Of a stretch of 62,254 nucleotides of DNA, positions 1-62,254 are shown one piece after another; position 1 is the first letter of the stretch; every line of letters begins with the position of its first letter. The stretch is taken from assembly GCA_947175215.1 (NCBI GenBank), contig CAMWLR010000005.1, positions 1 through 62,254 of the forward strand. Direction: 5' to 3'. The notes under the pieces were generated by a model, which did not search any database, was not told where the DNA came from, and was given only the letters and a program-made list of their open reading frames with translations. This stretch comes from an uncultured Porphyromonadaceae bacterium (GTDB taxonomy: Bacteria; Bacteroidota; Bacteroidia; Bacteroidales; Muribaculaceae). The position numbers and the translations under genes were made by a program.

Positions 1-300
1 CGCTGCTGCGGGGCGATACTGCTGCTGCTGTGCAGCCTGATTTGACACCTCGTGGGCAGCGGTGGCAGCCCCGGCGACAATCGGATTGACCTCCGACTCA
101 GCTCCGTTAACCAGATTGTTGGCGGCAGCATGGCCGGCGACCCCGGCACCTACACCAACGGCTGCCCCTGCGACAACCTTTGCGGCGGTATTATCAGACT
201 TCTCCTCCTTTTTCTTAGGGGTATTACCGGGAGCGGCGCAATTATTTTTTACGGGGTTGGGGTTGGCGGGAGCGCAACCGGGCATGTTGGTCTTTTCCAT
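1..300 (-). CDS. Hypothetical protein, partial (runs off the 5' edge of the window); Ala/Gly-rich with a glycine-zipper-like stretch
   Basis: Minus strand reads MEKTNMPGCAPANPNPVKNNCAAPGNTPKKKEEKSDNTAAKVVAGAAVGVGAGVAGHAAANNLVNGAESEVNPIVAG... with no stop to the window edge; a minus-strand TAACTTTG (plus caaagtta) lies upstream at about 380. Confidence 0.55.
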   Translation of the reverse strand, partial: MEKTNMPGCAPANPNPVKNNCAAPGNTPKKKEEKSDNTAAKVVAGAAVGVGAGVAGHAAANNLVNGAESEVNPIVAGAATAAHEVSNQAAQQQQYRPAAA

Positions 301-543
301 ATCGTTTTAGTGTTTAGTTGTTTCGATGGTTGTTATTAGTTATCGGCCTCAGTCTGTGTATGTCGGCCGATATTCGATATTGCAAAGTTAAACAACTTAC
401 CGAGCAATGTCAAGACTTTTTGAGTTTCCTGTCTGAAAAGTATGTTTATTTTGATGAATTTACCCGGTTTCACCATCTTCAGATTATGCACCGTCAATCG
501 TCATCGCGTCATTCAAATACTTAACAACCCGTCACTATCAAAG

Positions 544-585
544 CAATAGGCCGCATCAAGAGAGTTTTCTTGACACGGCCTATTG
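544..585 (-). terminator. Intrinsic terminator-like hairpin downstream of the rpmB-rpmG-DUF4295 operon
   Basis: CAATAGGCCG...TCAAGA...TCTTGA...CGGCCTATTG inverted repeat just past the DUF4295 stop. Confidence 0.65.
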
Positions 586-637
586 ATAAGGTCTTTATTC
601 CTGTCGGTTTCGGTGGGTGAAACCGTGTGGATGTATA

Positions 638-787
638 TTATTTAAGGATGCTCTGTACTGCATCGTTGGGTACCATCTGCTCCTGGAAGGTGTATGCGCC
701 GGTCTTGGGCGATTTCACCATCTTGATGACCTTAGAGTAGGTACGTCCTTCACCTTTCTGCAGTGATGCAACGGTTTTCTTTGCCAT
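638..787 (-). CDS. DUF4295 family protein
   Basis: Minus-strand translation MAKKTVASLQKGEGRTYSKVIKMVKSPKTGAYTFQEQMVPNDAVQSILK*; typical neighbour of rpmG/rpmB in Bacteroidetes; absent from the supplied ORF track because it is short. Confidence 0.85.
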   Translation of the reverse strand: MAKKTVASLQKGEGRTYSKVIKMVKSPKTGAYTFQEQMVPNDAVQSILK

Positions 788-815
788 ATCTGGGTGGAAT
801 TGAGGTGGTTAGTTA

Positions 816-1004
816 TTATTTGATTTCCTTGTGAACAGTTACGCGCTTGAGGATGGGATTGTATTTCTTGAGTTCAAGACGCTCGGTGGTGTTCTTACGG
901 TTCTTTGTGGTGATGTAGCGGGAGGTGCCGGGCATTCCGCTGGCTTTATGTTCGGTGCACTCGAGGATTACCTGCACGCGATTGCCTTTAGCTTTCTTTG
1001 CCAT
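816..1004 (-). CDS. rpmG: 50S ribosomal protein L33
   Basis: [62 protein letters not shown]. Confidence 0.95.
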
Positions 1005-1010
1005 TGTTGT

Positions 1011-1268
1011 TTAGAAGTCTAATGTTTTGATTTCAGTTAAATAACCCTTTTCATTTGCCTGCTTGAGAGCTGCGTCGAGACCCATCTTGTTGATGGTGCG
1101 GAGGCCGGCGGCAGATACGGTCAGGAGAATCCAAGTGTCCTGCTCTACCCAATAGAATTTGCGGTTGAAGAGGTTCACATTGAAGCGACGTTTGGTGTGG
1201 CGCTTCGAGTGCGATACGTTATTACCTGTAATCGCTTTTTTGCCTGTAATCTGACAAATCTTTGACAT
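1011..1268 (-). CDS. rpmB: 50S ribosomal protein L28
   Basis: [43 protein letters not shown]...; start trimmed from the longer ORF at 1322. Confidence 0.95.
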
Positions 1269-1353
1269 GGCTGTTATTGTGATTTCTTTGATTAATACGT
1301 AGTTGCGTGGCCGCCATCTCAATTCTCATATCACCCCGGGCTGCATCTTTCCC

Positions 1354-1375
1354 GTGGCTTTCAAGGAGGAGCCAC
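1354..1375 (-). promoter_or_regulatory. Hairpin in the rpmB 5' leader (candidate ribosomal leader)
   Basis: Minus strand GTGGCT-CCTCCTTGAA-AGCCAC, 6-bp stem upstream of rpmB. Confidence 0.35.
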
Positions 1376-1536
1376 AAAACAGAGTGCAAAGTAAGCAATT
1401 TTTTTCGTCATGGACAAATTTTTCAATAAAAAGTTTCATTAGTCCGCTCGGAACTTATTCGCGTTGACCCGTTTGTGACTTTTCTCAGCAGTTGGTCGTA
1501 ACCTGAGGGATAACCCCTGCTCACCTTAGAGTATGA

Positions 1537-1567
1537 CCCTGATCTCCGTTGACGGCGGGAATCAGGG
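1537..1567. terminator. Putative terminator hairpin between convergent/adjacent units
   Basis: CCCTGATctCCGTtgACGGcgggATCAGGG inverted repeat. Confidence 0.4.
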
Positions 1568-1616
1568 CCATGCCTCTATAAGTGGATTAAACGAGCTTTA
1601 TATGCTTTTGTCACTG

Positions 1617-2933
1617 TTATTTATATCGCGCCCAGCGGATGAGGTCACGCATCGAGGGCTTCTTGCCATACATAAAGATACCGATGCGGTATATTTTGGC
1701 AGCCAGCCATACCATCGCAATAAATGACGCATACAGCACGACGACCGATAACCAGATCTCCCATGACGGGATGCCGAACGGCACTCTCATCAGCATCACC
1801 ATAGGGGAGGTGAACGGGATCAGCGATGCCCAGAACGCGAGTGTCGAGTTGGGGTCATTGCCTACGGTCATACCTACCACCAGGCCTATGATAATTGGGA
1901 TAACGGCAAACGAAGTCAGCTGTGATGCATCCTGAATGTTATCGACGGCCGACCCGATAGCGGCAAAAATCGATGCGTAGAACAGGAAACCGCCGATTAG
2001 GAAGATGAGTATAAAAGCAAACAGCTTGGCGATGTAGCCGACCGAACTGAATATCGACAGCGCATTGAGCAGGCTCGGATCAAGTGCTTCGGCCCCGGTT
2101 GCCATCTCTCCGGCATTAAACATCGCTACCTGCTGGGTAACCTCGGCAGGCATCAGGGCCGGCAGAAGGAAGGCTGACATCGCACAGAGCAGCACACCCC
2201 AGATGACGATCTGCACGATGGCCACCAGACCGACGCCAAAGATTTTGCCGAGCATGAGATAGACAGGTTTTACAGATGAGACCACAAGTTCGAGTACGCG
2301 GTTGTTTTTCTCCTCAATAATCGATGTCATCACCAGTTGGCCGTACATCAGCAGGAACATATACAGCAGGAAGGTCATGAACATACCTATGCCGAATGAC
2401 ACCGCTGACGAGGTGTTCTCTGTCTCGCCCGACTCATCGATGCGGACAGTCTGCAGGTTTACATCGACGTTGGTCTCCTCGAGTATCTGATTGAGATTCT
2501 CGATGTCATAAGCCCTCATACGTTGGTCGCGCACAGCCTGACGGATCAGTTCTGATATGGTGCTTTCGGTCTCGACAGACCCGCTTTCGTGCAGAAACAG
2601 AGTGGCCGATGAGGGATGTTCGACTATATCAGCCGGGATTGACAGCACTCCGTAATAATCCGTATTGCTAAGTGCTGAGTCGGCAGACTCATCGACCGAC
2701 ACGAATGTCAGATGGCTGATGTCGGCATTTTTAAGCACCTGCATCACATACCCGCTCAGATCATTTACGGCAACAGTTTTGTCTGATGGTGTCGAAAAGA
2801 TCGCGATCAGAGCCGGCATCGCCATTAACAGCAGCATCAGCACCGGCATCAGCAGGGTGGTGAAGATAAAACTTTTTTTGCCCACACGCTCCATAAACTC
2901 GCGGCGGACGATTATTCCGAGATTATTGTTCAT
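1617..2933 (-). CDS. ABC transporter permease, NatB-like (ABC-2 family)
   Basis: N-terminal TM, large extracytoplasmic loop and multiple C-terminal TMs; overlaps the downstream end of an ABC ATPase gene. Confidence 0.85.
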   Translation of the reverse strand: MNNNLGIIVRREFMERVGKKSFIFTTLLMPVLMLLLMAMPALIAIFSTPSDKTVAVNDLSGYVMQVLKNADISHLTFVSVDESADSALSNTDYYGVLSIPADIVEHPSSATLFLHESGSVETESTISELIRQAVRDQRMRAYDIENLNQILEETNVDVNLQTVRIDESGETENTSSAVSFGIGMFMTFLLYMFLLMYGQLVMTSIIEEKNNRVLELVVSSVKPVYLMLGKIFGVGLVAIVQIVIWGVLLCAMSAFLLPALMPAEVTQQVAMFNAGEMATGAEALDPSLLNALSIFSSVGYIAKLFAFILIFLIGGFLFYASIFAAIGSAVDNIQDASQLTSFAVIPIIIGLVVGMTVGNDPNSTLAFWASLIPFTSPMVMLMRVPFGIPSWEIWLSVVVLYASFIAMVWLAAKIYRIGIFMYGKKPSMRDLIRWARYK

Positions 2934-3849
2934 TGTTCTTGACTGTCTGTATAAAGATTTCGTTCATTGAGGGTAGGGCGCGGTCAAAGCTGACGATATC
3001 GACCGCGTCGTTGGCCAGTGCCAGCGTCTGCCTGATGGTTGCATCGGGCTTGAGCAGCAGCTTGGCGTTGGTGACCGGCGAATTAACCTCTGAGGTGAAA
3101 GTGTGATCGATCACACGGTCTCCGAGCGCATTAAGAAGATTTTGCGGATCACCCTCAAATGAGAGGCTGTAACGCCCCTTTCCCATCTCCTGTCTGATCT
3201 CATTGACATTGCCCGAGAGGATGTTGTGTGAGCGGTTGATGAGCGTGATGTTATCACACAGAGCCTCGACACTCTCCATATTGTGGGTCGAGAATATCAC
3301 GGTCGCACCCTCGTCGCGCAGCCTCAGTATTTCATTTTTAAGAAGATCGGCATTGATGGGGTCAAATCCCGAGAACGGTTCGTCAAATATCAGCAACTTG
3401 GGCCGATGCAGCACGGTCACGATAAACTGCACTTTCTGAGCCATACCCTTAGACAGCTCTTCGACCTTGCGGTTCCACCAGTCAGAGATACCAAACCGGT
3501 CAAACCATTTGCGTAACTCGGCCGTTGCCTCTTTAGTCTTGAGGCCCTTGAGTTTGGCGAAGAAAAGAGCCTGCTCACCTACACGCATTTTTTTGTAGAG
3601 GCCGCGTTCCTCGGGGAGATAACCGATATTGACCACATCGTTGGCTGTGAGCGGGTGACCCATAAACTCGACCGACCCGGTATCAGGGGCCGTGATATGG
3701 TTGATGATACGTATGAGTGTAGTCTTGCCTGCCCCGTTTGGTCCGAGTAACCCGTATATCGTGCCCTCGGGGATCGTCAATGAGACATTGTCGAGGGCCA
3801 GATGACCGGTGTATTTTTTACTGACATTATTTACCTTTAATATATCCAT
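2923..3849 (-). CDS. ABC transporter ATP-binding protein, NatA-like
   Basis: Walker A GPNGAGKTT, signature ELSKGMAQK, Walker B LLIFDEPFSGFDP; start at MDILKVNNVSKKY. Confidence 0.9.
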   Translation of the reverse strand: MDILKVNNVSKKYTGHLALDNVSLTIPEGTIYGLLGPNGAGKTTLIRIINHITAPDTGSVEFMGHPLTANDVVNIGYLPEERGLYKKMRVGEQALFFAKLKGLKTKEATAELRKWFDRFGISDWWNRKVEELSKGMAQKVQFIVTVLHRPKLLIFDEPFSGFDPINADLLKNEILRLRDEGATVIFSTHNMESVEALCDNITLINRSHNILSGNVNEIRQEMGKGRYSLSFEGDPQNLLNALGDRVIDHTFTSEVNSPVTNAKLLLKPDATIRQTLALANDAVDIVSFDRALPSMNEIFIQTVKNNEQ

Positions 3850-3945
3850 TATGCTGTGATAAATGTGGTTTAATAAATAACTACACACATAAGAGTGCAA
3901 AGGTGCGAAAAAAGTTGCATAAACAGTTAAAAAAACTCGGCAAGT

Positions 3946-3976
3946 TTTGACGGTAAGCGTAAAGTACCTAAATTTG
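3946..3976 (+). promoter_or_regulatory. Bacteroidetes-type promoter for the NlpC/P60 gene
   Basis: TTTG (3946) -19 nt- TAAATTTG (3969-3976). Confidence 0.55.
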
Positions 3977-4012
3977 TAGAGATAAACTCAACGGTGTCAC
4001 TCGCAGTAAACA

Positions 4013-4837
4013 ATGTCGTCACACGCAGTAAAAAGGTTATATCTGTCGCTCCTTCTCGTCGGGGCTCTCATCCTGTCATCTTTGACAGGGTGTAAATCAT
4101 CGCGTGGCACTGTAAAGCGAGGTGGCTCGGGGGTGTCGACCACTGTCTATGTCCCGCCGTTTGATGTCGATAAATACTCGGCAACATTATCAGACCCGGT
4201 TGCCCGCGCCCTGGTCAAGGAGGCCGGGGGGTGGTTAGGTACACGGTATGTCTATGGCGGAGAGAGCAAGACCGGCACAGATTGTTCGGGGCTCGTGATG
4301 AAAGTTTACGGTAAGGTCTGCGGCGTAAAGCTGCCGCGTACCACCCGCGAGCAAGTCAAATATTGTACTAAAGTGGCGCGTAACAAGATCTTGCCCGGCG
4401 ATCTCGTTTTTTTTGCGCGTAATGGCAGCGACGATGACAGCGAGGTGTCGCATGTCGGGCTTTATATCGGTGACGGACGCATGATACATGCCTCATCGAG
4501 TCGCGGAGTGATGGTTAGCGGGTTTGATACCGGATATTGGGGTGACAGATATTACACTGCCGCCCGCGTGACCCCGGCGATCGGTAAAAGTGTCAAGCCT
4601 CTCAAGTCAGCACCGGACAATCCTCTGCCGGTTGAGCCGCTCCCCGGCGATATCGCTCCCCCCGTCTCACCCGATTTACCCCCGGTACCCGTTATGCCTG
4701 AGATTATCCCCGAGGTAACCCTTTCGGCTAATGCCGCAACATTTGGGCGCGACACAGTCACCTCGACTATTGATCTGCTCGACCTGATAATCAATCAGAA
4801 AGTCGACTCGATATTTACAAGTCAATTTACAGACTGA
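4013..4837 (+). CDS. NlpC/P60 family lipoprotein (peptidoglycan endopeptidase)
   Basis: Lipobox LTGC; YGGESKTGTDCSGLVMKVY and DDSEVSHVGLYIGDGRMIHASS motifs. Confidence 0.9.
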   Translation: MSSHAVKRLYLSLLLVGALILSSLTGCKSSRGTVKRGGSGVSTTVYVPPFDVDKYSATLSDPVARALVKEAGGWLGTRYVYGGESKTGTDCSGLVMKVYGKVCGVKLPRTTREQVKYCTKVARNKILPGDLVFFARNGSDDDSEVSHVGLYIGDGRMIHASSSRGVMVSGFDTGYWGDRYYTAARVTPAIGKSVKPLKSAPDNPLPVEPLPGDIAPPVSPDLPPVPVMPEIIPEVTLSANAATFGRDTVTSTIDLLDLIINQKVDSIFTSQFTD

Positions 4838-4883
4838 CATGCCCTTAATTATTAGGCACGCTCTTAGCATATGTGACAGCCTC

Positions 4884-5885
4884 TTATTGGGGAGCACGGT
4901 ATTTACCCTCGTCGGCATCGTTGAGGATAGATAGATATGAGTTATATCGCGACTGAGATATACGGTTCTCGTCAAGTGCTTTAAGTACGGCGCAACCCGG
5001 CTCATGTGTGTGGGTGCAGTCACCAAAACGACACTCGGCCGACTCCTTGAATATTTCGGGGAAATAGTGTGACACTTCATTGGCATTCATCTCGATAGTA
5101 CCGAACCCTCTCACCCCGGGGGTATCGATTATCCAGCCGCCAAAGGGGAGGGGGAACATCTCTGAGAACGTGGTGGTGTGAGTGCCTTGATCATGCACGT
5201 CAGATATGGCTGCGGTCTTGAGGTCGAGGCCGGGGACAAGGGCGTTGATCATCGTAGACTTGCCAACGCCTGAGTTGCCTGACAGCAGCGTGATGCGGTC
5301 GCGCAGCACGTCTCTGACTTCATCAAGCCCCTCGCTGTGTAATGCCGATACCTCGATGACCCTATAACCGATCGAGCGGTATAGATAGCAAACGGCCTCA
5401 AGCAGCTCTTTATCCTCAGGCTCGTCGAGCAGGTCGGTTTTGTTGATGACAAGTGTCGCCTCGACACGGTATGCCTCGGCCGTAGCGAGAAAACGGTCAA
5501 TAAAATTTGTCGAGGTGACAGGGTGTTTGAGCGATGCCACGAGCATTGCTCCGTCGAGATTTGCCGCGAGGATACTCGCCTCTTTAGACAGATTGCTGGC
5601 GCGGCGTATGATATAGTTACGACGCGGAGTAATGGCTGTAATATATGCCGACCCGTCATCGTTGACAAGTATGCTCACACGGTCGCCGACGGCTACCGGA
5701 TTTGTGGTGCGTATCCCTTTGAGGCGGAAGTTGCCTTTGACTTTGCACGCTACCGTGCGGGATGTGTCGTCAGTGCCCTTGCCGTCTAAAAGCACGTCAT
5801 ATCGCGAGCCGGTGTTCTTTATCACCAGCCCCTCGCTCAACGCTCCTGCAGCATGGGCCGCCTTGTTGTTTTTAGTTTTGGCCAT
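4884..5885 (-). CDS. rsgA: Ribosome small subunit-dependent GTPase A
   Basis: [24 protein letters not shown]-terminal zinc-finger [14 protein letters not shown]. Confidence 0.95.
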
Positions 5886-6063
5886 CTGTCAATTATTTTG
5901 AGGCAAAATCAGTGTTTATGTCATCAAAACACTCGATCTGACTGCAAAGTTAGTAAAAAATCTGTTAAAACCATCTATTTATAAAGTGTTGAACATTAGT
6001 CGGTTGCAAAACGTTATATTTACAAAGGATAAATAATGCGTGGCTTAATTAGGTTATTTTCAA

Positions 6064-6080
6064 AAAATTACGTAATTTTG
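6064..6080 (+). promoter_or_regulatory. 16-bp perfect palindrome overlapping a -7 box
   Basis: AAAATTACGTAATTTT (6064-6079) overlapping TAATTTTG (6073-6080). Confidence 0.5.
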
Positions 6081-6172
6081 CAGCGCAATGTTATCCAAAT
6101 GATTTATTTGTGAATTAACTGATTTGGCGGTATAACCCCAAAAAATGTATAACTGTTTTAATTTTATAAACA

Positions 6173-6394
6173 ATGAACGCAGAAGCAATTGGAACATGGG
6201 CCGGCCTCGTTTGGACCGCCCTCAATGACAAGGATGTAGTCGTAGGTCTCAAACAGCTCAAGAAAGAGACTAAACTCAAAGACAAAGAGGTGTTTGCCGC
6301 TATCGGCTGGCTCGCCCGCGAAGGTAAAGTCGAGATTCAGACCAACCCCGAGGATGAGAAAGATCTCCTCTTCACACTTGTACAGGACAAATAA
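6173..6394 (+). CDS. Winged helix-turn-helix domain protein (DUF2582-like)
   Basis: MNAEAIGTWAGLVWTALNDKDVVVGLKQLKKETKLKDKEVFAAIGWLAREGKVEIQ... Confidence 0.8.
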   Translation: MNAEAIGTWAGLVWTALNDKDVVVGLKQLKKETKLKDKEVFAAIGWLAREGKVEIQTNPEDEKDLLFTLVQDK

Positions 6395-6407
6395 TCCCGC
6401 CAGGTTA

Positions 6408-6459
6408 CATATAAAACAACAGCATCAGTTGAACTCAACTGATGCTGTTGTTTTATATG
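6408..6459. terminator. Strong bidirectional intrinsic terminator
   Basis: CATATAAAACAACAGCATCAGTTGA-AC-TCAACTGATGCTGTTGTTTTATATG, fully complementary arms. Confidence 0.85.
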
Positions 6460-6501
6460 CGTGAATCTGTCGCGTTGTTATCTGCGTGTGTCTGCCAAGT
6501 C

Positions 6502-7008
6502 TCAGGGCTTACGCAAGATGTATGGGCACGGCGACTTCATCTGCAAGGGGGGATTCTTCTCGATATGCCGGAGCATCTCGACTGCCCGGTCAAGTGTGTC
6601 GGTCGTATAAGCTGCGACATAATAGGTTTCGTCTTTGTCAATAAGCAGTCGGCAATCGGTGTAATCGGCCTTGCGCAAGCGGCCAAGCACCGACTGCGCG
6701 TTAAATCGTTGCTTAAAGGTCGCCACGATGACATTGAAACGTTTGCATGCGGCCACAGGCGGGTCGAGCTTGACAGTGTTGACGTATACACCTTTGAGGG
6801 GGATAGAGTCCCCTTTATATACTGCGCGCGGTATCGCTTCCTCACGGGTCATCAGATCGATCTCTTCATCGGTATAACTCTCGTCTCGCTTCTCGATAGC
6901 GGTGAGATACGCTTTCTTGTAGTTCTCCTCTGAGGTCTTGCAAGAGGGGAGGAGTCCGGTCAGCAAGACGGCCGTAAGCAGAGCGAGGGTTGACAACGTT
7001 TTTTTCAT
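6502..7008 (-). CDS. SPOR domain-containing lipoprotein
   Basis: MKKTLSTLALLTAVLLTGLLPSCK lipobox; FNVIVATFKQRFNAQSVLGRLRKADYTDCRLLIDKDETYYVAAYTTDTLDRAVEMLR resembles SPOR. Confidence 0.75.
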   Translation of the reverse strand: MKKTLSTLALLTAVLLTGLLPSCKTSEENYKKAYLTAIEKRDESYTDEEIDLMTREEAIPRAVYKGDSIPLKGVYVNTVKLDPPVAACKRFNVIVATFKQRFNAQSVLGRLRKADYTDCRLLIDKDETYYVAAYTTDTLDRAVEMLRHIEKNPPLQMKSPCPYILRKP

Positions 7009-7029
7009 AAGTTATAAGTATGAGAGGGG

Positions 7030-7533
7030 TTAGATCTTTAGTGAGCCGAGCTCGATAACCTCGAGATTCTTGGGTGTCTGCCCATCAATATCGAGCTTTA
7101 CCAGAGTGCGCTTTGATTGCCAGCCGTGATGTCCGGCAGCTCCGGGGTTGATATGCAGGCAGTCGAGGGCCGGGTCATACATAACCTTAAGGATATGACT
7201 GTGACCGCATACAAAGATACGGGCACTGGCATCTCTGATCATTTGGGTTATCCCGGGCTGGTAACGTCCGGGATAACCGCCGATGTGGGTCATGAAAACG
7301 TTGACATCCTCGACGCTAAACTGCATTAACGAGGGAAAATATCTGCGGGTCTCGCCGTGATCGATGTTACCGTGCACGGCCCTGACCACCGGCACAACCT
7401 CTTCGAGCCGGCGTATGACATCGACACATCCGATGTCCCCGGCGTGCCATATTTCATCGCAATCCTTAAAGTGGGTCGCAAACCGGTCGTCCCAGCATGA
7501 GTGCGTGTCAGAGAGTATTCCTATCCGTTTCAA
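7030..7533 (-). CDS. YfcE/MJ0936 family metallophosphoesterase
   Basis: GILSDTHSCWDD, HAGDIG, VHGNIDH, CGHSHILK, NPGA motifs. Confidence 0.9.
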   Translation of the reverse strand: MKRIGILSDTHSCWDDRFATHFKDCDEIWHAGDIGCVDVIRRLEEVVPVVRAVHGNIDHGETRRYFPSLMQFSVEDVNVFMTHIGGYPGRYQPGITQMIRDASARIFVCGHSHILKVMYDPALDCLHINPGAAGHHGWQSKRTLVKLDIDGQTPKNLEVIELGSLKI

Positions 7534-7548
7534 TGTCGGTCGATGGGT

Positions 7549-9414
7549 TTAGAAATTCTGAAGTACCATTACCTGACGCGGCGCGAATGTCATCTTCTTG
7601 TCGATCGTCACATCCTCACCTGAGATGAGGTCATGCAGACGGGTATCGTAGGGGAGTATCTCGAGAGTGCGCTCCATCGTCACTGTCAGGGGCTTTGATG
7701 TGCCGTTCATCATCACGGTCACCTCTTTGTCGCCGAGTTTGCGCTGATAGACATACAGGCCGTTCTGAGGCATGAAGTGTTTCAGCGAGCCCTTGGCGAT
7801 GACCTCGTTGGCCTCGCCACGACGCCAGTGCAGGAGTTTAGACATATAATCCCAGGCCTCGTTTTGCATCGGCGTGCGTCCCTCGGGAGTGAATGCGTTG
7901 ATGGTGTCGCCGGGGAATCCGCCGGGGAAGTCGCGGCGTACATATCCGTCTGACCCCTCCTTTGAACCGTTCATCAGCAGTTCGGTGCCGTAATAGAGTT
8001 GGGGGATACCGCGCGAAGTGAGCAGGAAGGTTATCGCCTGTTTCCATGAGCCGAGCGAGTCGGGCATCTCGAGGAGGAATCGGTCGGTGTCATGGTTGTC
8101 AAGGAATGTCAGCACTTTCTGTGGGTCTGGATAGAGGAAATCCATCGCCAGATGGTCATAGAGATGGTTAAGACCGTTCCAGGGGTCGGTCTCCTGATCG
8201 AAATATTTGTGTCCGTCGATCGAGATTTTGAAGTCCATGACTGTGGGGAGTTCTGTCTCGCGCGGATTCAGGCGGTTACCTTTTTGCCAGAATGCCGAGC
8301 CGGCCTCATTGCCATACCAACATTCACCCACGATATTAAAGTTTGGGTACTCAGTCATGATAGCTTTTGCCCACGATGCCATACCGTCGAGGTCTGCGTA
8401 TGGGTATGTATCCATTCTGATGCCGTTGATTTTTGACGACTCGATCCACCAGATTGAGTTCTGGATCAGATACTTCATCAGATGGGGATTGCGCTGGTTG
8501 AGGTCGGGCATGCCGAACACAAACCATCCGTTGACCGTATGGTCGAGATCATAGTCAGAGACGTAGGGGTCATGGATCGTAGAGAGGCGGAAGTTTGTCG
8601 TCTCCTCACCCTCCGGGTGGTTAAACCAATCCTTAGAGGGCATATCTGCCATCCAGGGATGAGAGATGCCCGAGTGGTTGAAGATCATATCCATAACCAC
8701 CTTGATACCCTTGCTGTTGGCCTCGGCCACCAGTTCTTGCCACTCATCGTTTGTGCCAAAGCGCGGGTCGATGCGGTAATAGTTAGTCGTGGCATAGCCG
8801 TGATAGCTGCCGCCCGGCATATCGTTCTCGAGGACGGGGCAGCTCCATATAGCCGTTACGCCGAGCGAGTCGATATAGTCGAGATTGTCGATGACACCGC
8901 GTAGGTTGCCTCCGTGACGCCCGTTATGATTGCTGCGGTCTGCGCCGATAGGGTATTGCAGCCCCTCGAGTGTCTTTGCCTCATCTATTTTACCCTGGGC
9001 AAAGCGGTCGGGCATAAGCAGATACAGCACGTCTGAGGCGTCAAATCCCTGATATTCCTCACCTTTTTTGGTGCGCTGTTTGAGTTCATAGCGCACGGTC
9101 TCATGCTTGCCGTTGAGGGTGAAACGTATATCCATAGTGCCGGGGCGCGCCTCGGGGGTGATGTCAAAATAGAGAAACTTATAGTTGGGGCTGTCAAGCG
9201 AGATGGCCTCTTTGAGTGTCACACCGGGGTAATCGGTTGTCACGTCGGCCGCCGCGATACCCGGGCCGGTGACCATTACCTGCAGGGTCTGGTCTGACAT
9301 CCCGGCCCACCAGTATGGTGGTTCTACATTGGTGATCATAGGCGCTTTTTTAGCACCGAAGACGCTCGCGACACCTGCGAGTAAGCTGAGCGAAATCATA
9401 GCCAGTCGTTTCAT
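7549..9414 (-). CDS. GH13 alpha-amylase family protein (neopullulanase/cyclomaltodextrinase-like, N-terminal Ig-like domain)
   Basis: Signal peptide; DMIFNHSG, GIRMDTYPYAD, IVGECW, FLDNHDTDRF catalytic blocks. Confidence 0.9.
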   Translation of the reverse strand: MKRLAMISLSLLAGVASVFGAKKAPMITNVEPPYWWAGMSDQTLQVMVTGPGIAAADVTTDYPGVTLKEAISLDSPNYKFLYFDITPEARPGTMDIRFTLNGKHETVRYELKQRTKKGEEYQGFDASDVLYLLMPDRFAQGKIDEAKTLEGLQYPIGADRSNHNGRHGGNLRGVIDNLDYIDSLGVTAIWSCPVLENDMPGGSYHGYATTNYYRIDPRFGTNDEWQELVAEANSKGIKVVMDMIFNHSGISHPWMADMPSKDWFNHPEGEETTNFRLSTIHDPYVSDYDLDHTVNGWFVFGMPDLNQRNPHLMKYLIQNSIWWIESSKINGIRMDTYPYADLDGMASWAKAIMTEYPNFNIVGECWYGNEAGSAFWQKGNRLNPRETELPTVMDFKISIDGHKYFDQETDPWNGLNHLYDHLAMDFLYPDPQKVLTFLDNHDTDRFLLEMPDSLGSWKQAITFLLTSRGIPQLYYGTELLMNGSKEGSDGYVRRDFPGGFPGDTINAFTPEGRTPMQNEAWDYMSKLLHWRRGEANEVIAKGSLKHFMPQNGLYVYQRKLGDKEVTVMMNGTSKPLTVTMERTLEILPYDTRLHDLISGEDVTIDKKMTFAPRQVMVLQNF

Positions 9415-9467
9415 GGATGATGATGTGAATAGTTATAGTTGCGGTATTGTAAGTCTATCGTCTGCCG

Positions 9468-11732
9468 TCAGTCGATGGGGATTAGTTTTATCAGGTCTAT
9501 AAGTATGACGTTTGAGGTCGGGTCGGCGTAGACGGGTGAGGGTTGGAAATATCGCAGTTCGAGATGGTTCTCTCCTTTATCGAGGTTGACGGTGAGGATA
9601 TTGCTCCATGCCGTCATCTCCTTCCACGAACTCTTCTCACCGGTGGCCGTCGCCGTGGCCGATGTGCGTTGCGTGAAGAAGAATACTCCGCTCTCAACGC
9701 CGTTGACCCTCAGTGATCTCAGGGCGAGCTTACGTTGCCCGTTGACTATACCGAGGCCATCGGCATAATGCACCGTCACCAGATAACGCCCGCTTGCCGG
9801 GGCATTGAAGTCAAATCTGATATTGCGGTTCTTGAATTTGTTTGACTCAACAAACTTAGATGCCAACGTTTTATCTTCGAGAACTTTAGTGCCGGTTGTT
9901 GCCAGTTCGGATGCGTAGATGAGGTTATTCATCCCCTGTGGGATGTATATATATGGAGTCGAACTGAAACTCGACAACGAACTGTTGACCAGGGCTGTAA
10001 ACTGCACAACTACCGGCGTCTTGGCATCATACAGCCGGTAGCTGTCGCGGAATATCTCCTGCACCATAACTCCGTTAAGATAGACCAGACGACCATCCCC
10101 GGCCCCGTTTTGCAGATATTCTGTCTCATCAGCGGTGAGTATATGTTGGGGCAGCGTGGCGGGCAATGTCCCCGCTTGGATGGATGCCTCACGGGGTGTC
10201 GACCATGTTACCACAGGCGGGAGTGGCGAGAGCAGCTGATTGTCAAGGAGTGTGACACCCCCGGGGTCGGCGATCGCTCCGGCAAGGGTAATGGCTATCG
10301 TGTGATGACCCTCGAGATGTCCGGGGATGAACGGGTCTGCGGGTTTGTCGTCGATCGTAAAGGTCGATATGACCTTACCCGTGCCGTTGATTTTTATGTC
10401 AAGGATAGCTTTGCGGTAATGCAGACCGGTTATCTGTTTCTCTCCCGGGAGATTCTCAGGGATATACGGGGTGAAAAACACGCCGTCGCGCACAAATCTA
10501 ATGCCGAGCAATCCTCTGAGAATAAATGTCGTGAAGGTTGATCTGAATGACGGTGGCCGATGCCTGAATCCTAACAAACGCTTCCCCTCGACAGCCAACA
10601 GGTCGCCCACCGCGCGAGAGTAGGCTGCCTCATTACCTTGACGTGCCGAGGCAACCGCGCGCGCCACTTGCAGCAGCGTGGCGGGGATCTCATCTTTGAT
10701 CTCGCTGCGTGCGGGGGGCAGTTGGGGATGGTATAATGTGACACCGTTATGCCCCACGGGGGTCTTGCGTATGACGGCATCGGCTATCCCCTCGGGCAAT
10801 ATGCCCGATATGACGGCTATCGACTGGGCGAGGTTATCGGTCGATTGCAGCGGTAACTGTGAGGTAGGGATGCCGTACATCATCCCGCTGAAATACCCCA
10901 TGTTGGGTATCCACATGAGATTCTTGAGTGCAGAGACGAGTGAGTCGGCCGGTTGGCCGATGTTTGTCATGGCTGCCGCATAGGCCACGTTTACCCCGAG
11001 TGTCGAAATGGCGGCGACATCGGCTGGCTGCATCCACTCGGGCAGAAATCCGTCACCCGCAGCCATATAATAGGGTAGACCGGTATATAATCCGGTCGCC
11101 GGGTTACGGCTCATACGGTTATCAGTCGCCAGGGCGGTCGAGGCTGTCTGGTGCAGGAAATGTTCCCACTGCTTGTCACCGTGGGCAACCGCCCACTCAG
11201 AGGCTGCCATTAGCCACTCGGCATTGGCATTGATCATGGGCCATGAGGCCGAGTGAGTTTCGAGCGGCAGGATCACGCCGTTTTTCACCCTGCGTCTGAG
11301 CACCTCCGTCGCCGAGTCGTTTTGCAGCGGATTGAGATATATCTCATAGGGTGTGAGTGGCCTGTAACGACCTGATGAGGGGATTGATGCCTCAAGTCGG
11401 TAGAGAAAGTCGAGCAGCGGGTGTGCCGAGGTGAATTTCATCCTCCCCGGCAATATCTCCCCGGCAGTTATCGAGTCGAGGACATTACCGGTGACCCTGA
11501 CCTCCATGACAGAGTCTGACATTGCCCTGAGCACCACCCCGTCATGCAGGTCGATGCTGTCTGGCCAGATGTCATATGATTCGTTATGGGCGATAGGGTC
11601 AACCTTTTTGATTGCCGTCTCGCCACACGATGCCATTGTCAGCAGCCATATCAGCATGGCCGCGACAGCCCCTACGCGCCTCAACGTGCGATGCGCGGAG
11701 AAAGTTACGGGTTCATGCGGGGATACTGACAC
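9468..11732 (-). CDS. Putative six-hairpin-glycosidase-like lipoprotein with C-terminal carbohydrate-binding-like domain
   Basis: Lipobox LTMASCGE; alpha-helical barrel-like central region (WPMINANAEWLMAASEWAVAHGDKQWEHFL...); C-terminal beta-rich domain resembling CBM; immediately upstream of the GH13 gene on the same strand. Confidence 0.55.
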   Translation of the reverse strand: MSVSPHEPVTFSAHRTLRRVGAVAAMLIWLLTMASCGETAIKKVDPIAHNESYDIWPDSIDLHDGVVLRAMSDSVMEVRVTGNVLDSITAGEILPGRMKFTSAHPLLDFLYRLEASIPSSGRYRPLTPYEIYLNPLQNDSATEVLRRRVKNGVILPLETHSASWPMINANAEWLMAASEWAVAHGDKQWEHFLHQTASTALATDNRMSRNPATGLYTGLPYYMAAGDGFLPEWMQPADVAAISTLGVNVAYAAAMTNIGQPADSLVSALKNLMWIPNMGYFSGMMYGIPTSQLPLQSTDNLAQSIAVISGILPEGIADAVIRKTPVGHNGVTLYHPQLPPARSEIKDEIPATLLQVARAVASARQGNEAAYSRAVGDLLAVEGKRLLGFRHRPPSFRSTFTTFILRGLLGIRFVRDGVFFTPYIPENLPGEKQITGLHYRKAILDIKINGTGKVISTFTIDDKPADPFIPGHLEGHHTIAITLAGAIADPGGVTLLDNQLLSPLPPVVTWSTPREASIQAGTLPATLPQHILTADETEYLQNGAGDGRLVYLNGVMVQEIFRDSYRLYDAKTPVVVQFTALVNSSLSSFSSTPYIYIPQGMNNLIYASELATTGTKVLEDKTLASKFVESNKFKNRNIRFDFNAPASGRYLVTVHYADGLGIVNGQRKLALRSLRVNGVESGVFFFTQRTSATATATGEKSSWKEMTAWSNILTVNLDKGENHLELRYFQPSPVYADPTSNVILIDLIKLIPID

Positions 11733-11753
11733 TTGGCGGACGGTGCAGGGGGG

Positions 11754-13016
11754 TTATTTCTTGATTTTACGGGCGATATCCTTGGGAATAGCATCTTTGT
11801 GTACGAGGATATCAATGGTCTTTGCGTAGAAATAAGGCTCTGACACGTAGAAGAATCCGTCGTATACCTGATTTGTATCCCACGAGTTGCGTACTTTGTA
11901 ATATCGGTTACCTTTCTTGTCGCGGGCGATGCCGATGATCTCCATGCCGTGATCATCGGTAGTCTCCTGAGAGTCAAACATCTGCTGGCGCAGTTGCTGT
12001 GTGATCTCCATTTCGGGTACCGGTTCTTTGAAATCAAAACGGGCGGCAGCGCGGTCTTTGTCGCTGAGTTTGACCCAGCGTGACAGTTCTGACCCATCGA
12101 GATCGGCCTCGGTGGTCTCTTTGGGCATGACGGCATAACCCTCATACCATTTGAAACCTCCCTCACTGACATCGGCAGCCCATACCACGGGATAACCCTT
12201 GTCGATGGCGTTGTCTACGACTGCCTTCATCTCCTCCATGGGCAGATTGACCGATTTCTCCCAGATCCAGTTATCGGGTACCTCTACGGCAAACTCCTCA
12301 TAGAACGGGTGGTGGGTGAATGATGTAATCGACACATAGTCATCGACATTGATAGGCAGAGACTTGGCATAGCTCAGGGGGGTGTAGGTCTTGCCGTTGA
12401 CGGTGAATGTCTCGGGCACTTTGCCCAGATATGCATCGAGGATAGCCTCGTAGCCTTTGCGCCAAGCTGTCGAGATTTTCTTGTTGGGGTTAGACTTGAC
12501 GGCATCGAGATAGGCTTTGAGCACGGCATCGAGTTCGCCGTGCACATGTTTCGGTTCGCCATAGTTAAGGCCGGTGTAAACATCTTCAGGAACAGCGCCA
12601 TACTTGGCCCATACATAGGGTACATCGAGGGCTGACCCGCCGGCGGCAAAGTTAGTCTGGCCATACAGACGGATATAACGGTCAGCCTTGTCGAGATAGC
12701 ACTGGCGCACGGTAAACATCTCGCTCAGGTCGAGCGAGTCGCCATTCTGGCGCAAGATCTCATCCTCAAAGAATGATGTCGAGGCGAAACACCAGCATGT
12801 GCCGCTCTTGTTCTGGTCTTTGACCGAGGTGTGAGGTAGCACCTTTATGTCTATAAAGCCGAAACCGATTGAGTCGGCTGAGAGAGTGTCGGCCTGCTCG
12901 GTAACATCAAACGCACGTGTGGCTGCGTTGTCAAATCGGCCTGAGTTGTCGTATGCTGCTGCGCTGAGCGTGATAGAGGCGGCGGTGATTACCGCTAATG
13001 ATGACTGTATCTTCAT
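11754..13016 (-). CDS. C1-family (bleomycin hydrolase/PepC-like) cysteine peptidase, secreted
   Basis: QNKSGTCWCFAS active-site Cys; DDHGMEIIGI active-site His; YKVRNSWD active-site Asn; signal peptide after MKIQSS. Confidence 0.9.
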   Translation of the reverse strand: MKIQSSLAVITAASITLSAAAYDNSGRFDNAATRAFDVTEQADTLSADSIGFGFIDIKVLPHTSVKDQNKSGTCWCFASTSFFEDEILRQNGDSLDLSEMFTVRQCYLDKADRYIRLYGQTNFAAGGSALDVPYVWAKYGAVPEDVYTGLNYGEPKHVHGELDAVLKAYLDAVKSNPNKKISTAWRKGYEAILDAYLGKVPETFTVNGKTYTPLSYAKSLPINVDDYVSITSFTHHPFYEEFAVEVPDNWIWEKSVNLPMEEMKAVVDNAIDKGYPVVWAADVSEGGFKWYEGYAVMPKETTEADLDGSELSRWVKLSDKDRAAARFDFKEPVPEMEITQQLRQQMFDSQETTDDHGMEIIGIARDKKGNRYYKVRNSWDTNQVYDGFFYVSEPYFYAKTIDILVHKDAIPKDIARKIKK

Positions 13017-13037
13017 TGTCTGAGTGTTGATTTGAGG

Positions 13038-13079
13038 CAAATTTACGAAATTGTTTTGGAATTACGAAATTGTTTTCGG
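13038..13079 (-). repeat. Direct repeat (period 19) overlapping the C1 peptidase promoter
   Basis: Plus strand TTACGAAATTGTTTTGGA (13043-13060) and TTACGAAATTGTTTTCGG (13062-13079); minus-strand -7 TAAATTTG = plus caaattta 13038-13045. Confidence 0.6.
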
Positions 13080-13156
13080 CTACCCGGAATGACTACCTGA
13101 ATTACACGCTCGCAACACCCCTAAATTACACCGGCAAAAAGATTTTTGCCCAAAGG

Positions 13157-13188
13157 TTTGGCTGTTAACCGAAAAATATCTAAATTTG
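13157..13188 (+). promoter_or_regulatory. Promoter of rpmE2
   Basis: TTTG (13157) -20 nt- TAAATTTG (13181-13188). Confidence 0.6.
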
Positions 13189-13205
13189 CAGGCCATTACT
13201 CAAAA

Positions 13206-13222
13206 GTCGCCCTACCAGCGAC
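13206..13222 (+). promoter_or_regulatory. Hairpin in the rpmE2 5' leader
   Basis: GTCGC-CCTACCA-GCGAC between the predicted TSS and ATG at 13265. Confidence 0.35.
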
Positions 13223-13264
13223 GCTTCCGCAATGTATTAGAAAATAATAACAACCGCAGATAAA

Positions 13265-13519
13265 ATGAAAAAAGACATCCATCCCTCTAACTATCGTAAA
13301 GTGGTTTTCAAAGATATGTCGAACGAGGAGATCTTCATCACCCATTCGACCGTGGCTGCCAAGGAGACTATCGAAATTGATGGCGAAACCTATCCTCTGG
13401 TGAAGCTTGAAATCACATCTTCTTCTCATCCTTTCTTCACAGGTAAGCAGAAGCTGGTAGATACCGCCGGTCGCGTCGACAAGTTCCGTTCACGCTACGG
13501 TGACCGCAAAAAGAAATAA
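13265..13519 (+). CDS. rpmE2: 50S ribosomal protein L31 type B
   Basis: [29 protein letters not shown]...[43 protein letters not shown]. Confidence 0.95.
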
Positions 13520-13534
13520 TCATCTGATAAAGAC

Positions 13535-13587
13535 GATAAAACTAAGGCGAGACATCCTCAATCAAGATGTCTCGCCTTAGTTTTATC
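13535..13587. terminator. Bidirectional intrinsic terminator
   Basis: GATAAAACTAAGGCGAGACATC...GATGTCTCGCCTTAGTTTTATC. Confidence 0.85.
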
Positions 13588-13948
13588 AGTGAGATTTTGC
13601 GGGGCGATCAAGCGGACTGGGTGTCGGTGGCTGTGCGGGGCGAGTGATCTTGCGCGTGCGGCTGCTATTATTATGAGACCGGCGCTGCCTTTTGTCAGGA
13701 TTGTTTGTGTCTGCATCGTCACTTGTCCCGGCCCTCGGGTTGACGGTCGAGTCTGTCGATAGGTGAGGGGTAAATCTGGCAGCTGACTGCTCGAGTTTCA
13801 GCGAGTCGATACGCCGGCTGTCATAAGTGCCGGGTGTCTCCACGTTAGAGGAGCTGCCTTTTGTGAGCCATACGATAAGAATGACCGTCAGCATCAGGGC
13901 TATCAGTATCAGCGACCCCCGCAGTTCGCCGTGCGTCATCGGTCTCAA
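13586..13948 (-). CDS. Hypothetical single-pass membrane protein
   Basis: Open frame with N-terminal TM (GSLILIALMLTVILIVWL) and charged tail. Confidence 0.5.
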   Translation of the reverse strand: MRPMTHGELRGSLILIALMLTVILIVWLTKGSSSNVETPGTYDSRRIDSLKLEQSAARFTPHLSTDSTVNPRAGTSDDADTNNPDKRQRRSHNNSSRTRKITRPAQPPTPSPLDRPAKSH

Positions 13949-13950
13949 TG

Positions 13951-15105
13951 TTACCAGAGATTAAATCTGAATCCCGCCGAGGCCTCCATTGACATATTGT
14001 TGGCCAGCAGGGTGTGCTGTTTGTCATAAACGATATTGGTGTCGACCATTCCCACAATGCCGAAAAACCACCGCTTCTGGTAGTTATATATAAGTGACAG
14101 TTTCAGGCGGTTGCTCATGGCGAATGTAGTGCGCTGGTTGTCAAGAGATGTCACATAGCCGGCGCGGATGCCGAATGTCGGTGCCTCCGAGACTCCCAGG
14201 CACCATCCGGGACGGAAGACCCAGTTATAACCGTATCCTATTTTAAGGGCATAGTTCTTGTTTCTGACGCGGTAGTGGTTATCCCACTCAGGCGGCAGCT
14301 GTGATGCCTCGGGCTGATCGTCGAATACGCCTGTAAAATTCATGTCGTAATTCTGTTGCCAGTATGAGAATCCGGCATATAACGACCCGCCGCTCTTTAC
14401 CTGTATCTTTGAGTATGAAAACGCAGCGGCCTGAGAGTAACGGCGGTGATTAAAGAAGTAATAGAGATTAACACCCCAGCTGTCTGAGTGGAATCCGTGA
14501 AAGGGGATATCGACATCTCTAACCGCCCCCGGAAACCCCAGGCGGTCGATCTTCATATATGAGTCGTTGGTGATCGTGTATAGTTCGGCTCCGAAAAGCG
14601 AGCAGTTAAACTGGAAGTTAAACCGCTTTCGCGCCCCAGAGTCGGCATTGAAAAATTTGCTCACGTTCATATCATATCCCACCGACACGGCCATATAGGT
14701 CAGCCATAACCCCATAGAGGTCGAGGGACGGCTCTCGAAGCCGAATTTATAGTCATCCTCTAACCTGAAGTTATAGGTGTCGATCCAGCTCTCGGTCTTG
14801 ATCTTGACGTTGAACTTATACCCTGAACCCTGCACATAGGTCGAGTCATAGTTGTTAAAGAAGTGATCGCCCCAACGGTAAGTGTTTACACAAAATCGGG
14901 GAAATTTACCCCATGCGGCTATCGAGTCGAGGCTGAATCGGCTTTCGCACTTCCCCTCTTGCGTGCCTGAAAAGATCAACGTCGCCAGTAATATCAGTAA
15001 AAGAGCGGTTTTGCGGGATAAAGTCTCTCCGCATCCACCTCTCTTGATATCCGATGATATGTGCATTGTTGTTGGGGACTGCATAATCGGGTGCAAAGTT
15101 AGCAA
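13951..15105 (-). CDS. DUF4421-like outer membrane beta-barrel protein
   Basis: Signal-like N-terminus; RFCVNTYRWGDHFFNNYDSTYVQGSGYKFNVKIKTESWIDTYNFRLED; aromatic beta-barrel pattern; exact start uncertain. Confidence 0.7.
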   Translation of the reverse strand: MLTLHPIMQSPTTMHISSDIKRGGCGETLSRKTALLLILLATLIFSGTQEGKCESRFSLDSIAAWGKFPRFCVNTYRWGDHFFNNYDSTYVQGSGYKFNVKIKTESWIDTYNFRLEDDYKFGFESRPSTSMGLWLTYMAVSVGYDMNVSKFFNADSGARKRFNFQFNCSLFGAELYTITNDSYMKIDRLGFPGAVRDVDIPFHGFHSDSWGVNLYYFFNHRRYSQAAAFSYSKIQVKSGGSLYAGFSYWQQNYDMNFTGVFDDQPEASQLPPEWDNHYRVRNKNYALKIGYGYNWVFRPGWCLGVSEAPTFGIRAGYVTSLDNQRTTFAMSNRLKLSLIYNYQKRWFFGIVGMVDTNIVYDKQHTLLANNMSMEASAGFRFNLW

Positions 15106-15169
15106 TATTCACCGAATTATGCCAATCTTTGGCGTAGACTACCAAAAATTTAAGGCCATCTAAAATGAT

Positions 15170-15226
15170 AAAATCATAGCCCTCTAAGTCAGCTGACGAT
15201 CATCAGTCTTAGAGGGCTATGATTTT
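15170..15226. terminator. Intrinsic terminator hairpin
   Basis: AAAATCATAGCCCTCTAAG...CTTAGAGGGCTATGATTTT. Confidence 0.85.
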
Positions 15227-15234
15227 AGGGGATT

Positions 15235-15315
15235 ATTAGCCTAATCGGTAATATTAGACATATTAGTCATGTCGGTCAAATTAGTCTCATCAGGCTAATT
15301 AGTCAAATTGGGCTG
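15235..15315. repeat. Nine contiguous degenerate 9-nt repeats (consensus ATYRGNCWN) in the subtilase 3'UTR
   Basis: ATTAGCCTA ATCGGTAAT ATTAGACAT ATTAGTCAT GTCGGTCAA ATTAGTCTC ATCAGGCTA ATTAGTCAA ATTGGGCTG. Confidence 0.85.
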
Positions 15316-15323
15316 AGCGGGTC

Positions 15324-17555
15324 TTATTTGATGACGAGCTTGCGTGAGAGGTTCTGGCCTGCGGCATTGACTGACAGTACATAGATGCCGGGTTGCAGTG
15401 AAGATGCGTCAAGGTTGACGGTGTCGCCCTCTGAGCCGGCGGTGAGTGCCAGGCTGCCCTGCAGGTTATAGAGGGCGCAAGTGAGGTTATCGACACCTAC
15501 ACAGCTTACCTCATACTGCTTGCCGCCGAGGGGAGCTACGATCAGGTTCTTGTCGGCATTGTCGGCCAGGGTGCTCTTGACTGAGGCGCTGAGCTCGATG
15601 GCTTTTTTCAGACCGGCCAGTACGTTGATCTTACCTGCGCCCCAACGGTCTGCCTGTGCGGCGGTGACAAAGCTGTCTTTGGTTGAGGTTGCGGCGATGA
15701 TGTCCTGAGCCTCTTTGCCTCGCATACCGGGGCAGGCCTCAAGCCACAGGGCCAATGCACCTGATACAAAGGGGGTCGCCATTGATGTACCCTGCATATA
15801 ATACCAGGGATAGGTGTTGTTGCCTGAGGTGGCTTTGGCTGACCATGTTGACTCGCTAAGCTTGCTGCTGTCTGTCCAGTAACGGCTCACTGATGAGATG
15901 ATCTGTGCACCGGGGGCGCAGACGATGGGGAGCTGACGACCGTCACCCGATTTGCCGTATGACGAGAAGTTGGCGATCGAGCCTACACCTTCGCCGGCGT
16001 TGATGGTCACCTTACCGCCGCTCAACTGCGGTACGTTTGTACGGCTTACCCATGCGCCGACTGATACGGTATTATAACCGCACGCCATACCGTTGATCGA
16101 ACCTACGTCAGTGCCGGTGATTGAGCCTGCCCAACCTGTCTGGTTGGCAAAGCGTACCTCTGACTCTGAGTATCCGTCGAATGCGTCGCAATAACCGTTG
16201 ATGCGCATGCCGTTATCACCGTTGATGATGATACCGAACACGAGGTTACCGTTCTTTGACTGCGAGATATTATACATATAGATGTTGAATCGGTCGGTCG
16301 AGCCATCGACACCCCAGCGGATGCTGAACGATGTGCCGCTCTCAAAGTTGTCGGCGATCAGCGCGTCGGTGTTGGTGTTGATGGTCATGCTGCCCGATTT
16401 GCCGGTGATGTCACGGGTGAACACCACTTTCTTGGTGGTCTTGTTAAAGAGCACGGCCTGAGCGGTGAAGGAGGTTGACGAGTTGTTCCAGAACTCGGCG
16501 GTGTACATCACATAAGCCTTCTGGTTGGTCGAGGTGGGCACGATAGATGTGCGCACAGAGGTGGCGCGGGTAAATTCGCGCTCAAACGACATCTGAGAGC
16601 CCCCCTCGTTACCGGCGGCTACAACGATGATGGCATCCTGGGCACGTGAGTCGAGATAGCGGTTGACAGTCTCACGGGGGTCGTGACTGCCTCGGTTATG
16701 ACCCAACGACAGGTTGACGATGACGGGGCGACCCTCGCTCTTGGCCTTGTCGACGATGGCTCCGATACCGGCGTTGATCGATGCGTCGTCAAAAGAGCCG
16801 CAACCTACCAGGATGTCTGCCTCGGGGGCCACGCCATAGTAGGGGATGGCACCCTCGGCCAGCTTGGTTGACGCGCCCTCTGAGTAGGCGTAATTACCGT
16901 TGATGCCGGCGCGGCCGGTGATGGTGCCCAGCACGTGGGTGCCGTGGCTCTGGGTACGGTCGTCGGTGGTGAAGAGGGCGACAGTCTCGGGTGTCTCATA
17001 GGGTGAGGGTGTGCCGTTGTTAACGAGATAAACGGCCTTTACGCGCGACTTGCCCGATGCGTCTGTAAAGTTGATATGGTTGGGGTCGAGGCCGGTGTCA
17101 TAAAGGCTGACATACACGCCGTTACCTTTGTAGGCCTTGTCGAGGCCCTCGGCAGTGCCATCATGCACACCTGCCATGAATGAGAGCTGACGGGCCTGGT
17201 CCATAAAGGGAGCTGCCTGATAACCAAAGTCGATGTTCTTGACAAAATCCTCCTCGGCCAGAGCCTCAACCTCGGTGATGGGGAGAGACACGATGGCCAT
17301 GTCTGACGTGGTGTCGAGAACGGTCACGCCATAATCCTCGAGATCTGCAATCGATGCACCGGGGGCGAGGGTGACATAGACGGTTACGTTTTTGGCGAGA
17401 GCGGCGGCCCGCTGGGGTGAAGCAAGCGCCAGTTCCTGCTGCAGACGGTTAAACTGGTCGATCTGCACCTGTCCGGCGTTGTTGATCTTGCTTTGGGCCG
17501 CTGAGGAGAGACAGCATCCGGCTGCCACTACCCCGCAGAGTAAAAGTTTCTTCAT
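15324..17555 (-). CDS. S8 subtilisin-family peptidase with T9SS-type C-terminal sorting domain
   Basis: Catalytic blocks YDTGLDPNH, SHGTHVLGT, GTSMATPFVSGAL; C-terminus LQPGIYVLSVNAAGQNLSRKLVIK. Confidence 0.9.
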   Translation of the reverse strand: MKKLLLCGVVAAGCCLSSAAQSKINNAGQVQIDQFNRLQQELALASPQRAAALAKNVTVYVTLAPGASIADLEDYGVTVLDTTSDMAIVSLPITEVEALAEEDFVKNIDFGYQAAPFMDQARQLSFMAGVHDGTAEGLDKAYKGNGVYVSLYDTGLDPNHINFTDASGKSRVKAVYLVNNGTPSPYETPETVALFTTDDRTQSHGTHVLGTITGRAGINGNYAYSEGASTKLAEGAIPYYGVAPEADILVGCGSFDDASINAGIGAIVDKAKSEGRPVIVNLSLGHNRGSHDPRETVNRYLDSRAQDAIIVVAAGNEGGSQMSFEREFTRATSVRTSIVPTSTNQKAYVMYTAEFWNNSSTSFTAQAVLFNKTTKKVVFTRDITGKSGSMTINTNTDALIADNFESGTSFSIRWGVDGSTDRFNIYMYNISQSKNGNLVFGIIINGDNGMRINGYCDAFDGYSESEVRFANQTGWAGSITGTDVGSINGMACGYNTVSVGAWVSRTNVPQLSGGKVTINAGEGVGSIANFSSYGKSGDGRQLPIVCAPGAQIISSVSRYWTDSSKLSESTWSAKATSGNNTYPWYYMQGTSMATPFVSGALALWLEACPGMRGKEAQDIIAATSTKDSFVTAAQADRWGAGKINVLAGLKKAIELSASVKSTLADNADKNLIVAPLGGKQYEVSCVGVDNLTCALYNLQGSLALTAGSEGDTVNLDASSLQPGIYVLSVNAAGQNLSRKLVIK

Positions 17556-17751
17556 CCTTTTATGTTTAGTTATTATTTTTTTCAGGAGAATGGTTTGTTT
17601 TCCTCCGGCCGGGCCGGTATATATTATATGTATATCTAACGGCCACGGAGCGGAATAATTATACGGTCAGAATAAAGCAATATATTAATTAATGTGAAGA
17701 TGCCGTCATCATCATTGATGAGGCGGCGTATATGGCTCATTGCCATAATTG

Positions 17752-17759
17752 CAAAGTTA
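17752..17759 (-). promoter_or_regulatory. -7 promoter element of the subtilase gene
   Basis: Plus caaagtta = minus TAACTTTG, about 190 nt upstream of the start codon. Confidence 0.5.
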
Positions 17760-17956
17760 ATATATTCTCCGCTAAAAACCATGACACAGAGGGTTAAAAA
17801 TACAATTATCCCGTGTTTTTTAATGTTTTATGACATTTTGGCAGTCTAAATCAGCTCTGACGGTCATATAATACACTGAAAAGTAAAGCGGTGATGTCGC
17901 CGTGACACAACCTGCCGGCCATCCCTCTTATGTGCGTCTAATGTTAAAACGGGTGA

Positions 17957-18004
17957 AAAATGTTTGCAAAATGTTTGCGTTTTTGGCATTTTGTAGTAAC
18001 TTTG
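17957..18004 (+). promoter_or_regulatory. SusC promoter with 11-bp perfect tandem repeat over the -33 region
   Basis: AAAATGTTTGC x2 (17957-17978), -33 TTTG (17974-17977), -7 TAACTTTG (17997-18004). Confidence 0.6.
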
Positions 18005-18186
18005 CAAAATATCAATGGCAAAAAGCAAAGTTTTTGCATTGTTGTTAATTGATAAAGCTAAGATGAAGTGCTATGTTTATGCAAATATAGTAAGCGTTTT
18101 TGGCTCTAAGTCTTACAGGGTGTAGATTTCACCGTGATGATTAGTGATGAAATTTATCAAAATTTATGTTTAATAATCTTTAGTGT

Positions 18187-21100
18187 ATGAAAAAGCTGTT
18201 TCTATTGATGACGACAGTGCTGATTATGGCCGTTTGCGCGATCGCGCAGACCAAGGTCGTGTCCGGTACGGTCGTTTATGCCGGTGATGACGAGCCTCTC
18301 CCCGGGGCGACCATCCTCCCGGTTGGCGGCGGTCAAGGTACATCTACTGACCTTGACGGTAAGTTCACTCTCACCGTCCCCGCCTCGGTAACCAAGCTTA
18401 AGGTTTCTTACGTAGGTATGATTGAGCAGACTGTCGCTGCCGGTCAGAACATCACCGTCAAGCTCGACAACTCTGAGAACAATCTCGATGAGGTCATGGT
18501 CGTCGCTTACGGTACTGCCAAAAAGAGTGCCTACACCGGTTCGGCATCTGTCGTGAAGGCAGAGCAGATCGAGTCTCGTCAGGTGACCAACGCCGTCAAT
18601 GCCCTCGCCGGTACAGTGGCAGGTGCACAGGTGCTCACCACCAACGGTCAGCCCGGTTCGTCACCCACGGTGTATATCCGTGGTGTCGGATCTCTAAACG
18701 CGAGCACCCAGCCTCTCTACGTTGTTGACGGTATGCCCTTTGACGGTGACATCGCTTCGCTCAACACCAACGACATTGAGTCGATGACCGTCCTCAAGGA
18801 CGCCGCCGCCGCCGCCCTTTACGGTGCCCGCGGTGCCAACGGTGTGATCCTGATCACCACCAAGTCAGGTAAAGAGGGTAACGCTGTCATCACAGTTGAT
18901 GCCAAGTGGGGATCTAACTCTCGCGAGACAACTCCCTATGATGTCATCAAGAGCCCGGCTCTCTATACCGAAATGGCTTATCAGGCTATCCGCAACGGTT
19001 ACTACTACCACCAGGGTCAGGATGCCTACACTTCTCATATGCTGGCTAACCAGGATATGTACAGCGCATTCGGTCAGGGTTATCAGATCTGGAACGTGCC
19101 TGCCGGCCAGCAGATGATCGGTCTCAGCGGCAAGCTCAACCCCGCCGCTACACTCGGTTACTCTAACGGCAAGAACTACTTCGTACCCGATGACTGGGCC
19201 AAGGAGACATTCCAGCACGGTCTGCGTCAGGAATATAACGTTACCGTATCAGGCGGTAGCGAGCGTTTCAAATTCTACGGCAGCTTTGGTTACCTCGGTG
19301 ACGAAGGTATCATCAAGGGCTCAAGCTACAACCGTATTTCATCACGTGTATCAGCTGACTATCAGGCCAAGAAGTGGCTGACCGTCGGCGGTTCGATGGC
19401 TTACAACCACGTTAAGTCAGGCTGGCCCTCGGGTCAGGATGACGGCGGTACAGCCGAGAACGCATTCGGTTTCTGCGATGCTGTCGCTCCCGTTTACCCC
19501 ATCTACGTCCGCAATGCTGACGGTTCGCTTATGCTCGACCCCCGCAACGGTGTGCCCGTATATGACTATGGTGACGGTAAGTATGCCACAGGTACCAACC
19601 GTATGTTTATGGCCGGTGGTAACGCAGCCAGCTCATTCATCTATGATACATCGACACTGCTGATGGATATTCTCAATACCAAATGGTATGCCACCATCAA
19701 CCCCATTGAGAATCTTAACATCACCGGTAGTGTAGGATACTTCCTCGATAACACCCGTCAGCACGTAATCAATAACCCCTGGTACGGCTCATCAGCAGCT
19801 CTGGGCGGTTTCGCCGAGCAGTACTTTTCACGTACACGCGGTCTCAACCTCCAGGCCCTCGCTTCTTATCGCCACACCCTGTTTGATGTTCATCACCTCG
19901 ACTACCTCCTCGGTTACGAGAGCTATGACCTCAACGCCGAGAGCCTCTACTCTTACGGTTACAACCTCTACAACCCCTATAACTGGGCTGTCAACAATAC
20001 TCTTAATGACTCTAAGCGTCAGACCCGCGGTAGCAACCCCACCAACTACACCACACGCGGTATCTTCGGCCGTATCAACTATGACTACGACTCACGTTAC
20101 TTTGCAAGTGTATCTTACCGTCGCGACGCTTCTTCACGTTTCGCTCCCGACCACCGCTGGGGTAACTTCTTCTCACTCTCAGCTGCCTGGGATATGTCTA
20201 AAGAGAAATTCATGGAGTCGTCAGCCTCATGGCTTGACCTGATGAAGTTCAAGTTCTCTTTCGGTCAGCAGGGTAACGATAACATCGGTAACTATTATGC
20301 TTATCTCGACCAGTACACCATCTCAGGTGAGACTGCTTGGCAAGACGGTGAACTCGCTTACAAAGGTAACCCCAACATCACCTGGGAGACCTCTAACGCC
20401 ATCAACGCCGGTGTTGACTTCAGCTTCCTTCAGGGTAAGGTATCAGGTACATTCGAGTACTTCCAGCGCCAGACTTCAAACATGCTCTACCGTCGTCCCG
20501 TAGCTCCCTCGCTCGGTTATGACACTTATCCCATGAACGTTGGTTCGATGCGTAACTACGGTCTCGAGCTCGAGGTCAACTACCGCCCGATCGCCAACCG
20601 TCACATCACTTGGGATATCAACGCTAACCTCACTTGGATACGCAACAAGATCATAAAACTTAACCCCGAGGTTAACGGTCAGATCATCCAGTCCACAACT
20701 ATTTGGAAAGAGGGTGAGTCACGCTACAACTACTACCTCGTTGAGTATGCCGGCGTTAACCCCGAGAACGGTGAGCCCCTCTACTGGACACGCGATCCCA
20801 TCCTCAATGAGGCAGGTGAGGTTACAGGCGAGTACGGCCCCGAGTATAAGACCAACAACTACGACCACGCTTACACCAACAACCGTAAGGCTACCGGTAA
20901 CAACCTTCCCCCCGTATACGGTGGTTTCGGTACTACCATCAAGTTCTACGGCTTTGACTTCGGTATCCAGTTCAGCTATCAGATCGGCGGTCGCACGATG
21001 GATAACCAGTATGGTCGTCTGATGCACCAGGGTGCAACTACCGACCTCGGTACAAACTTCCACACCGACATGCTCCGCGCCTGGACACCCGAGAACACCA

Positions 21101-21405
21101 ATACTGATATTCCCAAGCTCGACTCACAGGCACCTTACAGCCTCGGTGATCAGCAGACAACCTTCAAGCTCATCAGCTCAAACTACCTGTCACTCAACAA
21201 CATCACCATCGGTTACACCCTCCCCGCCAAATGGACAACCAAGATCGGCATCGAGTCAGTTCGTATCTATGGTGTTGCAGACAACGTAGCCCTCTGGACA
21301 AAGCGTAAAGGTCTCGATCCCCGTATGACACTTACCATGACCGGCGACTATGGTACATACTCAGTTGTACGCACCATCTCAGGCGGTATCAAGGTTGTAT
21401 TCTAA
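18187..21405 (+). CDS. SusC/RagA family TonB-linked outer membrane receptor
   Basis: CarboxypepD_reg-like N-terminus, NNLDEVMVVAYGTAKKSAYTGS TonB box/plug, LYGARGANGVILITTKSG, beta-barrel. Confidence 0.97.
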   Translation: MKKLFLLMTTVLIMAVCAIAQTKVVSGTVVYAGDDEPLPGATILPVGGGQGTSTDLDGKFTLTVPASVTKLKVSYVGMIEQTVAAGQNITVKLDNSENNLDEVMVVAYGTAKKSAYTGSASVVKAEQIESRQVTNAVNALAGTVAGAQVLTTNGQPGSSPTVYIRGVGSLNASTQPLYVVDGMPFDGDIASLNTNDIESMTVLKDAAAAALYGARGANGVILITTKSGKEGNAVITVDAKWGSNSRETTPYDVIKSPALYTEMAYQAIRNGYYYHQGQDAYTSHMLANQDMYSAFGQGYQIWNVPAGQQMIGLSGKLNPAATLGYSNGKNYFVPDDWAKETFQHGLRQEYNVTVSGGSERFKFYGSFGYLGDEGIIKGSSYNRISSRVSADYQAKKWLTVGGSMAYNHVKSGWPSGQDDGGTAENAFGFCDAVAPVYPIYVRNADGSLMLDPRNGVPVYDYGDGKYATGTNRMFMAGGNAASSFIYDTSTLLMDILNTKWYATINPIENLNITGSVGYFLDNTRQHVINNPWYGSSAALGGFAEQYFSRTRGLNLQALASYRHTLFDVHHLDYLLGYESYDLNAESLYSYGYNLYNPYNWAVNNTLNDSKRQTRGSNPTNYTTRGIFGRINYDYDSRYFASVSYRRDASSRFAPDHRWGNFFSLSAAWDMSKEKFMESSASWLDLMKFKFSFGQQGNDNIGNYYAYLDQYTISGETAWQDGELAYKGNPNITWETSNAINAGVDFSFLQGKVSGTFEYFQRQTSNMLYRRPVAPSLGYDTYPMNVGSMRNYGLELEVNYRPIANRHITWDINANLTWIRNKIIKLNPEVNGQIIQSTTIWKEGESRYNYYLVEYAGVNPENGEPLYWTRDPILNEAGEVTGEYGPEYKTNNYDHAYTNNRKATGNNLPPVYGGFGTTIKFYGFDFGIQFSYQIGGRTMDNQYGRLMHQGATTDLGTNFHTDMLRAWTPENTNTDIPKLDSQAPYSLGDQQTTFKLISSNYLSLNNITIGYTLPAKWTTKIGIESVRIYGVADNVALWTKRKGLDPRMTLTMTGDYGTYSVVRTISGGIKVVF

Positions 21406-21432
21406 TCTTAACGTTAAATCCGACTCATCAAT

Positions 21433-23073
21433 ATGAAAACTATAAAATCACTTCTTGCAGTCGCTGTCGCCGGTGTAGCTCTCTCGGCGTGTAACGACCT
21501 CGATCAGGCGCCCCTGTCGAGCACAGTGACCATTGATCAGAAGAAGGAGATTATCAAACAGAACCCCGAGATGATGTCAGCGTCGGTCAATGCTCTCCCC
21601 GGCATGACCTCTTCACGCTTCGCCATCTGGGGCGGTGATCCCCGTCAGGATGCCGACTTCGGCGTGCCCTCGATTTTCATGATCCTCGACCACCGTGGCC
21701 AGGATATGCCCTCAGCCCTCAACGGCTATCAGTGGTATACCGCCGCTCTCGAGATGAGCGACTTCGGTGCCAGCTATTATGATAACCTCATTATCTGGAA
21801 TACCTATTATAAACTGATCAACTCTTGTAACTCGGTTTGCTCGCTCGTAGACCCCGATACCGAGGATGGCGTGATGCAGTATTACCGCGCCCAGGCAGTC
21901 GGTTATCGTGCCTATTCTTACCTCATGCTGGCTCAGCTCTATCAGTTTACTTATGCCAAGAATCCCGAGGCTCTCACAGTGCCCGTCATCACCGATCTCA
22001 ACCTTGACCAGGCTGCTGCCGAGGGTATGCCACGTGCTACCGGTGTTGAGATCTTCGCTCAGATCATGAGCGACCTCAACGAGGCTATGGCTCTTCTTGA
22101 CCAGGCTGAGGCCAAAGGTTATACCCGTAACAACCGTGCATCGGGTAACCTCGTCAAGACCTTTATGAACCAGACAGTCATCTATGGCCTGCGTGCACGC
22201 GCCAACCTGCTGATGCAGAACTATCCCGCCGCTGCCGCTGATGCCAAGGCCGCCATCGACCGCGCCGCCAACGAGGGTCTTACCCCTTATTCTATGGAAG
22301 AGGTTTCAGCCCCCGGTATCATCAACATCGCTGACCACTCATGGGTATGGGGTTTCTACACCGACCCGGGTTCGATGCTCACCGGCCTTATCTGCTGGGG
22401 CGGACAGATGATGCCCTGGCACGCTACCGCCTGCTATCCCGGCGCCGGTTGCTACCGTTGTATCAACAAGAAGCTCTATGAGTCAATCCCCGCCAACGAT
22501 GTCCGCAAGAACTGGTGGTTTAACGGCACCTCTGCCCCCAAGACCCTCCCCAGCAACTACAGTGAATATCTCGGCAACCCCTCGGCTTACGGTCTCGCCG
22601 ACTACTCACCCTACATGCAGGTTAAATTTGGTGCATACGATGACAACCCCGGTGCAACTATCAATGCAGAGGACGTCCCCTACATGCGCGTCGAGGAGCT
22701 TTACCTGATGTATGCCGAGGCTACCGGTATGCAGAACCCCACAGCCGGCGGTCAGATCCTGACCGACTTCGTGTCAGCTTACCGTCAGCCCGGTTATGTC
22801 TGCAACGCTCAGTCTCAGGAGATCTTTATGGAAGAGCTCTGGAAACAGCGCCGTATCGAGCTTTGGGGCGAAGGTTTCAGCTACCTCGACATGATGCGAT
22901 TCCAGAAGGGTATCGACCGTCGTGGCGGTGGCTATGATCCCACCCTCGTTTACGTCGTCGCTCCCGATGATCCCGTTCTCATCTATGAGATCAACTACAA
23001 AGAGGCTGCTGCCAACCCGCTCATCGGTCCGACCAGCAACAACGCTTCTGTGCCTAACGCCGTTAAGGAATAA
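21433..23073 (+). CDS. SusD/RagB family lipoprotein
   Basis: Lipobox LSACND; TPR-like SusD architecture; AEATGMQNPTAGGQ and ELWKQRRIELWGEGFSYLDMMRFQKG. Confidence 0.95.
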   Translation: MKTIKSLLAVAVAGVALSACNDLDQAPLSSTVTIDQKKEIIKQNPEMMSASVNALPGMTSSRFAIWGGDPRQDADFGVPSIFMILDHRGQDMPSALNGYQWYTAALEMSDFGASYYDNLIIWNTYYKLINSCNSVCSLVDPDTEDGVMQYYRAQAVGYRAYSYLMLAQLYQFTYAKNPEALTVPVITDLNLDQAAAEGMPRATGVEIFAQIMSDLNEAMALLDQAEAKGYTRNNRASGNLVKTFMNQTVIYGLRARANLLMQNYPAAAADAKAAIDRAANEGLTPYSMEEVSAPGIINIADHSWVWGFYTDPGSMLTGLICWGGQMMPWHATACYPGAGCYRCINKKLYESIPANDVRKNWWFNGTSAPKTLPSNYSEYLGNPSAYGLADYSPYMQVKFGAYDDNPGATINAEDVPYMRVEELYLMYAEATGMQNPTAGGQILTDFVSAYRQPGYVCNAQSQEIFMEELWKQRRIELWGEGFSYLDMMRFQKGIDRRGGGYDPTLVYVVAPDDPVLIYEINYKEAAANPLIGPTSNNASVPNAVKE

Positions 23074-23127
23074 CGCACGCTGTCTCACAAATCAATTCAG
23101 AATATCTCTTTTTGAAAATCAAAAGAT

Positions 23128-24783
23128 ATGAAATTCAATAAATTAACCGTAGGTCTCGGTCTCTGCGCCCTGATGTTCACCGCCTGTGACAAGGCTGTGG
23201 ATCAGGACTACACCCCCGCACCGGCCGTAGTGACCCCTCCGGCTTACTTCTCGCTGGACTATGACGGCAGCGTCATTATCGACGAGGGTCAGACATCGTT
23301 TGATGTCCCTGTATATCGTGCCACAACCGCAGGCTCATTTGTCACCACCGTCAACTGTACGGTCAACGGTAGCATCTTCTCATACGTTGATGCAGAGGGT
23401 AAGGATGTCCCCTTCACTGTCGACGGCAGTGCGTCCTCAGCCGAGATTCCCGTTACATTCAAGGATGGCGAGGGTATGGCTATGATGACCATCACATATC
23501 CCTGGTCGGATATGGAGGCAGCCGCAGGTACATACTTCGACTTTAAGTTCTCTGTCGCCGGTGAGGATACCGAGTATTTCGCGACTTCGGCTGACTACAC
23601 CGCCCTCTTCATCCCCTGGACACCCATGACAGGTCCTAACGGCCAGACTACAGCTACCTGGAAGGATGACGCCCTCTATTCAGGCTTCAGCGTGACAGGT
23701 GCAGATCCCGTATGGGAGGTTGACATTCAGGGTAACGCCCTCAATCCCGGTCTCTACCGTATCCTCAACCCCTATGAGGGTGCTCCCCAGAACTCGAGCG
23801 GCGATGACTTCAGATATCACGGTGTGGGTGACAACTGGATGTATATCAATGCCACCGATCCCGACAACGTCTATCTCTCTGACAAGCTCGGCGACCCCGT
23901 GGCTAACTACGACACCTATTACACCCTTAGCTCTTCTTACAGCGATATATCGCTCTTTGACCGTGTATCAGGCTCGATGCTTAACGAGCAACTTTCGGCA
24001 AACTATCCCAACGCCGGTTACGGCCTCGGCAAGCGTTACATGTTCAAGGCAGGTGGTGAAGAGTATGTTGATTACATCATCTTCGAGGCAGAGCACTTCT
24101 ATGTCTACACTGATGGTTATACTATCGGCAGCGACGGCCCCGTACAGATCATCTTCCCCGGCGGTTCGGGTAAGAAGGAATGGCAGGATCTCGGTATGTG
24201 TGACTACTACGACTCAATGCTCTCAGGTGCACTCGGCATGAGCCCCGTAACCTACCCCGTGCCCGTACAGGAGAACCTCAATACTCCGGGCGTATACCGC
24301 ATGATCGATCCCTACACCAACTATTGGGTTGAACCCCTCCCCACCGATGAGTCATACTACATCGTTATTGATGCCCAGGATCCCGACTACGTACTCGTTA
24401 CGGCTGCCGATACCGGTAACTACGTTGAGGAGTTAGGCGACTACTATGAGGTTTACATGACCAACGCCGCTTACTACTTCACTAAGATCGTGACCGGATC
24501 GGGTGCCCTGACTAAAGCACAGGTTATTGCCAAGGGCCTCAACGATAAGATGAGCGGCAACGAGATTAACCTCGCGCACGCTATGGGTCTCTATATCGAT
24601 GAGGAAGGTTATATTGCCGGCGGATTTGATTGTGCTGCCGAAGGCACTGCCGGATGTAAGCTCACACTTACCCCGTCATCTAACGCGCCTGCCAACTACG
24701 TTACCCCCAACGGCCCCAACGGCAAGAAGGTCAACACCGGTAACGCCAAGGCCATCGCTCTCTTTAAACTCCGTCACAAATAA
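23128..24783 (+). CDS. SusCD-associated surface lipoprotein (SusE-position), Calx-beta-like N-terminus
   Basis: Lipobox LMFTACDK; directly downstream of SusD; beta-rich. Confidence 0.7.
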   Translation: MKFNKLTVGLGLCALMFTACDKAVDQDYTPAPAVVTPPAYFSLDYDGSVIIDEGQTSFDVPVYRATTAGSFVTTVNCTVNGSIFSYVDAEGKDVPFTVDGSASSAEIPVTFKDGEGMAMMTITYPWSDMEAAAGTYFDFKFSVAGEDTEYFATSADYTALFIPWTPMTGPNGQTTATWKDDALYSGFSVTGADPVWEVDIQGNALNPGLYRILNPYEGAPQNSSGDDFRYHGVGDNWMYINATDPDNVYLSDKLGDPVANYDTYYTLSSSYSDISLFDRVSGSMLNEQLSANYPNAGYGLGKRYMFKAGGEEYVDYIIFEAEHFYVYTDGYTIGSDGPVQIIFPGGSGKKEWQDLGMCDYYDSMLSGALGMSPVTYPVPVQENLNTPGVYRMIDPYTNYWVEPLPTDESYYIVIDAQDPDYVLVTAADTGNYVEELGDYYEVYMTNAAYYFTKIVTGSGALTKAQVIAKGLNDKMSGNEINLAHAMGLYIDEEGYIAGGFDCAAEGTAGCKLTLTPSSNAPANYVTPNGPNGKKVNTGNAKAIALFKLRHK

Positions 24784-24826
24784 TCCCGGATTGACGATCA
24801 TCCGATCTGAGATTATCAGATAACTC

Positions 24827-24861
24827 AAGGCGGTCAGCTGACTCAGTCAGTTGACCGCCTT
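24827..24861 (+). terminator. Intrinsic terminator of the SusCD operon
   Basis: AAGGCGGTCAGCTGACTCAGTCAGTTGACCGCCTT. Confidence 0.8.
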
Positions 24862-24868
24862 TACATTG

Positions 24869-24904
24869 AGAGCGTGTCTAAATTTTGAAATTTAGACACG
24901 CTCT
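24869..24904 (+). terminator. Second tandem intrinsic terminator
   Basis: AGAGCGTGTCTAAATTT-TG-AAATTTAGACACGCTCT. Confidence 0.75.
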
Positions 24905-24958
24905 TATCAAAAAATATTGAGGTAGCATAAAAAATTTTGCCAAGTCATAAAAAGTTAG

Positions 24959-24966
24959 TAATTTTG
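24959..24966 (+). promoter_or_regulatory. -7 box of tRNA-Thr
   Basis: TAATTTTG with upstream TTTTG about 20 nt away. Confidence 0.5.
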
Positions 24967-25010
24967 CAATGTTAAAGGGACGCTCCAAAAGTCGCCCGAT
25001 TGATAATTTT

Positions 25011-25083
25011 GCCGCAATAGCTCAGTTGGTAGAGCATTTCATTCGTAATGAAAGGGTCGTGGGTTCGAGTCCCATTCGCGGCT
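25011..25083 (+). tRNA. tRNA-Thr(CGU)
   Basis: GCCGCAATAGCTCAGTTGGTAGAGCATTTCATTCGTAATGAAAGGGTCGTGGGTTCGAGTCCCATTCGCGGCT; anticodon stem TTTCA/TGAAA, loop TTCGTAA. Confidence 0.95.
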
Positions 25084-25094
25084 CAAATATAAAT

Positions 25095-25136
25095 GCTTAG
25101 CTTCATATTTAATTAGCTTAGCTTCATATTTAATTA
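25095..25136. repeat. Perfect 2 x 21-bp tandem repeat just downstream of tRNA-Thr
   Basis: GCTTAGCTTCATATTTAATTA twice. Confidence 0.9.
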
Positions 25137-25416
25137 GAAAGTGTGTTTTTTTACATCCCTTGTCTTACCTTTAACGCAATTTCGATACGCATAAGATAGA
25201 GAGGTTTCGCAGCTATTTCAATTAACAAAGATTGGAATCTGGCTGCATTCACCGTTTAACCCTTGACCCTTAACCGCTGCAACGGTTGAGGGTTCGTGTT
25301 AAATGTACCCTTCTAAGGGTTGGTATTATTTAACAGTGAAGTTAACGCTGATTTTAACAATAATTAATAGAGTATGTGTAATGACATAAGGGGTTAAAAC
25401 GTTACCTTTGTAGGTT

Positions 25417-25452
25417 GATAAGTATGCCCCTCTTATTAGGGGTAGGCTTATC
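25417..25452 (+). promoter_or_regulatory. Hairpin in the rpoD 5' leader, downstream of -7 TACCTTTG (25403-25410)
   Basis: GATAAG..GCCCCT..AGGGGT..CTTATC. Confidence 0.45.
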
Positions 25453-25504
25453 ATGTATGGTGCGACAGCGCAACAGGGCGTTGTCATGACTGTTAGTATA
25501 GAGC

Positions 25505-26365
25505 ATGAGACAATTAAAAATATCAAAATCGATCACCAATCGTGAGAGCGCGTCACTCGACAAGTATCTCCAGGAGATTGGACGTGAAGACCTTATCACA
25601 GTAGAACAGGAAGTAGAGCTGGCCCAGCGCATCCGCGAGGGTGACCAAGCTGCCCTTGAGAAACTCACCCGTGCCAACCTGCGCTTTGTGGTCTCAGTTG
25701 CCAAGCAGTATCAAAATCAGGGTCTCAGTCTCCCCGATCTTATCAATGAGGGGAATCTGGGTCTTATAAAGGCTGCGCAGAAGTTTGACGAGACCCGTGG
25801 ATTTAAGTTTATTTCATACGCCGTGTGGTGGATCCGCCAGTCGATCCTGCAGGCATTGGCCGAGCAGAGCCGTATCGTGCGTCTGCCGCTCAACCAGGTC
25901 GGTTCGCTCAACAAGATCTCTAAGGCTCTCTCTAAGTTTGAGCAGGAGAATGAGCGTCGCCCGTCGGCTGAGGAGTTGGCCGAGACTCTCGATGTACCTG
26001 TCGACAAGGTTGCCGATACTCTCAAGGTGTCGGGCCGTCATATATCAGTCGATGCGCCCTTTGTCGAGGGAGAGGATAACTCGCTGCTCGATGTGTTGAC
26101 CAATGATGACAGCCCTATGGCAGATGCCTCGCTTAATCAGGAGTCACTGTCTAAAGAGGTTGACCGCGCGCTGCGTCAGCTGCATGAGCGTGAGCGCGAG
26201 ATTCTCAAGATGTTCTTTGGCATCGGATGTCAGGAGATGACCCTCGAGGAGATCGGCGCCAAGTTTGATCTTACCCGCGAGCGTGTGCGCCAGATCAAAG
26301 AGAAGGCCATCCGCCGTCTTAAAGGCCAGAAATCACGTCTGCTCAAGACTTATTTAGGTCAGTAA
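25505..26365 (+). CDS. rpoD: Primary RNA polymerase sigma factor (Bacteroidetes sigma-ABfr type, RpoD/SigA)
   Basis: [47 protein letters not shown]...; region 2 and 4 motifs. Confidence 0.95.
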
Positions 26366-26378
26366 TCAGACCCGTAGA

Positions 26379-26430
26379 TAAAACAACAATCGGCTGCCTC
26401 ACTTAATGGGGGTAGCCGATTGTTGTTTTA
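26379..26430. terminator. Bidirectional intrinsic terminator
   Basis: TAAAACAACAATCGGCTGCC...GGTAGCCGATTGTTGTTTTA. Confidence 0.85.
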
Positions 26431-26473
26431 AGTCGGGATAAGTTTTAAGCAGATTATTGCGCAGAGACTGTTT

Positions 26474-27310
26474 TTATCGTCTGAGCAGGTCAAGCAGCGA
26501 GCCGATAGGGTTTGCTGATGATGCTGCCGAGTCTGTTGTCTCTTTAGCTGCAGAGCCGGCCGAAGATGCACCGGCCGAAGATGCGCCGCTTGTGCCGTAG
26601 CCTGATGTCGTGCCGGCAGCGGGTGCTACATCAGCTGTCTTTGTAAGCGAGAAACCGCAGTTGAGACCTTCGTAGCTGTTGAGGAAACTTGCAGCTGCCT
26701 GCAGGGTCTGCTGGCCGGTGAGTTTTGATACAGTGTTGATCAGCGAGAGCAGTTTGGTGGCATCAAAGGTGATGATCAGGCCGCCGGGAGTCTTCTGCAC
26801 GTCGGCGTTGAGTTTGCCGAACTTAATCTTGCCGAGGGCTTTGAAATTGAATATGAAGGTATTTGACGATGACTGGGTTGAGTCGCGTTCAAATGTTCCC
26901 GAGAGTTTCACCTTGCCCAGTGTAAACTCAAAGTTCTTCTCGGGGGTGAGGGTCACAACGAGTTTTTTCATGCCGGCTTTTTCGTAGTAGGGGGCGAGCT
27001 TGTTGACGATCGGGGCTGCGATGGCCGCGCCGCCGGCCTGTTGCAGCAGGTTGTCGCTCTCAAAGGTTATGGCCGGCTCTTTGTAGGCATACACGCCGGC
27101 GAGATCGGCCTCTGTGAGTTGGCCGTTACCGAGCAGTCCCGAGATCAGGCCGCCCAAAGCGCCACCCAGAGCGCTTGTGCCCTGACCGCTGTCTGATGAC
27201 GCGCCGCCTCCGGCCAGCGAGCCGAGCAGATCGCGGATATCGGTAGATGCCTTTACCGCAGGTGCGGTGGCCACAAACAAAGCAACTAATGCTAATAAAA
27301 TCTTTTTCAT
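26474..27310 (-). CDS. DUF4923-like protein, secreted
   Basis: Signal peptide MKKILLALVALFVATAPAVKA; LLGNGQLTEADLAGVYAYKEPAITFESDNLLQQAGGAAIAAPIVNKLAPYYEKAGMKKL...; contains a small GASSA coding repeat. Confidence 0.75.
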   Translation of the reverse strand: MKKILLALVALFVATAPAVKASTDIRDLLGSLAGGGASSDSGQGTSALGGALGGLISGLLGNGQLTEADLAGVYAYKEPAITFESDNLLQQAGGAAIAAPIVNKLAPYYEKAGMKKLVVTLTPEKNFEFTLGKVKLSGTFERDSTQSSSNTFIFNFKALGKIKFGKLNADVQKTPGGLIITFDATKLLSLINTVSKLTGQQTLQAAASFLNSYEGLNCGFSLTKTADVAPAAGTTSGYGTSGASSAGASSAGSAAKETTDSAASSANPIGSLLDLLRR

Positions 27311-27505
27311 CCGGTTTTTATAGTAAATGGTAATGAACTTATAACAAACATTGGGGGTGATTTGGTTGGTTATCACTCAAACGTGTGTGTTATTTCCGGC
27401 AAAATTAGTGATTATTTTTACAATCAGAGAGCCGGGAAGAGGTTGTATGTCGATTAAAGGTTGTTAAAAAATTTAACAGGGTGTTATTTTTTCTTTACAT
27501 CAAAA

Positions 27506-27550
27506 AAGCGTAACTTTACGCCGGATTTTATAAAGCGTTACTATACGCCG
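27506..27550 (+). promoter_or_regulatory. Two copies of an 18-nt operator-like element at the promoter of the OM operon
   Basis: AAGCGTAACTTTACGCCG (27506-27523) and AAGCGTTACTATACGCCG (27533-27550); first copy contains perfect inverted repeat GCGTAA-CT-TTACGC overlapping -7-like TAACTTTA. Confidence 0.55.
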
Positions 27551-27597
27551 AGTTTATTGTGTATGCCGACACACAACGTTGAACGAAAGTCGCATCA

Positions 27598-28335
27598 ATG
27601 CTAAAAAAAATTCTTACTATCCTGATATTGGCGGTGTTCTCGGGTGCCACGACGGCTTATGCTCAGGTTGAGTTCAGCCGCGGCCTTGAGCAGATCTCGT
27701 TTGTCCCCAAGGGGCAATGGATCACCGGTGTCAGCGTGAGCTTCTCACAATCAAATCAGAAGAATTACCAATTTTTTATCGTAGAGAATATATCGGGTGA
27801 CGCCTACACTTTTAAGGTCAGCCCTATGTTGATGTATTGTTTTAAGGATAATCTCTGTGCCGGCGGTAAGATGGCCTATACCCGCACCCGTACCCGCCTC
27901 GACCAGGCGCGGTTTGTGATCGACTCTGAGAGCGATTACTCGATGGAGAATCTTTATCAGATCTCACACAACTATTCGGCAATGGCCTGTTTTCGCAACT
28001 ATATCAGCCTGGGTCACAGTCACCGCTTCGGTTTCTTTAACGAGGTGCAGCTGCAGTTTGGCGGCGGAGAGTCAAAAATCCTCAACGGCGCCGGAGATGA
28101 CCTGACCGGAACGTTTGACAAGAGCTGGAACATGAATATCGGTCTGGCGCCCGGTATGGTGATGTTTCTCAACAATTATTCGGCGCTTGAGGTAAATGTC
28201 GGCGTACTCGGCTTTAATTACTCTCACACCACCTCAAAGACCGACCAGATCTATGAGGCGCGACGCGATTCAAAGCAGGCAAACTTTAAGATCAATCTGT
28301 TCTCGATAACGTTCGGCGTGGCGTTTTATCTCTAA
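27598..28335 (+). CDS. Outer membrane beta-barrel protein, paralogue of the next gene
   Basis: Signal peptide; LEQISFVPKGQWITGVSVSFSQSN...; shared pattern with 28342..29259. Confidence 0.7.
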   Translation: MLKKILTILILAVFSGATTAYAQVEFSRGLEQISFVPKGQWITGVSVSFSQSNQKNYQFFIVENISGDAYTFKVSPMLMYCFKDNLCAGGKMAYTRTRTRLDQARFVIDSESDYSMENLYQISHNYSAMACFRNYISLGHSHRFGFFNEVQLQFGGGESKILNGAGDDLTGTFDKSWNMNIGLAPGMVMFLNNYSALEVNVGVLGFNYSHTTSKTDQIYEARRDSKQANFKINLFSITFGVAFYL

Positions 28336-28341
28336 TTAACC

Positions 28342-29259
28342 GTGACAGCGATGATAAGAAAGATACTTCAGATTATAATCGGGCTGATAATCGCGGTGAT
28401 ACTCCCCACTGATTATGTTCGTGCCGGCGAGCTCAGCCCTCAGACCGACGACCTGCCACTGATAGGGCGACTGGCCAAAGGTGAGAAGATACCCCTCGAC
28501 TCGACAGTCGTCGACAGTGATGAGATCGACGAGAGAGTAATCGTGGGGGATGACACGGTCTCGATAATCCTGCCGCAGAAAAATTACGGACGTTACAATC
28601 GCGGGCTATACAACTACCTTTTCATCCCCAAAGGGCAGTGGTCATTCGGGCTTATGGCCTCATACGGTCAATTCTCGACAGACGATGTGCAGATGCTGTC
28701 GGTGATCAATGATCTCGATTTCAACATTAAGGCATATTCGCTGCAACCATCGATTTCATACTTCTTTCGCAACAACCAGTCGATAGGCTTGAAGTTTATA
28801 TATGTGCGCCGCAATCTCGACTTGCCCAGCATGGCGGTCGACTTCAGCGACGACATGAACTTCAGCCTTAGCGACATTAGTTATTATGAACAGAGTTTCT
28901 CGACATCAGCCTATTACCGCAACTATGTCGGATTGGGGGCTGACCGCCGGTTTGGTATATTCAATGACATTGACCTGTCGTTTGGATCGGGTTCATCGCG
29001 CTTCAAGAGATATTATGACGGCGAGCTGAGAGACACCCGTACAAACCGGGTCACCGCCGCCCTTAACTTCTCGCCCGGCGTATGTGTGTTTATCATGGAC
29101 TATATCAGCTTTAACATCAGTTTTGGTGTGTTTGGTATCAACGTGCATCATGAGAAACAGCAGACCAACGGCGTAGAGGAGGGGTCGAGATTCTCGTCAG
29201 GCGCAAACTTTAAGTTTAACATATTTAATATCAACTTCGGCATGGCCGTCTTTATCTGA
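28342..29259 (+). CDS. Outer membrane beta-barrel protein, paralogue of the previous gene
   Basis: Signal peptide; YLFIPKGQWSFGLMASYGQFS..., SISYFFRNNQSIGLKFIYVRRNLDL, YYRNYVGLGADRRFGIFND aligns to MACFRNYISLGHSHRFGFFNE of the first. Confidence 0.7.
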   Translation: MTAMIRKILQIIIGLIIAVILPTDYVRAGELSPQTDDLPLIGRLAKGEKIPLDSTVVDSDEIDERVIVGDDTVSIILPQKNYGRYNRGLYNYLFIPKGQWSFGLMASYGQFSTDDVQMLSVINDLDFNIKAYSLQPSISYFFRNNQSIGLKFIYVRRNLDLPSMAVDFSDDMNFSLSDISYYEQSFSTSAYYRNYVGLGADRRFGIFNDIDLSFGSGSSRFKRYYDGELRDTRTNRVTAALNFSPGVCVFIMDYISFNISFGVFGINVHHEKQQTNGVEEGSRFSSGANFKFNIFNINFGMAVFI

Positions 29260-29265
29260 TAAACA

Positions 29266-30861
29266 ATGAGAAGAATGTCATCAGCCAAGTTGGCCGGGTG
29301 GTTAACCCGCATTATCGGCGCCTGCATGATGGCGGCGGTGATACCCGGCTGTATCGAGAACAATATACCGTATCCTCGCATCCAGCCCGATTTCCTGACC
29401 ATGGAGGCCGAGGGGTTACTCAAGGAGGCCGAGATTGATGTCACCAACCGCATGGTGACACTGACCTTTGACGAGACTGTCAATATCAAGGCCGTCGATA
29501 TAACCTCATACACCATCACCGAGGGGGCGACCATCACTCAGGGTGATCTCAGCCGCCCGATTGATCTGAGCAACTATTATATCTGTGCGCTGACACTCTA
29601 TCAGACCTATGACTGGGTGATCAAGGGTGTGCAGAATATCGAGCGTTACTTTACCGTTGAGAATCAGATCGGCGCATCGGTCATAGATGTGGGCGGTCGC
29701 CGTGTCAAGGTGAGCGTATCATCGACAGGCGGCGGTCTGGCCAATGTCAAGGTGCTGACGATGAAACTCGGCCCGGTCAACTCGCTCACTACCCCCGATT
29801 TGGTCGGTGAGACTATCGACCTGACACACCCGGTAGAGGTGACCGTGTCATCATACGGCGAGGATGCCGTGTGGACGATCATCGGCGAGGAGGTAGAGTC
29901 AAACGTGCAGACCGTCCGTGCCGATGCATGGACTAATGTAGCGTGGGTTTACGGCGCAGGTATCGATGGTGCCGACAACGGCGTCGAGTATCGCCTGGCC
30001 GGCTCACAGCAATGGATCAAAGCCCCGGCCGACTGGGTGACCAATACCGGCACAACATTCTACGCCCGTCTTATCAACCTCAACCCCGAGACCGAGTATG
30101 AGGCCCGTGCATACGGCGATGACGAGTATGGCGATGTCGTGAGATTCACCACCGGCTCGATCGTGCAGGTGCCCAACAGTTCCCTGTCAGACTGGTCTAA
30201 GAACGGCGCCGTATGGCAGCCGTGGGCCGAGGGTGCTACTCCATATTGGGACACCGGCAACAAGGGCGCTGCCACCCTCGGACAGAGTAACGTCGTGCCG
30301 ACCTCCGATACCTCATCGGGGACAGGCCAGGCCGCGATGTTGCAGACCAAATTTATCGGTGTGGGCATCATCGGCAAACTCGGCGCCGGCAGTGTATTCA
30401 TCGGTACATACGTCCGCACCGACGGCACAAACGGTGTGCTGTCATTCGGTCGCGACTTTACCGAACGCCCCACGCGTCTGCGCGGTTATTTCAACTACAA
30501 GACCGCCCTGATCAATAAGGCAAGTTCTGAATTCCAGAGCCTTATCGGGCAACCCGATACCTGTATCGTCTGGTGCGCCCTGATTGACTCGCCCGAGCCG
30601 TTTGAGTGTCGCACCAATCCCAAGAATCAGAGTCTCTTTGATCCCTCGGCCTCATACGTCGTGGCCTACGGCAAGATGCAGTGCGGTGAGAATGTCCCGC
30701 AATACATCCCCTTTGATATCACCCTTGAGTATACAGCTACCAACCGTCGTCCGCGTTACCTGTTGGTAGTAGCATCATCGAGCAAATACGGCGACTATTT
30801 TACCGGCGGTGACGGGGCCGTGATGTGCCTCGATGATCTCGAGTTGATGTATGACTATTGA
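29266..30861 (+). CDS. Lipoprotein with Fn3/BACON-like region and PCMD-like C-terminal domain
   Basis: VIPGCIENNIPYPRIQPDF lipobox; C-terminal half with W-rich start, GKLGAGSVFIGTYV, RPRYLLVVASSSKYGDYFTGGDGAVMCLDDLELMYDY typical of PCMD proteins. Confidence 0.7.
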   Translation: MRRMSSAKLAGWLTRIIGACMMAAVIPGCIENNIPYPRIQPDFLTMEAEGLLKEAEIDVTNRMVTLTFDETVNIKAVDITSYTITEGATITQGDLSRPIDLSNYYICALTLYQTYDWVIKGVQNIERYFTVENQIGASVIDVGGRRVKVSVSSTGGGLANVKVLTMKLGPVNSLTTPDLVGETIDLTHPVEVTVSSYGEDAVWTIIGEEVESNVQTVRADAWTNVAWVYGAGIDGADNGVEYRLAGSQQWIKAPADWVTNTGTTFYARLINLNPETEYEARAYGDDEYGDVVRFTTGSIVQVPNSSLSDWSKNGAVWQPWAEGATPYWDTGNKGAATLGQSNVVPTSDTSSGTGQAAMLQTKFIGVGIIGKLGAGSVFIGTYVRTDGTNGVLSFGRDFTERPTRLRGYFNYKTALINKASSEFQSLIGQPDTCIVWCALIDSPEPFECRTNPKNQSLFDPSASYVVAYGKMQCGENVPQYIPFDITLEYTATNRRPRYLLVVASSSKYGDYFTGGDGAVMCLDDLELMYDY

Positions 30862-30904
30862 TAAGAATATTACCTGTATCACTAAATACTTAAATCTCAC
30901 TAAG

Positions 30905-31648
30905 ATGCGTATTTTCAGAAGACTTGCGTCATTGCTGCTCCTGACCGTCTCGTCAGTCGGCGCGGCGTCGGCACAGAGCTATATGTTTGACAACCCCGAG
31001 AACCACCCATATTTCGGCGCGCGTGTCGGACTCGACATCGCCACGGTCGCCAACGGCGGATGGATGTACAGCACCAAGGCCGGTTTTACTGCGGGGGCAG
31101 TCTATAACATCCCCATACTGATGAATCTCTATTTCGAGCCTGGCCTGTCGGTCTTTTATGACGCATTCGGTACGGTGAGTCAGCAAAACTATCGACGGCC
31201 GATTGTCGATCAGGACGGTAATATAGATTATGAGAAGCTCCCTTATTGGGTCAACGGCACGCTGCGCAACTTCGGTTTCCGTATCCCGATGAACTTCGGC
31301 TACCACTTTGACTTCTCAGATGACCTGTCGGTGCATGTATACACAGGCCCGCAGATCAATCTCAGTCTGGTGGCCCGTTATCACCAGAATGAGGTGATTA
31401 CCCCCGATGGCGTGGTAGAGTCGACATCGGTCAATGCTTTCGGCACAGGCGGCTTCAAGCATTGTGACCTGCAATGGAACTTCGGCGCAGGTGTCACCTA
31501 TGGGCATTATTACATGAGTGTAGGCGGGTCGGTAGGTATGACCCACATGAAGAGTGCATCTGAGATCGAGGCCGGACCTTATAAGGTAAGCCTGGGCAAT
31601 AATATCCGCCGCAACCTGTTTAATATCTCGGTCGGCTATAATTTTTAA
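30905..31648 (+). CDS. Porin-family/PorT-like outer membrane beta-barrel protein
   Basis: Signal peptide MRIFRRLASLLLLTVSSVGAASA; GARVGLDIATV...FTAGAVYNIPI...LYFEPGLSVFYD...ISVGYNF. Confidence 0.75.
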   Translation: MRIFRRLASLLLLTVSSVGAASAQSYMFDNPENHPYFGARVGLDIATVANGGWMYSTKAGFTAGAVYNIPILMNLYFEPGLSVFYDAFGTVSQQNYRRPIVDQDGNIDYEKLPYWVNGTLRNFGFRIPMNFGYHFDFSDDLSVHVYTGPQINLSLVARYHQNEVITPDGVVESTSVNAFGTGGFKHCDLQWNFGAGVTYGHYYMSVGGSVGMTHMKSASEIEAGPYKVSLGNNIRRNLFNISVGYNF

Positions 31649-31660
31649 CGCATGACAGTT

Positions 31661-31690
31661 AATGACGCGGGGTATGGGCCTCGCGTCATT
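31661..31690. terminator. Intrinsic terminator of the OM operon
   Basis: AATGACGCGGGGTATGGGCCTCGCGTCATT followed by TCTTT. Confidence 0.75.
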
Positions 31691-31749
31691 TCTTTATAGA
31701 GTTACGATGCTTGATATCGCTCTTTATAGGGTTATGACTTTTGCTGTAA

Positions 31750-33437
<1,688 letters not shown>

Positions 33438-33731
33438 ATGGTAAAACATATCGTGATGTTTAAGCTGACGGGGACACCCGATGAGCGCCGCAAGGTGGCG
33501 TCAGACTTTCGTGACGCACTGCTCAAACTCCCCGAAGTGATAGATGTGCTCGACTCGATCGAGGTAGGCCTTAACGAGAATCCGGCCGAAGAGTGGGATG
33601 TGGTGCTCACCGCCGTGCTGCCCACGATGGCCGATGTGGCCGTCTACGCCAATCATCCGGCTCATGTTGCGGCTGCTGCCCTGCTGGCCGGTCATAAAGA
33701 GGCTCGCGGATGTGTCGACTATAACTTTTAA
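33438..33731 (+). CDS. Dabb (stress-responsive A/B barrel) family protein
   Basis: MVKHIVMFKLTGTPDERRKVASDFRDALLKLPEVIDVLDSIEVGLNENPAEEWDVVLTAVLPTMADVAVYANHPAHVAAAALL. Confidence 0.85.
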   Translation: MVKHIVMFKLTGTPDERRKVASDFRDALLKLPEVIDVLDSIEVGLNENPAEEWDVVLTAVLPTMADVAVYANHPAHVAAAALLAGHKEARGCVDYNF

Positions 33732-33749
33732 GTCGACTGTAATTTTTAA
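33714..33749 (+). repeat. 18-nt in-frame tandem duplication of the Dabb gene 3' end
   Basis: GTCGACTATAACTTTTAA / GTCGACTGTAATTTTTAA (VDYNF* / VDCNF*). Confidence 0.9.
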
Positions 33750-33772
33750 GAAACAATCTTCATAACAACAAT

Positions 33773-36700
33773 ATGGTTCAATTCTTCAAGAAGGGTCAGA
33801 CAACCTTCTTCGCCGTCGAGACCGATCACCGGCTCACACCGGCCGAGTTAGAGAAACTCTCATGGGCTTTCTCTGGTGCTAAACCTCTGTCGGCCACCTC
33901 AGTCAAGGGACGCTTTGTCGGCCCGCGTCGCGAGATGATCACACCGTGGAGTACCAATGCTGTCGAGATTACCCAGAACATGGGGCTCTCAGGCATCACC
34001 CGCATCGAGCAGTTTGAACGTGTGGCCGAGGATGTCGAGCCGGTCTATGACCGTATGCTTTCGCGTCTTTATGACGGTCTCAACTCTAAGGTTTTTGCCA
34101 TCAACCGCAAGCCTGACCCTATCGTGAGAATTGAGAATATACATGAATACAATCTCAGCGAGGGTCTTGCCCTGAGTGCCGATGAGGAGGCATATCTCGA
34201 GTCTCTCTCACGCAAGCTCGGCCGACCTCTGACAGACTCAGAGGTGTTCGGTTTCTCACAGGTCAACTCAGAGCACTGCCGCCACAAGATCTTCAACGGC
34301 ACGTTTGTGATTGACGGCGAGGAGAAGCCGATGTCACTCTTCAAACTCATCAAGAAAACTTCACAGGAAAATCCCAACGGACTCGTCTCTGCCTATAAGG
34401 ACAATGTGGCGTTTCTCGAGGGTCCGGTCGTTGATCAGTTCTATCCCGTCAATCCCGACCGTCCGGATTATTTCGAGGTCAAGGATGTCAAGACGGTGAT
34501 ATCGCTTAAGGCCGAGACTCACAACTTCCCCACGACCGTCGAGCCGTTTAACGGTGCAGCCACCGGTACGGGCGGCGAGATCCGCGACCGTCTCGGTGGA
34601 GGTAAGGCATCGCTCCCGATCGCCGGAACGGCCGTTTATATGACCTCATATCCCCGTCTTAGCCTCGAGCATCGCTGGGAGCTGATGATGAATCCCCGTG
34701 TATGGCTCTATCAGACCCCTGCCGAAATCCTTATCAAGGCCTCAAACGGCGCGTCAGACTTCGGTAACAAGTTCGGTCAGCCCCTCATCTGCGGCTCGCT
34801 GCTGACATTTGAGCACGAAGAGAATGACCGCAAATATGCTTATGACAAGGTCATCATGCTCGCCGGCGGTGTCGGCTATGCAGCCAAGAAAGATGCCATA
34901 AAGGGTACGCCCGAGGCCGGCGAGAAAGTCGTGGTTATGGGCGGTGACAACTACCGCATCGGTATGGGTGGCGGCGCGGTGTCATCGGTCGAGACCGGTC
35001 AATATGACAACTCGATCGAGCTTAACGCCGTGCAGCGTGCCAATCCCGAGATGCAGAAGCGTGTGGCAAATGTCATCCGCGCCCTTGCAGAGAGTGACAA
35101 TAACCCTGTCGTGTCTATCCATGACCACGGCGCGGGCGGTCACCTCAATGCTCTATCTGAGTTGGTCGAGGCTACCGGCGGACGTATCGACATCGATGCA
35201 CTCCCTGTGGGAGACCCCACTCTGTCGGCCAAGGAGATTGTCGGCAATGAGAGCCAGGAGCGCATGGGCTTGGTTATCAAGGCTGAGGATATCCCATACG
35301 TAGAACGTGTAGCACAGCGTGAGCGTGCCCCGATGTATGTTGTCGGTGAGACAACGGGCGATGACCGTTTTGTTTTTGAGGATAAGCATGGTGTCAAGCC
35401 TATAGACCTTGAGATGGCTGATATGTTTGGCAACTCGCCCAAGACCGTGATGACCGACACAACTGTCGATCTCATCTATAAAGAACCGGAATATAATGAG
35501 GCTAACCTGCTGCAATATGTCGAAGATGTATTGTCGCTTGAGGCTGTCGCCTGCAAAGACTGGCTCACTAACAAGGTTGACCGCTCGGTGACCGGTAAGG
35601 TAGCCCGTCAGCAGTGTCAGGGTCAGTTGCAGTTGCCGCTGAGTGATTGCGGCGTGGTCGCCCTCGACTATACCGGCAAGAGCGGTATCGCCACCTCGAT
35701 CGGTCATGCTCCGCAGGTTGCGCTTGCCGACTCGGCCAAGGGGTCGGTGATGGCTGTCGCCGAGGCTCTGACCAACATCGCGGGCGCTCAGCTCGAGAAG
35801 GGGCTCAAGAGTGTCTCGCTGTCGGCCAACTGGATGTGGCCTTGCAAGAATCAGGGTGAGGATGCAGCCCTCTATAAGGCAGTCGAGGCTTGCTCTGACT
35901 TTGCATGCGCGCTCGGCATCAATATCCCCACCGGCAAGGACTCACTGTCGATGACACAGAAATATGGTGATGACAAAGTGTTTGCCCCCGGCACTGTCAT
36001 CATCTCGGCTGCCGGACAGACCGGCGATGTGAGACGCACGGTTACACCGGTGCTCCAAAACAAGAAGAATACTCTCCTTTATTATATCGACTTCTCGTCA
36101 GACGCGCTGAGACTCGGCGGGTCGGCGTTTGCCCAGGCACTCAACCGCATCGGCTCTGATGCCCCGACGGTCAAAGACCCCGCCCGGTTTGCAGCAGCTT
36201 TCGCAGCCGTGCAGAAACTTGTCAAGGGACGCAAGCTCCTGGCTATGCACGATGTGTCGGCCGGCGGTCTCGTGACAACCCTCCTCGAGATGCTCTTCGC
36301 AAACACTGCCGGCGGTCTCGAATTTACTACATCAGGCTTCCTGCTCAATGGTGAGACCGACCTTATTAAGATCCTCTTTGCCGAGAATCCGGCGGTAGTC
36401 ATCCAATTTGAGGAGTCAAAGAAAGAATCTGTCGAGAAGATTCTCGCCGATGCCGGTGTCAAATCATTCCTCATCGGTAAACCCTCAGATGAACGTGTGC
36501 TGCTGATCGAACATTACGGCGAGGAGCGTCTGCTCGGCATCGATCACCTGCGTGACCGCTGGTTTGAACCCTCATATCTGCTCGACTCAATCCAGAGCGG
36601 CAATGAATGTGCGGCCCTCCGTTTCGAGAACTACAAGAAACAACCCCTGCGTTACCTCATCCCGGCTTCATTTGACGGCTCGCTTGCATCGCGCGGCCTC

Positions 36701-37480
36701 TCATATCGCCGTGACGGTAAGAGCGGTGTCAAGGCCGCCATCATCCGCGAGAAAGGTGTCAACGGTGACCGCGAGATGGCTTACTCGCTCTATCTCGCCG
36801 GCTTTGACGTCAAGGATGTGCATATGACCGACCTGATGACCGGTCGCGAGACCCTCGAGGATGTCAATATGATTGTCTTCTGCGGCGGTTTCTCTAACTC
36901 AGACGTACTCGGCTCAGCCAAAGGCTGGGCTTCGGGATTCCTGTGGAACGACACAGCCAAAGAAACCCTGCGCAAATTCTATGAACGCGAAGACACACTG
37001 TCGCTCGGTATCTGCAACGGCTGTCAGCTGATGGTCGAGCTCGGCCTTATCCCCTCAGCGGGTAAGGGTAAACCCACCATGGAGCATAATATCAGCCATA
37101 AGTTTGAGTCACAGTTCCTCGGGCTGACCATCCCTGCTAACAATTCGGTAATGCTTGGTTCGCTTGCCGGCATGAAACTCGGTATCTGGGTTGCTCACGG
37201 TGAGGGACGTTTCAACCTCCCCGGTTCGCTCAAGGATTATAACATCGCAGCCAAATATAACTACGCCGCATATCCCGCCAACCCCAACGGCAGCCGCGGT
37301 GCTGTGGCCGCTATCGCATCGCCCGACGGCCGTCATCTTGCCATGATGCCCCACCTCGAGAGAGCCATCTTCCCCTGGCAGTGCGGTTACTACCCCTATA
37401 ACCGTCGCAATAACGAGGTTACCCCCTGGATTGACGCATTTGTCAATGCCCGCAAGTGGATCGAGGAGAAAACCCGTTGA
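33773..37480 (+). CDS. purL: Phosphoribosylformylglycinamidine synthase
   Basis: 1235 aa; FGFSQVNSEHCRHKIFNG, ETHNFPTTVEPFNGAATGTGGEIRD, C-terminal GATase FCGGFSNSD, LGICNGCQ, AHGEGRF. Confidence 0.97.
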   Translation: MVQFFKKGQTTFFAVETDHRLTPAELEKLSWAFSGAKPLSATSVKGRFVGPRREMITPWSTNAVEITQNMGLSGITRIEQFERVAEDVEPVYDRMLSRLYDGLNSKVFAINRKPDPIVRIENIHEYNLSEGLALSADEEAYLESLSRKLGRPLTDSEVFGFSQVNSEHCRHKIFNGTFVIDGEEKPMSLFKLIKKTSQENPNGLVSAYKDNVAFLEGPVVDQFYPVNPDRPDYFEVKDVKTVISLKAETHNFPTTVEPFNGAATGTGGEIRDRLGGGKASLPIAGTAVYMTSYPRLSLEHRWELMMNPRVWLYQTPAEILIKASNGASDFGNKFGQPLICGSLLTFEHEENDRKYAYDKVIMLAGGVGYAAKKDAIKGTPEAGEKVVVMGGDNYRIGMGGGAVSSVETGQYDNSIELNAVQRANPEMQKRVANVIRALAESDNNPVVSIHDHGAGGHLNALSELVEATGGRIDIDALPVGDPTLSAKEIVGNESQERMGLVIKAEDIPYVERVAQRERAPMYVVGETTGDDRFVFEDKHGVKPIDLEMADMFGNSPKTVMTDTTVDLIYKEPEYNEANLLQYVEDVLSLEAVACKDWLTNKVDRSVTGKVARQQCQGQLQLPLSDCGVVALDYTGKSGIATSIGHAPQVALADSAKGSVMAVAEALTNIAGAQLEKGLKSVSLSANWMWPCKNQGEDAALYKAVEACSDFACALGINIPTGKDSLSMTQKYGDDKVFAPGTVIISAAGQTGDVRRTVTPVLQNKKNTLLYYIDFSSDALRLGGSAFAQALNRIGSDAPTVKDPARFAAAFAAVQKLVKGRKLLAMHDVSAGGLVTTLLEMLFANTAGGLEFTTSGFLLNGETDLIKILFAENPAVVIQFEESKKESVEKILADAGVKSFLIGKPSDERVLLIEHYGEERLLGIDHLRDRWFEPSYLLDSIQSGNECAALRFENYKKQPLRYLIPASFDGSLASRGLSYRRDGKSGVKAAIIREKGVNGDREMAYSLYLAGFDVKDVHMTDLMTGRETLEDVNMIVFCGGFSNSDVLGSAKGWASGFLWNDTAKETLRKFYEREDTLSLGICNGCQLMVELGLIPSAGKGKPTMEHNISHKFESQFLGLTIPANNSVMLGSLAGMKLGIWVAHGEGRFNLPGSLKDYNIAAKYNYAAYPANPNGSRGAVAAIASPDGRHLAMMPHLERAIFPWQCGYYPYNRRNNEVTPWIDAFVNARKWIEEKTR

Positions 37481-37530
37481 GAATACCCACAAACCGATTA
37501 CGCCATGCGTTAGTTTGAGATAGCGGTATG

Positions 37531-37575
37531 GCAATAAAAAACGGTGGACCGACATGGCCCACCGTTTTTTATTGC
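37531..37575. terminator. Bidirectional intrinsic terminator
   Basis: GCAATAAAAAACGGTGG...CCACCGTTTTTTATTGC. Confidence 0.85.
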
Positions 37576-37587
37576 TGTTATGCGGGG

Positions 37588-40500
37588 TTATTTGGCTATA
37601 TACTTATACGTGATACCGTCGGCGGTGCGGACAATAAAGAGTTTGCCGCTGTTCTCTTTCATGAACTTGATCGCATCGGCTGATGTGGCGCCGGTCATAA
37701 GGGTGTGACCCTCGAGGTCATATACGCTCACATTGTCGCCCCAAGCTGATGTTGTGATGACGGTCAGACCTGATTTAGCTGAGGCGCTCACGAGGATATC
37801 GGCGCGGGCGTCATTACCTGACAGCAGGGTGACGATGGCGTTATGCTCCTCCTCCTTGTCGGTATTGAAGTCAAGGGTGAATGTGCCGCCCTCGGCAGGA
37901 AGCTCGGTCACCGACGGAGTAAAGTGCGCGGCGTGAGTGCCACCCATTGATAACTTGATTGGCTGGGTAAGGTTGTGACCCTCAATGACTACTTCCTCAG
38001 AAGTGGTGACATTTCCTGTCGAAGCCTCCATCTGCATCAGCTGATGGCTTGAGCGGATAAACGGCATATCGGTGCGACCCCATGAGAAGTCGTCGATAAA
38101 GTATTGTGCCGAGCTCTCCTTACCGCGGAGCGATTGGAAGACAAATGCGATGTAAAATTCATCAGGGAGATTCCAGTTGGCGGCGTCAAGGATATAGCGC
38201 GCCCACTGGTCATTCTCGTCAGCGGTGCAGGGGAGACCGAGACCCTCGATTGCCGATACGGTCACATCCTGAGGATTAGCGTCAGCCTCGGCAGCATCGA
38301 TAACGGCTACCATCAGGTAATCGTTCATACCCTCGGTCATCATACGGCCCATGACGTTGAAGCAGAGCAGGCGCTCCTGAGCGTTCTTAAAGTCAAGGCG
38401 CGGTGACATCAACATGGCGATCATCTCTGAGCTTTCCTGGGCCTTGCTGTCATAGGCGACAACTTTGGCAGCCTGGTTGCCGTCGTCGAGCGTTGTGCTC
38501 CACCATGCGCGGTTACCCTCGTATGCTACATTCTTCCAACCCTCGAGGCTGAGAGGTTTGTTATTCTCGGCCGGGTTGGTGAAGTCGGTTGCATAGTAGG
38601 TTAGGGCAGGGCTGTCAAAGGTCAGTTCGTCACCCTCCTTGATTTCGGGCTCGGGGCCGGCAGAGGTTGATCCTTTGACATTGACGGTCACATCCTCGGC
38701 CATAGGTGTCGAGAAGGTGATGACAGCGGTGTGTGCACCCTCTTGTTGAGGACGGAATGTTATCTTGAGGTTGTATGTTCCCTCTTTCATCATCGACCCT
38801 GAGTTGATGAGGAAGCCGGTGCCTTGTACTTTAACTGTGCCGTAATCGAGACCGTTGGCGACGGTGTAGGTGATAGTCTGATCTTGGGTTTCACCCACGG
38901 CAGCGACGAAGTCGGTCAGCCCTGAGGCGTCGACAGTAACCATAGGAGGATTGGCCGGGTCATAGGCTTTAGCTTTGAGGGTGCAGCCATAGTTAAGTTC
39001 GGCCGGGGTGGTCTCAAAGTTGATACGGGCCTCATGTGACCCTGTTGCAGTCGGGGTGTAGGTGACTTTCACCTGATAGATGCCTGTACCGGCGGGGATA
39101 TCCTCGCGGTCGGCGGTGAACATTGCTGAGTTCTTGCCACCAAACCAGATGGTCACGGGGTTGGCCAGTGCCGTAGTCTTTACGGTGAATACACCCAGTT
39201 CGACAGGCTGATTGATCTCATAATAGGTGTTGGCATCTGCGGTAGCAGTGTAAGTTACCTCCATCTCGGGAGTTGCCAAAACAACGTCAGCCTCGCCGCG
39301 TGCGGTGACGATGACTGCGCCCTTTGAGGTAGATATGCCGGTGAGGGCAGAGATAAAACCGGGCATCGCCGTGCCGACAAGGTCGGTATTCTGGAATGTG
39401 CGGACACGTCCGGCTGTGGTGGTGCCGTTGACGGTCTGCGAGGCGGCAGCCCCGGTGGTTGACCAAAGGGTATTTTCAGATACCGTAAGCTCGACATCCT
39501 TGACGGTCACGAGGCGATAGAGGTAATCAGTCTTTGATGAGTTGATTTCGGCGAAAGTTGCCTCAAGGGGTGTAATCTCATTGTCTGATGATATGACGTC
39601 ACCGATGGTTGTCTGGAGATATGTAGGCTGGAAACAAGGGCCGGCAGCGTCATCGACACGCCAGAGGATGAGGTTCTTGACCTTGTCACCAGCCTTGAAA
39701 TTGCACTCGCCTGCAAAGTCGGCATAGTTGATGCGGATAGCTCCGGTCATATCCTGTACATAAATATCTTTGGTGGCACTATTGACATAGCTGACTTTAG
39801 CCATCGAGCCGACATAACGATATACATCGAATGTCTCGTTATCAACGAGATTGAGAGCTGAGAAGCTGGTCTTGTCAGTGACCGGTACGACAGTCGCGGT
39901 AAGTGCTACGGTCTGATCCTGCGCTCCCTCTGATGCGATTGTCAGGGTAGCGTCGAGGCTTTCGGCTGCGGCGGTAAATGTTAAGGTTACCTCCTCGCCG
40001 CCGGCTGACATTGCCTCGTCAGCAGGGATTGAGGTCGGGGCGACTGTCACCGCTGGCGAGCTGCTTGTCAGTGTGACGGGTGCTGTCAGGTTGTCGCCCT
40101 TGACGGTGATGGTCTTGGTGACGGTCATACCCTGGAATACGGCCAGACCATCGGCAAAATCAACTGCAGCCGGATTGACCGAGATACTGCTCTGATTATT
40201 CACCTCACCGCTGTCGGGGAAGAGGCTGTCCCAATCGGTAGCGAAACGCACGGCATCAATGACGGCTGTCGGCGGGGTGATGTTGCTGCCGAAATACTGG
40301 TAGACACGTATTCCCTGCATACCGTAGGTGGCCGATACGTCGGCTGACTCGGTCGACTGGGTGACTGCCGGGGTTGATGCACCCTTGGCGGTGGGATTGA
40401 TCCATAGCGTGAAGACGTCATTTTTAGTACCGTCGACAAACTCATACGCCATGACTGCAAGATAAGTCTCGCCGATGTTATACTCGCCGGGGGCAGTTGC

Positions 40501-41022
40501 TGACGTGCCGGCCGCACTGTTCTTGCTCGATACGATTTTGAATTTGGTGTCGTCTGACCCTTTTGTTAAAAAGATGCGGCCATGCTGAGAGAGACTGGTG
40601 TTGTACTCAGTAAATCCGTTCTTGTTAGCGCCGGCAAATGAGACGAAGAACGGTGTGCCGTTTTGCGGGGCGGCTTCGACTTTGAACAGGAATGAGGCAT
40701 AGACCGTCCCCGAGATGATAGCTTCATCAGCCCCTTTGAGGGCAAAGCCCTGAGTCTTTGATTTACCCTCGGGGGTAATCTGCATGGCCATACCGGTAGG
40801 GGTCTCGAGATAACCGGGATAGGTGAGGGGGGTGTCTACAAGGTCGATTGTTTCGGTCGCTGAGACAGCTGTGGCTTGTATCCAACCGGGCTTGCCAGAC
40901 AACGATCCGCCGTCATACTCAAAGTTTTCGGTTCTGAGCAGTTCGGCCCCTGCGTGCAAGGGTGACAATAGCCCCCCGAAACCTGCGCACAGTAGCGCGC
41001 ATAGCTTAAGGTTGATCTTCAT
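37588..41022 (-). CDS. Large secreted multi-domain beta-sandwich protein, T9SS-type C-terminus
   Basis: Signal peptide; repeated Ig-like domains, OB-like insert (YVQDMTGAIRINY), choice-of-anchor-like domain; C-terminus VYDLEGHTLMTGATSADAIKFMKENSGKLFIVRTADGITYKYIAK. Confidence 0.75.
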   Translation of the reverse strand: MKINLKLCALLCAGFGGLLSPLHAGAELLRTENFEYDGGSLSGKPGWIQATAVSATETIDLVDTPLTYPGYLETPTGMAMQITPEGKSKTQGFALKGADEAIISGTVYASFLFKVEAAPQNGTPFFVSFAGANKNGFTEYNTSLSQHGRIFLTKGSDDTKFKIVSSKNSAAGTSATAPGEYNIGETYLAVMAYEFVDGTKNDVFTLWINPTAKGASTPAVTQSTESADVSATYGMQGIRVYQYFGSNITPPTAVIDAVRFATDWDSLFPDSGEVNNQSSISVNPAAVDFADGLAVFQGMTVTKTITVKGDNLTAPVTLTSSSPAVTVAPTSIPADEAMSAGGEEVTLTFTAAAESLDATLTIASEGAQDQTVALTATVVPVTDKTSFSALNLVDNETFDVYRYVGSMAKVSYVNSATKDIYVQDMTGAIRINYADFAGECNFKAGDKVKNLILWRVDDAAGPCFQPTYLQTTIGDVISSDNEITPLEATFAEINSSKTDYLYRLVTVKDVELTVSENTLWSTTGAAASQTVNGTTTAGRVRTFQNTDLVGTAMPGFISALTGISTSKGAVIVTARGEADVVLATPEMEVTYTATADANTYYEINQPVELGVFTVKTTALANPVTIWFGGKNSAMFTADREDIPAGTGIYQVKVTYTPTATGSHEARINFETTPAELNYGCTLKAKAYDPANPPMVTVDASGLTDFVAAVGETQDQTITYTVANGLDYGTVKVQGTGFLINSGSMMKEGTYNLKITFRPQQEGAHTAVITFSTPMAEDVTVNVKGSTSAGPEPEIKEGDELTFDSPALTYYATDFTNPAENNKPLSLEGWKNVAYEGNRAWWSTTLDDGNQAAKVVAYDSKAQESSEMIAMLMSPRLDFKNAQERLLCFNVMGRMMTEGMNDYLMVAVIDAAEADANPQDVTVSAIEGLGLPCTADENDQWARYILDAANWNLPDEFYIAFVFQSLRGKESSAQYFIDDFSWGRTDMPFIRSSHQLMQMEASTGNVTTSEEVVIEGHNLTQPIKLSMGGTHAAHFTPSVTELPAEGGTFTLDFNTDKEEEHNAIVTLLSGNDARADILVSASAKSGLTVITTSAWGDNVSVYDLEGHTLMTGATSADAIKFMKENSGKLFIVRTADGITYKYIAK

Positions 41023-41229
41023 AATTGATTGGTTTTATTGTAATAAGATTGATTGTTCAGGTTATGTTTAAGGTTAGTAGAGTGTATCGGGCTCAAAGAT
41101 ACACGATTAATGTCAGATTACAAAGCGCTCTATGTCTCAGTGGCGTTTTTTAGCTATTTTTAATAATAGATAGGTGTGATGCGATTGTTAAAAAATGCGT
41201 ATTATGCTGATAATCTGTAAAAGAATGAT

Positions 41230-41237
41230 TATCTTTG
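41230..41237 (+). promoter_or_regulatory. -7 box of the etf operon
   Basis: TATCTTTG. Confidence 0.45.
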
Positions 41238-41254
41238 CAATTGCAAAAGACCGG

Positions 41255-41320
41255 CAGGGGGGAAGCGCGGCCATCGCCGCGGGTTCTCCCTGTCTCTGTC
41301 AGACCCCCCGGCAACAGGGG
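41255..41320 (+). promoter_or_regulatory. GC-rich, potentially alternative-folding 5' leader of the etf operon
   Basis: CAGGGGGGAAG-CGCGGC-CATC-GCCGCG-GGTTCTCCCTG then CCCCCCGGCAACAGGGG. Confidence 0.4.
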
Positions 41321-41390
41321 CATCACATTCTGTTTGCTGTCTATAATACGCTATATATCAAGAAAATAAATCAATTAAAAGATAAGATTC

Positions 41391-42266
41391 ATGAGTTTAA
41401 ACATCATTGTTCTTGCCAAGCAGGTGCCCGACACCCGCAACGTGGGAAAAGATGCCATGAAAGAAGACGGCACTATCAACCGCGCAGCGTTGCCCGCCAT
41501 CTTCAACCCCGAGGACCTCAATGCTCTTGAGCAGGCCCTCCGTCTCAAGGAAGCCAATCCCGGCTCGACCATCACTATGCTCACAATGGGTCTGCCCCGC
41601 GCAGCCGAGGTGGTACGCGAAGGGATCTTCCGCGGTGCTGACAACGGTATTGTGCTGACAGACCGCGCTCTGGGTGGTGCTGACACCCTGGCGACATCTT
41701 ACTCGCTGGCTCAGGCTATCAAGAAAATCGGTAAGTATGACATCGTGCTCTGCGGTCGTCAGGCTATCGACGGTGATACCGCCCAGGTTGGTCCCCAGAT
41801 CGCCGAGAAGCTCGGGCTTCCTCAGGTTACTTATGCCGAGGAGATCCTCGATCTCAAGGATGGCAAGGTGACCGTCAAGCGTCGTCTTGAGTCGGGTGTA
41901 GAGACCGTAAAGGCCCCTCTTCCCTGTGTAGTGACCGTAAACGGCACAGCCGCAGAGTGCCGCCCCCGCAACGCCAAGCGTGTGATGCAGTATAAGTATG
42001 CCGCCTCTCCCTCTGAGAAGGCCAAACTCGATGAGGCCAAGCTGGCAGTGCTCGAGAAGCGCCCTGCTCTCGATGTCATCCAGGAATGGGGTGCAGCTTA
42101 TGTAGATGCTGATCCCGAACAGATCGGTATGGCCGGTTCGCCCACAAAGGTAAAAGCTGTTGAGAACGTTGTGTTCACAGCCAAGCAGAACCTTACCCTT
42201 GATGACAATGACGAGCAGATCGAGCAGCTCATCAAGGAACTCATCGCCAACCATACCATCGGCTAA
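41391..42266 (+). CDS. etfB: Electron transfer flavoprotein subunit beta
   Basis: MSLNIIVLAKQVPDTRNVGKDAMKEDGTINRAALPAIFNPEDLNALEQAL; CGRQAIDGDTAQVGPQIAE. Confidence 0.95.
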   Translation: MSLNIIVLAKQVPDTRNVGKDAMKEDGTINRAALPAIFNPEDLNALEQALRLKEANPGSTITMLTMGLPRAAEVVREGIFRGADNGIVLTDRALGGADTLATSYSLAQAIKKIGKYDIVLCGRQAIDGDTAQVGPQIAEKLGLPQVTYAEEILDLKDGKVTVKRRLESGVETVKAPLPCVVTVNGTAAECRPRNAKRVMQYKYAASPSEKAKLDEAKLAVLEKRPALDVIQEWGAAYVDADPEQIGMAGSPTKVKAVENVVFTAKQNLTLDDNDEQIEQLIKELIANHTIG

Positions 42267-42285
42267 CCCTTAAACGTATATCCCA

Positions 42286-43317
42286 ATGCAAAAAGATAAC
42301 AACAATCTCGTCGTCTATTGCGAATATGAGGACGGTAAGATAGCTGATGTCAGCCTCGAACTCCTCACCAAGGGTCGGCAGCTTGCCACCGAACTTGGCG
42401 TTAAACTCGAGGCCGTGGTCATCGGCGACAAGCTCTCAGGTATTGAGAAACAGCTCTTCCCCTATGGTGTAGATACGGTCTACAAGGTTGAGGACAAGCG
42501 TCTCTATCCCTATACATCAAACCCCCACGCAGCTGTGCTGATCAACCTCTTTAAGGAGATCAAGCCGCAGATCTGCCTGATGGGCGCCACCTGCATCGGC
42601 CGTGACCTCGGCCCCCGCGTGAGCTCATCACTCCACAGCGGTCTGACCGCCGACTGTACTTCGCTCGTCATCGGTGATCACAAAGATCCCAAGACCGGCA
42701 AGGAGTATGAGAATCTGCTCTACCAGATCCGTCCGGCGTTCGGCGGCAATATCGTCGCCACTATCGTCAACCCCGACTGCCGCCCCCAGATGGCAACCGT
42801 CCGTGAGGGTGTTATGAAAAAAGAAGTCTTCGACCCCAACCATAAGGGAGAGGTGGTCAAGCTCGACGCCAAGAAATATGTCAAGGATGAGGATTTTGTA
42901 GTCGAGATCATCGACCGCCATATCGAGAAGTCTAAGATCAATATCAAGAATGCCCCCATCATCGTTGCCGGCGGTTACGGTGTCGGATCAAAAGAGGGCT
43001 TTGATATGCTGCACGAACTTGCATCGGTGCTTGGTGCCGAGGTGGGCGCGACCCGCGCCGCCGTTGATGCCGGCTTTACCGAGCATGCACGTCAGGTAGG
43101 CCAGACCGGTGTCACTGTCCGTCCCAAGCTCTATATCGCTTGCGGTATCTCGGGCCAGATCCAGCACATCGCCGGTATGCAGGACAGCTCGATCATCATC
43201 TCTATCAACAACGACCCCAACGCCCCGATCAACGCGATCGCCGACTATGTCATCAACGGTAACTACGAAGAGGTCGTACCCAAACTCATCAAGTATTATA
43301 AGAAAAACTCGAAGTAA
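42286..43317 (+). CDS. etfA: Electron transfer flavoprotein subunit alpha
   Basis: GGYGVGSKEGFDMLHELASVLGAEVGATRAAVDAGF...QVGQTGVTVRPKLYIACGISGQIQHIAGM. Confidence 0.95.
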   Translation: MQKDNNNLVVYCEYEDGKIADVSLELLTKGRQLATELGVKLEAVVIGDKLSGIEKQLFPYGVDTVYKVEDKRLYPYTSNPHAAVLINLFKEIKPQICLMGATCIGRDLGPRVSSSLHSGLTADCTSLVIGDHKDPKTGKEYENLLYQIRPAFGGNIVATIVNPDCRPQMATVREGVMKKEVFDPNHKGEVVKLDAKKYVKDEDFVVEIIDRHIEKSKINIKNAPIIVAGGYGVGSKEGFDMLHELASVLGAEVGATRAAVDAGFTEHARQVGQTGVTVRPKLYIACGISGQIQHIAGMQDSSIIISINNDPNAPINAIADYVINGNYEEVVPKLIKYYKKNSK

Positions 43318-45053
43318 TGGCTAACTTCTATACAGATAACAAGGCGCTGAAGCTACACCTCCAGCACCCCCTGATGCAGAAAATCGTCAGCCTGAAAGAG
43401 CGTGACTTTGCCGATGCCGACAAGTTTGACTATGCTCCGGTTGATTTTGCCGATGCTATGGACAACTATGAGCGCGTGCTCGAAATCGTCGGTGAGCTCT
43501 GCGGTACAACCATCGCCGAGAACGCCGAGAGTGTCGATCACGAAGGCCCCAAGGTTGAGAAAGGGCGCGTGACTTACGCCTCAGGTACTCAGCAAAATCT
43601 CGATGCCTGCCGCAAGGCCGGCCTGATGGGTATGGCTATGCCCCGTCGTTTCGGCGGTCTTAACTTCCCCATCACTCCCTATATCATGGCTGCCGACATC
43701 GTCAGCCGCGCAGACACCGGTTTTGAGAACCTCTGGGGTCTGCAGGATTGCGCCGAGACTCTCTATGAGTTCGGCTCAGAAGATCAACGCGAGCGCTATA
43801 TCCCCCGCGTATGCGCCGGTGAGACCATGTCGATGGACCTTACCGAACCCGATGCCGGTTCTGACCTGCAGTCGGTAATGCTCAAGGCCACCGAAATGCC
43901 CGATGGCAGCTGGCGTCTTAACGGCGTCAAGCGCTTTATCACCAACGGTGACGCTGACATCCACCTGGTACTTGCCCGCTCAGAGAACGGCACCAAGGAT
44001 GGCCGCGGTCTGTCTATGTTTATCTATGACAAACGTCAGGGTGGCGTAGATGTGCGCCGTATCGAGAACAAGATGGGTATCAAGGGATCCCCCACCTGCG
44101 AGCTCGTCTACAAAAACGCCAAGGCTGAGCTTTGCGGCTCACGTCGTCTGGGTCTCATCAAGTATGTGATGGCTCTGATGAACGGTGCTCGTCTCGGCAT
44201 CGCCGCCCAGAGTGTCGGTGTCAGCGAGATCGCTTACCGCGAGGCTGACGCATACGCCCGCGACCGTAAGCAGTTCGGCAAGGCTATCATCGAGTTCCCC
44301 GCTGTACGCGAGATTCTCGCCACAATGAAGGCCAAGCTCGACGCTTCGCGCTGCCTCCTTTATGAGACCGCCCGCTATGTCGACCTCTACAAGGCATACG
44401 AGGATATCGCCCGCGACCGTCAGCTCACACCTGAGGAGCGTCAGGAGATGAAACTCTACAACAAGCTGGCAGACGCCTGCACACCTCTTGCCAAGGGCCT
44501 TACATCAGAATATTGCAACCAGAACGCATACGACTGCATCCAGATTCATGGTGGTTCGGGTTTCATGAAAGATTACGCCTGCGAGCGAGTTTACCGCGAT
44601 GCGCGTATCACCTCAATCTACGAGGGTACGACTCAGCTGCAGGTTGTGGCTGCTATCCGCCACGTCCTCACCGGCACATACGCTCAGCTTATCGAGGAGT
44701 ATCAGAAGATGGAAGTTGCACCCGAACTTGAGGCTCAGAAAAAGATTCTCGATGAGATGTTTGCCAAGTATCAGGAAGCTGTTGAGGCTGTCAAGGCTGT
44801 CAACGAGACCGAGTACACCGACTTCATGGCCCGTCGCCTCGTCGAGATGGCAGGTGATTGCGTAATGGGTTATCTGCTGGTTACCGACGCATCTCGCAAC
44901 CTCTCGTCAGAAGATGCCACCGTCAAGGAGGCTGCTGCCGAGCTCGCCAAGAGTGCTAAGGTTTATGTCAACCTCGGTATGGCTGACGTTGCACGCAACG
45001 CTGCTTTCGTGGCAAGCGTGAAACCCGCCGACATGGCTGAGTATCAGGCTTAA
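43317..45053 (+). CDS. Acyl-CoA dehydrogenase family protein
   Basis: DLTEPDAGSDLQSV, QFGKAIIEFPAVREILA, IHGGSGFMKDYACERVYRDARITSIYEGTTQLQ; start overlaps etfA stop. Confidence 0.95.
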   Translation: MANFYTDNKALKLHLQHPLMQKIVSLKERDFADADKFDYAPVDFADAMDNYERVLEIVGELCGTTIAENAESVDHEGPKVEKGRVTYASGTQQNLDACRKAGLMGMAMPRRFGGLNFPITPYIMAADIVSRADTGFENLWGLQDCAETLYEFGSEDQRERYIPRVCAGETMSMDLTEPDAGSDLQSVMLKATEMPDGSWRLNGVKRFITNGDADIHLVLARSENGTKDGRGLSMFIYDKRQGGVDVRRIENKMGIKGSPTCELVYKNAKAELCGSRRLGLIKYVMALMNGARLGIAAQSVGVSEIAYREADAYARDRKQFGKAIIEFPAVREILATMKAKLDASRCLLYETARYVDLYKAYEDIARDRQLTPEERQEMKLYNKLADACTPLAKGLTSEYCNQNAYDCIQIHGGSGFMKDYACERVYRDARITSIYEGTTQLQVVAAIRHVLTGTYAQLIEEYQKMEVAPELEAQKKILDEMFAKYQEAVEAVKAVNETEYTDFMARRLVEMAGDCVMGYLLVTDASRNLSSEDATVKEAAAELAKSAKVYVNLGMADVARNAAFVASVKPADMAEYQA

Positions 45054-45080
45054 TCAGCAATAAGACTAATCTTATTTACC

Positions 45081-45110
45081 AATGGCCGGTTGCCCTCGCA
45101 GCCGGCCATT
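45081..45110. terminator. Intrinsic terminator-like hairpin after the etf operon
   Basis: AATGGCCGGTTGCCctcGCAGCCGGCCATT. Confidence 0.7.
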
Positions 45111-45136
45111 GATATTCATAGCCGACCGGAAATAAA

Positions 45137-45162
45137 AAAGAGCGCGGGTGACCGTGCTCTTT
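45137..45162. terminator. Hairpin downstream of tRNA-Arg (minus)
   Basis: AAAGAGCGCGGGTGACCGTGCTCTTT. Confidence 0.6.
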
Positions 45163-45167
45163 AGTTG

Positions 45168-45239
45168 TATTCCCGTAGGGAGTCGAACCCTAATCGTCGG
45201 AACCGGAATCCGATATTCTATCCATTGAACTACGGGAAC
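45168..45239 (-). tRNA. tRNA-Arg(CCG)
   Basis: Minus strand GTTCCCGTAGTTCAATGGATAGAATATCGGATTCCGGTTCCGACGATTAGGGTTCGACTCCCTACGGGAATA; anticodon loop TTCCGGT; minus promoter TAACTTTG at 45273-45280. Confidence 0.93.
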
Positions 45240-45382
45240 AGAATGTGTTGTTGCGGTGGCTCTTTATATCTGCAAAGTTAGGGATAATTTTTGAGGCTTG
45301 CAAATCTTTCGAGAGGTGCAAATTGTTTGGTTACTTCTGTCATAGACTCATTTTGCCGGCTTGTGGATGTTTTACCTCAAAT

Positions 45383-45820
45383 TTAGCCCTGACAGTCGGG
45401 ATTGGCGGCGAGGTATTCGAGGTACTCATCCATGGGTGACAGATACTCGTCGGGATCGAAGTTTGTTGAGCTGAGTGTCAGGCATACTGCGCCGGGAGTG
45501 AAGTCGTGGAGCTCGCGCCAATAGGGGGGAGGCAACAGAAGTCCTAAGTCCGGGCGGTCGAGAGTAAAGGTTTCCCAGTTACTGCCGTCAAAGACTTTGA
45601 CGATGAAGCTGCCTGAGAGAGCTATCAGCAGTTGGCTCTCACGGATATGGGCGTGTCCGCCGCGTTGCGAACCGTCGGGCATGCCGTAGAGATAGAATAT
45701 CCGCTTTATCTCAAAGGGTGAGTTTTGAGGATATTGCAGGAATGTAAGACTGCCGCGGTTGTCGCTGATTTGCGGCAACCGCAGCAGTGTGGGTTTATGA
45801 CCGATCGGGTCTTGGGTCAT
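45383..45820 (-). CDS. WxcM-like/FdtA-type cupin domain protein (sugar 3,4-ketoisomerase-like)
   Basis: LPQISDNRGSLTFLQYPQNSPFEIKRIFYLYGMPDGSQRGGHAHIRESQLLIALSGSFIVKVFDG. Confidence 0.85.
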   Translation of the reverse strand: MTQDPIGHKPTLLRLPQISDNRGSLTFLQYPQNSPFEIKRIFYLYGMPDGSQRGGHAHIRESQLLIALSGSFIVKVFDGSNWETFTLDRPDLGLLLPPPYWRELHDFTPGAVCLTLSSTNFDPDEYLSPMDEYLEYLAANPDCQG

Positions 45821-45852
45821 ATCTGCGGGGGAGATGCTGATGGCAGGTCGGT

Positions 45853-46773
45853 TTATTTATTGACGCGATAGGGGGCTGAGCCGTCGCGCAGGAAGTCTAC
45901 GATCTGACGGGCGGCGGCGATACCGGCGTTAATATTTGCCTCGGCGGTCTGCGCCCCCATCTTCTTGGGGGTGAAGAATACACGGCCGGCAAATTCCTCC
46001 TCAAGCACGGGTGCGTTGTCGGGCTTGACGTCGGCAACATATTTGATGTCGGGACGTTCGGCGAGAGCTTTACGCAGTCCCTCCTCGTCGATAACCTCCT
46101 TGCGGGCGGTGTTGACCAGCACGCCGTTTTTGGGGAGTTTCATAACCAGGTCATAACCTACCGACCCCTTTGTCTCGGGGGTGGCGGGGATATGGAGTGA
46201 CACGATCTGATTGTCGGCATATAGGGCGTCGAGATATTTGACGGGGGTCACACCGGCATCAATCATCACCTGATCGGGGCAGTAGGGATCGAGGGCGTTG
46301 ACCTCCATCCCGAACCCTTTGGCGATGCGGGCCACGTTGCGGCCGACCTGGCCGAATGCGTGGATGCCGAGTTTCTTACCTTTGAGCTCTGTGCCTGATG
46401 TGCCGTTATACATATTTCTGACAGCCATAACGGCCATACCGAAGACCAGCTCGGCCACGGCATTTGAGTTCTGACCCGGGGTGTTCTCGACACATACATT
46501 GTGGGCTGTGGCGGCGGCGAGATCGACGTTATCATAACCGGCACCGGCGCGTACCACGATCTTGAGCTGTTTGGCTGCATCAAGCACCTCGGCATCGACT
46601 TTATCAGAGCGGATGATCAGGGCATCAGCGTCTTTAACGGCGTCGAGCAGTTGCTGACGGTCGGTATATTTCTCAAGCAGAGCCAGTTGATAACCGGCAT
46701 CCTCTACAACTTTGCGAATACCCTCGACTGCGACGGGGGCAAACGGCTTTTCGGTAGCTACCAATACTTTCAT
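45853..46773 (-). CDS. serA: D-3-phosphoglycerate dehydrogenase
   Basis: VVRAGAGYDNVDLAAATAHNVCVENTPGQNSNAVAEL; GIHAFGQVGRNVARIAKGFGMEV; directly downstream of serC. Confidence 0.9.
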   Translation of the reverse strand: MKVLVATEKPFAPVAVEGIRKVVEDAGYQLALLEKYTDRQQLLDAVKDADALIIRSDKVDAEVLDAAKQLKIVVRAGAGYDNVDLAAATAHNVCVENTPGQNSNAVAELVFGMAVMAVRNMYNGTSGTELKGKKLGIHAFGQVGRNVARIAKGFGMEVNALDPYCPDQVMIDAGVTPVKYLDALYADNQIVSLHIPATPETKGSVGYDLVMKLPKNGVLVNTARKEVIDEEGLRKALAERPDIKYVADVKPDNAPVLEEEFAGRVFFTPKKMGAQTAEANINAGIAAARQIVDFLRDGSAPYRVNK

Positions 46774-46794
46774 GACGGTGTTTTTTTGTAGAGG

Positions 46795-47865
46795 TTAGAG
46801 CTTGTTCTGGAACTCTTTCATTGCGTCAACGAGTACCTTGACACTCTCGATGGGGAGCGCGTTGTAGAGCGATGCACGGAAACCGCCGACCGAGCGGTGT
46901 CCCTTGATACCAACGATACCCTTTGAGGTTGCAAATTCCATAAACGATTTCTCGAGCTCGGCATATTCGGGTTTGAGCACGAAACAAACGTTCATGATCG
47001 AGCGGTCAGCGTGGTCAGGCACGGTTGCCTCGAAGATCTTTGACGAATCAATGGCCTCATAAAGGAGGGCTGCTTTATCGAGATCCATCTTCTCAAGCAC
47101 TTTGATACCGCCGAGTTCCTTGTAATAACGCAAGGTCTGGAGAGCCGAGAAAATCGGCAGTACGGGAGGTGTGTTAAACATCGACCCTTTGTCAATATGG
47201 GTCTTGTAGTTGAGCATCGTGGGGATGGGGCGGCAGGGATGCTGCACGGCATCATCGCGAACGATGACGATAGTGGCACCGGCAGGGGCGAGATTCTTCT
47301 GCGCGCCGGCATAAATCAGGTCATATTTTGATACATCCACCGGACGCGAGAAAATGTCAGATGACATATCCGAGACCAGACGCACGGGGGTGTCGGGGTC
47401 TTTGCGGATCTCGGTGCCGTAGATGGTATTGTTGGTCGTATAGTGGAAATAGTCGGCATCAGCCGGCACGGTATAATCTTTGGGGATGTAGTTATAGTTG
47501 CGGTCTTCTGAAGATGCCACTACATCGACATCGCCAAAGAGCTTAGCCTCCTTGACAGCCTTGTGGGCCCACACACCGGTGTCGAGATAAGCGGCTTTAT
47601 TCTTGAGCAGGTTATAGGGCACCATTGCAAACTGCAGGGATGCGCCTCCACCGAGAAACAGCACGCTGTAACCATCGGGTACTTCGAGGAGTTCTTTAAC
47701 CAGAGCCTGAGCTTCATCCATCACGGCCTGGAATTCTTTGGAGCGGTGAGAAACTTCGAGAATAGACAGACCTGTGTTAGCGAAATCAAGAACGGCATCG
47801 GCAGTGTTCTTGATAGTGTACTGGCTCATGATCGACGGGCCGGCATAGAAGTTGTGCTTCTTCAT
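46795..47865 (-). CDS. serC: Phosphoserine aminotransferase
   Basis: [77 protein letters not shown]. Confidence 0.95.
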
Positions 47866-48023
47866 CTTAATAAGTTTTTATGAATGAAACGTGGAGAGAC
47901 GCGATAATTCGTTGCTAATTTTCGCAAAGTTAATCAATGAAATGCGATTTTCCAAACCCCTACAAAAAAATTCAATCCTCAGAATAGATAATTAGATCAC
48001 AAAAAGGTGATGAGGTATAGGGG

Positions 48024-49310
48024 TTACGGTGTGGGGAGGTCGGGATGCCAGCGTTGGTTTTGGAGTTGGGCGGCACGGTCTTCGGCGGGGTTGGAGCAGG
48101 GGACCCAGAAGTGTGTGCCTTGCAGGCGGTCGGGGAGGAATTGCTGGATGACGAAGTTGCCGGGGTAATCGTGGGCGTATTTGTAGTCGGCACCGTATCC
48201 CATCTCTTTCATCAGCGAGGTGGGAGCATTGCGGATATGCAGCGGTACGGGCAGGTCGCATGACTTCCTGACTTCGGCCAGGGCAGCGTCGATGGCTTTA
48301 TAGGCTGAGTTGCTCTTGAGAGAGGTAGCCAGATAGATGACACATTCGGCCAGGGGGATGCGCCCCTCGGGCATTCCTATCTTGCGGATGACGTCATAGG
48401 TAGTGTTGGCCAGCAGCAGAGCGTTAGGATTGGCAAGGCCGATGTCTTCGGCTGCCAGTATGACCAGACGACGGGCTATAAATTCGGGGTCTTCGCCTCC
48501 GGCAATCATGCGGGCGAGCCAGTAGATACCCGCATCGGGGTCGCTGCCGCGGATGCTCTTGATAAAGGCTGAGATTATGTCATAATGCATATCGCCCTGT
48601 TTGTCGTATGCGGCAGGGTTTTCTTGGAGTCGATCGGTGACAATTTTGTCATTAATTATCATAGGCTGCCCCAAGGGGGTCGATTGCTCGAGCAGGTCGA
48701 GAATGTTGAGCAGCTTGCGGGCATCGCCCCCCGAGAAACGAAACAGGGCCGTGGTCTCCTCTACCTTGACGTTACGCTTGGTGAGGATCTCGTCTGTCGA
48801 GACGGCGCGGTCGAGGAGAATTTGCAGTTCGGGCGCCTCGAGTGATTTTAGCGTATAGACCTGAGCACGTGACAGCAACGGGCGTATAACCTCAAAAGAG
48901 GGGTTTTCGGTGGTGGCCCCGATGAGCGTCACGGTGCCGTTCTCAACAGCCCCCAGCAGGCTGTCTTGCTGAGACTTGCTGAAACGATGGATTTCATCAA
49001 TAAATAATATAGGTCGCCCTTTTGAAAAGATGCTTTGGGCATCGGCCTTGCAGCGCTCGATGACTTCGCGCACCTCTTTGACGCCCGAAGTGACTGCAGA
49101 CAGAGTGTAGAACGGCGCATCGGTCGTGTTGGCGATGATACGTGCGAGCGTAGTCTTGCCGACTCCGGGAGGGCCCCAGAGTATAAACGAACTGACATTG
49201 CCCGAGTCGATCATACGTCTTATGACAGCTCCGTGAGAGACCAGATGAGACTGGCCGATATAGTCATCGAGAGTCCGGGGTCTGAGTCTTTCGGCTAAAG
49301 GTGGAAGCAT
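48024..49310 (-). CDS. rarA: Replication-associated recombination protein A (AAA+ ATPase)
   Basis: LAERLRPRTLDDYIGQSHLV, WGPPGVGKTTLARIIA, LFIDEIHRFSKSQQDSLLGAVE, YPGNFVIQQFLPDRLQGTHFW. Confidence 0.93.
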   Translation of the reverse strand: MLPPLAERLRPRTLDDYIGQSHLVSHGAVIRRMIDSGNVSSFILWGPPGVGKTTLARIIANTTDAPFYTLSAVTSGVKEVREVIERCKADAQSIFSKGRPILFIDEIHRFSKSQQDSLLGAVENGTVTLIGATTENPSFEVIRPLLSRAQVYTLKSLEAPELQILLDRAVSTDEILTKRNVKVEETTALFRFSGGDARKLLNILDLLEQSTPLGQPMIINDKIVTDRLQENPAAYDKQGDMHYDIISAFIKSIRGSDPDAGIYWLARMIAGGEDPEFIARRLVILAAEDIGLANPNALLLANTTYDVIRKIGMPEGRIPLAECVIYLATSLKSNSAYKAIDAALAEVRKSCDLPVPLHIRNAPTSLMKEMGYGADYKYAHDYPGNFVIQQFLPDRLQGTHFWVPCSNPAEDRAAQLQNQRWHPDLPTP

Positions 49311-49450
49311 CTTTTAATACTTGGTTAATGATGAGAGAGTATTGATTATTAATGAGTGAGAGAGCGTGGTTTATAAGTGGATAAAAACCGCGGTTAAGAT
49401 ATTTACAAAATTACTCAAAAAAGACGGCAAAAAGTTGCCCGGCCATGTTA

Positions 49451-49469
49451 ACGATAATTAAATTATCGT
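49451..49469. promoter_or_regulatory. Perfect palindrome, operator-like
   Basis: ACGATAATT-A-AATTATCGT in the rarA/49728 divergent intergenic region. Confidence 0.4.
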
Positions 49470-49727
49470 AGGTTTTAGTGTGTGCCATTTAGAAACAGCA
49501 ATATTACACTAAATTACCGGATAAGAAGTTGTTATCAGAGAAGTCGCAGAGAGCGATAGCAATCGCAAAGGAACACTCGCGCCTAAAGTACAATCAGGAA
49601 GAATGAATTGTGTTTTTCTTTGCTTCAAAAAAAGGAAAGAGAGGGATTGTCGAACATTAGGCGGGGGTGGGGTGTTGAAGTATTGTAAGAAATTATTTAA
49701 CGTCAAACTTATTCAACGATTTATATT

Positions 49728-49958
49728 ATGGCACGAGAAGATGGAAACAACTCGATGGTACCCTCGACAATGAGAGTCGTATTCGGTATCATTATGATTA
49801 TAGTGTATGTAGGAATGGGCGTGTTGCTGCTTATCAACTTCTTTGAGTGGGGCCCCGGCATCCTGCAGTGGCTGCGCTGGATCGGCGGTATCGCGTTTAT
49901 TATCTACGGTATCTGGAGGGCGATACGGCAGTTCTGGGGCATCGACAGTTCGATTTAA
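49728..49958 (+). CDS. Small two-TM membrane protein, hypothetical
   Basis: MAREDGNNSMVPSTMRVVFGIIMIIVYVGMGVLLLINFFEWGPGILQWLRWIGGIAFIIYGIWRAIRQFWGIDSSI. Confidence 0.7.
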   Translation: MAREDGNNSMVPSTMRVVFGIIMIIVYVGMGVLLLINFFEWGPGILQWLRWIGGIAFIIYGIWRAIRQFWGIDSSI

Positions 49959-50112
49959 CAGACGATACACCATAAGTCCGGCATAACAACGGAGATAAAT
50001 CCCGGCCTGAAAAAAGCTTAAAAATTCAATAGTCGGGTCAAAAATCTTAGTACTGTAGTGCCCTGACTGGATACTCCGTGAAAAAAAATTCGCGGATATT
50101 GAAAAAATAATG

Positions 50113-50120
50113 TAACTTTG
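50113..50120 (+). promoter_or_regulatory. -7 box of the PstS-like gene
   Basis: TAACTTTG, leaving a very short leader to ATG at 50136 or 50142. Confidence 0.55.
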
Positions 50121-50135
50121 CGTCAAGCAACATTT

Positions 50136-51140
50136 ATGTCTATGAAACGACAAAAGCTGACAGCGATCGCGGCGATGCTCCTGATAGTCGGTGGCATCCT
50201 CGCCGGTTGTACCTCAAAGGGTGGCCGCAAGGAGGCTCCCAAGGGTAATAGCGCGACATCGGGTACGCTCGTTATGTCGTGCGATGCCTCGTTTGAAAAC
50301 ATCATGCAAGAGGAGATCGAGGTGTTTGAGTTCTGCTATCCCTACGCCTCGGTGCTGGCCGATTATACTGATGAAAAAGCGGCCATCGACTCAGTCGTGT
50401 TAGGTAATGCGCGCGTAGCTGTGGTGTCGCGTGAGCTCACAAAAGATCAATTGCAATATCTCAAGGAGCGTAAGCGTGTGGCCAAGACAAAGAAGATAGC
50501 CGTCGATGCCATTGCCGTCATAGTCAATCCCGAGAATCCTATCGAGAACCTGTCGATCAAGGAGCTGCGCGAAATCCTCACAGGCAGCGTCACCCGTTGG
50601 GATGAACTCTGCCCGACCAAACTCGGCTCGATACAGGTGATATTTGACCACAGCGGGTCGAGCATCGTCAAATACATGTCAGACTCGTTGATGAACGGGC
50701 AGAAATTCCCTGCCAACGTTTACTCGGCCAATACTATCCCTGCCGTCTTTGAGGCAGTCAAGAACCGCCCGAATGCCATCGGACTGGTCGGAGTCAGCTG
50801 GATCTCGACAGATCTCAAAACCGCCGATATGTCGACTGAGGAGAAGTTCAAGACCCTCGAGGCCGATGACACCACCACCACCGAATTTACCACCGAGGTC
50901 AAGGTGCTGCCGATCAGACGCGACAATTCGCTCGTGGCCGTCAAGCCCTATCAGGCATATATATTCGACGGGTCTTATCCCCTGTTCCGCTCAATCTATA
51001 TGATCAACACAGGCGCAGCGGGCAGTCTCGCCAACGGATTCTTCTCGTTCGTCACCTCATTCCAGGGACAGAAACTCATACAGACCACCGGCGTATTACC
51101 CGCCTTGGTCAGTCACCGTCAGGTTGAGGTCACTGATTGA
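50136..51140 (+). CDS. PstS-like periplasmic substrate-binding lipoprotein
   Basis: Lipobox LAGCTSK; NPENPIENLSIKELREILTGSVTRWDEL, DHSGSSIVKYMSDSL, YPLFRSIYMI. Confidence 0.85.
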   Translation: MSMKRQKLTAIAAMLLIVGGILAGCTSKGGRKEAPKGNSATSGTLVMSCDASFENIMQEEIEVFEFCYPYASVLADYTDEKAAIDSVVLGNARVAVVSRELTKDQLQYLKERKRVAKTKKIAVDAIAVIVNPENPIENLSIKELREILTGSVTRWDELCPTKLGSIQVIFDHSGSSIVKYMSDSLMNGQKFPANVYSANTIPAVFEAVKNRPNAIGLVGVSWISTDLKTADMSTEEKFKTLEADDTTTTEFTTEVKVLPIRRDNSLVAVKPYQAYIFDGSYPLFRSIYMINTGAAGSLANGFFSFVTSFQGQKLIQTTGVLPALVSHRQVEVTD

Positions 51141-51221
51141 TGAGATCAGACGTCAGATTTTATGATACAGACCGATCAACAATGGAAAAAACAGTAATAA
51201 CGCAATAAATCAATAAAACAA

Positions 51222-52856
51222 ATGAAATTAAAACTCGTGTGCTCTCTGCTCCTCGGCGCAGGCCTCTCGATGGCTGCCGAGGGATACATGGATGGTGTGG
51301 AGTATTTCCGCGCCGACCAGCCCGAGGAGGCTGCCATCATCCTTAACAATACCCTGTCACAGCCGGGTACTGATCAGGCTACCTCTTATTACTATCTGGG
51401 TCAGATCGCCCTCAAGCAGGGTGACAAGAGCGGCGCTAAAGCAATGTTTGACAAGGGTGTCGCCGCTGATGCCGCCAATGCCTACAACTACGTCGGTCTG
51501 GGTGCTCTCGCTCTGCGCAATGGCGATGACAAGGCTGCCGAAGATTACTTCAAGAAAGCCAAAGGCCTGGCCAAAAAGGATGCCGACATCCTCACAGAGA
51601 TTCCCCGTGCTTACTTTGAGGCTGACCCCGTGAAGTATGCCAAGGAGATCGACAAATGGCTCGCCGACATCAAGAAGATGACCAAGAACATGGCTCCCGC
51701 TCCCTTTATTCTCGAGGGTGACCGTCTCGCCCCCGTCAATGTCGGTGAGGCTGCCGGTATGTATGAGATGGCCGCCACATTTGACCATGAGTCAAAAAAC
51801 GCCCAGGATGCTCACCCCGAGGCATACGTCAAGTATTCGCGTGTAATCTTCAAGGTCAACGAGCGTGCCGCTATCGACAAACTTCGCGAGCTGCTTACCT
51901 ATCAGCCCAATTCTGCGCTGGTGCAGCGCGAGCTCGCCGAGAAACTGTATGATGCCAATCAGCTTACCAACGCCGCAAAGCAGTATGAGGCTTATATCCA
52001 GAACCCCAATTCGTTCCAAAAAGATAAACAGCGTCTTGTCGGCCTCCTTTTCTTCGCCCAGCGTTACCCCGAGAGCTATGACCTTGCTACAAAGATCCTC
52101 ACTGAAGACCCCGGTAACTTCTACATGGAGCGTATGCAGTTCTACAACAAGAAAGCTATGGGTGACACCATCGCCGCTGTTAACGCTGCTGAGACACTTC
52201 TCGCCAACCCCAAGGCTCAGGTAAACTCTCAGGACTATACCCAGTATGGCGAACTGCTCACCGACATGGGTAAGGACTCCCTTGCTATCGTGATGTATGA
52301 AAATGCCGTAAGGGTTGACCCAGAGAAGACCTCTCTTCTCAAAGACCTCTCACAGGCATACAACCATGGTCTCCGTTTCCAGGATGCTGCTGACACGATG
52401 CAGAAATATGTCGACCTGCAGGGTGGCGATGTAGACGCAAACGACCTACTTGCCCTGGCTCTCCGCTGGAATGCTCTCGCCTCAGCTCAGCAGAAGCTCG
52501 AGAATCCCGAGTGGCAGGCATCATCTGAGAAGGCCCTCGCTGCCATCAACCGCGTGTATGAGATGACCCCCACCCACCCGCTGGTGCTTAACCACCGTGC
52601 ACGCATCCTGCTGGTCGGCAACCAGAATGAGATCAACGACCTCGTGGCTCAGGCTGACCTCGAGACACTCGCCGCTCTCGATTCCGATCCCGCCAACCGT
52701 GACAGCCGTCAGGCCATCTACGTGCAGGTACTCGGTCGTCTTGGCAACTACTACGTTACCAACAAGAATATGGACGAGGCCCGCAAGATGTTCCAGCGTT
52801 TCTATGATATCCAGCCCTCTGAAGATCTCAAGGCCTATATCGAGACATTGAAATAA
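51222..52856 (+). CDS. Tetratricopeptide repeat protein, secreted
   Basis: Signal peptide; repeated TPR-like helices over 544 aa. Confidence 0.85.
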   Translation: MKLKLVCSLLLGAGLSMAAEGYMDGVEYFRADQPEEAAIILNNTLSQPGTDQATSYYYLGQIALKQGDKSGAKAMFDKGVAADAANAYNYVGLGALALRNGDDKAAEDYFKKAKGLAKKDADILTEIPRAYFEADPVKYAKEIDKWLADIKKMTKNMAPAPFILEGDRLAPVNVGEAAGMYEMAATFDHESKNAQDAHPEAYVKYSRVIFKVNERAAIDKLRELLTYQPNSALVQRELAEKLYDANQLTNAAKQYEAYIQNPNSFQKDKQRLVGLLFFAQRYPESYDLATKILTEDPGNFYMERMQFYNKKAMGDTIAAVNAAETLLANPKAQVNSQDYTQYGELLTDMGKDSLAIVMYENAVRVDPEKTSLLKDLSQAYNHGLRFQDAADTMQKYVDLQGGDVDANDLLALALRWNALASAQQKLENPEWQASSEKALAAINRVYEMTPTHPLVLNHRARILLVGNQNEINDLVAQADLETLAALDSDPANRDSRQAIYVQVLGRLGNYYVTNKNMDEARKMFQRFYDIQPSEDLKAYIETLK

Positions 52857-52885
52857 TATCAGCTCAGCTGACAATCCCCATACGA

Positions 52886-52921
52886 GAGGGTGTGCCAAAA
52901 TCTATATTTTGACACACCCTC
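52886..52921 (+). terminator. Intrinsic terminator hairpin
   Basis: GAGGGTGTGCCAAAATCTATATTTTGACACACCCTC. Confidence 0.7.
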
Positions 52922-52943
52922 ATCTCAACTATCAGTCATCGCC

Positions 52944-53783
52944 ATGAAAATCTCAGAAGTTATTAAGAAAAGGCACTCATGCCGCACGTATAACGGACTA
53001 AGGCTCGAGCAGCAGACAATCGAACGGTTGCAGGGCGACGCCCGGCAGCTGCCGGTGTTGCAGCCCGGTGTCACTGCCCCGATCATAAGGCTTGTCGATG
53101 GTGACGGTATCGAGGGTAAACTCGGCACATACGGCAGTATCACCGGTGCCCGCCAGTTTCTGGTAATGGCGTCAGGGACGACAGATGCCGATAAAGTCGA
53201 GGCCGGCTTTGAGTTTGAGGCCCTGATACTTAAAATTACTGCTGCTGATATAGCTACATGCTGGATTGGCGGGACATTCCGACGCGACAGATTCTCAGAG
53301 GCGTTTGACCGTGCAATGCTCGATGAAGCCGGGGGTGACTATGAGAAGGTAAAAGAGAAGATTGCCGGTCGGAGTATCTCAATTGTGTCACCCATCGGCC
53401 ATCCCACACCTAAAAAGCGTTTTGCCGAGAGAGTACTCCGCAAAGTGGCCAAAGCCGATAAGCGTAAACCGTTTGCCGACCTGTTTGAGAGTGTAAGCCC
53501 CGATACCCCGCTTGGCCGCGTTCTCGAGAATGTCAGACTCGCCCCCTCATCGACCAACTCTCAACCGTGGCGCGCGACCATCACCGAGGAGTATCTTAAG
53601 CCTGACAACAAGAAAGTCACCATAGTCAAATTCAGATGTGCCAAAAGCGGACAGTTCGCTCCGTTTGACATGGGTATCGCATACTGCCACTTCCTGCTCT
53701 CATCACCCGATGAAAATCTGCGGTGGGAGATAGTCCCCGGTTGTGATCCGATGGCCATGGAGTTCCGTTCAGTCAACGGCTGA
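52944..53783 (+). CDS. Nitroreductase-family protein
   Basis: MKISEVIKKRHSCRTYNGLRLEQQTIERL; LENVRLAPSSTNSQPWRATI; AYCHFLLSSPDENLRWEI. Confidence 0.8.
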   Translation: MKISEVIKKRHSCRTYNGLRLEQQTIERLQGDARQLPVLQPGVTAPIIRLVDGDGIEGKLGTYGSITGARQFLVMASGTTDADKVEAGFEFEALILKITAADIATCWIGGTFRRDRFSEAFDRAMLDEAGGDYEKVKEKIAGRSISIVSPIGHPTPKKRFAERVLRKVAKADKRKPFADLFESVSPDTPLGRVLENVRLAPSSTNSQPWRATITEEYLKPDNKKVTIVKFRCAKSGQFAPFDMGIAYCHFLLSSPDENLRWEIVPGCDPMAMEFRSVNG

Positions 53784-53814
53784 TTCCCGGCATCTCTCTC
53801 TTTAGTATAACATA

Positions 53815-56019
53815 ATGAACCGATCAATCCAATTGTTACCCTACATAAAACATCTGTCGCGATGCGTCAGCCTGATAACACCGATGTTGTTGCTGACAAC
53901 AATGCTTATGACATCAATTCAGGCAGACGGTCGTAAGCTCTCACCCATGCTGACTCAGATGAGGATGCCGCAAGAGCCCGACCTGTCACCAGATCACGTA
54001 CACTCTGAGCGAACAGGTAAATCTTATCTGCCACTGATTATCAAGTTACACGATGCCGATGTCACGCTACCTGAGTCAGTAAGCATAATACATCGGCGCG
54101 GAGTATTCCTGCTCGCTTACGTACCGGTTGATGAAATACAGGCCGTAAGTCAGCTTGGCGTAATCTCGCGCATCGAGGGGGGACAGGTGTGCACACCCGT
54201 GCTCAATGAGGCCCGCAGGTTCACCTCTTACCCCGAGGTCGAGCAGGCGGTTGGTCTCCCCGAGGTGTATACAGGCAAAGGGGTAGTGACCGGATTTACG
54301 GATATAGGTTTTGACCCCAATCATGCTGCATTCCGCGACCCCACGACAGGCGAGAGACGCGTCAAACTCCTTACCGACTATGGATTATCACCCGGCAGTT
54401 GTACGCGCCTCGACACACCGGCCGAAATTGCAGACTGGTCGACCGATGACGCTGACCAATGGCATGGTACACACGTAGCAGGCATTATGGCCGGTGGATA
54501 TAAAGATAACCCCTATTGGGGTATCGCGACCGAGTCAGACATCGTGGGTACAACCAGCGTGCTGTATGATGCCCTGCTGTTGGCCGGGATGGAGGATGTC
54601 GTGGGATATGCCCGCGAGGTCGATAAGCCGGCCGTCATAAATATGTCGGTCTGTGCGAGTCTCGGCCCGCATGACGGCACATCACTCTTTTGTCAATACC
54701 TTGACGAACTTGCCAAGGAGGCCGTGATATGTATATCGACCGGTAATTACGGCGAGAAAGTGGGGTATTGGGGAGGCGCGCTCCCTCAGAGCGGTCAGTC
54801 AGCCGGGGGATTTATCGACTATTATACCTGGCGTCCTGATAAGGCATCTGGATACCTCGATATCTGGAGCGCCGATGCCACACCGCTCAATTTTGACATG
54901 CTCGTGCTCGACCTCGATACTGATGAGGTCGTTGCACGGGTGCCGTTTCCCGAGATTACCTCAGGCCACACAGATGTGAATTTTGCTATCGCCTCGTCAC
55001 AGCAACTCCTCGTTGCAGCCGGTGCTGACGAGAGTAATGGTGTGGTCTCAGCCGATCTTGCCCGCTATCTCGACGGTATTGTGATTATCTCGACCGAAAT
55101 CAACCCCGAGAATAACCGCTTTAACGCACTTTACTCTCTAAGTGTCAAGAATCTACCTGAGGCGAGCGGTGAACTCGCATGGCGTTATATCATCGGCATC
55201 GATATTAAAGGTGATCCCGGCCAACGCTTCTCTGCCTATTGCTCAGATCAGATAAGGTTGCGACATGTGCCCGACAACGACCGCGCAGTGCCGATGACGT
55301 CAGACGGCGTCATGAATGACTTTGTCACTGCCCATAACGTCTTGGGTGTCGGGGCAATGTGCTCGCGCAACCACTGGCCTCTGATAGACGGTCAGGAGGG
55401 AACATCTAAATACACCGTGGGTGATGTCGCCCCGTTCTCATCATACTGGAGCAGTGCGCCAGTCAGGCCTCTACCTGACATAACAGCTCCCGGGGCGACA
55501 CTTATCTCATCAATGTCAACCCCTTATATTGAGGCGCATCCTGACCGTGTCGCAGCAATGACACTGATGCAGACCGCATACGACAGAGATAATTACTGGT
55601 GTAGCGCAAGCGGTACATCAATGTCCTCACCATACGTGGCCGGTGTCTGCGCCCTTGCATGGCAGGCTGACCCTGATGCCACTCCCGCCGAGATCGTCGA
55701 TGCCGTAATATCGACCGCCATGACTCCTCAGGGAGATCCTGCCAACCCGCGGTGGGGAGTGGGGATGCTCGACTCATACGCTGTCATCCGCAAAATCATC
55801 GATAATTCTGGTGTAGGTAATATTAAGGCCGATCAGACAGGCGACTTGGGGTTGCCCTCCTTGCCCGTTCCGCTCACTGCTGAGGCTCTGGCTGCCTACG
55901 CCATTGACAACCGTTTACAGATAGCTACCCCGCAAGGGAGAACGGTCAGCCCAGGTTCGCTCAGTTCGGGTATCTACATCCTGTATCGTGGAGATGCTGC
56001 CATAAAAGTCGCCCTGTGA
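53815..56019 (+). CDS. S8 subtilisin-family peptidase with T9SS-like C-terminus
   Basis: GFTDIGFDPNH, QWHGTHVAGIMAGG, SASGTSMSSPYVAGVCAL; C-terminus GRTVSPGSLSSGIYILYRGDAAIKVAL. Confidence 0.9.
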   Translation: MNRSIQLLPYIKHLSRCVSLITPMLLLTTMLMTSIQADGRKLSPMLTQMRMPQEPDLSPDHVHSERTGKSYLPLIIKLHDADVTLPESVSIIHRRGVFLLAYVPVDEIQAVSQLGVISRIEGGQVCTPVLNEARRFTSYPEVEQAVGLPEVYTGKGVVTGFTDIGFDPNHAAFRDPTTGERRVKLLTDYGLSPGSCTRLDTPAEIADWSTDDADQWHGTHVAGIMAGGYKDNPYWGIATESDIVGTTSVLYDALLLAGMEDVVGYAREVDKPAVINMSVCASLGPHDGTSLFCQYLDELAKEAVICISTGNYGEKVGYWGGALPQSGQSAGGFIDYYTWRPDKASGYLDIWSADATPLNFDMLVLDLDTDEVVARVPFPEITSGHTDVNFAIASSQQLLVAAGADESNGVVSADLARYLDGIVIISTEINPENNRFNALYSLSVKNLPEASGELAWRYIIGIDIKGDPGQRFSAYCSDQIRLRHVPDNDRAVPMTSDGVMNDFVTAHNVLGVGAMCSRNHWPLIDGQEGTSKYTVGDVAPFSSYWSSAPVRPLPDITAPGATLISSMSTPYIEAHPDRVAAMTLMQTAYDRDNYWCSASGTSMSSPYVAGVCALAWQADPDATPAEIVDAVISTAMTPQGDPANPRWGVGMLDSYAVIRKIIDNSGVGNIKADQTGDLGLPSLPVPLTAEALAAYAIDNRLQIATPQGRTVSPGSLSSGIYILYRGDAAIKVAL

Positions 56020-56050
56020 GAAATCATTTTTCAGGAGATGAGGCGTAAAT

Positions 56051-56081
56051 TTTGTCACGTTGGCAAAAAGTGTTAATTTTG
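56051..56081 (+). promoter_or_regulatory. Promoter of cdsA-purM operon
   Basis: TTTG (56051) -19/20 nt- TAATTTTG (56074-56081). Confidence 0.5.
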
Positions 56082-56106
56082 CGTAGTCATCCGAAATATA
56101 CACGCA

Positions 56107-56961
56107 ATGAAAAATGTTTTGACACGCTCTCTGACCGGGCTATTGTATATCGCCGTCATTGTCGGCGCTATCTTTGGCGGAAGACTATGGTTCTGGGGGC
56201 TCACCCTGCTTTTGGGAGTGCTGGGAATCAATGAGTTTAACCGTATCTCAAACAAAGGACGCATCTCTAATACAACAGGGTTGCTTGATATTCTCGGCGC
56301 AATCTTCATGATCTCGGCCGGCTCGGTCATCTCATCTCCGGAGACATTGCCGGGATTTTTGGCCGGTTGGAATCTGTCGACATTCCTGTTTACCTATATA
56401 GTTTATCTCCTCGCCCGCTTTGTGGCGCAGCTCTACGTCCAGGATGGTGATGCGCTGGCCCATTATTCACACTCTATGATGGGGCAGCTCTATGTTGCCC
56501 TGCCGATGTCGCTGTTAGGGTGGCTTTACACGCTCACCTCTCCGGTGTTTGTGCTGTCGGTCTTTATACTGATATGGCTCAGCGACACGGGCGCGTTCTG
56601 TGTCGGCTCATTGATCGGGCGACACAAACTGTTTGAGCGTATCTCACCCAAGAAATCGTGGGAAGGTTTCTTTGGCGGTCTCCTTTTCTGCCTTATCGCA
56701 GCCACTGCGTTATCATGCGGCTTCCCCGAGGATTTCAAGGGGATGAACTTATGGCAGATGTTAGGGCTCGGCGCAGTCGTCTGCGTGTTCGGCACATGGG
56801 GCGATCTCGTGGAATCGCTTGTCAAGCGCACGCTCGGCGTCAAAGATTCAGGCCATCTGCTCCCCGGCCACGGCGGTATCCTCGACCGTATAGATTCATT
56901 ACTGCTTGTCGTGCCGGCAGTGATGGGTTATCTGCTCGCGTTGGCCGTAATGGCGTTTTAA
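56107..56961 (+). CDS. cdsA: Phosphatidate cytidylyltransferase
   Basis: Polytopic; SDTGAFCVGSLIGRHKLFERISPKKSWEGFFGG; GDLVESLVKRTLGVKDSGHLLPGHGGILDRIDSL. Confidence 0.95.
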   Translation: MKNVLTRSLTGLLYIAVIVGAIFGGRLWFWGLTLLLGVLGINEFNRISNKGRISNTTGLLDILGAIFMISAGSVISSPETLPGFLAGWNLSTFLFTYIVYLLARFVAQLYVQDGDALAHYSHSMMGQLYVALPMSLLGWLYTLTSPVFVLSVFILIWLSDTGAFCVGSLIGRHKLFERISPKKSWEGFFGGLLFCLIAATALSCGFPEDFKGMNLWQMLGLGAVVCVFGTWGDLVESLVKRTLGVKDSGHLLPGHGGILDRIDSLLLVVPAVMGYLLALAVMAF

Positions 56962-56979
56962 CTATTATCCGATGAGAAA

Positions 56980-58149
56980 ATGAACAGCAACGAAAGATAT
57001 ATGATGCGTGGCGTCTCGGCTGCAAAAGAGGATGTCCACAACGCAATAAAGAATGTCGACAAAGGGTTATATCCCAAAGCATTCTGCAAGATTATCCCCG
57101 ACATCCTCGGCGGTGACCCCGAGTGGTGCAATATTATGCACGCCGACGGCGCAGGCACCAAATCATCGCTCGCATACGCCTACTGGCGTGAGACAGGCGA
57201 CCTGTCGGTGTGGCGCGGTATCGCTCAGGATGCCCTGATAATGAATATCGATGACCTGCTCTGTGTGGGTGCTACCGACAATATTCTCGTCTCATCAACC
57301 ATCGGACGAAACAAACGCCTCATCCCCGGCGAAGTTATTGCCGCCATCATCAACGGTACAGAAGATCTGCTCGAGAAGATGCGCTCGATGGGGGTATCAG
57401 TGTGGTCGACGGGCGGTGAGACTGCCGATGTCGGCGACCTGGTGCGCACGATCATCGTCGACTCGACCGTCACCTGCCGCATGCGTCGCGCCGATGTCAT
57501 CAATAACGCCAATATCCGTGGGGGTGACGTCATCGTGGGTCTCTCGTCATCGGGTAAGGCGACATACGAGGATGAGTATAACGGCGGAATGGGCAGTAAC
57601 GGCCTGACCTCGGCGCGTCATGACGTATTCAGCCATGAGGTAGGGGAGAAGTACCCCGAAACATACGATGTCGAGATTCCGGCTGATCTGGCTTACAGCG
57701 GCCGGGTATCGCTGACACAGCCTGTCGAGGGGACTCCGCTCGACGCCGGCCGCCTGGTGCTGTCACCCACCCGCACATACGCCCCCGTCATCAAGAAGCT
57801 GCTCGCCGAGATGCGCCCGGCCATACACGGTATGGTGCATTGCACCGGCGGCGCACAGACCAAGGTTCTGCATTTTGTCGAGAACAAGCATATTATCAAA
57901 GATAACCTCTTTCCCACGCCGCCGCTCTTTGCGCTGATACAGCAGCAGAGCGGCACAGATTGGCGCGAGATGTACAAGGTGTTTAACATGGGTCACCGCA
58001 TGGAGATATACGTTGATCCTGCCGACGCCGATGCCGTGATGGAGATTGCCGGGAGTTTTGACATCGAGGCCCGCATAGCAGGACGTGTCGAGGACGCTCC
58101 CGCCAACCGCCTGACCATCTCGGGAGAGCACGGCACATTTGAGTATTGA
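56980..58149 (+). CDS. purM: AIR synthase / phosphoribosylformylglycinamidine cyclo-ligase-like protein
   Basis: MMRGVSAAKEDVHNAIKN...MHADGAGTKSSLAYAYWRETGD...STGGETADVGDLVRTIIVDSTV...HCTGGAQTKVLHF. Confidence 0.8.
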   Translation: MNSNERYMMRGVSAAKEDVHNAIKNVDKGLYPKAFCKIIPDILGGDPEWCNIMHADGAGTKSSLAYAYWRETGDLSVWRGIAQDALIMNIDDLLCVGATDNILVSSTIGRNKRLIPGEVIAAIINGTEDLLEKMRSMGVSVWSTGGETADVGDLVRTIIVDSTVTCRMRRADVINNANIRGGDVIVGLSSSGKATYEDEYNGGMGSNGLTSARHDVFSHEVGEKYPETYDVEIPADLAYSGRVSLTQPVEGTPLDAGRLVLSPTRTYAPVIKKLLAEMRPAIHGMVHCTGGAQTKVLHFVENKHIIKDNLFPTPPLFALIQQQSGTDWREMYKVFNMGHRMEIYVDPADADAVMEIAGSFDIEARIAGRVEDAPANRLTISGEHGTFEY

Positions 58150-58195
58150 TACGGCCCGTATCGATACCGGTCTATACATATATCTATCATAAAAT

Positions 58196-59614
58196 ATGAG
58201 CCATACCCGTATCTTCATCCCGTTGTTACTGCTTGCGGCCTCAGTCGCGGGCGGTGCTTGCGGGGGAAAAAACGGGGGCGGATCAGACAGTCTGTCATCT
58301 GACGACACGATCTCATACCGATTGCCCGACACGCTGAGGGTAGGCACGCTTTACAGTCCCACATCATACTTCCTGTATCGTGACCAGGAGATGGGTTATG
58401 ACTATTCGCTGGTTACGCAGTGGGCTCAGGAGAAAGGGATGGAGATAAAGCTGACCATCGCGCCGTCGATGGCCCGGCTCATCGAGATGCTTGACTCGGG
58501 GCAGGTAAATCTTGCGGCGTATGAGATACCGGTCACTGCTGAGTATAAACCTAAGGTGGTAGCCTGCGGGCCTGAGTTTATCACCACTCAGGTATTGGTG
58601 CAGCCACTGCGCAACGGTAAGCCCGAGATCACCGATGTCACCCAGCTCATCGGGCGTGACGTATATGTCGAGGCCGGTTCGCGATATGACTACCGCCTGC
58701 GCAACCTTGACCGCGAGCTCGGTGGTGGCATAAATATACATGAGGTGCGCCGCGACACACTTATCACCGAAGACTTGGTGGAGATGGTTGCCTCCGGCTC
58801 TATACCCCTGACCGTAGTCGACAGCGATATCGCCCGCGTCAACAAAACATATTTTCGCGACCTCGATGTCTCACTCGACCTGAGTTTCCCTCAGAAATCA
58901 TCGTGGGGGGTAGCACCTGGTAACGAGTGGTTGGCCGACTCGGTCGATGCCTGGTTTGCACAGGAGACACCGCGCCGCCGTCAGGTCGAGTTGCTCAAAC
59001 GTTACTTTGAGCTGAGCAAGAACGGTGCATCAGAGGGAGCGGCCGGGGTGATCGCGCCTGACCTCTCGCGAGGCGTTATCTCACCGTATGACGCAATATT
59101 TAAGGAGGCTGCCAAACGTATCGGATGGGACTGGCGCGTTATGGCCGCTATCGGATACGCAGAGAGCGGCTTTGATCCTCATCAGGTCTCATGGGCCGGG
59201 GCCCGCGGACTGATGCAGATCATGCCCCGCTCGGCTGCCGCTTACGGTTTATCGATTGACAAGATAGAGGAACCCGCCCCCAATATCGAGGCCGCCGCGC
59301 GTATCCTCGCCGATCTCGATCGTTCGCTGTCAAAGCGGGTGCCTGACCGTGCCGAGCGACTAAAGTTTGTATTCGCAGCCTATAACGCCGGCATAGGCCA
59401 CGTCTATGACGCCATAGCCCTGGCCGAGAAATATGGCCGTAACCCGCAGGTTTGGGACGGCAATGTCGAGCAGGCGTTGCTGATGAAGAGTAACCCGGCA
59501 TATTACTCTGACCCGGTATGTCGCAACGGCTACTTCAGCGGTCGTCACACGGTGGCATACGTCGCAAAGGTCACCGGTCTCTATAACCGCTTTAAGCAGC
59601 ATATTAAAGCATGA
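58196..59614 (+). CDS. MltF-like lytic transglycosylase (SBP-bac-3 plus SLT domains)
   Basis: Lipobox-like AGGACGG; solute-binding N-terminal half; IGYAESGFDPHQVSWAGARGLMQIMPRSAAAYG SLT motif. Confidence 0.9.
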   Translation: MSHTRIFIPLLLLAASVAGGACGGKNGGGSDSLSSDDTISYRLPDTLRVGTLYSPTSYFLYRDQEMGYDYSLVTQWAQEKGMEIKLTIAPSMARLIEMLDSGQVNLAAYEIPVTAEYKPKVVACGPEFITTQVLVQPLRNGKPEITDVTQLIGRDVYVEAGSRYDYRLRNLDRELGGGINIHEVRRDTLITEDLVEMVASGSIPLTVVDSDIARVNKTYFRDLDVSLDLSFPQKSSWGVAPGNEWLADSVDAWFAQETPRRRQVELLKRYFELSKNGASEGAAGVIAPDLSRGVISPYDAIFKEAAKRIGWDWRVMAAIGYAESGFDPHQVSWAGARGLMQIMPRSAAAYGLSIDKIEEPAPNIEAAARILADLDRSLSKRVPDRAERLKFVFAAYNAGIGHVYDAIALAEKYGRNPQVWDGNVEQALLMKSNPAYYSDPVCRNGYFSGRHTVAYVAKVTGLYNRFKQHIKA

Positions 59615-59669
59615 AGCGGCGACATCTTTAATGATATAGACAATCAATAATCACAAACATATCAATCTG

Positions 59670-60230
59670 ATGAGAAAACATTATTTATCAGTTGCTGTAG
59701 CGCTCACACTCATGGGGTCATTCACATTCTCTTCATGCGTGGGATCATTCTCGCTCACCAATAAGCTCCTGAGTTGGAACAAGCAGATCGGCAACAAGTT
59801 TATCAACGAACTGGTGTTCTTCTGTTTCTGGGTCGTGCCCGTCTATGAGGTGACCGCCATGGCCGATGTACTGGTGCTTAACTCGATAGAGTTCTGGAGC
59901 GGTACAAACCCCGTTGCTCAGGGCCGCTCGGTTATCGAGGGTGCTGACGGTCGCTATCTCGTTGACTGCGATGGCAAAGGTTACACCATCACCTCAGAGA
60001 ACGACGGATCTGTCGTGCGTCTCGACTTTGATGCCGAGGATAACTCATGGAGCGTGTCAGCCAACGGCAACGACCCCGTCAAATTTATGACATTTATCGA
60101 TGAGACCCATGTCGAGATGCTCACCCCCGACGGCGGGATGCAGCTTGTCGAACTTTCTGACAACGGTCTGATGGCCTACCGCGCCACCGTCGCCACCCCC
60201 GCGGCTGCTACACTCTACGCCATCAAGTAA
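59670..60230 (+). CDS. DUF3332-like lipoprotein
   Basis: FTFSSCVGSFSLTNKLLSWNKQIGNKFINELVFFCFWVVPVYEVTAMADVLVLNSIEFWSGTNP. Confidence 0.85.
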   Translation: MRKHYLSVAVALTLMGSFTFSSCVGSFSLTNKLLSWNKQIGNKFINELVFFCFWVVPVYEVTAMADVLVLNSIEFWSGTNPVAQGRSVIEGADGRYLVDCDGKGYTITSENDGSVVRLDFDAEDNSWSVSANGNDPVKFMTFIDETHVEMLTPDGGMQLVELSDNGLMAYRATVATPAAATLYAIK

Positions 60231-60237
60231 ACACCCC

Positions 60238-60285
60238 CCTCAGCGCTGTTAAGGCTGCCCAGGGCAACCTTAACCCTCTCTGAGG
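60238..60285 (+). terminator. Intrinsic terminator-like hairpin
   Basis: CCTCAG..TGTTAAGG.TGCCCAGGGCA.CCTTAAC...CTGAGG. Confidence 0.65.
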
Positions 60286-60327
60286 TGTTATAATGTTATT
60301 ACATCATCTACAACCTAACACAATAAA

Positions 60328-62076
60328 ATGGAAAATCAGGAACTCCTCAAAACCGTCAAGGAGAGAGCAGAGGTGTGGCTCTCAGACCAGTATGACGAAG
60401 CAACTCGCGCCGAAGTCAAGCAGATGCTCGAAGCCGAAGATCCTACCCCTCTGATCGAGGCTTTCTATCGCGATCTCGAATTCGGTACCGGCGGCCTGCG
60501 CGGCATCATGGGCCCGGGCACTAACCGCATGAATATCTATACAGTAGGCGCAGCCACCCAGGGTCTGGCCAACTATCTCAAGGAGGCCTTTGCCGACCTG
60601 CCTCAGATCTCGGTTGCTGTAGGCCACGATGTGCGTAACAACTCGCGCAAGTTTGCCGAGATCGTTGCCAACATCTTCTCGGCCAACGGCATCAAGGCAT
60701 ACCTCTTTGACAGCTTCCGCCCCACTCCCGAACTTTCGTTTGCTATCCGTGAACTCGGTTGCCAGAGCGGTGTCAATATCACTGCCTCTCACAACCCCAA
60801 GGAATATAACGGTTATAAGGCATATTGGGCTGACGGTGCGCAGATTATTGCCCCCCACGATGTCAACATCATCAATCATGTAAACGCCATCAAGTCTGTC
60901 GGCGACATAAAGTTTAACGGCAACCCCGACCTCATCGAGATTATAGGCGACAAGATGGATCAGAAATTCCTCACCGCCATCAAGGGGCTCTCGCTCTCAC
61001 CCGATGTCATCGAGCGTCACAAAGACCTCAAGATCGTCTACACCCCCATTCACGGCACAGGTGTCAAGCTCGTCCCCGACTCGCTCCGCAACTACGGCTT
61101 TACAAACATCATCCATGTCGATGAGCAGGATGTACCCTCGGGCGACTTCCCCACAGTCGACTCACCCAACCCCGAGAACGCATCGGCCATGGCCATGGCA
61201 GTCGCCAAAGCCAAAGAGGTTGAGGCTGACCTCGTGGTAGCCTCTGACCCCGATGCAGACCGTATCGGTTGCGTCATCCGCGACACCGACGGCGAGTATG
61301 TGCTGGTCAACGGTAATCAGATCGTACTCGTGCTGCTCAACTACCTTATGACCCGCAACGCCGAGCTCGGCAAACTCACCGGCAACGAATACATCGTCAA
61401 GACTATCGTCACCACCGAGACCATTAAACGCATCGCCGATGCCAATAACATCAAGATGTATGACTGCTACACAGGCTTTAAGTGGATCGCTTCTGTCATC
61501 CGCGAGAATGAGGACGTAGCCCGCTATCTCGGCGGCGGTGAAGAGTCTTACGGCTTCCTTGCCGAGACATTCTGCCGCGACAAAGACTCAGTATCAGCGA
61601 TCTCGCTGATGGCCGAGACCCTCGCATGGGCCAAGGAGAACGGTCTGTCGTTCATGGAGATGCTACAGGATATATATGTCAAGTATGGATATTCTCATGA
61701 GCTCGGAATCTCTGTTGTACGCCCCGGCAAATCAGGCGCAGACGAGATACAGGCGATGATGAAGAATTTCCGCGCCAATCCTCCCAAGAGCCTTGCCGGC
61801 AGCCCCGTGGTATGCGTCAAGGATTATCTGACCCTCGAGGAGAAGTGCATCAAGTGCGGCGAGACCAAAAAACTCGACTTCCCCACCACCTCAAACGTGC
61901 TCCAGTACTTCACCGAAGACGGATCAAAGATCTCTGTCCGCCCCTCAGGCACAGAGCCCAAGATCAAATTCTATATCGAGGTGCGTGGCCAGATGGCAAC
62001 CCGTGCCGACTACCACAAAGCCGAGGATGCAGCCAAAGCCAAGATCGAAGCCGTCCGCAAAGACCTCGGTATCTGA
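60328..62076 (+). CDS. Phospho-sugar mutase (phosphoglucomutase/phosphomannomutase)
   Basis: GTGGLRGIMGPGTNRMN, NITASHNPKEYNGYKAYW, ASDPDADRIGCVIR, GGGEESYGFL, VRPSGTEPKIKFYIEV. Confidence 0.95.
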   Translation: MENQELLKTVKERAEVWLSDQYDEATRAEVKQMLEAEDPTPLIEAFYRDLEFGTGGLRGIMGPGTNRMNIYTVGAATQGLANYLKEAFADLPQISVAVGHDVRNNSRKFAEIVANIFSANGIKAYLFDSFRPTPELSFAIRELGCQSGVNITASHNPKEYNGYKAYWADGAQIIAPHDVNIINHVNAIKSVGDIKFNGNPDLIEIIGDKMDQKFLTAIKGLSLSPDVIERHKDLKIVYTPIHGTGVKLVPDSLRNYGFTNIIHVDEQDVPSGDFPTVDSPNPENASAMAMAVAKAKEVEADLVVASDPDADRIGCVIRDTDGEYVLVNGNQIVLVLLNYLMTRNAELGKLTGNEYIVKTIVTTETIKRIADANNIKMYDCYTGFKWIASVIRENEDVARYLGGGEESYGFLAETFCRDKDSVSAISLMAETLAWAKENGLSFMEMLQDIYVKYGYSHELGISVVRPGKSGADEIQAMMKNFRANPPKSLAGSPVVCVKDYLTLEEKCIKCGETKKLDFPTTSNVLQYFTEDGSKISVRPSGTEPKIKFYIEVRGQMATRADYHKAEDAAKAKIEAVRKDLGI

Positions 62077-62108
62077 TTCCCCTCGGCAAAGATCGCGGCA
62101 TCTGATCC
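62051..62108 (+). repeat. 29-nt imperfect tandem duplication of the phosphomutase gene 3' end
   Basis: AAAGACCTCGGTATCTGA (62059-62076) and AAAGATCGCGGCATCTGA (62088-62105); KDLGI* / KDRGI*. Confidence 0.75.
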
Positions 62109-62175
62109 GCCGCACAGTCAGCTTGCTCATGTGTCTGTTACTTTAACAGACACGACATAGCATAATTCCACCATT

Positions 62176-62215
62176 AAGCGCATGGATACCCATAACCACG
62201 GGTTACCATGCGCTT
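62176..62215. terminator. Intrinsic terminator-like hairpin
   Basis: AAGCGCATGGATACCC...GGGTTACCATGCGCTT. Confidence 0.65.
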
Positions 62216-62254
62216 TGTGTATTGTGTAGCTATCTAAGGCAATTTGTAGTTGCG

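Follow-up and report, generated by a model that had tools for sequence, protein, structure and literature searches.

The window analysed in this study, a stretch of 62,254 nucleotides, carries on its minus strand a gene for an S8 subtilase of 743 aa with a T9SS type A C-terminal sorting domain (positions 15324–17555; PF00082, E 3e-30; TIGR04183, E 5e-8, above cut-off). On the coding strand, its stop codon (15324) is located 8 nt upstream of a solo array (15235–15315, minus strand) made up of nine degenerate 9-nt units, which in coding-strand order are CAGCCCAAT TTGACTAAT TAGCCTGAT GAGACTAAT TTGACCGAC ATGACTAAT ATGTCTAAT ATTACCGAT TAGGCTAAT. Sequence and fold revealed a 20-bp hairpin with a T-rich tail on the 3' side of the array (15170–15226, minus strand). 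The initial annotation had placed the array between the stop codon and the terminator of the subtilase gene; this position was confirmed, and the assignment of the hairpin as an intrinsic terminator is plausible, a strict terminator scan not having called it. The DUF4421 gene identified by a profile match (PF14391; 13951–15105, minus strand) is a downstream neighbour only and lies outside the array system. A second subtilase-like ORF of the window (54082–55908, plus strand), 29% identical to the first, has no array of this 9-nt family.

Re-reading of the sequence showed that the division of positions 15235–15315 into nine nonamers was exact, as were the column patterns described for the forward strand: T2 and G5 are invariant, A1 and C7 are present in 8/9 units, columns 3 and 4 vary by transitions only and column 8 is A or T. 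The units are contiguous and correspond to NWGNCYRAT on the coding strand; the transcript unit given earlier, NWGNYRAT, was one base short. The array scored 69.6 bits with a profile built from other genomes only, while the maximum among 2000 dinucleotide shuffles of the spacer was 21 bits. When no profile was used, the period-9 column information was 1.20 bits, whereas none of 20000 shuffles exceeded 0.69; the top-scoring 81-nt segments across the 62 kb were all within 7 nt of the array register. Chance or base composition as the source of the array is ruled out by these shuffle tests and, as had been proposed, it is a genuine patterned repeat. Tandem Repeats Finder reported only 2.2 copies with a low score because the units are degenerate. 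A coding repeat was also discarded, since the array lies outside the ORF and few arrays of the family are found in ORFs.

The unit is nearly mirror-symmetric (roughly ATWRGNCYWAT, centred on N), with a symmetry of 0.80 at one centre and at most 0.41 at others. The transition-only columns form part of this symmetric unit, which alone does not imply RNA binding. The window array folds better than its shuffles (z −3.7), as do 42 arrays taken together (mean z −3.6). With respect to column-shuffled arrays, the mean z was −0.28 (s.e. 0.19), and the Y and R positions (R2–Y6 pairs) showed no co-variation in excess of these controls. Therefore, the fold follows from the palindromic unit, and RNA co-variation as the origin of the transition-only columns is ruled out. 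The array may form RNA structure, without sign of selection on its base pairs.

Searches with the 9-nt unit revealed that the array is not unique. In the window's genome (G000, a MAG of 94 contigs and 92% complete), the two-unit pattern gave 8 matches vs. 0 in the reversed control, and 854 kb of sampled stretches contained 13 arrays scoring 24 bits or more, vs. 0 when reversed. The initial annotation had mentioned similar short repeats in other Bacteroidales, and arrays of the NWGNCYRAT family do recur: of 397 Muribaculaceae genomes, 47 had a strict three-unit match (364 matches vs. 14 in the control), at 0 to 101 matches per genome and with rich genomes beside empty ones. Spacers were enriched for period 9 (and 18), and also for period 7, relative to shuffles. 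The consensus of 393 units from other genomes was W R G(0.90) N C(0.96) Y A(0.89) A(0.99) T(0.97); in these units, drawn from several genera, the G, C and AT columns are 90–99% conserved while the Y and R columns are variable. The longest array seen, of 32 units, is a GA-rich variant (L147, G148). Another nine-unit array of the family in the window's genome (L045 11874–11954, contig C3) falls inside an ORF and codes for a portion of a linker rich in S, D, Q and P. It must be noted that arrays are frequently located near contig ends (e.g., G000:C65, 11900–11953 of 12082; G371:C10; G403:C38), and therefore MAGs probably undercount them and lose their flanking genes.

Arrays lie mostly in spacers, a few being within ORFs, and convergent spacers are favoured over divergent ones. 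Where a gene boundary was found at 40 nt or less, the nearest one was a stop codon in 47 cases and a start codon in 14, vs. 120:127 for random spacer positions. Among tandem genes, arrays were in sense orientation in 32 cases and antisense in 18. Thus, of the enrichment behind genes with a consistent strand that had been suggested, the stop-codon bias was found and the strand consistency was not, and a strict sense-strand 3'UTR element as a general rule was rejected. The sister species G013, G004 and G008 have the orthologous subtilase locus, with proteins 77, 74, and 60% identical, and no array between stop codon and terminator; the stop codon is followed by a short unrelated spacer and then by the hairpin. 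Therefore, the window array is lineage-specific. A solo array of G013 is absent from the window's genome at the orthologous spacer. Two species of a different genus (86–94% protein identity) retain some arrays in a shared spacer, with differing unit numbers and unit variants. Together with the arrayless sisters, this indicates that arrays are gained or lost lineage by lineage, can be retained, and undergo internal turnover.

Arrays of several genera adjoin one protein family, a four-helix bundle carrying a suffix domain (TIGR04258, TIGR02436; weak PF05635, 23S_rRNA_IVP). Genes for such small 23S-rRNA-IVP/Avd-like four-helix proteins are placed between arrays. We gathered loci by the four-helix gene alone, not by the repeat, using simple ORF calls. 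The flanks of the suffix type (TIGR04258) had period 9 in 42 of 53 loci, the other 11 having no period-9 flank, and period 7 in none of the 53. Among the 37 loci of the plain short type (TIGR02436), 15 had flanks of period 7, 5 of period 8 and none of period 9. As a control, period-9 flanks were found at 7 of 547 random genes from the window's genome. The association between subtype and flank period gave a Fisher p of 9e-16, a value that is overstated given that some loci are related by descent. No report linking the four-helix subtype to a repeat period was found in the open-access literature. The heptamer arrays flanking the short type were inverted in 13 of 14 pairs. For the 9-nt type, a rule of inverted flanks was rejected (5 inverted, 13 direct) because many of its units are themselves near-palindromic, so that orientation is less informative there: palindromic units were found in 39% of suffix-type arrays (p ≤ 0.05) vs. 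0% of short-type arrays. Among solved structures, the short type is closest to PDB 2GSC (Xanthomonas campestris XCC0516), its best match, and to 2RLD. To our knowledge, no nuclease or polymerase activity has been described for the four-helix protein. In one locus (L172 10349–10492, G371), a 16-unit array is read in frame with the four-helix ORF and extends it at the N-terminus, probably because the ORF was called too long. A second 9-nt array of the window's genome (L076 3710–3800, contig C12) has a different unit, AAGGTCTTT, which is common to many genomes and also flanks suffix-type genes in G011 and G330.

In the few genomes compared, units flanking these genes are also dispersed in the respective genome. 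RGGACYNGT, found at the four-helix gene of G009, had 98 matches in that genome and 0 in 11 others; its dispersed copies are mainly inverted pairs at stop codons that fold into long hairpins. GGGARNTWT, from the G013 gene, had 21 matches in G013, 4 in the sister G004 and 1 elsewhere. The heptamer CTARRRA had 245, 268, and 211 matches in three species of one genus (G261, G276, and G370, respectively) and 0–3 elsewhere. Two further units were more widely shared among genomes, and therefore the match between gene and dispersed unit is not one-to-one. The unit of the window array itself is carried by 11 of the 42 suffix-type loci with period-9 flanks. It is also present in G011 and G403, whose four-helix genes carry other units, and in G036 and G007, which have no suffix-type gene. 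A gene flanked by the genome's own dispersed repeat was found in relatives and not in the window's genome, where no TIGR02436 or TIGR04258 match was detected in the 92% complete assembly; loss of the gene and an assembly gap are both possible. The conformity of units to the core was 0.85 in the window's genome vs. 0.90–0.93 elsewhere. Decay of arrays where the gene is absent was considered and set aside, the value being suggestive only: conformity was not lower in G036 and G411, which have no matching gene.

Sites free of the element were also found. Two neighbouring genes that are 6 nt apart in the window's genome are separated in G261 by 491 nt of array, gene and array, beginning directly behind a stop codon (L196 vs. 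L068). Three more pairs of element neighbours are directly adjacent elsewhere, the orthology of one neighbour being only 42–50% in some cases. The four-helix gene also occurs within operons (nrdB/nrdA, cas6/cas4, cas10/cmr3) on annotated plasmids of Nostoc, Anabaena, Pseudanabaena, Picosynechococcus and other organisms; of 12 plasmid cases, 8 have period-7 flanks and 1 has period-8 flanks, when about 0 were expected. In the plasmids of Anabaena sp. 90 (L328) and Pseudanabaena galeata (L330), the heptamer-flanked gene separates cas6 from cas4 in a CRISPR operon; elsewhere a four-helix gene is placed between cas10 and cmr3 (L331) or between both ribonucleotide reductase subunits (L326).

The protein family of the array-flanked genes (PF05635/TIGR02436) includes the S23/IVP protein of 23S rRNA intervening sequences and the Avd protein of diversity-generating retroelements. 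In rRNA intervening sequences the gene is likewise located between pairing ends. Those sequences sit in the 23S rRNA gene, whereas the arrays and four-helix genes described here are between protein-coding genes, and the elements, unlike both 23S rRNA intervening sequences and Avd, have tandem arrays at their ends. A diversity-generating retroelement has a reverse transcriptase beside the Avd-like gene, and none was annotated within 1.5 kb on either side of the four-helix genes at the annotated plasmid loci. Phase-variable simple sequence repeats consist of pure units that switch a frame or promoter, whereas the window array is degenerate and lies behind a stop codon. A parallel in organization, the REPIN-RAYT system, also has one gene flanked by short repeats that are dispersed genome-wide, mostly extragenic, species-specific, and present as gene-less copies. 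However, the RAYT gene encodes a tyrosine (HUH, Y1) transposase, to which the array-flanked proteins gave no match, only 23S_rRNA_IVP/four-helix models being found; and REPIN repeats are palindromes of 20–40 nt rather than tandem units of 7–9 nt (general background and PMC3116915).

With regard to the repeats, heptamer arrays (GGGAATC, GGGGAYT) have been reported in Xanthomonas and Nostoc, often 0–50 nt from a stop codon (PMC4692102), and TAACTGA repeats in some Bacteroidetes (PMC4679880). These repeats and the cyanobacterial STRR resemble the window family in being short degenerate tandem arrays dispersed in spacers and sporadic by species. The window unit is 9 nt long and mirror-symmetric, whereas the STRR/heptamer period of 7 nt is not that of this array. 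The two papers propose G-quadruplex or translational roles and, in the parts consulted, make no mention of a four-helix gene (PMC4692102; PMC4679880). The Xanthomonas strain with GGGAATC arrays (PMC4692102) encodes the four-helix protein XCC0516, and the coincidence of a short-type protein and heptamers in the same organism is as the period rule would predict. Degenerate spacer repeats, the four-helix family, and the REPIN-RAYT logic with another protein were already known.

In attention to the above, the link to four-helix genes best explains the window array, which we regard as probably a solo, gene-less copy of a repeat family tied to small insertion-like elements. A full element would be a four-helix-bundle (23S-rRNA-IVP/Avd-like) gene between arrays of one unit, the plain protein type going with 7- or 8-nt units in usually inverted arrays and the TIGR04258-suffix type with 9-nt, often palindromic units. 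The protein would recognize repeats of its unit length, in DNA or RNA, and may promote their growth and spread, the copying itself being performed by polymerase slippage or recombination. Copies would settle right behind stop codons, where they may be least harmful. From these patterns we infer both the mobility of the elements and the role of the protein.

An ordinary minisatellite, arisen by polymerase slippage on a chance 9-nt seed and tolerated in spacers with no protein partner, so that four-helix genes merely land in or survive beside repeats, is the strongest competitor, though we consider it rather unlikely. It would account for the fast change of unit number at orthologous spacers (L167/L180, L179/L194), for the avoidance of coding sequence and divergent promoters, and for the presence of arrays in some species and their absence in sisters. 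Nevertheless, it leaves unexplained why the period tracks the protein subtype, why the unit at the gene flanks is the dispersed one, and why some sites lack both gene and array. Nor does it explain the conserved G, C and AT columns beside variable Y and R, or the inverted heptamer flanks, since insertion into a pre-existing array would give direct flanks. A further reading, in which the array offers DNA sites to a DNA-binding protein of symmetric form that might, for instance, organize the chromosome, we regard as very improbable: the near mirror symmetry of the unit, frequent also among suffix-type units, would fit it, but the arrays are sporadic among close relatives, congeneric species have different units, which is not the case for known chromosome-organizing sites, and a 9-bp spacing is out of helical phase.

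The proposal that the array is a maintained repeat with a regulatory role held as regards its pattern, its recurrence in Bacteroidales and its placement at gene ends, and found no support as regards a role specific to the subtilase gene. A 3'UTR element selected for its effect on the subtilase, as repeated sites for an RNA-binding protein or as protection of the mRNA 3' end, would agree with the location between stop codon and hairpin, the bias of the family to stop codons and a fold better than that of shuffles. However, the orthologous site is arrayless in three sister species, arrays occur in both orientations and some inside ORFs, the genes beside them are functionally unrelated, and folding is no better than that of column-shuffled arrays, with no compensatory co-variation, all of which makes this reading improbable. 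For the subtilase, the array is probably a near-neutral 3' filler, and it could slow 3' exonucleases, given its better-than-chance fold.

Descriptions of short, degenerate tandem repeats in bacterial spacers go back decades, and we know of no maker or reader for them. A gene subtype that predicts the period, and flanks with the genome's own unit, provide a concrete candidate, and both the period rule and the gene-repeat link hint at a mobile-element-like system. More tentatively, and with somewhat less than even confidence, we suggest that IVP/Avd-like four-helix proteins define a class of minimal elements bordered by repeats that is widespread in Bacteroidota, cyanobacteria and other groups, set the repeat length (7/8 nt for the plain type, 9 nt for the suffix type) and drive the birth and spread of STRRs, solo arrays being their footprints. 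If true, this would account for a class of 3' spacer insertions that are restricted to particular lineages and give a function to a large uncharacterised family whose only annotation is 'four helix bundle' or 'S23'.
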